The position numbers and the translations under genes are program-made. The notes under the pieces were generated by a model. The model was not told the origin of the DNA and searched no databases. It worked only from the letters and a program-made list of their open reading frames with translations. Shown in pieces: positions 1 through 64,000 of a stretch of 64,000 nt of DNA. The stretch comes from Ascidia mentula (lineage: Eukaryota > Chordata > Ascidiacea > Phlebobranchia > Ascidiidae), in NCBI GenBank assembly GCA_947561715.1, contig OX387204.1:1121001-1185000 (forward strand), read 5' to 3'. Within the stretch, counting starts at the first letter, position 1. Every line of letters begins with the position of its first letter.

Positions 1-50
1 ACATGTAACATGATTACAAAAATAATCAACTTTGATAAATGTTTGTTCAG

Positions 51-3000
51 ATGTGTGCTGGAATATTACTTGTCCTTATAATTCTCTTTGCTTTGCAAAT
101 GGTTCACATTATTTATGTGAATGTCAAGATGGTTACCATGGAGAAAACTGCGACAAAAGTAAGTTGCCAAAAATATTTTTGTCCATCCATCAAAAAATAT
201 GTTTATGTTTAATTTGCAGCTTATTCAACCACTTTAGACCCTCTGTGGATTGCTATAATTGTTTTACTAATATTTATTGTTGCTGTTTGTTTTGCCATTC
301 TGGGTATTTTTTGGTAGGTTTTGTATTTTCTAAGGGTGCCTTCCTTTTAGTTTTTAAAGAAGTCGTGTTTCTTTTGTAGTGGATATAAGAAAAAAATAAA
401 CAAGAAAATGAAACACAAACAACAAGGTACAGTCTTTAGAATAAAGCGGAAATAGTAAACACTGAAGTGTTGATTACAATCTAAGATTAACAGTTATTTT
501 GTATGTGATGTATATGGGTTTGTCTTTGTTCTTGTTGCCATAAGTTAATCAAATATTGTCTGGTACACGTGCAGACATTACTACTTACCTAATCAGCAAC
601 TATTGTTACAAATTATTGCAATAAAATCTACATTTGTTCTTGTTAAGTTTATCTTGAAATGAAATCCAGTCCATATAAAACTGTCAATCCATATGAAATT
701 CCAATCAGCCTTCTCCGCCACTACTATGACGAGCTGTCACAGAACAATTTTAATAGGCTGTGCAAACAGTTTAAGGTTATTATTTTGTTTGGCTTTGCCA
801 ACATTATATTTTCATTATTATTATTGTTTTAGAACTTGGATGGTTCACATCAAATTTCCATTCATCATTCTGGCACATCTGACAGTCCCCAAAGTAAGAG
901 CTAGATACCATGTTTTACAAATTTTGTGCAAAATATTTTTTATTGAAATGTTTGTCTGTATTTTGTGTGTTAAAACAAATGTTCTTCCCTTTTTTTACAG
1001 GTTCAAGCAGATCAGCTGCAAATATATCACAAGGATTGGACTTTTCATTTGTTGATGTAACATTTTACTAAAAAATCAAGTCATTTATCATGTCTTCTGT
1101 CACTTTGTTTAACCTCAATACATGATTATTATCTGCAGTTTATAATGAAGGTATTAAGTACAGTAGTAGTTATAAAAATATTATCTATTTCTCGTCAGGG
1201 TTACAAGTCAAGCAGGCAGTACCTTGTGTTTGGTCACGTTAACAAACAGTTGGTTGAGATGTTTTGGAAACAGATTTGGGATGCAAACTGTCAAATAATC
1301 ATCCTACTTACCAAAGAGTTTGAGCACAACCAGGTAAATATGATTACTTTAAACGATTTAGCAATCACCCTTTCGGTGAAATTAACTTTTCTTGTACACA
1401 AACCAAAGTGATTATTACCGATAATCATCAAACCATTTTTAACCTTCATATGTAAAAGTAGATTCAAGCATCATTTCCAGCATTACTACACAGTTTATTT
1501 GTCAAAAATGAACAAAGCATACAAATTCTACTTACAGATGCAATGTGCTAGATTTTGGCCTGATTACGGCCACACTCTAACTCTAAATGAATTTATCATT
1601 GATAATTTAAGTGACTCCATTGATGAATGCCATACATTGAAAGAACTCAAGCTGTCATCCATTCAATACCCAGCTGTAGGTGATGCAAATGTTTAACCAA
1701 ATCATTGCTCATCAAACCACTTTGTTTCCAGGCAGACAAGACAATCAGTTTACTGCAGTTCCATGGGTGGCAGGAAATGGAAGTTCCAAAATCTACATCA
1801 GCTTTTCTTTCTTTTTATTGCAAATATTTAGATCTCCATCACCAAGTTGGCTACAATTCCAAAACTGCTGTCCTGTGCAGGTTGCTATTTATTCCAGTTT
1901 CAGAAACAGTTTAACCTGAGTTTTCTATTTGATGTATTTTTAAATGTACATCATAAACCTGATGAAGTCTTCCTGTAAATATACAAATAAAAACACATGT
2001 TTGTTTGTGCCATAAGTTTAATTCCTTAGAAAATATCATGCCTGACAACAACACAATAGGTTTACTCTATGCCTCATCTAATTTTAGCAATGGTCTTGGA
2101 AGAAGTGGCGTTTTTCTTTGTTTTGACTATTTAGTATCAAGCATTAAACATTCAACTAAGGTTTCCTTTGTTAAAACTTTAAAGCAACATAGAATACAAA
2201 GGAATGGTTTGTTGGAAAATGAGGTAAGCAAACCATGAACTGATGATGTATCTTCAAAAAAGATAAACCATAGTTCAAATAATTTCAGCAACAGTTCATC
2301 TTTCTCCACAAGCTTGTAGTTGAATTTCACTGCTTAGGAAGAACTGACTTTCCAAAACATGCGATCACTGCAAAAATGCATGAACTTCAGGAGTAAGAGA
2401 CTTCTGTTTGTTTTGCCAAGGGTATGAAAGTGAGAATTGAAGAAATTTTGTTTACAGGAAGGGAATAAATGGTGCAACTGGTTATGAGAGAGAATACAAA
2501 ATGCTGGATTGGATAAAACCAATTGATAACTCCCAAGGCATTGCAAGTCTTGAATCCAATAAATTAAGAAATTGTGACATCACCATTTTGCCATGTACTT
2601 ATTTAGTGTAGTTGTTATTTAGTTGTTGACATTAAGCCTCTTTCTAACAGATGACAGATATCTTGTGCAAATTAGACAACAAAATTCCTCCCACTTCTAC
2701 TATAATGGTTCAATTTACAAGGTGTGTAAATAACTTGTATTAACGTCATCAATGTCACCTTTTTTATAATAGCCTGGGTAACTCAATGTAGCAAGCAAAT
2801 ATTATATTACTGAATTCAGAACTTTACAAACGGAGAAAATGTGTTGGCCATGCAATATCCTCTTCCAAATGTTGTTGAGGGGTTCTATGATGTGGTAGTT
2901 GGACACCAAACTTGTGTTGTCATTTTGCTGTCAGGAGATGAACCAAATATAATGGTATTAGTTTGTTGACATAATTTTGACATTATAAATTGTCAAATAA

Positions 3001-4487
3001 TCTGCACATAGGACTTGGCTTTTAAATGAATTTTATCTAAATATTTGCTTTTAATTGACCTTTGCTGAATTTGTGTGAGCATTTTGTGCATCATTTTTCT
3101 TTTTGGTCTGTTGTGCCTGTTTTGCTAAAAGTTGCTGCTTTCAAATCATACTTTTCAAAAGAAAGTTGCAAACATAGAATAGTTTATTTTAATCCTTTTG
3201 TATGTGTACAGTCGATTCCTAGCTACTGGCCCACATCTGTAGGTCAGCAAACCCAATATGGACGCCACACCGTCAAACTCATCAAACAGATTCCAGTCAA
3301 TCCAACCGTTATTGAAAGAAAGTTGTATGTTGGGCAGGTAACTGTTACCTCATGTTCAGCTACTTATATAGAATAGTTTATTTTAATCCTTTTGTATGTG
3401 GACAGTCAACTCCCAGCTACTGGCCCACATCTGTAGGTCAGCAAACCCAATATGGACGCCACACTGTCAAACTCATCAAACAGATTCCAGTCAATCCAAC
3501 CGTTATCGAAAGAAAGTTGTATGTTGGGCAGGTAACTGTTACCTCGTGTTCAGCTACTTATGTTAACGTTTGGAGTTTCCATAAGCTTTTAGGTGCATGC
3601 CTTTGAGGTAGAAATCCCTTGGTTTCAATGCAAACCATAGTGTTCATTGGGCCGGGAGTACAACACCTACACATCCTCCCATTAAGCTGTGTGTCTTGCT
3701 GATATGTATTGACCTTTAACATAAAAAAATGACTGTTACCTCATTTTTATGTGAACACATTAGCTGTTTGTGGAAACCTTTGGAAGAAATCCTCCTTATT
3801 TTTTTGCAAGACATTTTGAGGGGAAAATGTTCCAATGCGTGATCGCTGGAGATTGTAGGGGAGTTTCAAGCCTCCCCCTTTGTTAAGCAGATTTATTTAT
3901 GTGTCTGGCTGATAACAATTGACTTATATTGTAAAAGCTAGCAAACCTGGTGTATACTACCAAATTGTTGTTTTTAGTTTGAAATTATTCAACTCCATTA
4001 CAAGGATTGGAGGGAGCACAATGTGCCAAGTAGTTGTGAAACTTTTCTTGAGTTTGTGAGGATAACGCGTAGGATTCACCACAACCGTGGGGGAACTCTA
4101 TTGGTGAACTGCGTGTAAGTTAAATTTTGCCACAACAACAAAATAAATGTGCATGTGCAACAGTTGGGCAAAAGTATCTTGTAATGAACGAGCGTTTTGC
4201 TTTGATTGTTATTAGTGATGGTTCGACCCGCACCGGTTTGTTTCTTGCTGCTATGAAACTCGCACTGGCCGCCGAAACGCAGTCGGGCGATGTGGATATT
4301 TTCCGAACAGTTAAAGATCTCAGAGATGTTCGAACGGGTATGGTGGCCAATAAGGTAACCATAATGTCAACATACATAGTGCTTTTATTCACAACACTTA
4401 ACAAAATGTGTTTCTTTGCATTTTTAGAGACAGTATCGGTTTCTCCATCGATTTTTCATAGCTTTGTTGTTGGATACGAATTGCTGA
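51..4487 (+). CDS. RPTP-1: receptor-type tyrosine phosphatase, 3' part of gene (5' exons lie left of the window)
   Basis: Seen: exons at 51-158 (EGF-like module), 220-313 (membrane span), 380-426, 648-775, 833-893, 1001-1056, 1199-1333, 1538-1675, 1732-1880, 2088-2223, 2289-2392, 2458-2594, 2651-2721, 2820-2954, 3212-3337, 3406-3531, 3978-4114, 4216-4354 and 4428-4487 (stop TGA). All have AG/GT borders with matching phase. The first phosphatase domain (D1) has a CSNGLGR P-loop built across the 1880/2088 splice; D2 has CVDGSTR. The usual WPD loop reads WQE in D1 and WRE in D2. The gene is a close paralogue of the complete copy at 21159-27958, with exons and introns both conserved. Unlike that copy it carries one 126-bp exon twice (3212-3337 and 3406-3531). 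Inferred role: a single-pass surface receptor with a weakened or pseudo-phosphatase cytoplasmic part. The lectin domain expected at the N-terminus is outside the window. Confidence 0.85.
3172..3559 (+). repeat. Tandem duplication of one RPTP-1 exon with flanking intron (period 194 bp)
   Basis: Two copies of a 194-bp block lie head to tail. Each holds the same intron end, the AG acceptor, a 126-bp exon beginning at 3212 or 3406 (42 codons, including the YWPTS and QYGRHTVKL motifs of phosphatase D2) and the GT donor. The paralogue has a single copy at 26872-26997. Both exon copies are open and in phase 0, so a transcript could include one, the other or both. Confidence 0.93.
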
Positions 4488-5893
4488 AATTAAACAATCA
4501 ATTGGTATAAGTTTATGATAACTTCAAGATATCAACGCTTATTCCACTAGTGTTCAACCCGTGGGCCAATTTTGTCTCGAAATGACGTTTTTTCAACGGT
4601 GTCATATAATTTCTCGATGGTATAGCGCCAATAATTTCCATACGGCAAAGAGTGTTGCGGGATATGTCAAAGCTTGTCGACCACCGGTATAGATCCACAA
4701 CTGCACGTGTTTGGCTGCGTGGCAGCTATTCGTTTCCCAGTCTAATTCATTGTATCATTGTTCGTTGCTTATGGTAGGAATTTGCATTGAATTGCTGCGT
4801 GCCCTGAACGATAGGCATGGTTGAGTTTGGCTTGCTATAACCACTGTTGGGTTCGATTTGTTGGTTAGCAAGATGTTTTTTAACCCAAGTTTTGGGTGTA
4901 AAAAAACAAGTTCGTGCCACCTATGGTTTTGTCAAACTGCAGAATATTTTTTAATTCGGTTTGATGTTATGTCTAAAAATATGTACGAATAGCCCCACAG
5001 CGGACAACGGTTCCACAAACTTCCTATGCTAGAAAAAAGTTTGTTAGGCAATGTTCAGAGTTATCAGAAGTTTTTCGCAATGAAATACATATCAGCCACG
5101 CCCAAAAGCTCCATGATTTTAGTGTATTGTAAACCTATCAGTTCGGTGTAATCCCTCTCTTTCCAGAAACACAAACTAATATAAAGGGGAACTATAAGAC
5201 AATTGTCAATGCAACAACTTGTTTATGACGTAATATTTGTCTTCTATCATCAATTTGCATTGTTTAAAAAGTGTGTTTTGTGCACATGAAAGCATTTAAA
5301 ACACGCAGGAATTTCTTCGAACGGCAAGAGCCACCAAAAAACGCGAATAACCCAGCACAGCACGCCCAATTAAGCGTAACCCTGGTTTTGCAACACGTTG
5401 CAAGTTTTTCGTGGCGTTGTGCAGGATTTGCAGGTCAACTACGAAGTTTAACTGTTTTTGTTTCGTCTTTGCTGAAAGCTCGTTAAAACCGCGACTGCTT
5501 TGATACAAAAGAAAATTCTGCCAGTATTGTAGATGGTATTTGGTTGCACGAGGTTTACAAAAGATTGCTAAAATTAGGCACACTTTGCCAGTACACAAGC
5601 CCAATAAGGCGCTTTTAGGCTTGTGTGGAAAGGTAACATTCGTTCACGGTTTGCACGAAATTTGACATCACGTATGTGCGTATTAACGCAGTAATATAAT
5701 AGTAACAGCAATCTTGTTGTCATTGCATTTGCACTGACCTTTGGTTCGGTTTTGCAGCGTACTAATTGATTTCGGGCGGTTTAAAATGCCAAATGCATGA
5801 AGTAAACATCTTAGAAATGCTGGTTAAATCCCTTTTTTAATTTTCCTTTTTACAGAGACCCAAGGAAAAAGCAAATTATTTGAAAATATTGCA
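4488..5893. other. Intergenic region between RPTP-1 and GST-1a
   Basis: No gene recognised. The stretch is repeated at 27959-29343 in the second copy of the large duplication, with many small indels; open frames in it are not kept between the copies. Near its right end a pyrimidine-rich AG site (about 5854, matched near 29306) lies roughly 40 bp before the GST start codon. That fits a 5'-UTR intron or a spliced-leader acceptor. Confidence 0.6.
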
Positions 5894-6610
5894 ATGAGCA
5901 GTGAAAAGAATTTGCCCGTTTTAGCTTATTGGGATGTTCGGTGCCTCGCTGAACATATACGCTTAATGTTTGTGTATTTGGGAGTAGAATATACAAATAA
6001 GCATTATTTAACCGACGACGCCCCGACTTATGAGCGTAAAGAATGGAAGAAAGACAAATACGACGATTCCCTGGGCTTCGAATTTCCTAACGTGCCTTAC
6101 CTGATCGACGGTGACTTAAGATTGACCGAGAGTTGGGCAATTACACGGTACCTTGCTAGAAAGTACAAGGTCTTGTTTCCAAATAATGCGAAGGGAGAAA
6201 CACAATGCGACATGTTGCAAGGAGTTATTGAGGATTTACGACACGATTTTTGGTTTGTTGCTTGGCAATCCACGTCGGAAAATTTTCTGCCTCGAAAGGA
6301 GGAGTTCTTTAAAAAGTTAATAAGATTGTTAGACTTGTTCAGCAAATACCTGACGGAAAAGCGATGGCTTATCGGGGAGCAATTGACCTTCGTCGATTTT
6401 GCACTCTTTGAGTTACTTGATCAAATCAAACTCATGTTTCCCAACTTTGACGAAAACTGCCCTAAAAACGTTCGGGAATACTTACTTCGATTCGAGTCAC
6501 TCCCTGCCATCAAAGCTTACAGAACATCAAGTCGTTTTAAAGCCCTGCCAGTGAACAGCAAGTATTACTACTGGGGTGGAAGCTCCACACTACCCGAAAA
6601 CAATGCTTAG
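5894..6610 (+). CDS. GST-1a: mu-class glutathione S-transferase, intronless
   Basis: Single-exon frame of 238 aa. Known family: cytosolic GSTs conjugate glutathione to electrophilic compounds; the mu class has an N-terminal thioredoxin-like domain and a C-terminal helical domain. Seen: LAYWDVRCLAEHIRLMF near residues 9-25 carries the catalytic Tyr of the mu YWDIR motif; FPNVPYLIDGD and TESWAITRYLARKY form the glutathione site; GEQLTFVDFALFE is the C-terminal capping motif; the end (SSRFKALPV, YYYWGG) matches the mu tail. Length is slightly above the usual 217-220 aa. The ATG is preceded by AT-rich 5' UTR and an AG splice-like site about 40 bp upstream. It lies head to tail with the GST pseudogene at 7009. 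The lack of introns suggests an old retrocopy origin (inference). Confidence 0.93.
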   Translation: MSSEKNLPVLAYWDVRCLAEHIRLMFVYLGVEYTNKHYLTDDAPTYERKEWKKDKYDDSLGFEFPNVPYLIDGDLRLTESWAITRYLARKYKVLFPNNAKGETQCDMLQGVIEDLRHDFWFVAWQSTSENFLPRKEEFFKKLIRLLDLFSKYLTEKRWLIGEQLTFVDFALFELLDQIKLMFPNFDENCPKNVREYLLRFESLPAIKAYRTSSRFKALPVNSKYYYWGGSSTLPENNA

Positions 6611-6613
6611 CAA

Positions 6614-7008
6614 TCTGAGATGAGGTCCAAGATTTAAAAAACCTTGGACAAAATTTCTATGTTGGAATGTGACCATGTGACAAATGTAAACATATTAACA
6701 TGCCTAGGGTCAAGGATTAACACTTCTTCTTAACCAAAGTCCATAGAAAACAAGTGATTTCTATGGCTCTGTTCTTAACCAGTAGTCTTGTAATTTTGTA
6801 AAGCATTTTTTTACATTGGGTAACTTTGTGTTGCTTAAATGCCCTGGTTTTTTTTTTCAAGACAAAAGCTTGCTTTGAATTACATTCATTTTGTTGTTTA
6901 ATGAAAGTTTGCAGAGAAGTTGTGGACCAAGACTGCAGCTCAAATACTTTTTTTATTGTTTAGAAAATCAGTTCAAAATACACTGCCATATATATATGTA
7001 ACAACAAG
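6614..7008. other. Spacer between the two GST genes
   Basis: About 395 bp, AT-rich, with T runs; presumably 3' UTR of GST-1a and promoter/5' UTR of the next copy. The counterpart at 30055-30427 has several indels. No other feature seen. Confidence 0.5.
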
Positions 7009-7704
7009 ATGGGCAAACCTGTTTTAGGTTATTGGGATATCAGATGTCTTGCTGAGTCAATTAGACTCATGTTTGAGTTTTTAGAAGTAGATTATGTCAA
7101 CAAACTTTACCTCACTGGTAATGCTCCACATTATGAACGCAAGGAATGGCAGCATGACAAAGTTGACCTTGGGCTTGACTTTCCCAATGTGCCATATTTA
7201 ATTGATGGGGAAATCAAACTGACTGAGAGTTGGGCCATAATGCATTATCTGGCATGAAAACATAAAACTTTACATCCTTTAACAACACAACAAGAAGTTC
7301 AATGTGATTTACTTCAAGGTGTCATTGAAGATGTTCGGTATTGGTTCATTAACCTTGCTTATTGTTCCACTGATGAAAATTTTGAATCCAACAAGTCAAA
7401 GTTTTACGAAAAGTTCACCAAGCAAATGTGCTGTTTTGGGAATTTCATGGGTAAAGGTTCTTGGCTTACTGGTGATAAACTTACTTTTGTTGATTTTGCA
7501 TTGTTTGAAACCTTGCACCAAATTAAGCTAATGTTTCCAAACTTTGAAAAGGATTGCCCTCAAAACATTGCTGAGTATTACAACAACTTTCTTGCAATTC
7601 CACAGATAAAAGCTTATCACAGTTCAGATAGGTTTAAACCACTCCCAATAAACAGTAAATATAGTTACTGGGGTGGTGGCTTGCAACTGTCAAATAAGTA
7701 AACA
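7009..7704 (+). pseudogene. GST-1b: mu-class GST copy with a premature stop
   Basis: The frame starts with MGKPVLGYWDIRC and follows the intact paralogue at 30428-31111 codon for codon. Codon 83 (7255-7257), Arg (CGG) in the intact copy within the LARKH motif, is TGA here. The frame stays open beyond it to 7701, ending in a WGGG-containing tail with a few extra residues. The break removes most of the helical domain, so an active enzyme is not expected. Few other differences suggest recent loss, after the 23.7-kb duplication. TGA read as selenocysteine is unlikely because the residue replaced is a conserved Arg. A sequencing error or segregating allele remains possible. Confidence 0.88.
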
Positions 7705-8805
7705 GTATTACATGCAACTGAAATAATGATGAACTTGTGAGTGTGCACTTTTATTTAATTTTTTTTGGATAATATGTGCTTTGTAGAAATGTGGGCAATT
7801 TGTTTGGGTTTTATTTTGTAACGTTTTGGAATCAATTGATGCAGTATTGCTTTCTTTGGAGTGCAAATTTGTTTTATGTTATTTGATTGTTGTGCATGTT
7901 TGTGAATTTCTAGTAATTAAAAACAAAATTCTGAAAAAGCACATCTATTTTAGTAATAGTTTTCTAATAGGCTTGTTTTAAAACATATGCAAGGAAGTCA
8001 GAGCTGTTTTGAGATAAATGTGCAAAAAATCCCCTTCAGGAGATTTCCCGCTGTTTATGTGCTGTGTTATCTTTGCTGATCCAACAAAATTCTATTAGAC
8101 CATTTGTTATTTCACACGAACATTTATTACACACAGAAAAAACGTGAAACATGAACCGATAAAACCACAAGTTGGGCGCCAATGTAAAGGTAATTATTCT
8201 AAATTAATTTTCTCGTAATCACCGTCTTGCAGGAGCCAGATGCATTGGGAGGTGGTGAGTTGCGACGAGCTATGTAACAATTGAGAAACATTACTGTTTG
8301 GTGAAACTTGACCGACATGAAACAAATCTTTTATTAGTTTATGACCAGACTACACGTGTCAGAAATTGTACACGGCAAAAGGTTCATCAAAAAACTTGCA
8401 AACACAAAACAAGGCACATGATCTAAAAACTTGCGCAAAAACATTCTGAACATACAAGGCACAACCCATAAACGGACTCAGCGACAATTATATGACAGTT
8501 TTGGTAATATTAATGCTTTGCTTTAATACAGTAATAGGCGTAACATAGTTAATTCCCCCGCCAAAAGCAATCGAAATTAGTGAAAAAGTTACACAGATTA
8601 CATATTAACGGGATGGGTCAGCTTAGAACCAGAACTGATTGTCGAGAAGCTGACCCTTGGAAGATATAGTGATGAATTTTTTTGTTTGTGAAGAAATTAA
8701 CTCTTGATGAAAAGATAAATTTGTTGACTGTTGAACTTGAAAGTTATTTAAATGGCCTACATTTTGGATGGCCCCCAAGGCACGTGACTTGTTTGTGTAT
8801 AGTGG
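7705..8805. other. Convergent intergenic region, GST-1b to bestrophin A
   Basis: About 1.1 kb with no recognised gene. Sequence from about 8184 to 8650 recurs beside bestrophin B (31592-32060) and bestrophin C (38645-39080), so it travels with the bestrophin 3' end. It presumably holds the 3' UTRs and polyadenylation sites of the facing genes. Confidence 0.5.
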
Positions 8806-11800
8806 TTAATCCGGCATTGTTACTACGCAACTGGGAATTAACGGCGTCTTACTATCCAAGCTTTCTTCGTCATCTGGTTCGTCGACCGCAATCTGTATCA
8901 AGGAAGTCTCTTCTTCCCTGTGCAGTTCAGACGTCAGGAATTTTGCTTCCTCGGATGGCTGAGTGTCTTTTTTGTCAGCTTCCAACACCAGTTCATCAAG
9001 TTCCAACTCGATCTTTGGTAGGTTGTTGCTATGGTTACCAGGTGAGGAGGCAGCTGAGGGGGAGGAGCTCGGCACCACTTGAAGGGGCCCAAGAAAGTTT
9101 TTGGTGGACAGCATTGTGATGTCATGTGGGGAAGCCCCGGGTCCCCATACCCCACTCCTGGTGGGTTGGTCGAGGTTGAGTTTGTCGAAGATAGTGAGGG
9201 GAGATATTGGGGTGGTGAAGTTGTCTGTGCCGTCTCCTTCGTCCCCTGCAAAATTTCGCATGCTTTAAAACATACATCTACCAATCATTAGTGTGCCTTA
9301 TTGAGTTCACACAGAAGGGCTTGAATATAATTTGATCCACAAATAAAACATCAGTTAATACAAATATTGTGATCAATTCAATCAAAAGACTTTCTTTAAA
9401 ACATTACCTGAGGGACTTGATATCAAGGATTTGAATGAATTGTCTGGGTGCTCTGGTCGAGGTGGTGGGGCGGGACTTCGCACTTCCGGAATCTTTTTAA
9501 TCGTCCCCTTTTGCTCCGCTTTTGCCTTCCTTTCCTTCGGAGCTGTTCTCAATTGATTTTCCTTCTGAACAGGTGATTGTGAGATCTTCGTGACGTCACT
9601 TGTTTCAGTTTCACTCCTAATCCTTGTTTGGGTTTCCCCGTACTCTTCATCATCACCAATGACAAAAGCAGTCGCTCCTTTATGTTGTAATTGCATCGCA
9701 GGGTGGTTTCCCTTCTGCGCGCCCGGCTTTCTCGATGTGACATCAATGGTGGTCGACGGTGGGTTGTTGCCATGGTTACCACCTGAGGCGGGATCGTGGG
9801 GTTCTTCTTCCAAAATAACGCAAATCTCTTTTGATGGAGAGGCGTTCGACACCACTGGAACAGGCTGACGGATGTTTTCGTTTGACGACATTGTGACGTC
9901 ATGCGGGGAAGTCCCGGGCCCACATGCCCCACCCCTGGTTGGTTCGTTGAGGTTGGGCTTCTCCAAGATGTTGGAGAGAGATTTGGGGGTGGTGTTGTCT
10001 GTTCCGTCTACCTCGTTACCTGCAAAAATGCATTACATATAAAGACATACATCCACCACTTTGTTGGTTTGCCTTGAGTTTACACAGCAGAAGGGCTTCA
10101 ATATAATTTGATCCACAGATTAAACGCCAGTTAATACAAACATTGTAAACTTTCTTTAAACTTTACCTGAGGGATTTGGCAGGAGTTGAGGTGACGGAGC
10201 GCGCTCCAATTTCTCTGGGGTGGTCCTGGCGGCAACGTTGATTTCCTTCGGCGTGCATTGATTTTCGTTCTGAACACGTGATACCGGGTCCTCCACGAAG
10301 CCGCGCTTGTCATCGTCAGTGTCGTCGGTGCATACGACTTCTTTGTTGCAGGGTTTGTCGGCGCTCGGGTCGTTGCAGAACTTGTCCTTCTTCGTCACCT
10401 CGTGGTTTCGGTCGATGCAAAAATTCACTTTGAAATCATCGTCGTCTTCACCAAACGGATTTATCAGCTGTTCGGCGACCTGTGTTGTAAATGTAAAGTC
10501 GTCCGTTACTCGAAACGTATTTTTTATTGACCTCTTGGTTTCTTTCTATTACTAATTTAGCCGTATTTTGAAGAAAGAATTAAGTAGGAAACTTCAAAGA
10601 CTTCTAAAATCAACATAAAGAATGAACATGCTGCTCGCACTGCGTGCCATCTTTTAAGGATTTGTGGCAAATAATGTACTCATTAGGGTTTAACATTCCC
10701 TCAACTATAATCATTTGATTACTTGAAGACGGCATTTAAAACGTTATACACAAATTTATCAATACATAATTATTCCTTCAACCCACCTTGAGTAAGCCAA
10801 CGTAGACGAAAAACTGCGCGATGGGGAATATTGGAACGTATATATCAACATTGTGACCTGCGTAACCCTTGGCAACATCCAAGTACTGGCCGCTTAATAG
10901 CGTCGATATAGAGAACATATACACGGCTAGAGTCACCAACTACAAAAGGACAATCATATTGAAACGAATTACTGTAAATTCGAGTTTATAGCGTTTACGT
11001 AATATAATGAGTGTTTTAATTATGAATTAACATCAACTTATTTGACGATTGTGTCAACTTAAACCTGTTTGCTTGCTTAAATATTTTCCTTGACAATATT
11101 CTAAGCCAACTGAGTTGGTTGTGGCGAGTTACATAATGGAATTATACTTCTATTGGTTCATAGATGTTAAATAAACTTATGAAAAGAAACATTTGGTACT
11201 GTTAGTAGCATAGCGTGATTAACTTTTGAAGAGGGTTATTTATACATTGGTCGCCTATTTACCTGTGTTAAGGTGAGAGGTACACTGGTCCGCATATAAT
11301 CGTTAAGTCGTTCGCAACATCCACGATACACATCAAGTTCCTGCGGAAATATACACAGTGTAGGTAAGAACAGTTTTTTTTGCTCACATTTTGATGGAGT
11401 TAAAAAAAAAGAAATCACCTTATTGAGTAGATTGAGGGTCATATCGTCTTTTATTTGACCTTTCTCACGTGTTTCGGTGACTAATTTGCTTAACCACATG
11501 AGCGGAACCAAATATTTCTCATTCTTATAACATTTCAACTCTTTCAACTCATCCTCCGTCACGAAACCTTTTTTTACCACAGTTGACACATCACTGTACG
11601 TCAGCATCTGAAATAATCAGAATATTTGTTATCCCTGTTTGGGCCTCGATTAGATATCTTCATGATTTACGAACTAGCTAAATTTTAACAGACAGATGTT
11701 TTTTGGTGAATTCAGAATGAACTTTTTTATTTTCAGAATGAACTTTTTTATTTTTGGAATAAACTTTTTTATTTTTAGCATAAACTTTTTTATTTTTAGA

Positions 11801-13242
11801 ATGAAGTTTTTTTATAATTAAACTTTTTTATTGTAATGATAAATATATGAGAACTCGATCATGCTGTTTTTCACACACATTTACTCAATTCCCGGAAATT
11901 TTTCCCCGATAAACAATAGATTATTCACGATATTAAGACCAAAACAACTTATCGAAATTAGTTTTTTTGTTGTAGGTTGGGACATAAAAACAAATTTTCA
12001 ATTTAAAATTTACTGCTTTTCTGGCATAAAGTATATGTGTACCTGATGAAGCATCGCTGCACGGCAGACGGAATTTCGTAAAAATACAGCACGTTTATAA
12101 GAGCAGTACATTTTAAATTGCAATATGCCTGGCAGCAACAGGAGTTTGAAACAAATTTTTATTCAGCTGTTTTTGTCTCATTGTAGTGACCAACCCGTTG
12201 TTCCAGTTACAAATTATTTAACATCGCCAAATAGGGCTACGGCAAAATAAAGTTGCCACAGCGCTTGTTGCATAAATGGTCAAAAGTTCAAAAATCTTTG
12301 TTTATTTCCAAAGGACAAACGTTTGTTCTGATGTTCTGTCATGCCTCCTTCGTGTGCTATAGTTTGCTGTAATATATTTACCCGTGCAAGGATGATGTAA
12401 CGCTGCATTGTCTGCATTGTCTCTACATCTGATCGAATGATCATCATCAGTCTGTTCGGTGAAGGCAGATTCCCTAGCTTGGACCGACATGCTACCGCGT
12501 ATGTGACGTAAATGCCTGCATTTTGACTTAGATTAGGTTTGTGTAGGTAGGCTTACGACACAAGTGAATAGACTTTGGTTCAAAAAGCAACAGCATGCAT
12601 GGTAAGACTTAAATTGGTTATCGTAGCTCTCATCAAATTACATAGGCTTCAAAACCCTTGTGACTTATTGTAATCTGGGAGCTTTTTGTAAAACATATAA
12701 GGCTACTGCTAAAGTCGCCAACAAATCTTACCTGGCAACCAATTTATGGATGTAGCGACAGTGTGGTGTTGAAAGTGCAGACACAACTTCTCGAAGAATT
12801 CCTTCTGTTCCCCATGAAGCACAAAGCGATAAACCAAAGAAACCACGGTATAAAGGGTAAGGTAGATGAGAAATTCTCTGTGTGGAAAATGTTTCTCAAA
12901 CGAACATGTACGGAACTACAAATCATATATCATGAAGCAATTCTCTGATTTTTTTGATACCAAACAAAACTATTCATTCACAAAAATTAGGACCTTGTAG
13001 GGCAAGGCTTAACACCGCTTTTCAAAGCAACAATTCCATTTGATAGAAAAAAGTTCAAAATCGCTTTTGATGCACTTCACTTTTGTTTAGTCCACAGCTT
13101 GAATGATGGTAAAACGACGACGACAATAATAATAAATCACTTACTTGTATAAAAGCTTGTAAATACTCCCATTCCATCGAAGGAGTTGTAAAGAGCTCCC
13201 CGGTCTTGTATTTGCCACTTCGTTGGTGTACGTCGCAGTCAT
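8806..13242 (-). CDS. Bestrophin A: divergent bestrophin chloride-channel paralogue
   Basis: Nine exons on the minus strand: 13145-13242, 12732-12877, 12382-12515, 11419-11607, 11263-11340, 10787-10939, 10167-10479, 9408-10019 and 8806-9245. They sum to 2163 nt (720 aa), in frame. Family: calcium-activated pentameric chloride channels of the plasma membrane. Seen: start [44 protein letters not shown], and the calcium-clasp motif [10 protein letters not shown] in the 10167-10479 exon. Odd: the exon that should hold the RWW motif (12382-12515) is 27 bp shorter than in the paralogues and lacks RWW. The normal exons 4 and 5 are fused into one (11419-11607). About 18 codons are missing from the exon at 10167-10479. 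The pore neck reads SINWLPGIY. The 3' exons at 9408 and 8806 are related modules. The gene is open but so altered that channel function is doubtful. Confidence 0.82.
11713..11834. repeat. AT-rich minisatellite in a bestrophin A intron
   Basis: Five to six head-to-tail copies of a 21-22 bp unit built around AGAATGAACTTTTTTATTTT, with a few substitutions per copy. It sits upstream (minus sense) of the exon at 11419-11607 and is absent from the matching introns of bestrophins B and C, so it arose after duplication. Confidence 0.85.
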
Positions 13243-13289
13243 TATTGTTACGTAATACACACTTAAAAACCTATGAAAAAAACAGTTAA

Positions 13290-13805
13290 TCCTCAATATT
13301 TATTGAATATGGCAGTTTATTGTGATATTTTGTGTTTGAAACCAGCTTCCTACTATAAACTAACACACCTTGTGAGACAACCCTGACAATACTTAAATAT
13401 ATATCAGTCTTCAAACACAAAAACAAACAAATTAACAACGCGGGTTTCCGCGGAATGGCAAACAGCCTATTCGCCACATGGAACTTTCTCGATGACAAAT
13501 TCATTACCACGTTGGACCACTTGAAGTTTAAAGCACCACGAATTACGCCAAACAAAAACGTGCATAACACAGCAAAACAGTTACATTTGATTGTAATTTC
13601 GAATTTCTGGCAACCTGAACAGAGTAGCCTTCACCCGAACACTTCAAAGTTATACTTATTCCCAAGACCTTTGCATTGCATCTTAAACACTAATTTTCTG
13701 AGTAACGAAAGAAGCGGAAAATATTGACTTGGTAAAACCCTCATGCTTTGCCAGACAACCATGTCGAAACTTAAATATTACAACCTCATAACTAAACACT
13801 GGAAT
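13290..13805. repeat. Bestrophin upstream block, copy 1 (also 37430-37805 and 47090-47560)
   Basis: Sequence just upstream of bestrophin A that recurs upstream of B and C. Shared landmarks include CCTGACAATACTTAAATATA (about 13381, 37440, 47098) and the stretch ending in AAACACTGG (about 13800, 37805, 47560). Open frames inside it are not conserved. It probably holds promoter sequence carried along with the genes. In this copy it runs directly into transportin-3 coding sequence at about 13805, marking a duplication junction. Confidence 0.8.
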
Positions 13806-16800
13806 GATGTTTTTTGGACTCATCTGCCTATCCCTTTCTATTATGGCCCACCACAGCTCAGCAATATCAGGATACAGGTAGGAAGGAGTTTGAAACAAGC
13901 AGGCATGGAGAGATTTTTCAACAATCTGTCCACCGTAAGCAGCAAAAACGTTGTCGGCAATCTGTTTTTGTAATGGTGGAAGTTTGCATTCTATAACACT
14001 GCGGATAAATTTGGTGACGGACGCATTTGCATCGCGATGTTCGTGACCCAACCCAACCAGTGCACAGTCGAGGAGGGAGGGACAAGCGGCGTGGGTGAGG
14101 AACTCCACTGGACACTTTTCAACGAACCTGTATTATCACAAGTATTCATCTTGTTTGTGTTTTGCAAACTTTTAACCATCAAATATTTATAATAAAATTT
14201 GTGTGTAAATGTTATAATGCTAAAATATACAAGCAACACAACATTAATTTTTTTTGGCTTGTTTTTTAGCAAAAACATTCTGCTCATAATATTTTACAAG
14301 AATTGACTAAAAAAAAAAACTTATACGCAATAAAATCCGCACTTCTTAAATAAGTTACTGGTTCTCTCTCTTTGTAAGAAACACCGCTCAAAACATTTCT
14401 AGGACAGCACATAAGGGAAAGGATTAAATTGTTGTGTTAAAAAGAATAAATGGTTACACAGTGACAGTGTGTACAGGAAAAAGTAATTTTCTTTCGAGCT
14501 TTTTTACCTGCAGCAAAGCCTGAAGAGATCATCCACTATGTCTGGATTATTTTCCAAGCCACGTTCAGCGTTTAAAATGTCGAAAGTTGGTTGAGTGAAA
14601 GCATTCAACATTGCCAACAGTGAAGGGTCTTTTCCATATTCATCAACCTAATAACCAAACAACAAAGTTTAATAATTAAAGGCTCTTCGAAACGTCGAAC
14701 AAACAAGTTTTTCTTTTTGCCAGAAGAGCTTTTAATTACTAAATAGTATGCCTGGCAACGTTAGCAACAAACTAACAAAGTTTAACTTGACCTTTTCACC
14801 TTGACTCAATATACTAATCCAAACAATACAATTTTTTGTAATCTATTTTTATTCAACTTGTTCTTTTTTAAATACAAGGGTTGGCAGGACAGGATTATTA
14901 CATGTTTAATGTTGACAAAATGTTGGCATACAAATACTAGTAACTGGCACACTTAATTCCAACGGATGTCGGCCTCGGCCTTACCATACATGTACTCACA
15001 TAAGCAAATTTTACCTTCAACAAAGTCACAATTCCCAACTAATTAACAATATTGACTTACAAGAACACTGCCTAGGTACAGAAAACAACTGTGTTGATAG
15101 CACGCGTACATGGATGTAATGGTTTCAGCGATGGGTTGCAGTAAAGTTGCTTGAACAGATTTTCCCACACATCGAATTGCAAACCTTAAACACCTATAAA
15201 ACCAACAAGGCAATGTACTAAAATTCATCCAAACACCAAAATATTCGAAGAACAGGTGTTTTTGAAACATTCCACCTTTGCGACCTTGGTGACCCACAAA
15301 GACCACAAGCTTCAATCGTTTTTGGGATGCAATTTATCAACCAAAAAATATAGTTGTAAGTTTTTGGACCAGAACACTCTCTCTACCTGCACCATCTTTC
15401 CACTATCCTGTTGTCAGCTTTGTGATGCTCCAGTGTTGGTTTTAAAACTTTCCAAACTTCCTCTGTGATTTCTTTGCATGGATGGAGTTCACCATTGCAA
15501 CTTTTGATTTCTATGTGCCGGTATATTGCAGCGAGACGGTCCAACCACAAGGTTGGATCTCTGGCACCTAAAATTCCAGAAAATAGTTGAGAGCAAACTT
15601 TCCATGAGGCAAAAAAATGAACGTTAAACTTTATCACATTTTACTATTTCTGTTCATTTAGAAACAGTCCAACCTTGGTCATGCTGTAACTGCTGAGTCA
15701 GCATGTTGATTTGTGCTTTGCACAAAAGTCCAACAGCTTCTTGTAGATGTGCAACAGGTAGTCCAGTTATGATTGTAACAACACCTGGAAGAGGAAAATA
15801 TCTCATGTGACGCCTGCTTTTTGCTTACACATAGTTAAGTAAAAAGTTTGTTTAATGTTTCTGTCTTGGGCGCTCCCTTTTTACAACCTGCTAGTCCTTC
15901 AGCTTTATTAAAAATCCACTGATGCTGATGTTCAATTACAGATTATCCAGTCACCATGATTTCGTTTGTCATATAACAAGGCTACGACATGCAACCATAC
16001 TTGATCATATTTTCCAATGGAATTTAAAAAAAGCAATCAAATTACGCAACATGCATGTTCTGAAGTTGCTATTGAGCCACCCACAGCACTCTGGGGACCC
16101 CCAGTGGTCCATAGACCCGAGTTGACAGGCACTGGCTTTAACAATGAAAAAAGTGATTTGAAGCATTCACCTTTTAACAATCCAATTGAGGCATTGGCAG
16201 AAACATGAAGGTCATCAGCAACCTATGCAAAAAACACATTAATATTTCTATGGAAACACAAAATGCTTAGCCATTAACAGCACCTGTAGAAGTTGAATGA
16301 GCGCAGAATAATGTTGAATCATCTGTTGCCTGCACGCCTCACACAGATTTTGTAACGATAATGCTGCAATTGAAGAGAGTTCCTTTTGTTGGAGTGCTTG
16401 CGTCAAAAATTGAAGAATGTGATCTGGAATTCAATTTGTCCTAAATGATTGCAATTTCCAACAATAGACAGGTATATAAAGCAACAATAATAAAAAATCA
16501 TTTGATTCTAATCAGAACAGTTTATAAAGCAAAACCACTGTGGCTCAAACCTCATAATCCAATACCTAATAACTGTGAGTGCTTCTCAATCCAAGAAGAC
16601 AGTTCCCCAATTAGACGCACACTTGTATGACGAACTGCCAGGTGACTTTCTGGAGGTAAGGATACGATGGCTTGGAGCACCTGAGGCACAACAGCTTCTT
16701 CCCTTCTGCGAATACAAAAAATCTTGGTTTTCAAAATGTTAATATTAGAAAATTAACCAATTAAAAAACAGAATGCACTGAATTATCGCATCAAATGCCA

Positions 16801-19800
16801 AGTTTAAGCAAAACAAAATAGAATAATCCACATATAAACAACATACACATCAATGTGCTTGGCAACAGCAGCCATAATAAAGAGAGTTGCCTCTGTAACA
16901 TCCCAACTTGGGGAAACGCCCTCTTGATTGAGCATTGTGAATAGTTGAGCAAAGCATTTTGTGGCGCCCACCAAGTAAACAACATCCCTGACCAAGTCAG
17001 CTGAGCGTAACCGAAAATCATAAAAATCATCTGCCTCCTCCAGCAGTTTCTCCTGAAAATATAATTGCAGCATCAAGTAATTCCAAACCAATTTACTGTA
17101 AATTTTGCAAAGTTACAATGATAAGATTTAAACAGTTTATTTGAATGGTCTGTTAAACCAGAAAGACAGATTGTTTGATGTTACAAAAAGCGTGGCACCA
17201 ACAGCAACAAAAAGGTTATTAACATAGATATTTTACAAAAAATTCTTACATAGTCAGGTTCCATCTGGCAATGCCTCACAAGGGAATAAATAAGTCGTTC
17301 AATATAAGGTCCAAATATCAGGCGTAACTCATTGTGATCGTTTGAATACAACATTTCTGAAAGTCGGTACCACAGGTTGAATGTAATTTCCGCAACCTGC
17401 AAAAAAAACATACAACATATTTTTACAGTTTTTAATTGTTATTTTTTTTAAAAGGTTTTAATTGACAAACTTCATTTTAGTATTTTACATGCCTAGTTGG
17501 GCATTTGGGAGTTACAACACACCTCATATTGACAGTGTCCATTGCATAGCAACAAGAGGTCAAGGGTCACAAGGTCTCCAAGGCCATCACCAGGTGCACT
17601 GACAAGAGCTTCTGACAGTGACTCGGCCAACTCAGTGAATATACGACAAAGATTGAGACACCTGAAAAAAAATCACCGAAGCAATTTTCAATAGCAAAAA
17701 GTTTGAATAAATTTTGCCCCTGCAATATTTTTTATATGTATTAAAAAACATACTTGTCGGTGTCTTCATGGGCAACAGCATTGTGGTAAGCTTCCCGTAA
17801 AGAATGAGTACCGTGGAAAAGCAACTCCATAAGATCTCTATACCTTGCTACATCTTCTGCTGCGTACAGAGCCGCACAAATGCAGTCAGATGCCGCCTCA
17901 TGAAGAGATGATGACGTTGATGTGTCCCTCTGAATCAAATCAGTTATACTTTATACAAACAACTTCTATGCAATGCAAAATCAATAAAATGGGCATCAAT
18001 AAAACTAACGTGTACTGAGTCAGTTGCTCTAAATAAACTGGTGTTGACAACTTTTGTTAACAGCTAATTTTAAGTATAAAATAGAGCTACCCATTAAAGT
18101 AAACTCACCAAAACATTGAATGGAACATCAAGAAGTTTGCTGCGTGCCACATGGTTACCTGGCAAAACACCCAGATGGAACCAACTGGCAAGACATTTAA
18201 AAACTTTTGACAGGAGCCTTTCTTCTTCAACGATATCTGGTAAAAGTACAAAAATCATAAATTTTTCTTTTTTGACTAAAAGTCAGAACATACCAATGCA
18301 GGCTTTAAGTAGGTCAACCACCATCGGGGCAGAATTCTCCATCTCCTCCATAATTTCAACTCTACGGTTGGCTCCGAGCCGAAGCGTCTGATTGTTTACC
18401 TGAGCAATGGATACGGTGACCGTTATAGAATGTGACAGGTGTCTAAATGTGGAAAGAACAACCCACCTCTTCTGGCAGAACAGTTAGGATTTCCAGAAGA
18501 TATGGAAGTGAAGATCTTTCTTGACCGTACCTATAACATAAAGTGCATTTTTTTAACCTATTTAACTCTTTACCCTTCTAATACTACAAGTCCTCTAGGT
18601 ATGACTTAAACATTAGTAACAGGAAAATGACACAAGTTTTGTACAAATAGTGTTTAAGAAAGCAGCCTATTTGAACATGCTGGAATAGAATAGTGACAAC
18701 AAACTTGACAGACCGAAAAAACAAGTACATCCACAGCACCTAATGGGCATGTAGTAATAAAAGGTTTCTTATCAAGACAATCTAGGTTGAGCATGCTTAA
18801 GTTTATAAAATTATAATACTGGCTGTTATGCAATTCATGTGATTAGTCAGAATCTTCCCACACATTTTATTTATAAAACCAAATATCAGCCTTATAACAT
18901 ACATACTTTTGCATGAATGTGACAGCCGGCATTCCCCACGAAGTCATTTGCAATGCAAGATCACATACAGCCAACGCTAACTGCAAGAAAATTCATTGAG
19001 TTAATTGTCATATTGTCTTAATCTACAATGTCACATCAGCAAGTTATATGATAGGATAACCTACCTGTGTGGTGAGGATGGGGGACATGTTGCATAATTG
19101 CTCAATATGAGTAAGAAGTGATTCTTTTAATGAGTCATGGGTGTCCCCAGGAAGCTCGGAGAATGAATATAAAATCTGGAAAAATTAAGTTTTAGAATCA
19201 GTATTTACCACTATTTTGAGAGCATTTGAAGGAACATACACAATTTTTGCATTTCAAGGAACACACACAATTTTTGCATTTTAAGGAAAATACGTATTTT
19301 CTGCATTTCAAGACATAAACAGAATCTTTGCATTTTAAGGCACATCATAGCCACACTGAACTGCACTGATGATACCTTGCCGGTCGAAACAGTGGCCATC
19401 TGTATGTAGCCAACAAAATTGAATATTATCAACTCCGTGCCTACACACTATTGCTTACTTTTGTCCTCATAGTTTGTGCAGCAAAATAAGTTGATTCAAC
19501 ATCATTCTTTAGCCTAAGAAGTTGATCTGCAGTTTCCCAAGCAAAAACCTTTCAAAAATTTGCAGTTTAGTCAAAAACAACATAACTTCCTATGCCATAC
19601 AGCCTTAAATTTTTGGATTTGCACAGAGAAAATTGCATTAAAAAACCATTTTTTTTACATAATGGTGATCACTCATCACAACAAATTATTCAAAGGCAAT
19701 TAGTAACTTACAGATTTTTGAAATTCGCCCAACCATCTTGATGCTTTTTCTTTTTCTGCAGCATTTGAGTTGTGGTAGAGTTTGTTTACAGCTTGCAGCA

Positions 19801-19834
19801 CAGTTTGGGCGTTATCCGATGCACTGAACGCCAT
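13683..19834 (-). CDS. TNPO3: Transportin-3-like importin-beta family gene, 3' end cut by a duplication junction
   Basis: Known role: TNPO3 carries SR-rich splicing factors into the nucleus. Nineteen minus-strand exons with consistent phases: 19712-19834 (start [20 protein letters not shown]), 19459-19548, 19065-19175, 18907-18980, 18467-18530, 18294-18399, 18109-18236, 17754-17929, 17523-17661, 17250-17396, 16847-17052, 16566-16705, 16284-16423, 16171-16222, 15674-15784, 15387-15567, 15061-15193, 14508-14647, 13683-14127. Landmarks match vertebrate TNPO3 in order: [99 protein letters not shown]. The summed frame is 901 aa, but homology stops after [11 protein letters not shown]; at about 13805 the DNA becomes a duplicated bestrophin-flanking block. 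The last roughly 60 residues of the family are absent and about 40 unrelated residues are read instead. The gene start faces RPTP-2 head to head. Confidence 0.88.
19226..19350. repeat. Minisatellite in the second TNPO3 intron
   Basis: Four imperfect copies of a roughly 32-bp unit containing TTTTGCATTT(C/T)AAGG, alternating with ACACACAA-like stretches. The long minus-strand open frame here is repetitive (runs of LEMQKL) and reflects the repeat, not a gene. Confidence 0.75.
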
Positions 19835-21158
19835 GACATTTGCCGACCAAGTCAAGATTGTATTTCAAAAGATATGGTTTCCACTGTTTATTGTAGTTAC
19901 AGACTATGTATCATTGCAACTACTACAAGAGCAAAATTTGAATAAATACAAATTGACAGAAAACTTTTAGTTTGCATGAAATAAAGTCAGATGAAATAAA
20001 CATATACCTAAGCATTTTTTACAAACTAGGACTTGGGAAAGGCATCTTGTCAAGTTCAAATTTGTCTGCAGGCATGTACACCACAAGAGAAACACAACAC
20101 AAGGGGGCGCTGCAGCTGGAAAGCATTTGTACCTTTGCTGGCTATTTCAAATAAGGTCTGCTTGAAGATAGCTGCAAATATTTATTTTCTATTTTGGAAG
20201 ACTTTTATTGTTGTACTGTACATCATTACCAGTATAATAAACGTTTACAACAATAAAACACAATAATATGGTGTTTATTGATCTGAAATATAGCCCACAT
20301 GCGTGTGACAAGTGATAATCCAGTTGGGATCAACTTCTCCGTCAACATAAATTAAACCGACTGCACGCTCACAGGCCTTTGAGAGAAAAAGTTGTCTAGA
20401 TTGAGTCCTTTTTGGTGATCACTCTAGACTGTGGAGGACGCAAAGCCTTTGCAAATTTACGGACCACGTTTTGAAGTTTATATAATACCCCTAAACATTT
20501 ATAGACACTGCCACGTCGCATCGGTCGCACCCCATCCCGTGGATCTGTGGGTACATAAACTATTTCATAAGCAATTGCACTAACGTGGTGAGACTTTAAG
20601 CGACGCCTGCGCAAGAACTTATTCTTAAACGTGTAAAAGCATTTTCACCCCCCATAGGCGCGAGCGTGATATGGGACTACGTCAAAACTTTTCCCCTATA
20701 AAAAATTACAACGCAAATGGCGCAGATCAAAGCATTTTCTTAGCTCCGGTTTCTCCTTTTCTTCGGTGTCATACTGTAGGCTACTTATTCCTAATGTTTA
20801 TCCATATTTCAAAAGACAACGTTTTTGCCAACATATAACGTTCGGACAATTTTTCTTATCATTTATTTGAGTTTACATAATACTGTGTCCACCGCAGCAT
20901 CGTAAACGAAACATTAGTATGTGAAACTTTACAGTTTAGTCATCTTTAATTAGGTTTCCACGAGGATGGAAGCCCAGTTCTTGTCCCAGGAGTGGCGATG
21001 AGGGCCGTTGTTCACATTGCACACATATTAAAGTATTGCACAGATTTGTTGACTGGAGGGTTAATAATTGCGCGCGCTTATGTTTGCAAAGCAACGAACT
21101 GATAAACGCAACCCCTTAAAACAGTACGAATGTGTTTACGATCTGCGAGAAACACAAC
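19835..21158. promoter_or_regulatory. Bidirectional intergenic region between TNPO3 and RPTP-2 starts
   Basis: About 1.3 kb separates two divergent start codons, so promoters of both genes should lie here. No clear TATA box or other motif stands out. It contains the possible small exon at 20396-20602. Confidence 0.45.
20396..20602 (-). CDS. Possible exon of an unrecognised basic protein
   Basis: A minus-strand open frame ends with TAG at 20396-20398. Its translation is rich in Arg and Lys, with stretches such as HHVSAIAYEIVYVPTDPRD, RPMRRGSVYKCLGVLYKL and RKFAKALRPPQSRVI, which read like real coding sequence. It has no ATG; a plausible AG acceptor (TTCTTGCGCAG) lies at its left end in minus sense, so it could be a terminal exon. 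An AATAAA on the minus strand about 125 bp beyond the stop fits a 3' end. No family is recognised and no convincing 5' exon was found between here and 21158. Confidence 0.3.
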   Translation of the reverse strand, partial: RLKSHHVSAIAYEIVYVPTDPRDGVRPMRRGSVYKCLGVLYKLQNVVRKFAKALRPPQSRVITKKDSI

Positions 21159-24100
21159 ATGTCGGCGTTGCTTAGACTTTTAGCTGTTCTTGGAATAATC
21201 ATTTTTCAACGGGAAGAAATTGCCGCGTTATTTGAGGGTGAGTTTTTCGTAGTAACAATTAGAACTGATATTCTTCAGTTCAAACTTAGCCTGTAACTTA
21301 GGTGAGTCATCCATAGGCAGTGGTGGGATTCAGCCGGTTCACACCGGTTCTAACTAAATTTTATGAGATCAGCGAACCGGTTAGCATTACTGGTTACTGT
21401 TAATGGATTTTTGTAACAGAATCCGCTGAAAAGTATGACTTTTGTGATAGAACCGGCTGACAAAAATTTGAATCCCACCACAATCTCATCTATAGGGTAA
21501 CAGTTTTATTTATTTGTCCAATACAGGGGTGGCAAACCTTTTGCTTTTCCTTTTGTCATTATTAATCAGATGCGTTACAAATTTGTCTCCCCTTCTTTTT
21601 TTGAAGTATGATCGTTTTAGATTATAATTAATTTCAATTCAAATTCACATCTAGCTTGCGGCAATCTAAATTTTTGTGATACTTTTTTCAGGAAATGGAT
21701 TACATTTTTACGAACAATACTGTTTTTTCTTTCATTGTCTCTAGTGGTAATTGTAATCGCGCAATGCGTCAAGGTTGGCAACCTTTGTCCAATGGACTTT
21801 TTTAGCCACAGTTCGCTACAGTTTCGATCCTCGTGTACTATCGTAGTGTTGCTTTACGTCAAAAAAAACCAGAAAGCTTACACTTTTTTACAGAAAAAAA
21901 ACGAGTATATAATTCTGTTTGTTACTGTATACCGTATTTTACGGACCATAAAGCGCACCCGATTATAAGGCGCACTGTCAATAAATTGCTTTGATTAGTT
22001 TTTTGTTCATACATAAGGCGCACCGGGCTATAGAACGCAACGTATTTTAAGGAGTATGTGTGTAAGACGGTGGTTTATTTATATAATAATAGTATCGGTA
22101 CTGGTTTTGAGTGTAGGCAATAAAGCACTACTTGATCCATACATTAGGCGCACGTTCAATTTATGAGGAAAAAAAAGGATTTAAGTTGCGCCTTGTGGTC
22201 CGTAAAATACGGTACTTGTTGTTCCTGTCTACCAACAATTATTATTTCTGTGTTCATATGTTTAAATCGTCGGCGGGATAAAATCGCCGCCAACATTGTT
22301 AAGTAGAAAACGTTTGAATTGTTTCGCAGAGCCAGCCTGGAACGGTAGCAAGTTATACTTTTACAATGACACAAAGCTCAATTACAGCCAGGCTGAAACT
22401 TACTGCCTGAAACAAAATTCCTCATTGCTGGTGATCAAAGGCAACGAGGTTCAGCAATTTGTTAACCAGATATTAAACCAGACTCAACCACAACTGGCTT
22501 GCGAAAATGCGGATTGGAGCATGGGGTACTGGATAGGGGGTTCGAATGTATCTGGAAGTTGGATGTGGACCTACTCAACCCCAATCTGTACAAACAATAG
22601 CTGTAATGACTCATATGAAAATTGGTTTGGAAACAATCCTAACGGACCAACCAACGAATATGCAGCAAGTGTTTTAATGTTTGACAAGATATGTATCACC
22701 AACTCTGATGGGGTTGAATTGTCATTAGATGGTTTGCTTGGATTGTGGTTGGATGATGAAATAAAAGAAATTAGAAATTTTATATGCATACAAAGTAGGT
22801 TACATCACTTACCACACACGTACTTTAGTTATTGCAGAATCTTTACTGCAGATCTGTGTCAAATTAAAAATCCTTGTGAAAATGGTGGTAACTGCACTAC
22901 TGCAGAGAATGGATTTGAGTACAACTGTCATTGTGCTAATGGTTACTATGGAGATAATTGCACTCAAGGTACCAAATGCTTCAATACTTTACACTTGTGG
23001 ATACAGTGTGAAATGCAGTGGTGGGATTCATCCGGTTCACATAAATCTGTTCTTGGAGTTTGATGACCTATGCGAACCGGTTGTTAACCGCATGTGTAGG
23101 CCTATGTTTTACTTTGAGCGCTATATTACCGCATTTACTATGGCATGCTGCTAGTAAGAAAACCTGATGCTAAAAAATTTGAATCCCACCACTAGTGAAA
23201 TGTAACAGTTTTGTAACATGACACTAATTTGTTTTTGATATTGTGGCTCGCTTGCTTCTATAGTTTTTGTCACATATTAAGATAAACTATAATACCCTCC
23301 AAGTCAACTGTGTGGCACATGACACTCGTAAAAGATGCATATTTTGTTCAGACTTGTGCTATCCCAATCCCTGTTTGGATTACCTGGAATGTTACTTTGA
23401 TGCATCTTTGGGCAACTACACTTGTGTGGAACCTATTTATTCAGGGGATGATCCTGAAGGTAATAACATAGTCAACTTCTGTTGTCCAAGCAATTACCAG
23501 ACCATGGTAATGATGGATTTTATTAATTACATCCTGTTCTGGGCATAAAGATCAATTGTTTTTGATGCTGAAATGCAGTTTTGGCCAGTTGTTTAATTCA
23601 GCAAAGGAAATGTAATGTGTATTACTTGTATACAAATATAAGAATGAGGACGGTGATGTATATAACATAATTACAAAAATAAACAGCTATGATAAATGTT
23701 TGTTCAGATGTGTGTGGGAATATTACTTGTCCTTATAATTCTCTTTGCTTTTCAAATGGTTCACATTATTTATGTGAATGCCAAGATGGTTACCATGGAG
23801 AAAACTGCGACAAAAGTAAGTTGCCAAAAATATTTTTGTCCATCCATCAAAAAATATGTTTATGTTTAATTTACAGGTTATTCAACCACTTTAGACCCTC
23901 TGTGGATTGCTATAATTGTTTTACTAATATTTATTGTTGCTGTTTGTCTTGCCATTCTGGTTATTTTTTGGTAGGTTTTTGTATTTTCTAAAGGTGCCTT
24001 CCTTTTAGTTTTTAAAGAAGTCATTTCTTTTGTAGTGTATATAAGAAAAAAAGAAACAAGAAAATGAAACACAAACAACAAGGTACAGTCTTTAGAATAA

Positions 24101-27100
24101 AGTGGAAATAGTAAACACTGAAGAGTTGATTGCAATCTAGGATTAACAGTTATTTTGTATGTGATGTATATGGGTTTGTCTTTGTTCTTGTTGCCATAAG
24201 TTAATCAAATATTGTCTGGTACACGTGCAGACATTACTACTTACATAATCAGCAACTATTGTTACAAATTATTGCAATCAAATCTACATTTGTTCTTGTT
24301 AAGTTTATCTTGAAATGAAATCCAGTCCATGTAAAACTGTCACTCCATATGAAATTCCAATCAGCCTTCTCCGCCACTACTACGACGAGCTGTCACAGAA
24401 CAATTTTAATAGGCTGTGCAAACAGTTTAAGGTTATTATTTGGTTTAGTTTTACCAACATTATATTTTCATTATTATTATTGTTTTAGAGCTTGGATGGT
24501 TCACATCAAATATCCATTCATCATTCTGGCACAGTTGACAGTCCCCAAAGTAAGAGCTAGATACCATGTTTTACAAATTTTGTGCAAAATATTTTTTATT
24601 GAAATGTTTGTCTGTATGTTGTGTGTTAAAATAAATGTTCTTCCCTTTTTTTACAGGTTCAAGCAGATCAGCTGCGAATATATCACAAGGATTGGACTGT
24701 TCATTTGTTGATGTAACATTTTACTAAAAAATCAAGTCATTTATCATGTCTTCTGTCACTTTGTTTAACCTCAATACATGATTATTATCTGCAGTTTATA
24801 ATAAAGGTATTAAGTACAGTAGTAGTTATAAAAATAGTATATATTTCTCGCCAGGGTTACAAGTCAAGCAGGCATTACCTTGTGTATGGTCACGTTAACA
24901 AACAGTTGGTTGAAATGTTTTGGAAACAGATTTGGGATGCAAACTGTCAAATAATCATCCTACTTACCAAAGAGTTTGAGCACAACAAGGTAAATATGAT
25001 TACTTTAAAAGATTTAGCAATCACCCTTTCAGTGAAATTCACTTTTCCTGTACACAAACCAAAGTGATTATTACCAATAATCATCAAACCATTTTTAACC
25101 TTCATATGTAAAAGTAGATTCAAGCATCATTTCCAGCATTACTGCACAGTTTATTTGTCAAAAATGAACAAAGCATACAAATTCTACTTTCAGATGCAAT
25201 GTGCTAGGTTTTGGCCTGATTACGGCCACACTCTAACTCTAAATGAATTTATCATTGATAATTTAAGTGACTCCATTGATGAATGCCATACATTGAAAGA
25301 ACTCAAGCTGTCATCCATTCAATACCCAGCTGTAGGTGATGCAAATGTTTAACCAAATCATTGCTCATCAAACCACATTGTTTCCAGGCAAACAGGACAA
25401 TCAGTTTACTGCAGTTCCATGGGTGGCAGGAAATGGAAGTTCCAAAATCTACATCTGCTTTTCTTTCTTTTTATTACAAATATTTAGATCTCCATCACCA
25501 AGTTGGCTACAATTCCAAAACTGCTGTCATGTGCAGGTTGCTATTTATTCTAGTTTCAGAAACAGTTTAACCTGAGTTTTCTATTTGATGTATGTTTAAA
25601 TGTACATCATAAACCTGATGAAGTCTTCCTGTAAAGCATACAAATAAAAACACATGTTTGTTTGTGTCACAATTTTACATCCACAGATGATATCATGCCT
25701 GACAGCAACACAATAGATTAACTCTATGCCTCATCTAATTTTAGCAATGGTCTTGGAAGAAGTGGCGTTTTTCTTTGTTTTGACTACTTAGTATCAAGCA
25801 TTAAACATTCAACTAAGGTTTCTTTTGTTAAAACTTTAAAGCAACATAGAATACAAAGGGATGTTTTGTTGGAAAATGAGGTAAGCAAACCATAAACTGA
25901 TGATGTATCTTGAAAAAAGATAAACCATAGTTAAAATAATTTCAGCAACAGTTCATCTTTCTCCACAAGCTCGTAGTTGAATTTCACTGCTTAGGAAGAA
26001 CTGACTTTCCAAAACATGCGATCACTGCAAAAATGCACGAACTTCAGGAGTAAGAGACTTCTGTTTGTTTTGCCAAGGGTATGAAAGTAAGAATTAAAGA
26101 AATTTTGTTCACAGGAAGGGAATAAATGGTGCAACTGGTTATGAGAGAGAGTACAAAATGCTGGATTGGATAAAACCAATTGATAACTCTCAAGGCATTG
26201 CAAGTCTTGAATCCAATAAATTAAGAAATTGTGACATCACCATTTTGCCATGTACTTATTATTTAGTGTAGTTGTTATTTAGTTGTTGACATTAAGCCTC
26301 TTTCTAACAGATGACAGATATCTTGTGCAAATTAGACAACAAAATTCCTCCCACTTCTACTATAATGGTTCAATTTACAAGGTGTGTAAATAACTTGTAT
26401 TAACGTCATCAATGTCACCTTTTTTATAATTGCCTGGGTAACTCAATGTAGCAAGCAAATATTATATCACTGAATTCAGAACTTTACAAATGGAGAAAAT
26501 GCGTTGGCCATGCAATATCCTCTTCCAAATGTTGTTGAGGGGTTCTATGATGTGGTAGTTGGACACCAAACTTGTGTTGTCATTTTGCTGTCAGGAGATG
26601 AACCAAATATAATGGTATTAGTTTGTTGACATAATTTTGACATTATAAATTGTCAAATAATCTGCACATAGGACTTGGCTTTTAAATGAATTTTATCTAA
26701 ATATTTGCTTTTAATTGACCTTTGCTGAATTTGTGTGAGCATTTTGTGCATCATTTTTCTTTTTGGTCTGTTGTGCCTGTTTTGCTAAAAGTTGCTGCTT
26801 TCAAATCATACTTTTCAAAAGAAAGTTGCAAACATAGAATAGTTTATTTTAATCCTTTTGTATGTGGACAGTCAACTCCCAGCTACTGGCCCACATCAGT
26901 AGGTCAGCAAACCCAATATGGACGCCACACCGTCAAACTCATCAAACAGATTCCAGTCAATCCAACCGTTATTGAAAGAAAGTTGTATGTTGGGCAGGTA
27001 ACTGTTACCTCATGTTCAGCTATTTGTGTCAACGTTTGGAGGTTCCATAAGCTTGTAGGTGCATGCCTTTGAGGTAAAAATCCCTTGGTTTCAATGCAAA

Positions 27101-27958
27101 CCATAGTGTTCATGAGGCCTGGAGTACCACACCTACACATCCTCCCATTAAGCTGTGTGTCTTGCTGATATGAATTTACCTTCATAAAAGGAACTGTTAC
27201 CTCATTTTTATGTGAACACAATTAGCTGTTTGCGGAAACCTTTGGAAGAAACCCTCCTTATTTTTTGCAAGACACTTTAGGGGGGGAAAATGTGCCAGTG
27301 CGTGATCGCTTGAGATTGTAGGGGGTTTCAAGCCTCCCCCCTTGTTTAAGCAGATTTTTTTGTGTGTCTGGCTGATAGGAATTACCTATTACTGTAAAAA
27401 CTAGCAAACCTAGTGTATATTACCAAATTGTTGTTTTTAGTTTGAAATTATTCAACTGCATTACAAGGATTGGAGGGAGCACAATGTGCCAAGTAGTTGT
27501 GAAACTTTTCTTGAGTTTGTGAGGATAACGCGTAGGATTCACCACAACCGTGGGGGAACTCTATTGGTGAACTGCGTGTAAGTTGAACTTTGCCACAACA
27601 ACAAAATAAATGTGCTTGTATGTTTAACACACAGTTGGGCAAAAGTATCTTGTAATGAACGAGCGTTTTACTTGGATTGTTATTAGTGATGGTTCGACCC
27701 GCACCGGTTTGTTTCTTGCTGCTATGAAACTCGCACTGGCCGCCGAAACGCAGTTGGGCGATGTGGATATTTTCCGAACAGTTAAAGATCTCAGAGACGT
27801 TCGACCGGGTATGGTGGCCAATAAGGTAACCATAATGTCAACATACATAGTGCTTTTATTCACAACACTTAACAAAATGTGTTTCTTTGCATTTTTAGAG
27901 ACAGTATCGGTTTCTCCATCGATTTTTCATAGCTTTGTTGTTGGATACGAATTGCTGA
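21159..27958 (+). CDS. RPTP-2: C-type lectin / EGF receptor tyrosine phosphatase, complete
   Basis: Twenty-two exons: 21159-21237, 22330-22794, 22852-22968, 23352-23459, 23708-23815, 23877-23970, 24036-24082, 24304-24431, 24489-24549, 24657-24712, 24855-24989, 25194-25331, 25388-25536, 25745-25880, 25946-26049, 26115-26251, 26311-26381, 26480-26614, 26872-26997, 27441-27577, 27687-27825, 27899-27958; 2730 nt, 909 aa, in frame. Domains: signal peptide (MSALLRLLAVLGIIIFQ); C-type lectin domain about 27-181 (YWIGGSNVSGSWMW, FICIQ); EGF about 182-220; Cys-rich module about 221-256; EGF about 257-292; membrane span in LWIAIIVLLIFIVAVCLAIL; basic stop-transfer; phosphatase D1 about 422-640 with Cys561-Arg567 P-loop (CSNGLGR); D2 with ILPYDRY and Cys843-Arg849 (CVDGSTR). 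The WPD loop is WQE at 525-527 and WRE at 809-811. Family knowledge: WPD Asp is the general acid, so Glu suggests weak or no catalysis. Likely a carbohydrate- or ligand-sensing surface receptor (inference). Confidence 0.88.
21318..21482. mobile_element. Short hAT-like MITE in RPTP-2 intron 1
   Basis: About 165 bp. The left end CAGTGGTGGGATTCA is mirrored by GAATCCCACCAC at the right. Internal CCGGTTC-like motifs match the related copy at 23016-23194. The right end is decayed and no clean target duplication is visible. Confidence 0.7.
21930..22214. mobile_element. Non-autonomous DNA transposon (MITE) in RPTP-2 intron 1
   Basis: About 285 bp bounded by inverted repeats TACCGTATTTTACGGACCA at 21930 and its complement ending at 22214 (19 bp, exact). 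Several GCGCAC-containing sub-repeats lie inside. No coding sequence and no clear target duplication. Superfamily not assigned. Confidence 0.8.
23016..23194. mobile_element. hAT-like MITE in RPTP-2 intron 3, with exact 8-bp target duplication
   Basis: 179 bp. Ends are CAGTGGTGGGATTC and, inverted, TAGTGGTGGGATTC. GTGAAATG flanks it on both sides (23008-23015 and 23195-23202). The 8-bp duplication and CAGTGG-type termini point to hAT. It belongs to the same family as 21318-21482. Confidence 0.9.
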
Positions 27959-29343
27959 TTTTAAACAATCAATTGGTATAAGTTTATGATAACTTCAAGA
28001 TATCAACGCTTATTCCAGTAGTGTTCAACCCGTGGGCCAATTTTTTCGAAATGACGTTTTTCAACGGTGTCATATAATTTTTCGATGGTATAGCGCCAAT
28101 AATTTCCATACGGCAAAGAGTGTTGCGGGATATGTCAAAGCTTGTCGACCACCGGTATGATCCACAACTGCACGTGTTTGGGTGTGTGGCAGCTATTTGT
28201 TTCCCAGTCTAATTCATTGTGTCATTGTTCGTTGCTTATGGTAGGAATTTGTTGCGTGCCCTGAACGACAGGCATGGTTGAGTTTGGCTTGCTGTAACCA
28301 CTGTTGGGTTGGATTTGTTGGTTAGCAAGATGTTTTTTACCCAAGTTTTGGGTGCAAAAAAACAAGTTCGTGCCACCTATATGCTTTTGTCAAACTGCAA
28401 AATATTTTTTAATTTGGTTTGATGTTATGTCTAAATATATGCATGAATAGCCCACAGCGGACAACAGTTCCACAAACTTCCTTTGCTGGGAAAAAGTTTG
28501 TTAGGCAATGTTCAGTGTTATCAGAAGTTTTTCGCAATGAAATACATATCAGCCACGCCCAAAAGCTCCATGATTTTAGTGTATTGTAAACCTATCAGTT
28601 TGGTGTAATATCCCACTTCCACAAACTAATACAAAGGGGGAACACTAAGACAATTGTCAATGCAACAACTTGTTTATGACGTAATATTTGTCTTATATCA
28701 TCAATTTGCATTGTTCAAAAAGTGTGTTTTGTGCACAAGAAAGCATTTAAAACACACGGGAATTTCTCCGAACCGCAAGAGCCACCAAAAAACGCGAATA
28801 ACCCAGCACGGCTCGCCCAATTAAGCGTAACGCTGGTTTTGCAACACGTTGCAAGTTTTTCGTGGCGTTGTGCAGGATTTGCAGGTCAACTACGGAGTTT
28901 AACTGTTTTTGTTTTATCTTTGCTGAAAGCTCGTTAAAACCGCGACTGCTTTGATGCAAAAGAAAATTCTGCCAGTATTGTAGATGGTATTTGGTTGCAC
29001 GAAGTTTACAAAAGATTTCTAAAATTAGGAACACTTTGCCAGTACACAAGCCCAATAAGGCGCTTTTTGGCTTGGGTGGAAAGGTAAATTCGTTCACGGT
29101 TTGCATGAAATTTGACATCACGTATGTGCGTATTAACGCAGTAATAAAATAGTAACAGCAATCTTGTTGTCATTGCATTTGCACTGACCTTTGGTTCGGT
29201 TTTGCAGCGTACCAATTGATTACGGTCGGTTTAAAATGCCAAATGCATGAAGTAAACATCTAAGAAATGCTGGTTATATCCCTTTTTGAATTTTCCTTTT
29301 TACAGAGACCCAAGGAAAAAGCAAATTATTTGAAAATATTGCA
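27959..29343. other. Intergenic region between RPTP-2 and GST-2a
   Basis: Second copy of 4488-5893; no gene recognised. A T-rich AG acceptor-like site at about 29306, shared with the first copy, lies shortly before the GST start. Confidence 0.55.
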
Positions 29344-30054
29344 ATGAGCAGTGGAAAGCCCGTTTTAGCATATTGGGATGTTCGGTGCCTCGCTGAACAT
29401 ATACGCTTAATGTTTGAGTATTTAGGAGTAGAATATACAAATAAGCATTATTTAACCGGCGACGCTCCGACTTATGAGCGTAAAGAATGGAAGAAAGACA
29501 AATACGACGATTCCCTGGGCTTTGAATTTCCTAACGTTCCTTACCTAATCGACGGTGACTTAAGATTGACCGAGAGTTGGGCAATAACACGGTACCTTGC
29601 AAGAAAGTACAAGGTCTTGTTTCCAGATAATGCAGAGGGAGAAACACAATGCGACATGTTGCAAGGGGTTATTGAGGATTTACGACACGATTTTTGGTTT
29701 GTTGCTTGGCAATCCACGTCGGAAAATTTTCTGCCTCGAAAGAAGGAGTTCTTTAAAAAGTTAATAAGATTGTTAGACTTGTTCAGCAAATACCTGACGG
29801 AAAAGCGATGGCTTGTCGGGGAGCAATTGACCTTCGTCGATTTTGCACTCTTTGAGTTACTTGATCAAATCAAACTCATGTTTCCCAACTTTGACGAAAA
29901 CTGCCCTAAAAACATCCGGGAATACTTACTTCGATTCCAGTCACTCCCTGCCATCAAAGCTTACAGAACATCAAGTCGTTTCAAAGCCCTGCCAGTGAAC
30001 AGCAAATACTACTACTGGGGTGGAAGCTCCACACTACCCGAAAACAATGCTTAG
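29344..30054 (+). CDS. GST-2a: mu-class glutathione S-transferase, intronless
   Basis: 236 aa, one exon. It is the duplicate of GST-1a with scattered substitutions and two fewer residues near the N-terminus (MSSGKPVLAYWDVRC). The catalytic Tyr in LAYWDVR, the glutathione-site motifs FPNVPYLIDGD and TESWAITRYLARKY, and the VDFALFE motif are all present. Substitutions relative to GST-1a are mostly conservative or silent, consistent with both being functional. Confidence 0.93.
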   Translation: MSSGKPVLAYWDVRCLAEHIRLMFEYLGVEYTNKHYLTGDAPTYERKEWKKDKYDDSLGFEFPNVPYLIDGDLRLTESWAITRYLARKYKVLFPDNAEGETQCDMLQGVIEDLRHDFWFVAWQSTSENFLPRKKEFFKKLIRLLDLFSKYLTEKRWLVGEQLTFVDFALFELLDQIKLMFPNFDENCPKNIREYLLRFQSLPAIKAYRTSSRFKALPVNSKYYYWGGSSTLPENNA

Positions 30055-30427
30055 CAATCTGAGATGAGATCCAAGATTTAAAAAACCTTGGACAAAATTT
30101 CTATGTTGGAATGTGACCATGTGACAAATGTAAACATATTAACATGCGTATAGGGTCAAGAATTAACACTTCTTCTTAACCAGTTGTCTTGTAATTTTGT
30201 AAAGCATTTTTTTACATTGGGTAACTTTTGTGTTGCTTAAAATGCCCTGGTTTGTTTTTTTCAAGACAAAGGCTTGCTATGACATGCATTTATTTTGTTG
30301 TTAAAAAAAAGAAATAAAAAAGAAAGTTTGCAGAGAAGGTGTGGACCAAGGTTGCAGCTCAAAAACTTTTTTTATTCTTTAGAAAATCAGTTCAAAATAC
30401 ACTGCCAAATATATACGTAACAACAAG

Positions 30428-31111
30428 ATGGGCAAACCTGTTTTAGGTTATTGGGATATCAGATGTCTTGCTGAGCCAATTAGACTCATGTTTGAGTTTT
30501 TAGAAGTAGATTATGTAAACAAACTTTACCTCACAGGGAACGCTCCACATTATGAACGCAAGGAATGGCAACATGACAAAGTTGACCTTGGGCTTGACTT
30601 TCCCAATGTGCCATATTTAATTGATGGGGAAATCAAACTGACTGAGAGTTGGGCCATAATGCGTTATCTGGCACGGAAACATAAAACTTTGCATCCTTTA
30701 ACAACACAACAAGAAATGCAATGTGATTTACTTCAGGGTGTCATTGAAGATGTTCGGTATTGGTTCATTAACCTTGCTTACTATTCCACTGATGAAAATT
30801 TTGAATCCAACAAGTCAAAGTTTTATGACAAGTTCACCAAGCAAATGTGCTGTTTTGGGAATTTCATGGGTAAAGGTTCTTGGCTTACTGGTGACAAACT
30901 TACTTTTGTTGATTTTGCATTGTTTGAAACCTTGCACCAAATAAAGCTAATGTTTCCAAACTTTGAAAAGGATTGCCCTCAAAACACTGCTGAGTATTAC
31001 AACAACTTTCTTGCAATTCCACAGATAAAAGCTTATCACAGTTCAGATAGGTTTAAACCACTCCCTATAAACAGTAAATATAGCTACTGGGGTGGTGGCT
31101 TGCAACTGTGA
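30428..31111 (+). CDS. GST-2b: mu-class glutathione S-transferase, intact partner of the broken GST-1b
   Basis: 227 aa, one exon. The N-terminus MGKPVLGYWDIRCLAEPIRL carries the mu-class catalytic Tyr; ESWAIMRYLARKHK and GDKLTFVDFALFET are intact. It shares family motifs with GST-2a next door but is clearly a separate older paralogue. Since GST-1b is dead, this is the only working member of the pair in the window. It ends earlier than the 7009 copy (WGGGLQL then TGA). Confidence 0.93.
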   Translation: MGKPVLGYWDIRCLAEPIRLMFEFLEVDYVNKLYLTGNAPHYERKEWQHDKVDLGLDFPNVPYLIDGEIKLTESWAIMRYLARKHKTLHPLTTQQEMQCDLLQGVIEDVRYWFINLAYYSTDENFESNKSKFYDKFTKQMCCFGNFMGKGSWLTGDKLTFVDFALFETLHQIKLMFPNFEKDCPQNTAEYYNNFLAIPQIKAYHSSDRFKPLPINSKYSYWGGGLQL

Positions 31112-32535
31112 AATAAGTAAACAGTATTACATGCAACTGAAATAATGAGTGTGCACTTTTATTTCAGTTTTTTTTGGATAATATGTGCTTTGTAGCAATG
31201 TGGGCAATTTGTTTAGGTTTTATTTTGTAACGTTTTGGAATCAATTGATGCAGTATTGCTTTCTTTGGAGTGCAAATTTGTTTTATGTTATTTGATTCTT
31301 GTGCATGTTTGTGAATTTCTATTTATTAAAAACAAAATTCTGAAAAGCACATCTATTTCAGTAATAGTTTGCTAATAGGCTTGTTCTAAAACATATGCAA
31401 GGAAGTCAGAGCTGTTTTAAAATAAATGTGCAAAAAAATCCCCTTCAGGAGATTTCCCGCTGTTTATGTGCTGTGTTATCTTTGCTGATCCAACAAAAAT
31501 TCTATTAGACCATTTGTTATTTCACACGAACATTTATTACACACATAAACAACGTGAAACATGAACCTATAAAACCACAAATTGGGCGCCAATGTAAAGG
31601 TAATTATTCTAAATTAATTTTCTCCTAATCACCGTCTTGCAGGTGCCAGATGCATTGGGAGGTGGTGAGTTGCGACGAGCTATGTAACCATTGAGAAACA
31701 TTACTGTTTGGTGAAACTTGACCGACATGAAACAAATCTTTTATTAGTTTATGACCAGACTACACGTGCAGAAATTATCTACATCAAAAAGTTCATCTAA
31801 AAACTTGCAAACACAAAACAAGGCACATGATCTAAAAAACATTCTGAACTTACCAGCCACAACCTATGAACGGGCTTGGCAACAAATATATGACAGTTTT
31901 GGTAATATTAATGCTTTGCTTTAATACAGTAATAGGCGTAACATAGTTAATTCTCCCGCCAAAAGCAATCGAAATTAGTGAAAAAAATTACACATATTAC
32001 ACTTTATATTAACGGGATGGGCCAGCTTTAGAGCCAAAAGTGATTGTCGAGAAGCTAACCCTTGGAAGATATAGTAATAGGCGTACAAGGCCGTGTTGAA
32101 TTTAAGGCCGGGTCCACACTCACGCTTTGCGCCTGCGAATTCCTTGTTTGTTTGATTGTCCCAAGCGTACGCCCGCACGCCGGCGTATAATGAAACAAAC
32201 AAAGAATCCGCCGGCGCAAAGCGTGAGTGTGGACCCGGCCTTAGACTCTGTTGTCCCTAAGGCAAATTGTAACAGGTGGCTTAAAAATACCAACGTATTA
32301 AGTCAACCAAGTAAAACACACATAAACAAATATGTCAATGAATTTTTTGGAATCATGTTTGTGAAGAAATTAACTCTCGATGAGAAGATAAATTTGTTGA
32401 CCGTTGAACTTACGTCAAAGTTTTTTAAATGGCCTGGATTTTGGATGGTCCCACGGCACGTGGCTTGTTTGTGTAGGTATGGTGGTTAATCCGGCATTGT
32501 TACTATGCAACTGGGAACTAACGGCGTCTTACTAT
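31112..32535. other. Convergent intergenic region, GST-2b to bestrophin B
   Basis: Counterpart of 7705-8805 but longer. The block at 31592-32060 matches 8184-8650 and 38645-39080. It holds the short palindromic transposon at 32103-32243 and some extra sequence not present beside bestrophin A. No gene seen. Confidence 0.5.
32103..32243. mobile_element. 141-bp MITE with long perfect inverted repeats
   Basis: Both ends carry the same roughly 30-bp inverted repeat, beginning TAAGGCCGGGTCCACACTCA. The centre is GC-rich compared with its surroundings. The paralogous spacer beside bestrophin A lacks it, so it inserted after the duplication. No coding sequence and no clear target duplication; superfamily not assigned. 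Confidence 0.85.
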
Positions 32536-32816
32536 CTATGCATTCTTCGTCATCTGGTGCTTCGTTGTGCAGTTTAGACGAAATTTTGCTTCCTCGGATG
32601 GCTGAGTGTCTTTTTTGTCAGCTTCCAACACCAGTTCATCAAGTTCCAACTCATCTGTGTTGTTCCCAACATTCCGATCCTCATTTTCGCGCGTCCAGCT
32701 TTCTTGTTGTATCGGCCATACCCCACTCCTGGTTGGTTGGTCGAGGTTGGGTTTGTCGAAGATATTGAGGGGAGATGTGGGAGTGGTGAAGTTGTCTGTG
32801 CCGTCTCCTTCGTCCC
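32536..32816 (-). pseudogene. Orphaned 3' exon of bestrophin B
   Basis: The AG acceptor and open frame still read as the last bestrophin exon ([20 protein letters not shown], then [13 protein letters not shown]), ending at 32536. A deletion upstream joined exon 8 to intron sequence, so no donor in the right phase remains to splice into it. It is shorter than its counterparts in A and C. Confidence 0.75.
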
Positions 32817-32835
32817 CTGCAAAATTTCGCATACT

Positions 32836-35680
32836 CTAAAACATACATCTACCAATCATTTGCCTTATTGAGTTAACACAGAAGGGTTTCGCGTACATCT
32901 GATCTGCCACAATCATCGTCACCTCGTGGTTTCGGTCGATGCAAAAATTCACTTCGAAATCATCGTCGTCTTCACCAAACGGGTTTATCAGCTGTTCGGC
33001 AACCTGTGTTGTAAATGTGAAGTCGTCTGTTACTCAGTATTTTGCTTGAGATCTTGGTTTTTTTCTATTACCAGTTTAGCTGTATTTTGAAGAAAGAATC
33101 AATTTAAGAAAATATAAAGACTTTTAAAATCAATATAAAGAATGAACATGCTGCTCGCACTGCATGTCATCTTTTAAGGATTCGTGGCAAATAATGTATT
33201 CATTAGGGTTTAACATTCCCTCATCTATAATCATTTGACTACTTAAAGTCGCCATTTAAAAGCCCTTCAACTCACCTTGAAAGAACCAACGTAGACGAAA
33301 AACTGCCCGATTGTGAATACTGGAACGTATATATCGATCTCGTGACCTGCGTAACCTTTGGCAACATCCAAGTACTGGCGGCTTAATAGCGTCGACATAA
33401 AGAACATATACACGACTACAGTCACCACCTACAAATGAATTACCACAATTAAAACGATATAGTGTCAAGTTAAACCTGTTTGCTTGTGTTAATATTTTCC
33501 TCGACAATATCCTAAGCCAACTAATTAAGTTGGTTATGGGCGACTTAAATAATTGAATAATACTTCTATTGGTTCATAGATGTTTATTAAACCTATGAGA
33601 AGAAACTTTTGGTACTGGTAGTAATATAGCTAATAGATTATTTTTTATAGGAATTATTTACATATTGATCACGTCACATTAACCCTGACTAAATTCGCAG
33701 CCAAAACTTGTTCTTACTGAAACCTAACATATACCTGTGTGAAGGCGAGAGGGACGCTGATCCAATTATAACCGATAAGTCGGGCGCAACATCCACGAAA
33801 CATGTTAAGTTCCTGCGGAAATATACGCAGTGTTGGTAAGAACAAAGTTTTACTTGCAAGTGTTATTTTATAGTCTTTTAACAAAGTGCGAATCAACGTA
33901 ATGATAAGAGTTGAAAAAAATTTATTACCTCAAGAAGAAGTTTGAAGGTCATATCGTCTTTTATTCGACCTTCCTGGCGTGTTTCGGTGAATAAGTTGCT
34001 TAACCACATGAGCGGGACCCAATATTTCGAATTTTCCATCTTAACATTTTCATAACGTTTCAACTCATCCTCGGTCATAAAACCTAAACATAATTTAACA
34101 TTTCTATGGAATTGATCTTATCACAGGCGAGGTCGCAATAAGTTTATTGGGGTTAACGAACCTGCTTCCACGATGTGTCTCGTGGTGCGAAACTTCTCTT
34201 TCGCCACAGTTGACACATCCCTATACGTCAGTATCTGAAACCAGCAAAATACTGGTCTTTATTCCTGTCTGGACCTCGATTAGAAATCATCCTTATGATT
34301 TACGAATTTTAACTGGCAGATGTTGCTTTTAAGAAATAAACATAAGTACTTTGTGGTTTTAGGATGTTATATATTAAGAACATCTTATATTTTCAACTTT
34401 ATATGTGATGGTAATTATATGAAAGCACTGTTTTACTAAATTCCTGACGTTTTTTCGATAAACAATAGATTATTTACGATGATGAGACAAAAAAAGCTTG
34501 TAAAAGAATTACGTCATAAGTAAAAATATCTTCATTTGACACAGAACTTGGAATAAACTTTGTACTGATGGTGTGTGCGGCCTTTTACACCTGTTGGTTT
34601 GCTGCAAAATATTTACCTGTGCAAGGTTAAGGTAACGCAGCATTGTCCTTCTCAGCAACCGTCCTCTGTCGTCATTTCCGTGTACATTTGGTACAATAAT
34701 CATTATCAGTCTGTCAGGAAATGGAAGATTTTGGAACTGTGACCACCATCTTCCTACCACGCATACGAGGTAAAAACCTGCATTGTGACGTAGGTCAGGG
34801 ATGTGTGTCTTTTTCTAAAGAGGCTCATAGCATAAAAATGTTAACAAAACCCTCAGCATTTATTGTAATATTTATATTGATTATCGCAGCTCTCACCAAA
34901 TCACATAGGCTTCAAAAACCTTGGCAAAATAAGACTTGTTGCAATATAAGAGCTATCATTAACACCTAAAAATCTTACTGCCCATGTTGCCAACACAATG
35001 GAACGAGAGGGCTCTCAAAAAGCGATTGTCACGTTTTTACACCAAAACAGCCACTAGCACTTTGATAGCAAAACTCGTTCGTCATGTCTCGCACCCAAAT
35101 CCAGCAAGTACACGCTGAAACTTGCCTAGTATCCAAGTTATGGACGTATGCTCGGTGTAGTTTCGAAAGTGAAGACACAACTTCTCGAAGCGTTCCTTCT
35201 GTTCCCCAAGGAGTGCAAAGCGATAAACCAAAGAAAACACGGTATAAAGGGTGGCGTAGATGAGGAATTCTCTGCAGAACAGAATAAAATGTTTCAAAAA
35301 CTTATATTTTACCCAAATTGCGTGAGAAAGTACAAAGACAATATCATGAAGCGATTCTTGGATTTTTTTTCACCACCAAACAATTTTATATCAATAAAAA
35401 TTAATATCGCTTTTCAAAGCAACAAGTTCTTTGACATAAGAAGGGTCCAACTCGCTTTTTGCCGCATTTAGCTTTTATTTACAGCTTGAATGACAGTTAA
35501 ATGGGTCTTTTTATTTATCTCTTTTCGTATAGAAGTTCTTTAGCACTATTTCCTTTATTACATAATAATAATAAAAATTACTTACTTGTATAAAAGCTTG
35601 TAAAAACTCCCCCGACATCGAACAAAGAGTTTTAAAAAGCTCCTCGGTCTTGTATTTGCCACTTCGTTGGCATACGTCAT
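32836..35680 (-). CDS. Bestrophin B: channel core without the C-terminal tail
   Basis: Eight minus-strand exons: 35586-35680, 35126-35271, 34617-34777, 34162-34234, 33929-34083, 33735-33812, 33276-33428, 32836-33003; 1029 nt, 342 aa, in frame. Seen: [15 protein letters not shown] start, [77 protein letters not shown]. The pore neck reads TSITWILGF, with Trp where vertebrate BEST1 has Phe80. The second intron starts with GC, not GT (GGCAAGT). The last exon runs past VADQMYAK into former intron sequence and stops at TAG 32836-32838, so the protein ends about where the channel core ends. It lacks the segment that autoinhibits vertebrate bestrophins. It may be a shortened active channel or a decaying copy. 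Confidence 0.83.
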
Positions 35681-36819
35681 TATTGTTACGTAATACACAC
35701 TTAAAAACCTATGAAAAAAACAGTTAATCCTTAATTTTTATTGAATATGGCTGTTTATAGTGATATTTTGTGTTTGAAACCAGCTTCCTACCATAAACTA
35801 ACACACCTTGTGAGACAACCCTGCCCAAACTATCAAGCCTTTCACCTGAACGCTGACTTGCCCAATCTCCAGTAAACGGGAAACAGCCAAAATCGGTGGA
35901 CCATTCTTTATTTCTATTGTTCGCACCTTGTCACGAGTCACATGTGTCACGCACCTGTCACACACACACCTGTTGGTAATTTTCCATCGCTTTGCTGTGA
36001 GGTTTTACTTAAAACTTTCCGTTTTTCTTCACGCGCTGACAAATCTACCATCCTGCCGATCAAAGTGCTACATACAATCTTTCCGCCGCGACGTGAGTGG
36101 CGCTATGTGAAACGCATCGTTTGGTGTTTGTTGGGTTCTGAATTTAACTGCGGTACACTCTCTTGCCGAAACCTTCTTGCTCCGAAACACATCGCGCTTG
36201 TCTCTTTATAATCTCTTGCTCTTTATGTGGTCGATTTTTGTTTTTCTATCATTTCTAAGGCATAACTAGACAAAACACTGTTAACAATAGGCCAACCGGT
36301 GGACTACTAGTTTTTAATTTGGCCACAGCAGCTACGTACAAACATACCAATTACTCTGGTGCCACAACTCGAATGAGGCTGAAAAATAGCCTTTACCATA
36401 AAATACATGTAGGACATTCACCTATCATATTGTGTTTCACACCTGGTTGATCCCCGAACCTGGGTTGTGGTTGTTTTGCCAACATCATTTCAACAAAACA
36501 ATGACCACTTTTTGTGTTGCATTCTAAACCCTAACTTGACTGAATTCCGAAACAAGCCGAAAGAAGTACTTGGTAAAACCTTAATTCACGTTGTTTCCTA
36601 TAGGAAACATAGCATACTATGAATATTTAGCCGGACATTCCTGGTCGAAAGTTTATTATTTCAGCCTTGTATCTCATCGCTGACTTGCCCAAACTCAAGT
36701 GAAATGAAAAACAACGTTCACGCCCAAGTCACTATATTATTCCATCCGTAAATAAAGTCGTGCGTGTTGTTCACTATGTTTTCTTGAAAACTTGTCGCAA
36801 ATGGCTTGTTAGTAATAAC
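35681..36819. other. Upstream of bestrophin B
   Basis: Promoter side of bestrophin B. 35700-35825 resembles sequence upstream of A. 35930-36290 matches 45310-45605. 36660-36819 matches 46780-46930. Small open frames are not conserved between copies. No gene recognised. Confidence 0.5.
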
Positions 36820-37250
36820 TAGTGATGCACCGAAACAGCTATTTTTATATTCGGCCGAAACCGAATATTCGGCAAAAGTTGCCGAATTATTTCGGCCGAA
36901 TAAACCGAAACTAATTTTGGTATCCATCTCTTTAAACACAATAAATTTAAACAAAATATGTGCTGGGTTGGAACTAATCTTATCATACAGCCTTTTTTGG
37001 TCTTCTGTGCCAAATGCTTAAAGTTGATTTTCATCATGTCTGTGAAAATAAACAAATAAAACGAACACATTCGTGCAGTTTGAACAATGATTCTAACCTT
37101 TTCTAAACTTCGGGTATCAGCGTTACATGCAGTAAAAAAGTTTCGGTTTCGGCCGAATTTTGCAGAAACATTCGGCCGAAACCGAATAACTGCGAAAATC
37201 TTAGTTTCGGCCGAATAAATTCGGCAAACCGAACTTTCGGTGCATCCCTA
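36820..37250. mobile_element. hAT-like non-autonomous element with 8-bp target duplication and paralogous empty site
   Basis: 431 bp. Ends are TAGTGATGCACCGAAA and, inverted, TAGGGATGCACCGAAA; the interior is full of TTCGGCCGAA motifs. GTAATAAC flanks both ends (36812-36819 and 37251-37258). The duplicated block at about 46924-46941 has one uninterrupted GAAATAAC in the same context, an empty site. The insertion is therefore younger than the B/C duplication. Confidence 0.92.
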
Positions 37251-39083
37251 GTAATAACTTGCACAACGCGGTACTCTACCAGTCTGTCTTGCTATTGCAC
37301 CAGTACGATGCAATAGCAAGACAGACTCCATCCAACCATTAAATGGCGTATCTGTTTTAAGAAACTCAAACTTCTTCATGGGTGACGCCTTCTGTTATGC
37401 TTGTTTCCTTTCGTAAGGAAAATTACCTTTCAAGCCTACCCTGACAATACTTAAATATATATCAGTCTTCAAACACAAAAACAAACAAATTAACAACGCG
37501 GGTTTCCGTGGAATGACAAACAGCCTATTCGCCACATGAAACTTTCTCGATGAGAAATTCATTACCGAGCGGGACCACTTGAAGTTAGAAGCACCACATC
37601 CACTGTACTTATTTTTTTGTACGTAATTTCTGGCAACCTGAACAGAGTAGCTTTACACCCGAACACTTCAAAGTTACATGTATTCCCAAGACCTTTGCAT
37701 CTCAAACACTAATTTAACTGAGTAACGAAAGAAGCGGAAAATTGACTTGGTAAAACCCTCATGCTTTGCCAGACAACCCTGTCGAAACTTAAATATTACA
37801 ACCTTGCACCTAAACACTGGCATGCCGAGTGAATAGGAAACCCTACCACGCGCGATACGCTCGTGGCTTATTTCTGAGGTTTTTCCCGAAGTTTCCTGTT
37901 GCGTTTGGACGCGGTCGTCTTACAATGTAGCGGCACGATTTCATCTCACGTTATTCTTCATAAGTGAGCATGATTGTTGAGTCAAATACGCCATTATGGA
38001 CTTCTTCGCCACAAAACTATTTTACAGAAAACTGCGCACTGCACTCTTTTTGAGTATGTTAGAATAAGCAATAGAGTGAACCATTTTCTTTATGTAGTGA
38101 GCTGCAAAAAGGGCCTTTCTTTGGTGCGCAGTTTTCTGTAAAATTTCTTTGTCCATATTAGGTTTTACGCCATCAGGAGTTGGTAACCATTGGTTTGTGT
38201 TGATTGCATGAATACCTCATTTATATCAGGAGACGACGCGAGACCTTCTAGATGGTCGTTTGAGGGCGCCGTAAAGCGGAAGAATTGTTAAGAACACTCT
38301 TTCGCGCGATCGCTACGTTATTGCTATGGCAACTTTAATTTGAGTATAACATGCTTTTAGCAACCACATTTGCGCCGTTGTCATGACAATTCGTTTAACG
38401 CTTTAAGGTCTTTTGCTTTTACAGCTTCATAACTTTCTTGATATCTTGTTTGATGAAACCCACGCCTGGAATAAATATCTATCATGGTTTTTACTTTGGC
38501 GCAAAAAGAGTTTAACAAAAAACCTGCATCCAACACAAACATTCAACACGAAACCCAAATGTGGTAAAAAATGTTCGTAAAAACCCTCGGAACTTGTGAG
38601 GAAAAAATCGGACGCAGAGGAGGAAGCAGCGAAATGTAAATGCAATGTAAAGGTAATTTTCTAAATTAATTTTCTCCTAATCACCGTCTTACAGGTGCCA
38701 GATGCATTGGGATGTGGTGAGTTGCGACAAGCTATGTAACCATTAAGAAACATTACTGTTTGGTGAAACTTGACCGACATGAAACAAATCTTTCATTAGT
38801 TTATGACCAGACTACACGTGCAGAAATTGTACACGGCAAAAGGTTCATCAAAAAACTTGCAAACACAAAACAAGGCACATGATCAAAAAAGTTACGCAAA
38901 AACATTCTGAACTTACGAGCCACAACCTATGAACGGGCTCAGCAACAAATATATGACAGTTTTGGTAATATTGATGCGTTGCTTTAATACAGTAATAGGC
39001 GTAACACAGTTAATTCTCCCGCCAAAAGCAATCGAAATTAGTGAAAAAGTTACATAGATTACACTATATATTAACGGGATGGG
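37251..39083. other. Duplicated non-coding block between bestrophins B and C
   Basis: Includes the upstream-block copy at 37430-37805 and sequence to about 38640 that matches 47560-48430, then the 3' flank shared with bestrophins A and B (38645-39080). A minus-strand open frame at 38427-38645 is also open at 48238-48576, but differences between the copies are mostly amino-acid changing, so it is probably not coding. Confidence 0.5.
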
Positions 39084-42000
39084 TCAGCTTAGAACCAGAA
39101 CTGGCGTATTACTATCCAAGCTTTCTTCGTCATCTGGTTCGTCGATCGCAATCTGTATCAAGGAAGTCTCTTCTTCCCTGTCCAGTTCAGACGTTGTCAG
39201 GAATTTTGCTTCCTCGGATGGCTGAGTGTCTTTTTTGTCAGCTTCCAACACCAGTTCATCAAGTTCCAACTCTTCTGTGTTTTTCCCAACATCCCGATCC
39301 ACAGTTTTTCTTCCGACCAAACTCTTTACTCCGAGAGTATTCGGTCGACTGCTCCTGGAAACACTCCTATTTTTCTGCGGTACAGGTAATTTATATTTCA
39401 CTTCAGTTTCACACGTGAACTCTCCTGTTCCTGGCATCCTTTTGTCTCCACCATATGGAACTCCACTCCTTCTCTTCTCCGACCTGGAAACAGTCGTTGG
39501 AAGGATCTTGCTGTCCTCTTTATCATCACTACTGACAAAAGTCGCTCCTTTCTGTTTAATTTTAACCACAAGGTGGTTCCCCTTCTGCGCGCCCAGCTTT
39601 CCTGTTGTGTCGACGATCTTTGGTAGGTTGTTGCTATGGTTACCAGGTGAGGAGGCAGCTGAGGGGGAGGCACTCGGCACCACTTGGTGGAGCTTTCGCA
39701 GGCCGTCGGTAAAGGGCATTGTTACATCACGCGGGGAAGCCCCGGGCCCCCATACCCCACTCCTGGTTGGTTGGTCGAGGTTGGGTTTGTCGAAGATATT
39801 AAGGGGAGATATTGGGGTGGTGAAGTTGTCTGTGCCGTCTCCTTCATTACCTGCAAAATTCCGCATGATTTAAAACATACATCTACCAATCATTAGTTTG
39901 CCTTATTGAGTTCACACAGAAGGGCTTGAATATAATTTGATCCATAAATTAAACGTCAGTTAATACAAATATTGTGATCGATTCAATCAAAAGACTTTCT
40001 TTAAAACATTACCTGAGGGACTTGATATCAAGGATTTGGACGATTTGTCTGGGTGCTCTGGTCGAGGTGGTGGGGCGGGACTTCGCACTTCCGGAATCTT
40101 TTTAATCGTTCCCTTTTGCTCCGCTTTTACTTTCCTTTCCTTCGGCGCTGTTCTAAATTGATTTTCCTTCTGAACAGGTGATGGTGAGGTCTTAGTGACG
40201 TCACGTGTTTCAGTTTTTCTTCCAACGAAACTTCTGACACTCCTTTCCTCCCCCGACCCCGAAACTGTTCTCCTAATCCTTGTTTGGGTTTCCCCGTACT
40301 CTTCATCATCACAAATGACAAAAGCAGCCGCTCCTTTCTGTTTTAATTGCATCGCAGGGTGGTTCCCCTTCTGCGCGCCCGGCTTTCTCGATGTGACATC
40401 AATGGTGGTCGACGGTGGGTTGTTGCCATGGTTACCAACTAAGGCGGGATCGTGGGGTTCTTCCAAAATAACGCAAATCTCTTTTAATGGAGAGGCGCTC
40501 GACACCACTTGAACGGGCCGACGGATGTTTTTGTTAAACGACATTGTGACGTCATGCGGGGAAGTCCCGGGCCCACATGCCCCACCCCTGGTTGGTTCGT
40601 TGAGGTTGGGCTTCTCCAAGATGTTGGAGAGACGTATGGGAGTGGTGTTTTCTATGCCGTCTACCTCGTTAACTGCAAAAATGCATTACATATAAAGACA
40701 TACATCCACCACTTTGTTGGTTTGCCTTGAGTTTACACAGCAGAAGGGCTTCAATATAATTTGATCCACAGATTAAACGCCAGTTAATACAAACATTGTA
40801 AACTTTCTTTAAACTTTACCTGAGGGATTTGGCAGGAGTTGAGGTGACAGAGCGCCCTCCAATTTCTCTGGGATTTTTCTCATTCTGGTCCTGGCGGCAA
40901 CGTTGATTTCCTTCGGCGTGAAGTGATTTCCGTTCTGAACACGTGATACCGGGTCCTCCACGAAGTCGCGGTCGTCATCGTCAGTGTCGTCGGCGCATAC
41001 GACTTGGTTGTGGTAGGGATTGTCGGCACTCGGGTTGTTCCAAAACTTGTCCTTCTCGAGTTTTGGATGTTTCGCGTACATCTGATCTGCCACAATCATC
41101 GTAACCTCGTGGTTTCGGTCGATGCAAAAATTCACTTCGAAATCATCGTCGTCTTCACCAAACGGATTTATCAGCTGTTCGGCGACCTGTGTTGTAAATG
41201 TGAAGTCGTACGTTACTCAGTATTTTGCTTGAGATCTTGTTTTTTTTCTATTACCAGTTTAGCTGTATTTTGAAGAAAGACACAATTGGGAAAATATAAA
41301 GACTTTTAAAATCAAAAAAAAAGAATGAATATGCAGCTCGCACTGCATGACAACTTTTGAGGACTCGTGGCAAATAAAGTACTCATTAGGGTTTAACATT
41401 GCCTCAACAATTGATTATTTGAAGTAGGCACTAAAAAGTCCTGCAACTCACCTTGAGTGAACCAACGTAGACGAAAAACTGCCCGATTGTAAATACTGGA
41501 ACGTACGTATCGAACTCGTGACCCGCGTAACCCTTGGCAACATCCAAGTTCTGGCTGCTCAATAGCGTCGACATAAAGAACATATACACGACTACAGTCA
41601 CCATCTACAAATGAATAACCACAATTAAACGATATAGTGTCAAGTTAAACCTGTTTGCTTGTGTTAATATTTTCCTCGACAATATCCTAAGCCGACTAAG
41701 TTGGTTGTGGGCGGCTTAAATAATTAAATAATACTTCTATTGGTTCATAGATGTTTATTACACCTATGAGAAGAAACTTTTGGTACTGGTAGTAATATAG
41801 CTAATAGATTATTTTTTACAGGAATTATTTACATATTGATCACGTCACATTAACCCTGACTAAATTCGCAGCCAAAACTTGTTCTTACTGAAACCTAACA
41901 TATACCTGTGTGAAGGCGAGAGGGACGCTGATCCAATTATAATCGATAAGTCGGGCGCAACATCCACGAAACATGTTAAGTTCCTGCGGAAATATACGCA

Positions 42001-43994
42001 GTGTTGGTAAGAACAGAGTTTTACTTGCAAGTGTTATTTTATAGTCTTTTAACAAAGCGCGAATCAACGTAATAATAAGAGTTGAAAAAAATTTATTACC
42101 TCAAGAAGAAGTTTGAAGGTCATATCGTCTTTTATTCGACCTTCCTGGCGTGTTTCGGTGAGTAAGTTGCTTAACCACATAAACGGGACCCAATATTTCG
42201 AATTTTCCGTCTTAACATTTTCATAACGTTTCAACTCATCCTCGGTCATAAAACCTAAACATAATTTAACATTTCTATGGAATTGATCTTATCACAGGCG
42301 AGGTCGCAATAAGTTTATTGAGGTTAACGAACCTGCTTCCACGATGTGTCTCGTGGTGGGAAACCTTTTTTTCACCACAGTTGACACATCCCTATACGTC
42401 AGTATCTGAAACCAGCAAAATACTGGTCTTTATTCCTGTCTGGACCTCGATTAGAAATCATCCTTATGATTTACGAATTTTAACTGGCAGATGTTGCTTT
42501 TAAGAAATAAACATAAGTACTTTGTGGTTTTAGAATGAAGACCATCTTTTATTTTCAACTTTATATGTGATAGAAACAATATGAGAGTTTTACTAAATTC
42601 CTGACGTTTTTTCGATAAACAATAGATTATTTACGATGATGAGACAAAAAAAGCTTATCAAAGAATTACGTCATAAAACTTTTTTCATTTCAGCTGTTTT
42701 TGTCTCATTGTCGTGAACAACCCAACACGATCTAGTTACACACTTCAACATCGCCAAATATTGCGACTGCAAAATTAAGTTGTCAAAGCGGTTGTTGCAT
42801 GGTCTAAAGTATAAAAATCTTCATTTGACACAGAACTTGGAATAAACTTTGTGCTGATGGTGTGTGCAGCCTGTTACACCTGTTGGTTTGCTGTAATATG
42901 TTTACCTGTGCTAGGTTAAGGTAACGCAGCATTGTCCTTCTAAGCAACCGTCCTCTGTCGTCATTTCCGTGTACATTTGGTACAATGATCATCATCAGTC
43001 GGTCAGGAAACGGAAGATTTTCCAACTGAGACCACCATCGTCCCACCACGATTACGACGTAAAAACCTGCATTGTGACGTAGGTTAGGGTTGTGTGTCTT
43101 TTTCGAAGAAGGCTCATAACACAGAAATGTTTACAAAACCGACAGCATTTATTGTAATATTTATATTGATTATCGCAGTTCTAACCAAATCACATAGGCT
43201 TCACAAACCTTGGCAAAATAAGACTTGTTGCAATATAAGAGCTATCATTACCACCTAAAAATCTTACTGCCCATGTTGCCAACACAATGGAACGAGAGGG
43301 TTCTCAAAAAGCGATTGTCACGTTTTTACACCAAAACAGCCACTAGCACTTTGACAGCAAAACGTTCGTCATGTCTCGCACCCAAATCCAGCAAGTAAAA
43401 GCTGAAACTAGCCTAGTATCCAAGTTATGGACGTAGGTTCGGTGTAGTGTTGAAAGAAGAGACACAATTTCTCGAAGCGTTCCTTCTGCTCCCCATGGAG
43501 CGCAAAGCGATAAACCAAAGAAAACACGGTATAAAGGGTGGCGTAGATGAGGAATTCTCTGCAGAACAGAATAAAATGTTTTAAAAACTTATATTTTACC
43601 CAAATTGCGTGAGAAAGTACAAAGACAATATCATGAAGCGATTTTTGAAATTTTTTCACCACCAAACAATTTTATATCAATAAAAATTAGGACCTTGGCG
43701 GTCAGGCTTAAAATCGCTTTTCAAAGGAAGGAGTCCCTTGACATAAGAAGGGTCAAACTCGCTTTTACCGCATTTAGCTATTATTTACAGCTTGAATGAC
43801 AGTTAAATGGGTCTTTTTATTTATCTCTTTTCGTATAGAAGTTTTCTACACCTATTTCCTTGATTACATATAATAATAATAAAAATCACTTACTTGTATA
43901 AAAGCTTGTAAAAACTCCCCTGACGTCGAAGAAAGAGTTTTAAAAAGCTCCCCAGTCTTGCATTTGCCACTTCGTTGGTGTACGTCACTGTCAT
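39084..43994 (-). CDS. Bestrophin C: complete bestrophin paralogue
   Basis: Ten minus-strand exons: 43894-43994, 43413-43558, 42906-43066, 42333-42405, 42100-42254, 41906-41983, 41452-41604, 40820-41186, 40013-40672, 39084-39850; 2661 nt, 886 aa, in frame. Seen: canonical start [33 protein letters not shown]; calcium clasp [25 protein letters not shown]. The neck is TSITWILGF (Trp for Phe80, Thr for Ile76). Intron 2 has a GC donor (GGCTAGT); the nearby GT choice would create a stop. The tail lacks the PYTA...YMGSTF segment kept in D. Its last two exons are copies of one module, each with a KPNLxxPTRxGxxGPGxSPxDVTM pattern. Likely a calcium-gated anion channel with altered pore and regulation. 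Confidence 0.88.
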
Positions 43995-44040
43995 TGTTGT
44001 TGCGTAATACACACTAAAAAAACTTTGACAAAAAAAACTC

Positions 44041-45110
44041 TGTTGGGTGCAAAATATTTGGAGTTAATAACTTTGAAGATGAAAGCCAAAGCTAAAATGC
44101 TGTTATACATTAGAAATAGTAAACGTTTCGAACACTAACTGCGTTCATCATCAGTACTACAATGAGTGCATGCAAGAAAAGCGTCAGGGTAATAAAGGAC
44201 TGAGCAGGCAGAAGGGAAACAGCAGCAGCACCAACACGCAAACAAGCCAGAGGCATGTCGCGTGACAACAACATGGGAGCACAGCAGCGACGTCATCATT
44301 AACGATTTGTCAGGCCGCTGTACGGACCTAGATGTTGAATAGGTAAAGAGGTTTTGAGCTATCATCCACGTTCAGAACTGGTTTGTGGTGTTGGATGTAC
44401 AGTGTTTCCAGAATTAGTAATTTAGATTTTATATTACAGGTGTGTAAAACTTTGGGCAAATTGAATTTAACCTGATGATCCGAATTTTCCCACAGATGGT
44501 TGCTGACCTCGCTTTCAGCTTTTGAAGAAGGATGATGCTCCTTCATGCGGATGGCAAGGTTGCGCGTGGTCTCACCAATGTAAGTGGCCCCACAGGAGCA
44601 GGTGAGTTGGTACACAACATTACAGCGATGGAGAAGCTGTTGCTTGTCTTTAAAGTTGAAGAGTTTGGAGAGGGAAATGGTATCGTGGATCATGCGCAGT
44701 TTGATGGGAAGAAAGCTGCGTGTGTTAATGAATTGTCGTAATTCCTGACGTATGTAATAGTTTACAGGGCCAAGGAAGGGCAGTCGAAATACCAAGTACT
44801 TGGTTGGTGCTTGAGGAGGGGGGGTCGGTGGGCTCACGTTCACGGTAGTATACCGACAATTGAGGTAACGCCTAATGCAAATGGAAATGAAATGGGATGG
44901 AAAGCCATTGTTAATGAGCATGCGAGAAATATTACAATACTCAGCATGCAATCCTTGGTAAGTGGAGCAGATTTTGTACGCTCTATGTAAAAGGCAATTG
45001 ACTAAGTTTCGTTTATAGATGTTCCACAACTCTGTTATTCCACAATTTTTATTAAATACGGCTGTCGCCATTTTTATTTCCTCTGAATGAACGGGAACCA
45101 ACGCTAACAA
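44041..45110 (-). mobile_element. Penelope-like retroelement, 5'-truncated 3' fragment with GIY-YIG endonuclease
   Basis: The open part (44328-45110, 260 aa) matches the C-terminal end of Penelope-like elements: a LxxxFxxKD linker, then a CSCGATYIGETTRNLAIRMKEH GIY-YIG nuclease region with its Cys pair. Most of the reverse transcriptase is missing, so the copy is a fossil fragment. The 3' boundary is approximate. It lies just upstream of bestrophin C and is absent beside A and B, hence later than that duplication. Confidence 0.82.
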
Positions 45111-45115
45111 GATCG

Positions 45116-45230
45116 AACGTTGTCTACCGCGTCACGTGCTCCTGCGGTTCGTCATGTATCGGCCAGACAAGACGCAATCTCATCACGAGACGAGCCCGTC
45201 GTCGGAGGTTTATCAACATACGGGTAACGT
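45116..45230 (+). mobile_element. Second Penelope-like GIY-YIG fragment, different family, opposite strand
   Basis: The + strand translates NVVYRVTCSCGSSCIGQTRR, the same GIY-YIG core as the neighbouring minus-strand copy but clearly diverged. Only a short internal piece remains. It lies head to head with the longer fragment, about 6 bp away. Confidence 0.7.
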
Positions 45231-45308
45231 CATAATTATCATATTGCACAAACCATGAAATCACTTGTGCAACATAATTATCATATTGCACAAGTGATTT
45301 CATGGTTT
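45231..45308. repeat. Perfect 23-bp hairpin overlapping a 21-bp direct repeat
   Basis: The left arm 45250-45272 (AAACCATGAAATCACTTGTG...) is exactly complementary to 45286-45308, with a 13-nt loop. CATAATTATCATATTGCACA also occurs twice directly, from 45231 and from 45273. Confidence 0.9.
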
Positions 45309-45913
45309 CATCATTGGTTTTGAGCCCAAAAATTTTCGCCCTTTCTTTGCACGCGGACAAATCTGTCACCTGCCGGTCAAAGCCCTATAATATTTCCGCC
45401 GCTATGTGTGAGTGGCGCTATGTGAAACGCATCGTTTGGTGTTTGTTGAATTTAACTGCGGTACACTCTCTTGTCGAAACCTTCGTGTTTAGAAACACAT
45501 CGCGCTTGTCTCTTTATTATCTCTCTTGCTCTTTATGTAGTCGATTTTTGTTTTTCTATCATTTCTAAGGCATAACTAGACAAAATACCGTTAACAATAG
45601 GCCAACCGGCGCCACACTTTTTGTTACAGTAAATGCTTGCATTTAAAAAAAAACACCCTGTTTACATATTAAAAACCTGAAAACGCATTGTAAGAAATTT
45701 CCCAAACAATGATCGGGTGCATCGAAGGGAAGAGCCTACGATGTCAACATGCTGTAATAGAATATATATTTATTTTCTTCAATGCGCCGCGTTAGTCTCT
45801 GGTCTATAAATGTACTACTTGCTGGTGCACTGTTTTGAGATCAAGTTCGCAAAAGCTTGTGCTAATATAAATGTTTAACAGCCAATCTCTTATTAAAACA
45901 GTACACCAGCAAG

Positions 45914-46417
45914 CATAGGCGTCGATTTTTCAACAGTTTGTACAATACTTAGGGTGACTTTTCCAGGTTTTAGAAACACGTAAAAAAAACATATCGTCAG
46001 TCACATCACCCTAAACATAGGCAGACGACGCGAGTTCCGTTTCGTGTCACTTTGTTTTAACACCGAATCATGTTGTTGTAGCACTAAATTTTGAACACTT
46101 TAATTACTAAAAGCGCCACATTTTTGTTTCACTCGGTCTATTGGAGATTTAGTAATTATGAAGTAACATACAAATTATTACGCAACAATGCCGATTCTTA
46201 CCATTATGCTACAACAATTGCTGCGTTACATAACAATTCACGAGACACTTGTGTTTGTCATGATTGTGACGGTGATAACATAGGTCGTTTGAAACTATAG
46301 CTTAACGCATAGTATAATATATGTGGAAATCCATGTGTAACAATGCATACGTTGTCACCCCTGTTTGTTTGTGAGGGGTGACATGTTACCCCAGTCACCC
46401 CTAAATCGATGCCTATG
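45914..46417. mobile_element. hAT-like non-autonomous element with exact 8-bp target duplication
   Basis: 504 bp. Ends are CATAGGCGTCGATTT and, inverted, CATAGGCATCGATTT. CCAGCAAG flanks both sides (45906-45913 and 46418-46425). Removing it restores a longer inverted-repeat structure with arms at about 45813-45836 (CTTGCTGGTGCACTGTTTTG), so it landed in one arm of an older palindromic element. No intact coding sequence. Confidence 0.88.
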
Positions 46418-46425
46418 CCAGCAAG

Positions 46426-49084
46426 TACTCCAAAATATATATATTCTGAACTTAGCCCTTTATACGATTGAAATTATTCAAACGATGGCATGTTAAACTG
46501 TTCCCAAGACTGTTGTATGGAGTACAGGTTTAGATTACCTCCAAATGTTTGTTAAGTTCTTTAACAACCTGAGCAGTGAGTACTCAGACCAGCACGATAT
46601 GCTCGCTAGACTGACTCCCATCCAACGATTAAGTGCTTGCATGGTTGACACCTCCTTAAACCTTGTTCCCCGTCGTGAAGCAAATTACATTTCGGGCCCA
46701 TGCTGACACGACTATCTGTCTTTAACCTCCCAAATTTATGAACTAAAATACCTTGCCGTGCAAGCTCGCGGAACTTTAATATTCAGGCCTTGCACCTCAT
46801 TGCTGACTTGCCCAAACTCAAAGTGAAATGAAAACCAACGTTCACGCCCAAGTCACTATATTATTCCATCCGTAAATAAAATCGTGCGTATTGTTCACTA
46901 TGAAAACATGTCGCAAATGGCTTGTTAGAAATAACTTGCACAACGCGGTACACTACCAGTACAATGCACTCGCAAGACAGACTCCATCCAACGATTAAAT
47001 GGCGTACATCTGTTTTAAGAAGCTCAAATTTCTTCGCGGGTGACGCCTTATGTTAACTTTGTTTTCTTTCGTAAGGAAAATTATCTTTCGTGCCTACCCT
47101 GACAATACTTAAATATATATCAGTCTTCAAACACAAAAACAAACAAATTAACAACGCGGGTTTCCGTGGAATGGCAAACAGCCTATTCGCCACATAACTT
47201 TCCCGATGACAAATTCACTACCGAGCGGGACCACTTGAAGTTAGAAGCACCACGCCCACTGTACTTGGTGGGTAGTTCTAACGTTTTTATGTAACATTGT
47301 TGAATCACGCCAAACAAAAACGTGCATAACACAGCAAAACAGTTACATTTGTTTGTAATTTCTGACAACCTGAACAGAGTAGCCCTACACCCGAACACTT
47401 CAAAGTTACATGTATTCCCAGGACCTTTGCATTGTATCTCAAACACTAATTTGATTGAGTAACGAAAGAAGCGGAAAATTGAATTGTTAAAACCCTCATG
47501 CTTTGCCACAAACAAACCCTGTGGAAACTAAACTGTTACAACCTTGCACCCAAACACTGGCATGCCGAAACTCCAGTAAAACAAGGAAATCCTCGACAGT
47601 TTCAAACACAAACGCCTTGCTGCCCCGCCCACCGAAATTTTGTTACGTGACGATTTCAAGTGGTCACGTGTGGTTTTGTTCTGAGGTATTTCCCGACGTG
47701 CCGAAAAAATTCCTGTTGTGTTTGGACGCGGGCAACTCTGTCGTCTTACAATGTAGCGGCACGATTTTATCACACGTTATTCTTCATAAGTGAGTATGAT
47801 TGTTGAGTCATATACGCCATTATGGACTTCTTCGCCACAAAACTATTTTACAGAAAACTGCGCACTGCACTCTTTTTGAGTATGTTAGGATAAGCAAAAG
47901 TGTGAACCATTTTCTTTATGTAGTGAGCTGCAAAAAGGGCCAAGTCTTTCTTTGTGCATATTAGGTTTCCAGTGGGAGTTGGTAACCATAGGTTTGTGCT
48001 GATTGCATGAATACTTTATTTAAAGCAGGAAATGAAGCGAGACCTTCTTGGTGGTCGTTTGATGAGGTGCCGAAAGCGGAAGAAAAGCGGAAGAATTGTT
48101 AAGAACACTCTTTCGCACGATCGCAACGTTATTGCTATGACAACCTAAATTTGAATATAACATGCTTTTAGCAATCACGTTTGCGCCGTTGTCATGACAA
48201 TTCGTTTAACGCTTTAAGGTCTTTTGCTTTTACAGCTTCATAACTTTCTTGACATCTTGTTTGATGAAACCCACGCTAGGAATAAATATCTGTCATGGTT
48301 TTTACTTTGGCGCAAAAAGGGTTTGACAAAAAACCTGCATCCAACACAAACACTCAACACGAAACCCAAATGTGGTAAAAAATGTTCGTAAAAACCCTCG
48401 GAACTTGTGAGGAAAAAGTCGGACGCAGAAGAGGAAGCAGCGAAAACGTCACAGTTTTGTTTGGTGAACAAGAATTGCAAATGAATCGGACAATTGCATG
48501 CAGTATTATTTGTCATGAGGCGCTGTTGCCGAGTGCAACTGTGACAAATAATACAAAGAACGCGTTGCGCAAACAAATAAAAACCAATACAACCGAATCA
48601 AAAACCACCAAAAAATCACTGAACTTCAAACTGCGGCAAATTATATTGTCCTCAGATGAAAATAAAGGCTTGTAAACCCTGTACAACGACCATTCAATAA
48701 TTGCACATGTCGGCAACAATCTCGTCGCAAAACAATTCGTTAAGATCTAGATCGAAACAGTGGCCCTGTCTGAAGCTCACCAAAAAACAATATTGGTTCT
48801 AATGCTCATACAATATACCAATTTCACACCTAGTACATCAGTAAACGTATTTTGGGCAAAAGATTAATGAAATTGAGCACCACCTACAAGCACATGTGCT
48901 GTCGAATGTATTTGCCAGAATTTTGTGTATTTCAGTATAAAAAGGGATTGCCCAAGCGTGGGTTTACTGCTGAAAGTTTTTGTCATGTAGCAGATAGCGT
49001 TCAAATGATCCAGTGGAGCGAGTTAAAGTATCGCCGTTGTTCAACCAAAATCACCAACGCGACGAACCGCTTTTTTCTTCTCCG
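46426..49084. other. Duplicated non-coding block between bestrophins C and D
   Basis: 46780-48430 repeats 36660-38640, minus the hAT insertion at 36820 and the inverted-repeat gains described in the findings. The upstream-block copy lies at 47090-47560. 48430-49084 shows no match in this window and no recognised gene; it presumably holds the bestrophin D 3' UTR. Confidence 0.5.
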
Positions 49085-52000
49085 TCAAGATTCTAAGGAA
49101 TCAGAAGCTAATGGCGTCTCAATGTCCTGAATTTCATTTGAACACAAAGTTTTGTCGCCTTCTGATTCCAAACCGTCACCAGACAGCGTGACTTCAGTGG
49201 TGACGTCATCGCGATATTCGTCATCGCTTACTTTTTCCGGAATGCTGTCAAGTCCGTACGCGCTTTTCTTTCGTTTGACCACTGCTGGGCTCTGATGTTG
49301 CAGCAAAGCTGTTCTTGAAGCGATGTTTGAACTTTCGTAACCTTCGTCCGATGAACTTTTGTAACCCCGTTCCTCCTCGGCTGTGACCACTTTCGAGGCA
49401 ATTTCTTCTTCCCTGGGTTGTTCGGATTCAGATTTTGTCTGAGATTCGTCTTCATCCGTGTGTTCAGTGTGTGGATCTTGCTTCGGATCCGAATTCTCTG
49501 CCACAAAAGGATTTTCAGCCGCATTTAAATCTTCTGAGGTGTTTTTGTCAGCTTCCAACACCAGTTCATCAAGTTCCAACTCTTCTGTGTTTTTCCCAAC
49601 ATTCCGATCCTCAGTTTTTCTTCCGACCAAACTCTTTACTCCGAGAGTATTCGGTCGACTGCTCCTGGAAACACTTCTATCCTCCTGCAGCACAGGAAGA
49701 ACACGAGTTACTTCATTTTCCCACGTGATCTCTCCTGTTCCTTGCATCCCGTTGTCTCCGTCATCCGGGATTCCGCTTCTTCCCTCCTCCGACCTGGAAA
49801 CAGTTCTAACGATCCTTGTATGGATCTTCTCCTCCTCCTTCTCCTCCCCCTTCTCCTCCGCCTCTTCATCTGGAACCTTCATCTCAAGACCCCACAAGTC
49901 ATCCGGTGACATCATCATGTTTGCAAACATCGGATCGTAATAACTCATTACGTCACTCTCTGAGCTCACCGTCCGGAAGTTTGTCGCCGGATTCTTCTTC
50001 TGCTTCCGTTTCGCGTTCCACACTTTCAGCGCGTTCCACAATCCCGTGCCTGTGGGCGCCGGTCGTTTAGTTTCCATGGTAACGAAAGTGACTTGTTCGT
50101 TGTTGTTTCCGTCTCGGGCGACGAAGGAAGTCGTTCCCTCGTTCTTTCTCTTTTTGCCAAGACTCGGGAAGCCTTGGAACGGGGGAGGAGCGACCGCTTT
50201 CATGACGCCACCTTCCTTCTTAGGTTGCACCGTGAGGTGGTTCCCCTTCTGTGTTCCCTGCTTCCTCTTTGTGACGTCATCGGCGATCATCAGTAGGTTG
50301 TTGCTATGGTTACCAGGTGGGGAGGCGACTGGGAGTTCTTCCTCCACAATGACGCGGCTCGCCACAGAGGGGGAGGCGCTCGGCACCACTTGGAGGCGCT
50401 TTCGCAGGTTGTCGGTAAAGGGCATTGTTACGTCATGCGGGGAAGCCCCGGGCCCCCACACCCCACTCCTGGTTGGTTGGTCGAGGTTGGGTTTGTCGAA
50501 GATATTGAGGGGAGATATTGGGGTGGTGAAGTTGTCTGTGCCGTCTCCTTCGTTACCTGCAAAAATGCATTATATATAAAGACAAGTGACTGTGGTCGCA
50601 CATGGGACTTTGCGTTATTAATGGTTGAAGTCAAGGCTGTAGTAAAATTTGACCGAAAATATTCACTCGACGAAACAATTGCAAATTCCCTCGAATTTTA
50701 CCTGAAGGACTTGGCATGGAAGAGGTCAACGAAGTGTTATCACCGTAAAGGTGCCGAGCGTTGGGCCGGAACGCCCATCTGAGCTGTTTCGGTGACGGGA
50801 TGGAAGTTCCGAATGACAATATGGAGCCGAAAGGGGAATTGTTGTTCCCTGAACCGACGTCAGTTTCACTGAAGACAGATCCGGTGTCCGGGGACGGGAG
50901 GACACTGGAAGTTTGCCGGAGCCTGTGCTGGTGGCGCAGAACTAACGGGTTGGTTCCTGATTTGTAGAGGCGGCGTTTGCGTGGGGGCAGAGCACCTTTC
51001 GATCTCCTGAAAAACATAGCCAGCTTGTTACTGGTTTTCATCTATGGTCACGTTATTTCACCGTCTGCATATATTGTTCATTTACGTTATCAACTTTCGT
51101 ACAAAATGTAAATAATTAGATTGACTTTTCACACTCAAAACGTTCAGATTGAGATTCATTAGATACGTTGGGATAATTGTAGTCAAAGTTCTCTTAAACT
51201 TTCGCAACACCAAATCTTACGTTAGTGGGAGAGCCTGCATGTCCATAGGGCGTCAAACGAAACGTTGCCAAAATAAATTTTTACGACAAATGCAAACGTC
51301 AAAAAATTCACGCACCGTTTCCTGGTGGACAAATAAACTCTCTCCTCCGCATTCCTCCTCTCCTCATCATCGCTGTCAATCTGTGGAGTTATCACCAGCG
51401 GAAGAGCAAAGTCCGTGTCGGTCGAGCGGTTTACCATCAGCGGCCGAAGTGCGTCATTCGATCTCTTTTTCGGGGATTTCCGCATTCTGCTGGCGGCGGT
51501 CCGCTCATCCAGAATATTTTCAGTCGACTTCTTCAGTTTGATTTTTATTCTTTCGTCTTTCGGCGTCTCCCCGGTCTGGTCTTCTTTCTCGGCTTCTGTT
51601 TGCGAGTCCACCGTGACGTCACTTTCGCTATCGTCGTCGTCAATGTCGTCGGCGCCGACGTCGGAAGTCATGATGTCATCGTTGGCGCCAACGGGATTAG
51701 AATCGTGGGGATTTATTCTCTGCATACAGTAACACACAACTTGAGGTGAAATCACAATTCTATTCATGACAGAACATATTTAGGTTGCAAACTTCCATCC
51801 ACAAGGGTTTACATATCGTGTTTATTATATATGGTAAGGTATAACGTTGAGTACTTACTTTCAAGTTTAACTTACAAGTGTTTTTAATACGCAAACGTTA
51901 GTCCGTTTAAATTTGTTTTTGTTTAATAGGAATAGAGAAACGCCTTCTTAACAGCGCAAGTTGATAGATTCTGGCTATCATGTGGTTTGTGTCTCGTCAT

Positions 52001-55000
52001 CATTGAACTGACCTTTGGGTGACCCGGTTCCTCGTTTGTGTCGTCAGAGTTGATGTCGTCATCTACGTCTTTGCTCAACAAACCTACTTTGTCCGACTGA
52101 AATCTTTTACGGGAGTTGTGGCGGAACGGGGCAAGAAATCCACTCGAAGTTACGAAGGAATTGTCGTCGTTTGCTTTGTTTACTCGGACTGTCTTGCGGT
52201 TCTGTAAAGTCAAACTTCGTCAGTCATAAGTTTCGCAATTCAGCTTCGAGCAATTCCAAAACATATTTGATCATTAATATAGATAACAAGACTAAGTACG
52301 GTTAAGTGGGCAATTGATATTCAACAAAGGGGCGGATACAGAAGGTGCATGCATGCGGCTATCTTTTCTTCAAAATCGTTGTTATTGCATCACGATGAAC
52401 TTTGGATATGACCCGCCCCTGAAACTGGAACCCAATTTCTGTGTTCGCCACTTGTGAAAAAATATAATAGGAACTTTCTGACGCCAGCAACCAATGTAGT
52501 AAATAATCAACGTTTTTCAGTTACGCGACGTCAATTAAATTCATCACAAACTGTTGCTAAACTATCTTCCAGGGCCCACATACGGAGTTTGTCAGTTCGA
52601 CTTACGTTGACGTCGGCAGTTAGTTCGTCTAACGGTTCCATCCTCACATTGCTGCTGTAACTATGAACGACTTGCATGTCGTCTTTGTCCACCCTGCAGA
52701 AATTACACGAGAATTTTAAACATTTTGTGTAAAGGGCTCATCTGGCAACATTTGTCTGGATGAGCTGAAAAATGTAATTTTGTGCATTCACAGCAATTTG
52801 CTTTAGGTTTTTCACAGATGGCAAGCGAGAAATAAATTTAAATTCGATTGACGCCAAGACAAAGAAAAACCTTTTCAAAATTTTTGTAGCCACTTTCTGC
52901 AGGGGCCGGTCGTAAAAAATACGTATAGTGAGTTATGTTTCGAAAGCATTTTTGAACACATTTTGTAAAAATTATCGATTCTGCTCTCTGGCGCCACCTA
53001 CCGCATATCGAAAGTCGATCCCATGTATGGCTCCACCTTGTGGTTAGCAGCTGCTGCCGTGTAGGGAATATCAGCATTTGGGGCGTTCCAAAACTTGTCT
53101 TTCTCGAGTTTTGGATTTTTCGCGTACATCTGATCTGCCACAATCATCGTCACCTCGTGGTTTCGGTCGATGCAAAAATTCACTTCGAAATCATCGTCGT
53201 CTTCACCAAACGGATTTATCAGCTGTTCGGCAACCTGTGTTGTAAATGTAAAGTCGCCCGTTACTCGAAATGCTTTGATTTCTCAAAGGTTGTTAAATTG
53301 CAGTTGTGACAAAACCTTTATCTCATACCAGTTCAACTGGACTGCAGATAAAAAAATCAATTAGGATCCTCAACATAACATTCGAAATCAATTTAGGATT
53401 GATATTAGCTTCTTCTGACGCTACCAGGGATTTAATGTTTCAGGCAATAGAACATGTATATCTTAACATAAAGGTTATTCTCACTCATAACTATGCTTCC
53501 AATGCCCAATCAGAAAGTTTAAAAACCTTAGATTCAAAAGATGTACAAGAAGTGCGCCAAAGTGATTATTGTGTAATATTTGTACAAAATAAAATTACTA
53601 TCAACCAAATACAAAACAGGTAAATAATGGAAATTACTCTCATTCGAATCACGCGTGTCGCTCACCTTGAGCCAACCCATGTAGAAGAAAAACTGCCCGA
53701 TGGTGAAAATTGGGACAAACAGATCAACCTCGTGACCCGCGTAACCCTTGGCAACGTCTAAGTACTGGCGGCTCAGTAGCGTCGACATAAAGAACATATA
53801 CACGGCTACAGTCACCACCTACAAATGGATAACCATGTTGAAATGATTTATTGTAAACTTCATTTTAAGGTTTACGTTACATATTTAGTAATTAATAAAT
53901 TAACATCTACACCGAAACGTATTCGACGATTGTATCAAGTCACTAAGCTTTGCTTGTTCTTCGCTACTGGCAAAAACACTTGACTTTGGTGACGTAAGAA
54001 TCGGAAAAAGAATAATATTAACAATAAATATATACGCCCATAAAGTCAAAACGATTGTTTGGCGAAACACCATATTGCTCTTATTTGAAAAAAATCGTGG
54101 ATCTGTGTAACAAGTGGTGCAGCTGTATAGCATGTAGTGAAGCGGCAAAAATGCACATGAAAACCTTGTATACCTGAGTGTAGACTAGAGGGACACTGAT
54201 CCAGTCGTAATTGATGAGCCAACCACAAAATCCTCGAAATACATTAAGTTCCTGCAGATATGTACACAGCGTGGGTAAGAATTAAGGATCACTTTGTGTT
54301 TTGGTATATTTAACTGTTATAGCATTTGGAAAAGAGCAAATTCAAGTTATTTACACTGTTAGTGACCAAATACACTGTTAGTGATGTTACTCATCTACAA
54401 ACATGTTTTTTTACCTCAAGAAGAAGTTTGAAGGTCATATCATCGTATATTCGACCTTCCTGACGTGTTTTGGTGATTAAGTTGCTTAACCACATGAGCG
54501 GAACCCAATATTTCAGATTTTCCGACTTAACACTCTCGTAATGCTGGAATTCGTTTTCAGTCATTAAACCTAAAAACATAAGCTAACTTTTATACTTGAA
54601 AGTGTAAAGTACGCATAGCACGACACAAAACCCAACAAGGTGACGTCACAAATACCGATTATGTTACGTCACAAGTGCATCGTTTGAAGACAAACAACTA
54701 GAAAAACCGCCGATTGACCCCTTGTCACTGTCAAAATATTTGCTCTCGCATACTAGTGACGTCACGTTTCGAATGATGTAATTTGTATGCGGTTTTCTTG
54801 TACTGGAGACAGAAGAATACCAGGGACATTACAACCATGTATGCATTCATATGCGTTGCCTACATTCCCTTTTATGACAAATTGTTCTGAACAAGTCTTG
54901 CATTCAAGTTAAAGGTTTTATGTGTTAAATCAAGAGACAACAGTCGATTACTGCATTTCGTGACTAGTCTCGCAGTGATTATACGATTATACATAGTAGG

Positions 55001-58000
55001 ATATACATACTGAACATACAAAATACAATCCCAAGTTCAACATTTATCATTAGCTTGTATTTATGCGAAGTAATATGACGTCATGCAAGTTCGGTTCGTG
55101 AATTATTAATACTGGGGGGTTAACGAACCTGCTTTCACGATATGTTCCATGGTGGGAAACCTTTTGTACACTGCAGTTGACACAAGCCTGTACGTCAGTA
55201 CCTGAAATAAGCACAATGTTCTTAATTATCCGAGAAGATTTAATGTCAAAATAAACGCTTTAATAGCATAAAACTGCTGAGTCATATATAATGTGTGCCA
55301 CTGTTTTAGTGAAAGGTGGCCGCAGGCAAAGGCCATCTCATCGTCGGAATATCAGATAATTTGATTTGGTCTTGTATGGGGGAACATGTCAACCTCGTCG
55401 TACACACAATGGACCAAATTGCCGAGTTTTTAACACCTTAAAATGAGATCGCATAAAATTAAGACTTGGGGTGTACCGTTGTATGTTTGTACTAATGTTC
55501 TGTGATGCCTCCTTTGTGTGCTATAGTTTGCTGTAATATGTTTACCTGTGCTAGGTTAAGGTAACGCAGCATAGTCCGTCTCAGCAACCGTCCTCTGTCG
55601 TCAGTTCCGTGTACATTTGGTACAATGATCATCATCAGTCGATCCGGGAACGGAAGATTTTCCAACTGAGACCACCATCTTCCTACCACGATTGTGACGT
55701 AAAAACCTGCATTGTGACGTAATAATTAGGTGTGGGAGTCTCTTTAGGGAGGAAAAGTCGCCTATTGTAGGGTTTAAGTTACTTGGCACGCGATACATTA
55801 TATGTATCTCAAGAAACTTTAGTACAATAAGAAGAACTGACTTCAGTTGTGGGAAACAAAGTGTCCAATGTTACGTTACAATGGACACCCGAAGTTGTTA
55901 TCAAACCAAAGGTCAAAGGTTGGCTAGTGTGCGTCAAAGTTTACAAAGTAGGTTCGATTCCTAATATTTCGAAACAATAGTTGTGCAAAAACTTACGCAA
56001 TATGTTGCTTTGCCACAACGTATGGGAGCTGCTATTGACACATTAGAAGTTTACTGCCAATGTCGCCAACGCAAATCAAACAAAGGGTTCTTAAAAGCGT
56101 TTACAGCTTTCAGAGTACATTCAACCCTCAAGGGGTAATCACATGCTATTGTACTGTGATTGCGAAACTTGGGGAAACTCTTTTCGTTACGTCAAGGATT
56201 GTTTGACATTTTTGAAACATTCATAAGTTTCCCACTGATAACGGTTGCATGTGGTCTTGTTTTTACGGTCTTTGCTCTAAAGGTCTTGTTACTAATTCTT
56301 CTTCTTTTAAAAGCAACTCAGATGAACGCGAGACACCTGTTTTTCTGGAACTTTTGTGAGGATTGATTAATATTCTTGTAGCATCATATATATAGGTTAC
56401 CCTTTTGACTTGGCCGCAAGAAGATCCCCTAATTTGCGTGCTTTAACCTTCAGTGAACCGTTGTGAAACTAGTCACGTGATGTATGAGTGTGTGGGGGCG
56501 AAACTGCAAGCGTAGTTAAACTTTAACAGCTGCTGCCTGCGTAGACAAAGTCAACAAGTAAACTTAGAAGTACAATGCTCGGTTTGTGGGTTTACCATAC
56601 GCAATACAGGGATCACTTCCGACTTACTGTACATGTATTATACGTTGTGCTTCGAAAACATAAGCAGAATTAGATTTCAGCAAAGTTACTGCGGAATTCG
56701 TAACGAGGGCAACGGCAGATCACTTCCACTTGCGTAATATTTAAATTAGGCCTGATTCACGTTTCAGTCAGCACGCACGACAACCCGAGTAATTTCCCAT
56801 CTCTACCCAAGCCGGTTCAAACCGGTCACCGACTGGCCGTGTGACGTCACTGACTCGACTTCATCGATTAGAGATTTGTTGAACGGGAAAAGACGATCTC
56901 ATCGACCGCCGAGGGTTGGATGCACTATATGGGAGATAGCATTGGGATTTGGTTCAAGGTTCTTGTCGATTACAATTGCTGCGTGATGTTATGTGCGAAT
57001 GTGTGATAGGCGGTGTTAACTGTTTGACATCAGGAACACTTCGCGAAATTACAAAGCACCAGGAAACGAACATGGATTTCAAATTCCCTGGTCTGAACCT
57101 TCGTTGACAAGACGATAAATTCAAAACAATTTCTGAACTACGCTGCAGAACTTTGTGGTTATAAACGATAATAGGAGTTGTAGCAATTGGCGCTAGGTAA
57201 TACGTCGTCATTCCCACCTCTGTTAAAGATTAATCTTTTTGAAATCGCCATGGAATCGCTCGTTCAGGGCGACACAGCTTCAGGGTGACTATTATTACCC
57301 TAACCTATACACAGGTGTGATAAATCAACCAACAATACGTGTTTGAATCAATATTTGTCCTCGTCTGGAGCAGCCGTGCAGAATCCCGTGCAACCAATGT
57401 GATCGACGCTCGCACACAAACGGAAGTTTAAGAGGCGGAAAGTGCGCAAAGTCCCCTTGTGTATTATTGCCCTCGTTATGATCACAAGCTTATGGAATCT
57501 AATCCTGTTTTTTTGAACTTTCAACTAAAGGCAAATCCCCCCGCATTGTTGGGTTGTAAGTCACCAATGACGTAAACTTATATAGGGTGCAAGAAAACTT
57601 ACCTAACACAAAACTGATTGGCACGAGGTCGGTGTAGTGTTGGAACTGAAGACACAACTTCTCGAAATATTGTTTCTGTCCTTCTGGAAGCGCAAAGCGA
57701 TAAACCAAAGAAAGCACGGAATACAGGATGACGTAGATGAGGAATTCTCTGGAAAACATTTGAGTAAATTGACAAACTTCTGTTGCCACAACAAAATGGT
57801 TAAACACTAAAGGTAGTGCAATAGAAGATGCGAAAAAGTCCGTTTAAATTTTATTCTAAAACGATCCAGGATTTTTCACCACTGGTCATGAAACTCCAGT
57901 AATTTTAACGTAGGTTTTCAACAGTCGAATGGTACTGATTTTCTGCAATAACATGCAATTTCCCCTTGTGTGAATTTTACGAGCAATTGGGGGGTTAGAT

Positions 58001-58220
58001 TTTGGAAAGCTCTGCTATGTCATGGCTACTTGTTGAAAGTACTATTGCGTAATAAAGTAATCACAAAGGAGTAACTTACGTCATAATGGAGTAACTTATA
58101 TTACAATGGAGTAACTTACTTATAGAAAAGCTTGTAAACACTTCCCCTCCATCGAATGAGCAGGCTTGAAAAACCTCCCAACCTCGCATTGGCCACTTTG
58201 TGGGTGTACGTTACAGTCAT
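49085..58220 (-). CDS. Bestrophin D: most conserved bestrophin, long acidic tail
   Basis: Thirteen minus-strand exons: 58120-58220, 57603-57748, 55546-55706, 55129-55201, 54415-54569, 54174-54251, 53666-53818, 53002-53234, 52606-52693, 52013-52201, 51316-51719, 50702-51006, 49085-50556; 3558 nt, 1185 aa, in frame. Numbering through exon 8 matches vertebrate BEST1: neck VPISFVLGF (Phe80, Phe84 kept), [34 protein letters not shown], and calcium clasp E300-DDDD-F-E306. Only this copy keeps the [19 protein letters not shown] segment, corresponding to the vertebrate autoinhibitory C-terminal region. The tail beyond about residue 366 is disordered-looking, rich in Asp, Glu, Ser and Lys, and about 800 aa long, far beyond vertebrate bestrophins. 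All introns are GT-AG. Probably the ancestral calcium-activated chloride channel of the cluster. Confidence 0.92.
54641..55083. promoter_or_regulatory. Cluster of CRE-like sites in bestrophin D intron 4
   Basis: Three exact TGACGTCA palindromes (54641-54648, 54757-54764, 55076-55083) and one TTACGTCA (54664-54671) within 443 bp of intron. TGACGTCA is the known CREB/ATF site. Enhancer activity is inference. Confidence 0.45.
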
Positions 58221-60641
58221 AATTGTTACGTCACACACACACTTACAGTACTAACACTGAGGCTTGGCAGCCCAAAGGACCGAAAACCCGAAACGAAATT
58301 CCCTGTAAAAGCAAAAAATGTTTCGCATAACATGAAGGTATCAAAGTTCTGTATTAAACATCGTAGAGCAAAATATATTTTGTCCTCGTTGCTGTTCACT
58401 AAACTACTACGAAATGTTGCGTCAAATCATCGGCTCGTGTGAGTATGTTATTATTATACGCAACACGTCGACCCCTATCCATTTAAACACACTAGCTGGA
58501 CAGTGTGTTAATCATCATATTACATCGACATCCGTTGTTACTTTTGTTTGATTTCTATGTGCGCTCATCTTGTCACATGTCAACAAAACCTAACGCCTCG
58601 CCAACTTCCCTGCAGTCTTTGTTCGCCAGATGAACCCCGTATACTACTTGCAGACAACGTCCCTACCTTGACAACATAAACCATACAATTCCAGGCGAAG
58701 CTGCGTCTGAGGGTTGGGATACGTTCTTACTCCCGACAGGTCGATTGCGTCAGACTTTGTTTTCCCCTTCTGTCGTAACGCGGATGCCAACAGTCGTTCG
58801 GTGTTTCAACCTTTTCTCCTTTCCCAGGGCCCACTCATAACACAAAACCAACTGCCGTCCTTTTTTCACGCAGCCGTCTGCGCGGTTTCGGTGCACTTCG
58901 ATCTGTAGTGGCTCCCAACCGGCCCAAAGCGGCCACTGAAGGTTATTGTTCAGCCCGCGAGCGACGTATTTTGCTACTCCACACAACAAAGAAATTTGCA
59001 TCGCGCACTTTTACGCCACCGAGAAAGGAAACACGTGACGGTCAGGTGGCGTGGAAGCGGTTGTCAACAGTTCATCTTGTCTTAAATTAATCGTGAACGC
59101 AATGCATTAGGATGGCGTTACATATTCGCTTTTGGTTTCTGTGAACGTCGATAATATATGGGCAGTAATACTTTGTTGAGTTTGCTTAAAGTAATCGCCG
59201 ATCTGAAACTGTCAATTACATACTAAGGAAGCTTCGTTCATTCCGACGAGAAACGAACGGTTTATCTCTTTCACATCCTGGAAATAGAACGCATCAAAAC
59301 ACAGCATCAGAAAACCGTCATGCAGCAGCATGTTCATACATAGCACTCATTAATAATGCTGCTGACCACTAGTATAAAGTGAAATTGCGAAATGCCCTAT
59401 TTACCAGCATTTTTCCGACTATGGAGCACGTTGTTGTTGTATTTGAATCTACGTTTCAATGGATTTCATCGTTACTGCTGACTCCCACTATTGTTGCTGT
59501 CGGCAAAATTCTGCGGTGGCGATACTGGTTTATTCCGGTTTGAGAGGAAAGTACGCTGGTTTACGTTTCGGTTATCGAACTGAAATTGTCATATTTTGGG
59601 CACGTTTGTATCTGTCAAACGCCATACTTTTAAATCATTGTGCCGTATTTTACAGTATTCATGCCGATGCAAAAGTATAATTCGTAGATTTAAAAAAATT
59701 AAATATTTTCGAGTATTTCGCAAAAACGAAAATTTACAAACAGATCTTCGGGAAACAACCATAAACTGTTTTGTCACACTAATTCATCGCCTAATTTGAT
59801 GAAATTACAATAAAAAAGCGGTCGTCACTCTCGTTTCTATAGTTTGGTAGCTATTATAAGATTTATCTTCGAATTGTTTTTTATTGTTATTATTGTACAA
59901 CACGCGCGCGTGCATTTCACGTCCGTAGGCTATGCGCGAAATTGATTTGCATACACTCAACATGACCTGCATAGCGCTGCCCTAATAATAATAGTTCAGT
60001 CTCACTGATGCTAATATTTGACAGCATGAACCTGCTTGAACCGGTTTAGGCCAGATTTTCAAATTACCTTCCAATTGTTACTTACTTAACTGAGCTCGGC
60101 GGATCTTGAATAATTTATTATTACATTGTCCGACTGATGCGTTTGACAGGGCATGAACTTGTCAACTACGCCTTAAAGAATCTGCTAAGTAAGCTCCAAT
60201 AATTTAATAAATATATACACAAAATAGTTGTAATTGAGGTAAAAAATCTTGGTTTTTTAACCGTCAAAATGACAGCTATATGATGACAGGTCTCTCATTT
60301 AAATATAATTGTTTTAAATGAAAGGTGCGATTGTAAGTTGATAGTATTTTTTTATTGACTTAATTTATTAACAAATCCATCAGCACAAATTCGAACTTGC
60401 AAAATTGATTTCAATGTAAAAAAATACGCGAATGCAATAGAAATCAAACTACAACCTTTGAACTCCTTTTTGCGTGGAGCCATCGTGGTAAACGGAGGTA
60501 AATTTTACTCTCAAATAATTTGATAATTTTGTAATAGTTCTTGGATTTATACAAGTAGAAAATTTTGAAATTTACAATTAGTAATCAGTACGTTTCTTTT
60601 TAGTAGCGAAGCACTGTTTCGCAACCCACCAGATCGTCAAA
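58221..60641. promoter_or_regulatory. Divergent intergenic region, bestrophin D to RPL30
   Basis: About 2.4 kb between two divergent genes. No gene recognised; small open frames overlap on both strands with no known motifs. Near 60466-60500, CTCCTTTTTGCG followed by a GGTAAAC donor-like site, and a TTTTTAG acceptor near 60603, look like a short 5'-UTR exon and intron of RPL30 with a pyrimidine-tract start typical of ribosomal protein genes. Confidence 0.45.
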
Positions 60642-63600
60642 ATGCCTGCCAAGAAAACAGTACGTAACACCTAATAATATCCCGGTTGAATTACCTTGGC
60701 TTAACAATAGCTGCCGAAAAATGTATTTAAGAAGAATAACATTGGGCTTCGTAATACTATAGATATGTGGGTTTGCTTTTTTAGCTTACATATTTATTTT
60801 GAAATGATGCAATACTTGTGCATCAAATTTCTTTTGAGGATATGTAATGTTTAGTACTATTTGGTCCTAAATATATAAATTTTGTGAAAACATACACAAA
60901 TTACCACCTGCTGTCAGTATTTCAATTGAAATAAAAAAAAGCGAACTTCCTAAGACAACATATTTTTTGTTGTTATTTGGGTCAGGTTTACTTTAAAAAA
61001 GCTTTATAAGTGACCTTCAAACTTGGTTAAAAACAATGTAACAATCTTTTTCAGCTTTAATGCAACAACCCAACAGTCCCCCTGGCTCCCAGCAACCCTT
61101 GTTGTCATTTAAATTAACAACAAGTTACTGAGTTGGAGCTAGAAAGTTATAGCCTTGCCATAACTACTGTTTTGCTGCATTGCATTACAGATTTAAGCTA
61201 AGGCTACAGTATATAACTAGTTCCATTTAATAGTACTTTTCATACATTAGGATAAACTGTTGCGTGTTTCACTACTTTTCTATATGTATATCTTGATCTC
61301 GGGTCTATGATTTTTAATTATTGTCATGTCATATTTTTGTTCAGAAAAAGGCGATTGAAAATATTAATGCCAGATTGCGGCTGGTGATGAAAAGTGGAAA
61401 ATACCATTTGGGGTATCGTCAAACGTTGAAAAATCTTCGACAGGGAAAAGCCAAACTAGTGATCCTTGCTTCAAATTGTCCTGCATTGAGGTTGGTATCC
61501 ACCAAATTGTTTGAACACATATCTTACACGTGTGGTGTAAAGACATTCAAACAAAGTCAAAAATTCTGTAACTTACCCTCTGGAATAAGGCTAGTCTGTA
61601 AAACATAACATAATGTAATGTTGCAGTTTGGTAAAAGTAGGAGGAATAAAAAATCACAGTTACCTACAAGACCTTATCCTCTCTGTGGATTTGGTCGTCT
61701 GGGTGCTGTGAAACAGTTAATATTATTTTCAAATGTAAAACTAGTAAATGTATTGTGCTTATTTTAAACTGTAATAGTCAATTTGCAGGTTTGTGGTAAG
61801 AATTAAATATTAAACTAGTGGAAATAAGGAAAATGTCGATCTCCTGTCGATTTTACGCTGATAAGTTTCCGGAGGTTGAAGATGTTGTGATGGTGAACGT
61901 TCAGTCCATCGCTGAGATGGGAGCCTATGTTCGTCTGCTTGAGTATAACAATATAGAGGGAATGATTTTGCTCAGCGAATTGTCAAGGAGGAGAATTCGT
62001 TCCATCAACAAACTTATCCGAGTAGGCAGGGATGAATGTGTTGTAGTGATCAGAGTGGACAAAGAGAAGGGTTACATTGATCTCTCAAAGCGTCGTGTCT
62101 CACCAGAAGAAGCAAAGAAGTGTGAAAACAAGTACTCAAAAGCAAAATGTGTTCACAGCATCTTGAGACACACTGTCGAGTTGCTACACAAGGAAGGCAT
62201 TGAAGTGGATTTTGAGGACTTTTTTGAGCGTTCTGCTTGGGCTTATGATGAGAAATACAAGCGTGCAAATGAAAAGAACAAGGCATCGTACGACATGTTC
62301 AAAAAAGCAATAGATGACCCAACTATCTTAGATGAGCTCAAGATCAGTGATGATGAGAAACGAATCTTGCTGAAAAACATCCAAAGACGTCTCACTCCAC
62401 AAGCCATGAAGGTCCGGTCCGATGTGGAGGTTTCCTGTTATGCCTACGAAGGTGTGGATGCGGTGAAACGAGCTCTTAAAACGGGGGTTGAGTGTTCCAC
62501 TGAGGAGCATAAAATCAAGATAAACCTCATTGCCCCCCCTCTGTACGTGCTAACCACCCAAACGCTGGACCGTACTCAAGGGGTAGAGGCATTGAAAAAG
62601 GCTTTAGATTGTATTGAGGAGTCCATTACAGCTGCAGATGGCAAGTTTAATGTAAAAATGGCACCAAAGGTTGTCACGGACTTGGATGACATTGAATTGC
62701 AAAAGAAGCTTGAATCGTTGGCACTTGAAAATGAGGAAGTTGATGGTGATGATGATGCAGATGAATATGACGACTGATATTATTTATTACCAAAGCTTCA
62801 TATTTTATTTTGTTCTAAAATCCTATGTTGTGCATATACTAAGCAAATATGCTTGGATCCTATACATTGCCGATATACTTCAAATTGTTCAAACACAAAT
62901 GCTCATTTTCCAAAAGTTTTGTAAATGTTATGCAGATTGTGCAATTATTAAGTTACTCCTGCATAAAATCTGAATTTTGCCCCAAAATTCTCAAATGTTG
63001 CAAAAGAGCATTCTTTATATTGTTGTGTAAATAACTTTTTGAATGGTTATGGCGGGAAAACATGTTTTGGCCAAACAGTAACTTGGTGGAATGCTTGAAG
63101 TATCCTCTTTTTTTCTTGCAGAAAATCAGAAATTGAATATTATGCGATGCTTGCGAAGACTGGCGTTCATCATTATACCGGTAACAACATAGAATTGGGA
63201 ACAGCTTGTGGAAAGTATTTTCGAGTTTGCACCCTGACGATCACAGACCCCGGTAACTATGCGTGAATAACGTGTTGACATTTCTTCGGAGATTAGTTTG
63301 TACATTTTTGGTACAAACTGACTGTATGGTTGTTGAGAGTGCCCTAAGAAAACTATTACCCATTCCTTGCCACTAACCCGAGGTTCCCAAATGTGGCACA
63401 CTAGTACGTTTGTTTTAATGTACCCTGGAATTGTAAGTATACTTGGAGAATTTTATTTCCATATTCCACTGTAAGGTCATATTTTTGGGTACACTGTTAT
63501 AACATTTTGTTTGCACGTCGAGTCCTATCAGTGCAGCTTGTGACTACCAACCATCATGCCGCCTAACTGACTAGAGAAAAAAAATTTGTGGTTTTGATTT

Positions 63601-63740
63601 TGATAAAATGTTGCTAGTGTTGTGCCAGAACTTGTTGCAAGTACTTCTACAGGTTAAGTAATATTTATTTACTTCTAGGTGACAGTGACATCATCCGAAG
63701 TATGCCTGCCCCATCTGGTGGTCAGACTGCTGGGGATTAG
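60642..63740 (+). CDS. RPL30: 60S ribosomal protein L30
   Basis: Four coding exons: 60642-60659 (MPAKKT), 61345-61490, 63122-63252, 63679-63740; 357 nt, 118 aa, in frame. The family is about 115 aa. Conserved landmarks: [80 protein letters not shown]. It binds 28S rRNA in the large subunit. A polyadenylation signal AATAAA lies at 63750-63755, just after the stop. Odd: intron 2 (61491-63121) contains the whole intronless eIF2-alpha gene on the same strand. Confidence 0.96.
61788..61833 (+). promoter_or_regulatory. 3' splice-acceptor-like site just before the eIF2-alpha start
   Basis: TCAATTTGCAG ends at about 61788, 45 bp upstream of the ATG, inside RPL30 intron 2. It could accept a 5'-UTR exon by cis-splicing, possibly shared with RPL30, or a spliced leader. 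Inference only. Confidence 0.4.
61833..62777 (+). CDS. EIF2S1: Eukaryotic translation initiation factor 2 subunit alpha, intronless, nested in RPL30
   Basis: Single-exon frame of 314 aa. The start is ATG at 61833 (AAAATGTCG context; [18 protein letters not shown]); an in-frame GTG slightly upstream is not needed. Known role: eIF2 brings initiator tRNA to the 40S subunit, and Ser51 of alpha is phosphorylated by stress kinases to lower translation. Seen: S1 RNA-binding domain ([20 protein letters not shown]), the kinase-target loop [13 protein letters not shown] with the regulatory Ser, [20 protein letters not shown], the helical domain, [29 protein letters not shown], and the acidic end [12 protein letters not shown]. 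Length and ends are full. The family normally has several introns in animals, so this is likely a retrocopy that now lies in the RPL30 intron; its open frame indicates function. Confidence 0.95.
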
Positions 63741-64000
63741 GTGGATGCAAATAAAATATAAAGGCCATTTCTGGAGGTGCTTGTATTGCAAACAGTTTTA
63801 GATAAGAAAGCAGCATGTGCTGTCTGAAACTTAGTTATTACTGTACAGTTTGTGAGGTGATATTTGTTATAACTCTGTTATTACAAAAGCATGCTCCTCA
63901 AGAGTTTACCACCCACACTCCACATAATTTTGGAAAGTGAAAACCTATTTTTTTAATTGTGCAAATCAGCAGTTTGTGCGTGTTTTTGCTCCTTATGAGA
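63741..64000. other. RPL30 3' flank
   Basis: 260 bp holding the AATAAA at 63750 and AT-rich sequence; nothing else seen. Confidence 0.5.

Follow-up and report, generated by a model that had tools for sequence, protein, structure and literature searches.

An intronless eIF2-alpha gene within intron 2 of RPL30 in Ascidia mentula, and its possible expression through a spliced leader

The host gene and the gene within it

The second intron of the ribosomal-protein gene RPL30 of the ascidian Ascidia mentula harbors an intronless frame for eIF2-alpha, the product of EIF2S1. The genes and signals of this locus are given below in the coordinates of the window, by which we mean the whole stretch of 64,000 nucleotides that was analyzed.

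60596..60641, plus strand: putative RPL30 5' leader (sequence; inferred transcription start), with a TOP-like CTTTTT at its first base
60642..60659, plus strand: RPL30 coding exon 1 (MPAKKT)
61345..61490, plus strand: RPL30 exon 2
61491..63121, plus strand: RPL30 intron 2, the host intron, GT-AG, phase 2, single copy in the genome
61645..61650, plus strand: AATAAA between RPL30 exon 2 and EIF2S1, which may or may not be used and, if used, could cut the host precursor short
61751..61832, plus strand: ATG-free stretch immediately 5' of the EIF2S1 start; the last upstream ATG begins at 61748
61769..61789, plus strand: candidate trans- or cis-splice acceptor, weak, ...TTTGCAG/G, cut at 61788/61789
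61833..62777, plus strand: EIF2S1 (eIF2-alpha) coding sequence, intronless, 314 aa; ATG at 61833, stop ending at 62777
62962..62967, plus strand: CATAAA, the sole one of 12 poly(A)-type hexamers searched from the EIF2S1 stop to exon 3
63122..63252, plus strand: RPL30 exon 3
63679..63740, plus strand: RPL30 exon 4, including the stop
63750..63755, plus strand: AATAAA of RPL30, a possible shared 3' end

Joining the four RPL30 coding exons yields an eL30 protein of 118 aa, whose top solved-structure match is 60S ribosomal protein L30 (E=3e-61), and the three introns, of 685, 1631 and 426 bases, are all GT-AG, with phases 0, 2 and 1. The CTTTTT at 60596 is a plausible start of RPL30, and no upstream ATG occurs in the leader 60596-60641. 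EIF2S1 lies wholly within intron 2, on the strand common to both genes, and its product matches eIF2 subunit 1 (chain 9uzl_A) across residues 3-312 with E=1.1e-131, a full-length eIF2-alpha hit in which the Ser51 loop is intact. The nested anatomy is thus confirmed, and the preliminary description, which had EIF2S1 as nested, on the same strand, intronless and full length, is borne out by the open frame 61833-62777 inside the intron. Its further claim of good splice sites flanking the host intron holds for one side only: scored with generic matrices that are not trained on this species, against a background of 305 intergenic AGs and 442 GTs, the acceptor is strong (1/305 AGs as good), whereas the donor, GAG/GTTGGT, is mediocre (18/442 GTs as good).

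No Rfam family at gathering score occurs anywhere in the window, and hence no intronic RNA gene was found in the host. In the 19 kb past the window, PDIA6-like and ATR-like genes, named by eye from their translations, lie on the minus strand, and no same-strand partner was recognized there by eye. A bacterial and archaeal collection searched for related loci gave 23 pattern matches, one of which was confirmed, as an archaeal homologue.

Copy number and probable origin of EIF2S1

Searches of the 195.8-Mb genome (79 contigs), in each of which the best candidates were scored, returned a single match for the Pfam family EIF_2_alpha, a single match at E<=1 for the full EIF2S1 protein and a single match for the whole of RPL30 intron 2 as DNA; the three matches to RPL30 are all exons of the window gene. 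Among the candidates scored there was no EIF2S1 with introns and no processed copy, so that the second, intron-containing gene for which a genome-wide check had earlier been proposed emerged from neither the Pfam nor the protein search. If the assembly is complete, the nested EIF2S1 must be the working gene, because no other copy was found.

Animal relatives of EIF2S1 carry introns, and the intronless Ascidia gene is best read as a fixed, probable retrogene. We keep this designation at probable since neither a parent nor a relict spliced leader (SL) beyond chance was found, and the same would be seen after an old insertion whose parent had been lost. Relict SL DNA upstream of the ATG, had there been any, would point to retroposition of an mRNA bearing the SL; the best candidate was rejected, its score of 7 being matched by 1,453/5,000 shuffles and by 1,149/6,394 genomic 60-mers, and this absence counts against an explanation of EIF2S1 by retroposition and an SL.

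The intronlessness itself is apparently nothing special in this genome, because genes with unbroken frames recur: in five of the 26 proteasome-domain matches (L033-L037) one open frame runs across almost the entire domain, and several Ras-family matches are likewise unbroken. Downstream of one of the five, L033 (PSMB7-like by eye), at a distance of about 350 bases and in the same orientation, lies a leucine-rich-repeat frame, which gives the pair an operon-like look. GH6 marks tunicates, and two partial GH6 matches exceeded the cut-off in this genome, at E=9.2e-6 and E=1.1e-4, the latter with one internal stop; together with the Ciona-type SL 16-mer described below they indicate an ascidian.

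Signals for transcription, splicing and 3' ends

Gene-body methylation in ascidians is linked to CpG loss, and low intronic CpG would be expected if a single methylated transcription unit began at RPL30. The observed/expected ratio is 1.11 over the 5.6 kb that precede RPL30, 0.41 in intron 1, 0.23 and 0.25 in intron 2 before and after EIF2S1, 0.71 in the EIF2S1 coding sequence and 0.55 in intron 3, and no clear promoter-like gap in the depletion occurs across the RPL30 introns. Exons 2 and 3 show no depletion (0.91 and 1.22, in short exons with 5 and 7 CpGs). We compared EIF2S1 with eight intronless controls, namely the five proteasome loci and the three of 30 fetched Ras-family loci with a domain-spanning frame. 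The 300 bases 5' of the EIF2S1 ATG have the lowest ratio of all, 0.14 against 0.26-1.16, and 6/8 controls reach 0.9 or more in one or several 300-base bins within 1.2 kb upstream (L036 and L037 being the exceptions), the maximum for EIF2S1 being 0.85. Taken together, the CpG signal leans, weakly, to a promoter shared by RPL30 and EIF2S1. No TATAWA occurs at 61300-61830 before EIF2S1, which says little because none occurs at RPL30 60480-60640 either.

Another reading is that EIF2S1 is transcribed independently, with or without an SL, from a promoter of its own in RPL30 intron 1 or 2, which we regard as a serious, if on the whole doubtful, contender. Promoters of VAChT inside the ChAT intron are a known solution for nested genes, to judge from the title of a reference in PMC3053374, and two pyrimidine runs, at 61576 and 61678, are TOP-like, while the AATAAA at 61645 could part the host from the nested transcripts. 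Against it stand two weak arguments: the CpG poverty of the intron before EIF2S1, and the ATGs at 61613, 61618, 61733 and 61748, which would precede the frame unless transcription began after 61750.

Because of these same four ATGs between RPL30 exon 2 and EIF2S1, a clean EIF2S1 leader must start after 61750, and the best of the 17 AGs in 61491-61833 is the one cut at 61788/61789, inside the ATG-free stretch. The preliminary description had pointed to an acceptor near 61788 and to an SL as one option; the acceptor is there but weak, as 35/305 background AGs score as well. Sites of this grade are expected by chance at about 0.45 per 83-base stretch, so that it is no better than chance density, another AG lies 11 bases upstream, and the true acceptors of RPL30 introns 1, 2 and 3 are all better (8/305, 1/305 and 5/305). 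The site is compatible with trans-splicing and no proof of it. Seven bases past it, at 61796 in the window, lies a strong donor-like GTG/GTAAGAAT (1/442 GTs as good), and the AGs between that site and the EIF2S1 ATG score poorly. Elsewhere in the window, three GST-like intronless frames (5828-6610, 29290-30054 and 30383-31111) have strong acceptors close upstream (1/305 and 3/305 for the two scored), which suggests a 5' UTR intron or SL addition in those genes.

The same acceptor could in principle be used in cis, with RPL30 exon 1, or exons 1-2, joined to 61789 and EIF2S1 sharing the RPL30 5' end; the donors of introns 1 and 2 do lie upstream of it on the same strand. Splicing from exon 1 would place an 11-codon frame (MPAKKTVCGKN) from the RPL30 ATG ahead of EIF2S1, and splicing from exons 1-2 a truncated RPL30 frame; both forms are expected to hinder EIF2S1 translation, and we consider this reading improbable. 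Less credible still is that EIF2S1 translation relies wholly on rare RPL30 transcripts that keep the intron, or that this copy is poorly expressed and its main counterpart is missing from the assembly, for while 79 contigs may be incomplete, the 314-aa protein is intact and strongly conserved, the 195.8 Mb hold no other copy among the candidates scored, and a retained transcript would carry 11 ATGs in intron 1 and four in intron 2 before the frame.

The SL option draws its force from the remainder of the genome. The 16-mer searched, which we take to be the Ciona-type leader, has 2,969 matches with at most one mismatch, as opposed to eight for the reversed control. In the stretch L028 (15252000-15259000), inside an SL array on G000:C1, GTAAGC, a short stretch rich in G and C and a run of Ts come after 8/8 exact SL copies, the downstream layout that SL RNA genes should have, and we therefore call them SL-RNA-like. 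Arrays of such SL-RNA-like units, as SL trans-splicing requires, are accordingly present in this genome, and because of them a spliced leader is a real option for EIF2S1.

The tandem array surrounding L028 (G000:C1:15239666-15291400) extends over about 52 kb, interrupted by gaps of about 7 kb, in units of about 720 bases, and the array unit read carries a further SL copy with one mismatch (ATTCTGTTTGAATAAG), which has a GTAAGC of its own. Exact SL 16-mers also occur within several dispersed repeat families, at least one of them palindromic (L018), as seen around position 1500 in the 14 of 20 fetched loci that were read (L008-L013, L015-L018, L020, L022, L023 and L026). The SL copies in L008-L010, L011-L013 and L015-L016 are not simple retrocopies, because homology reaches upstream of the SL.

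As regards 3' ends, neither AATAAA nor ATTAAA occurs in the 344 bases after the EIF2S1 stop, whereas 8/8 intronless controls have one within 500 bases. As evidence that EIF2S1 ends at the RPL30 site this was rejected as not significant, since 481/2,000 shuffled tails lack both signals.

Expression of EIF2S1 and comparison with known systems

The reading that we prefer, at a probability of roughly 0.4, is that EIF2S1 is a retrogene with a lost parent whose mRNA is SL trans-spliced at 61788/61789 from a precursor made by the RPL30 promoter. A spliced eIF2-alpha mRNA would have been copied into RPL30 intron 2, and loss of the intron-bearing parent would have left the nested copy as the only one found. 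The precursor RNA would probably begin at the RPL30 promoter; from it, cis-splicing of exon 2 to exon 3 would give RPL30 mRNA, and the alternative product, most likely by SL addition at 61788/61789, would be an EIF2S1 mRNA with a leader of 16+44 bases devoid of upstream ATGs, with its 3' end at a weak site in the intron or at the poly(A) site of RPL30.

This reading is favored by the complete frame, free of introns, of an essential protein for which the searches gave no second copy, by the excess of SL matches over the reversed control, the 8/8 exact SL copies of L028 and the position of the best AG inside the ATG-free stretch, and by the CpG-poor introns, the lowest ratio before the ATG and the recurrence of unbroken-frame genes. 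It is weakened by the feeble acceptor with its neighboring AG, by exons 2 and 3 not being CpG-depleted, by the two of eight controls that resemble EIF2S1, by the AATAAA at 61645, which could end the host precursor before EIF2S1, and by the exon-2 donor, which should compete in cis for 61789. A tunicate case also speaks against it: in Botryllus, as described in PMC3691228, two linked genes have no predicted promoter between them and the second carried no SL. EIF2S1 is perhaps expressed by SL trans-splicing.

A bolder extension, which we deem unlikely, is an "intronic operon" in which the one precursor from the RPL30 promoter is divided between cis-splicing (RPL30 mRNA) and SL trans-splicing (eIF2-alpha mRNA, perhaps using the RPL30 poly(A) site), resulting in inverse or ratio control of the two products; linked expression of RPL30 and EIF2S1 as such is possible, and the single transcription unit of the preliminary description, with its suggested coupling of ribosomal protein output to the initiation factor, is an inference. 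With this locus, an indispensable translation factor of which no second copy was found would rely on an intron of a ribosomal-protein gene. If trans-splicing from the host precursor does take place, competition between cis- and trans-splicing on one RNA would set the ratio of two translation components. Were the intronic operon to hold as well, a ribosomal protein and a stress-regulated initiation factor would stand under built-in control.

Among the titles and abstract openings of the matches listed in our literature search, no paper on the RPL30-EIF2S1 nesting was found, those naming both genes being, by title, transcriptome or proteome-type studies. Retrogenes nested in host introns are a known general kind, and EIF2S1 resembles them as an intronless copy in another gene's intron; it differs in that the gene is essential and no other copy was found, so that it would have replaced its parent. 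VAChT and ChAT lie on one strand. PMC3053374 describes VAChT as a single-exon frame nested in the first intron of ChAT, an arrangement conserved in nematode, Drosophila and mammals. This cholinergic gene locus is the direct precedent, with a one-exon gene lodged in the intron of a gene to which its function is linked, and RPL30-EIF2S1 is not unprecedented, although the pathway is a different one and the host is here intron 2 of a ribosomal-protein gene, with possible use of an SL.

A further comparison is with the SL systems of tunicates such as Ciona and Oikopleura; the Ascidia genome carries the Ciona-type 16-mer in tandem SL-RNA-like units. PMC6883708 reports that 33/40 initiation factors and 103/129 ribosomal proteins are trans-spliced in Oikopleura and that ribosomal-protein mRNAs of Ciona have a TOP motif, the latter fitting an RPL30 that is not trans-spliced here. 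Genes in tunicate operons are consecutive, whereas EIF2S1 lies inside an intron of RPL30, and therefore cis- and trans-splicing would be mutually exclusive on any one precursor.
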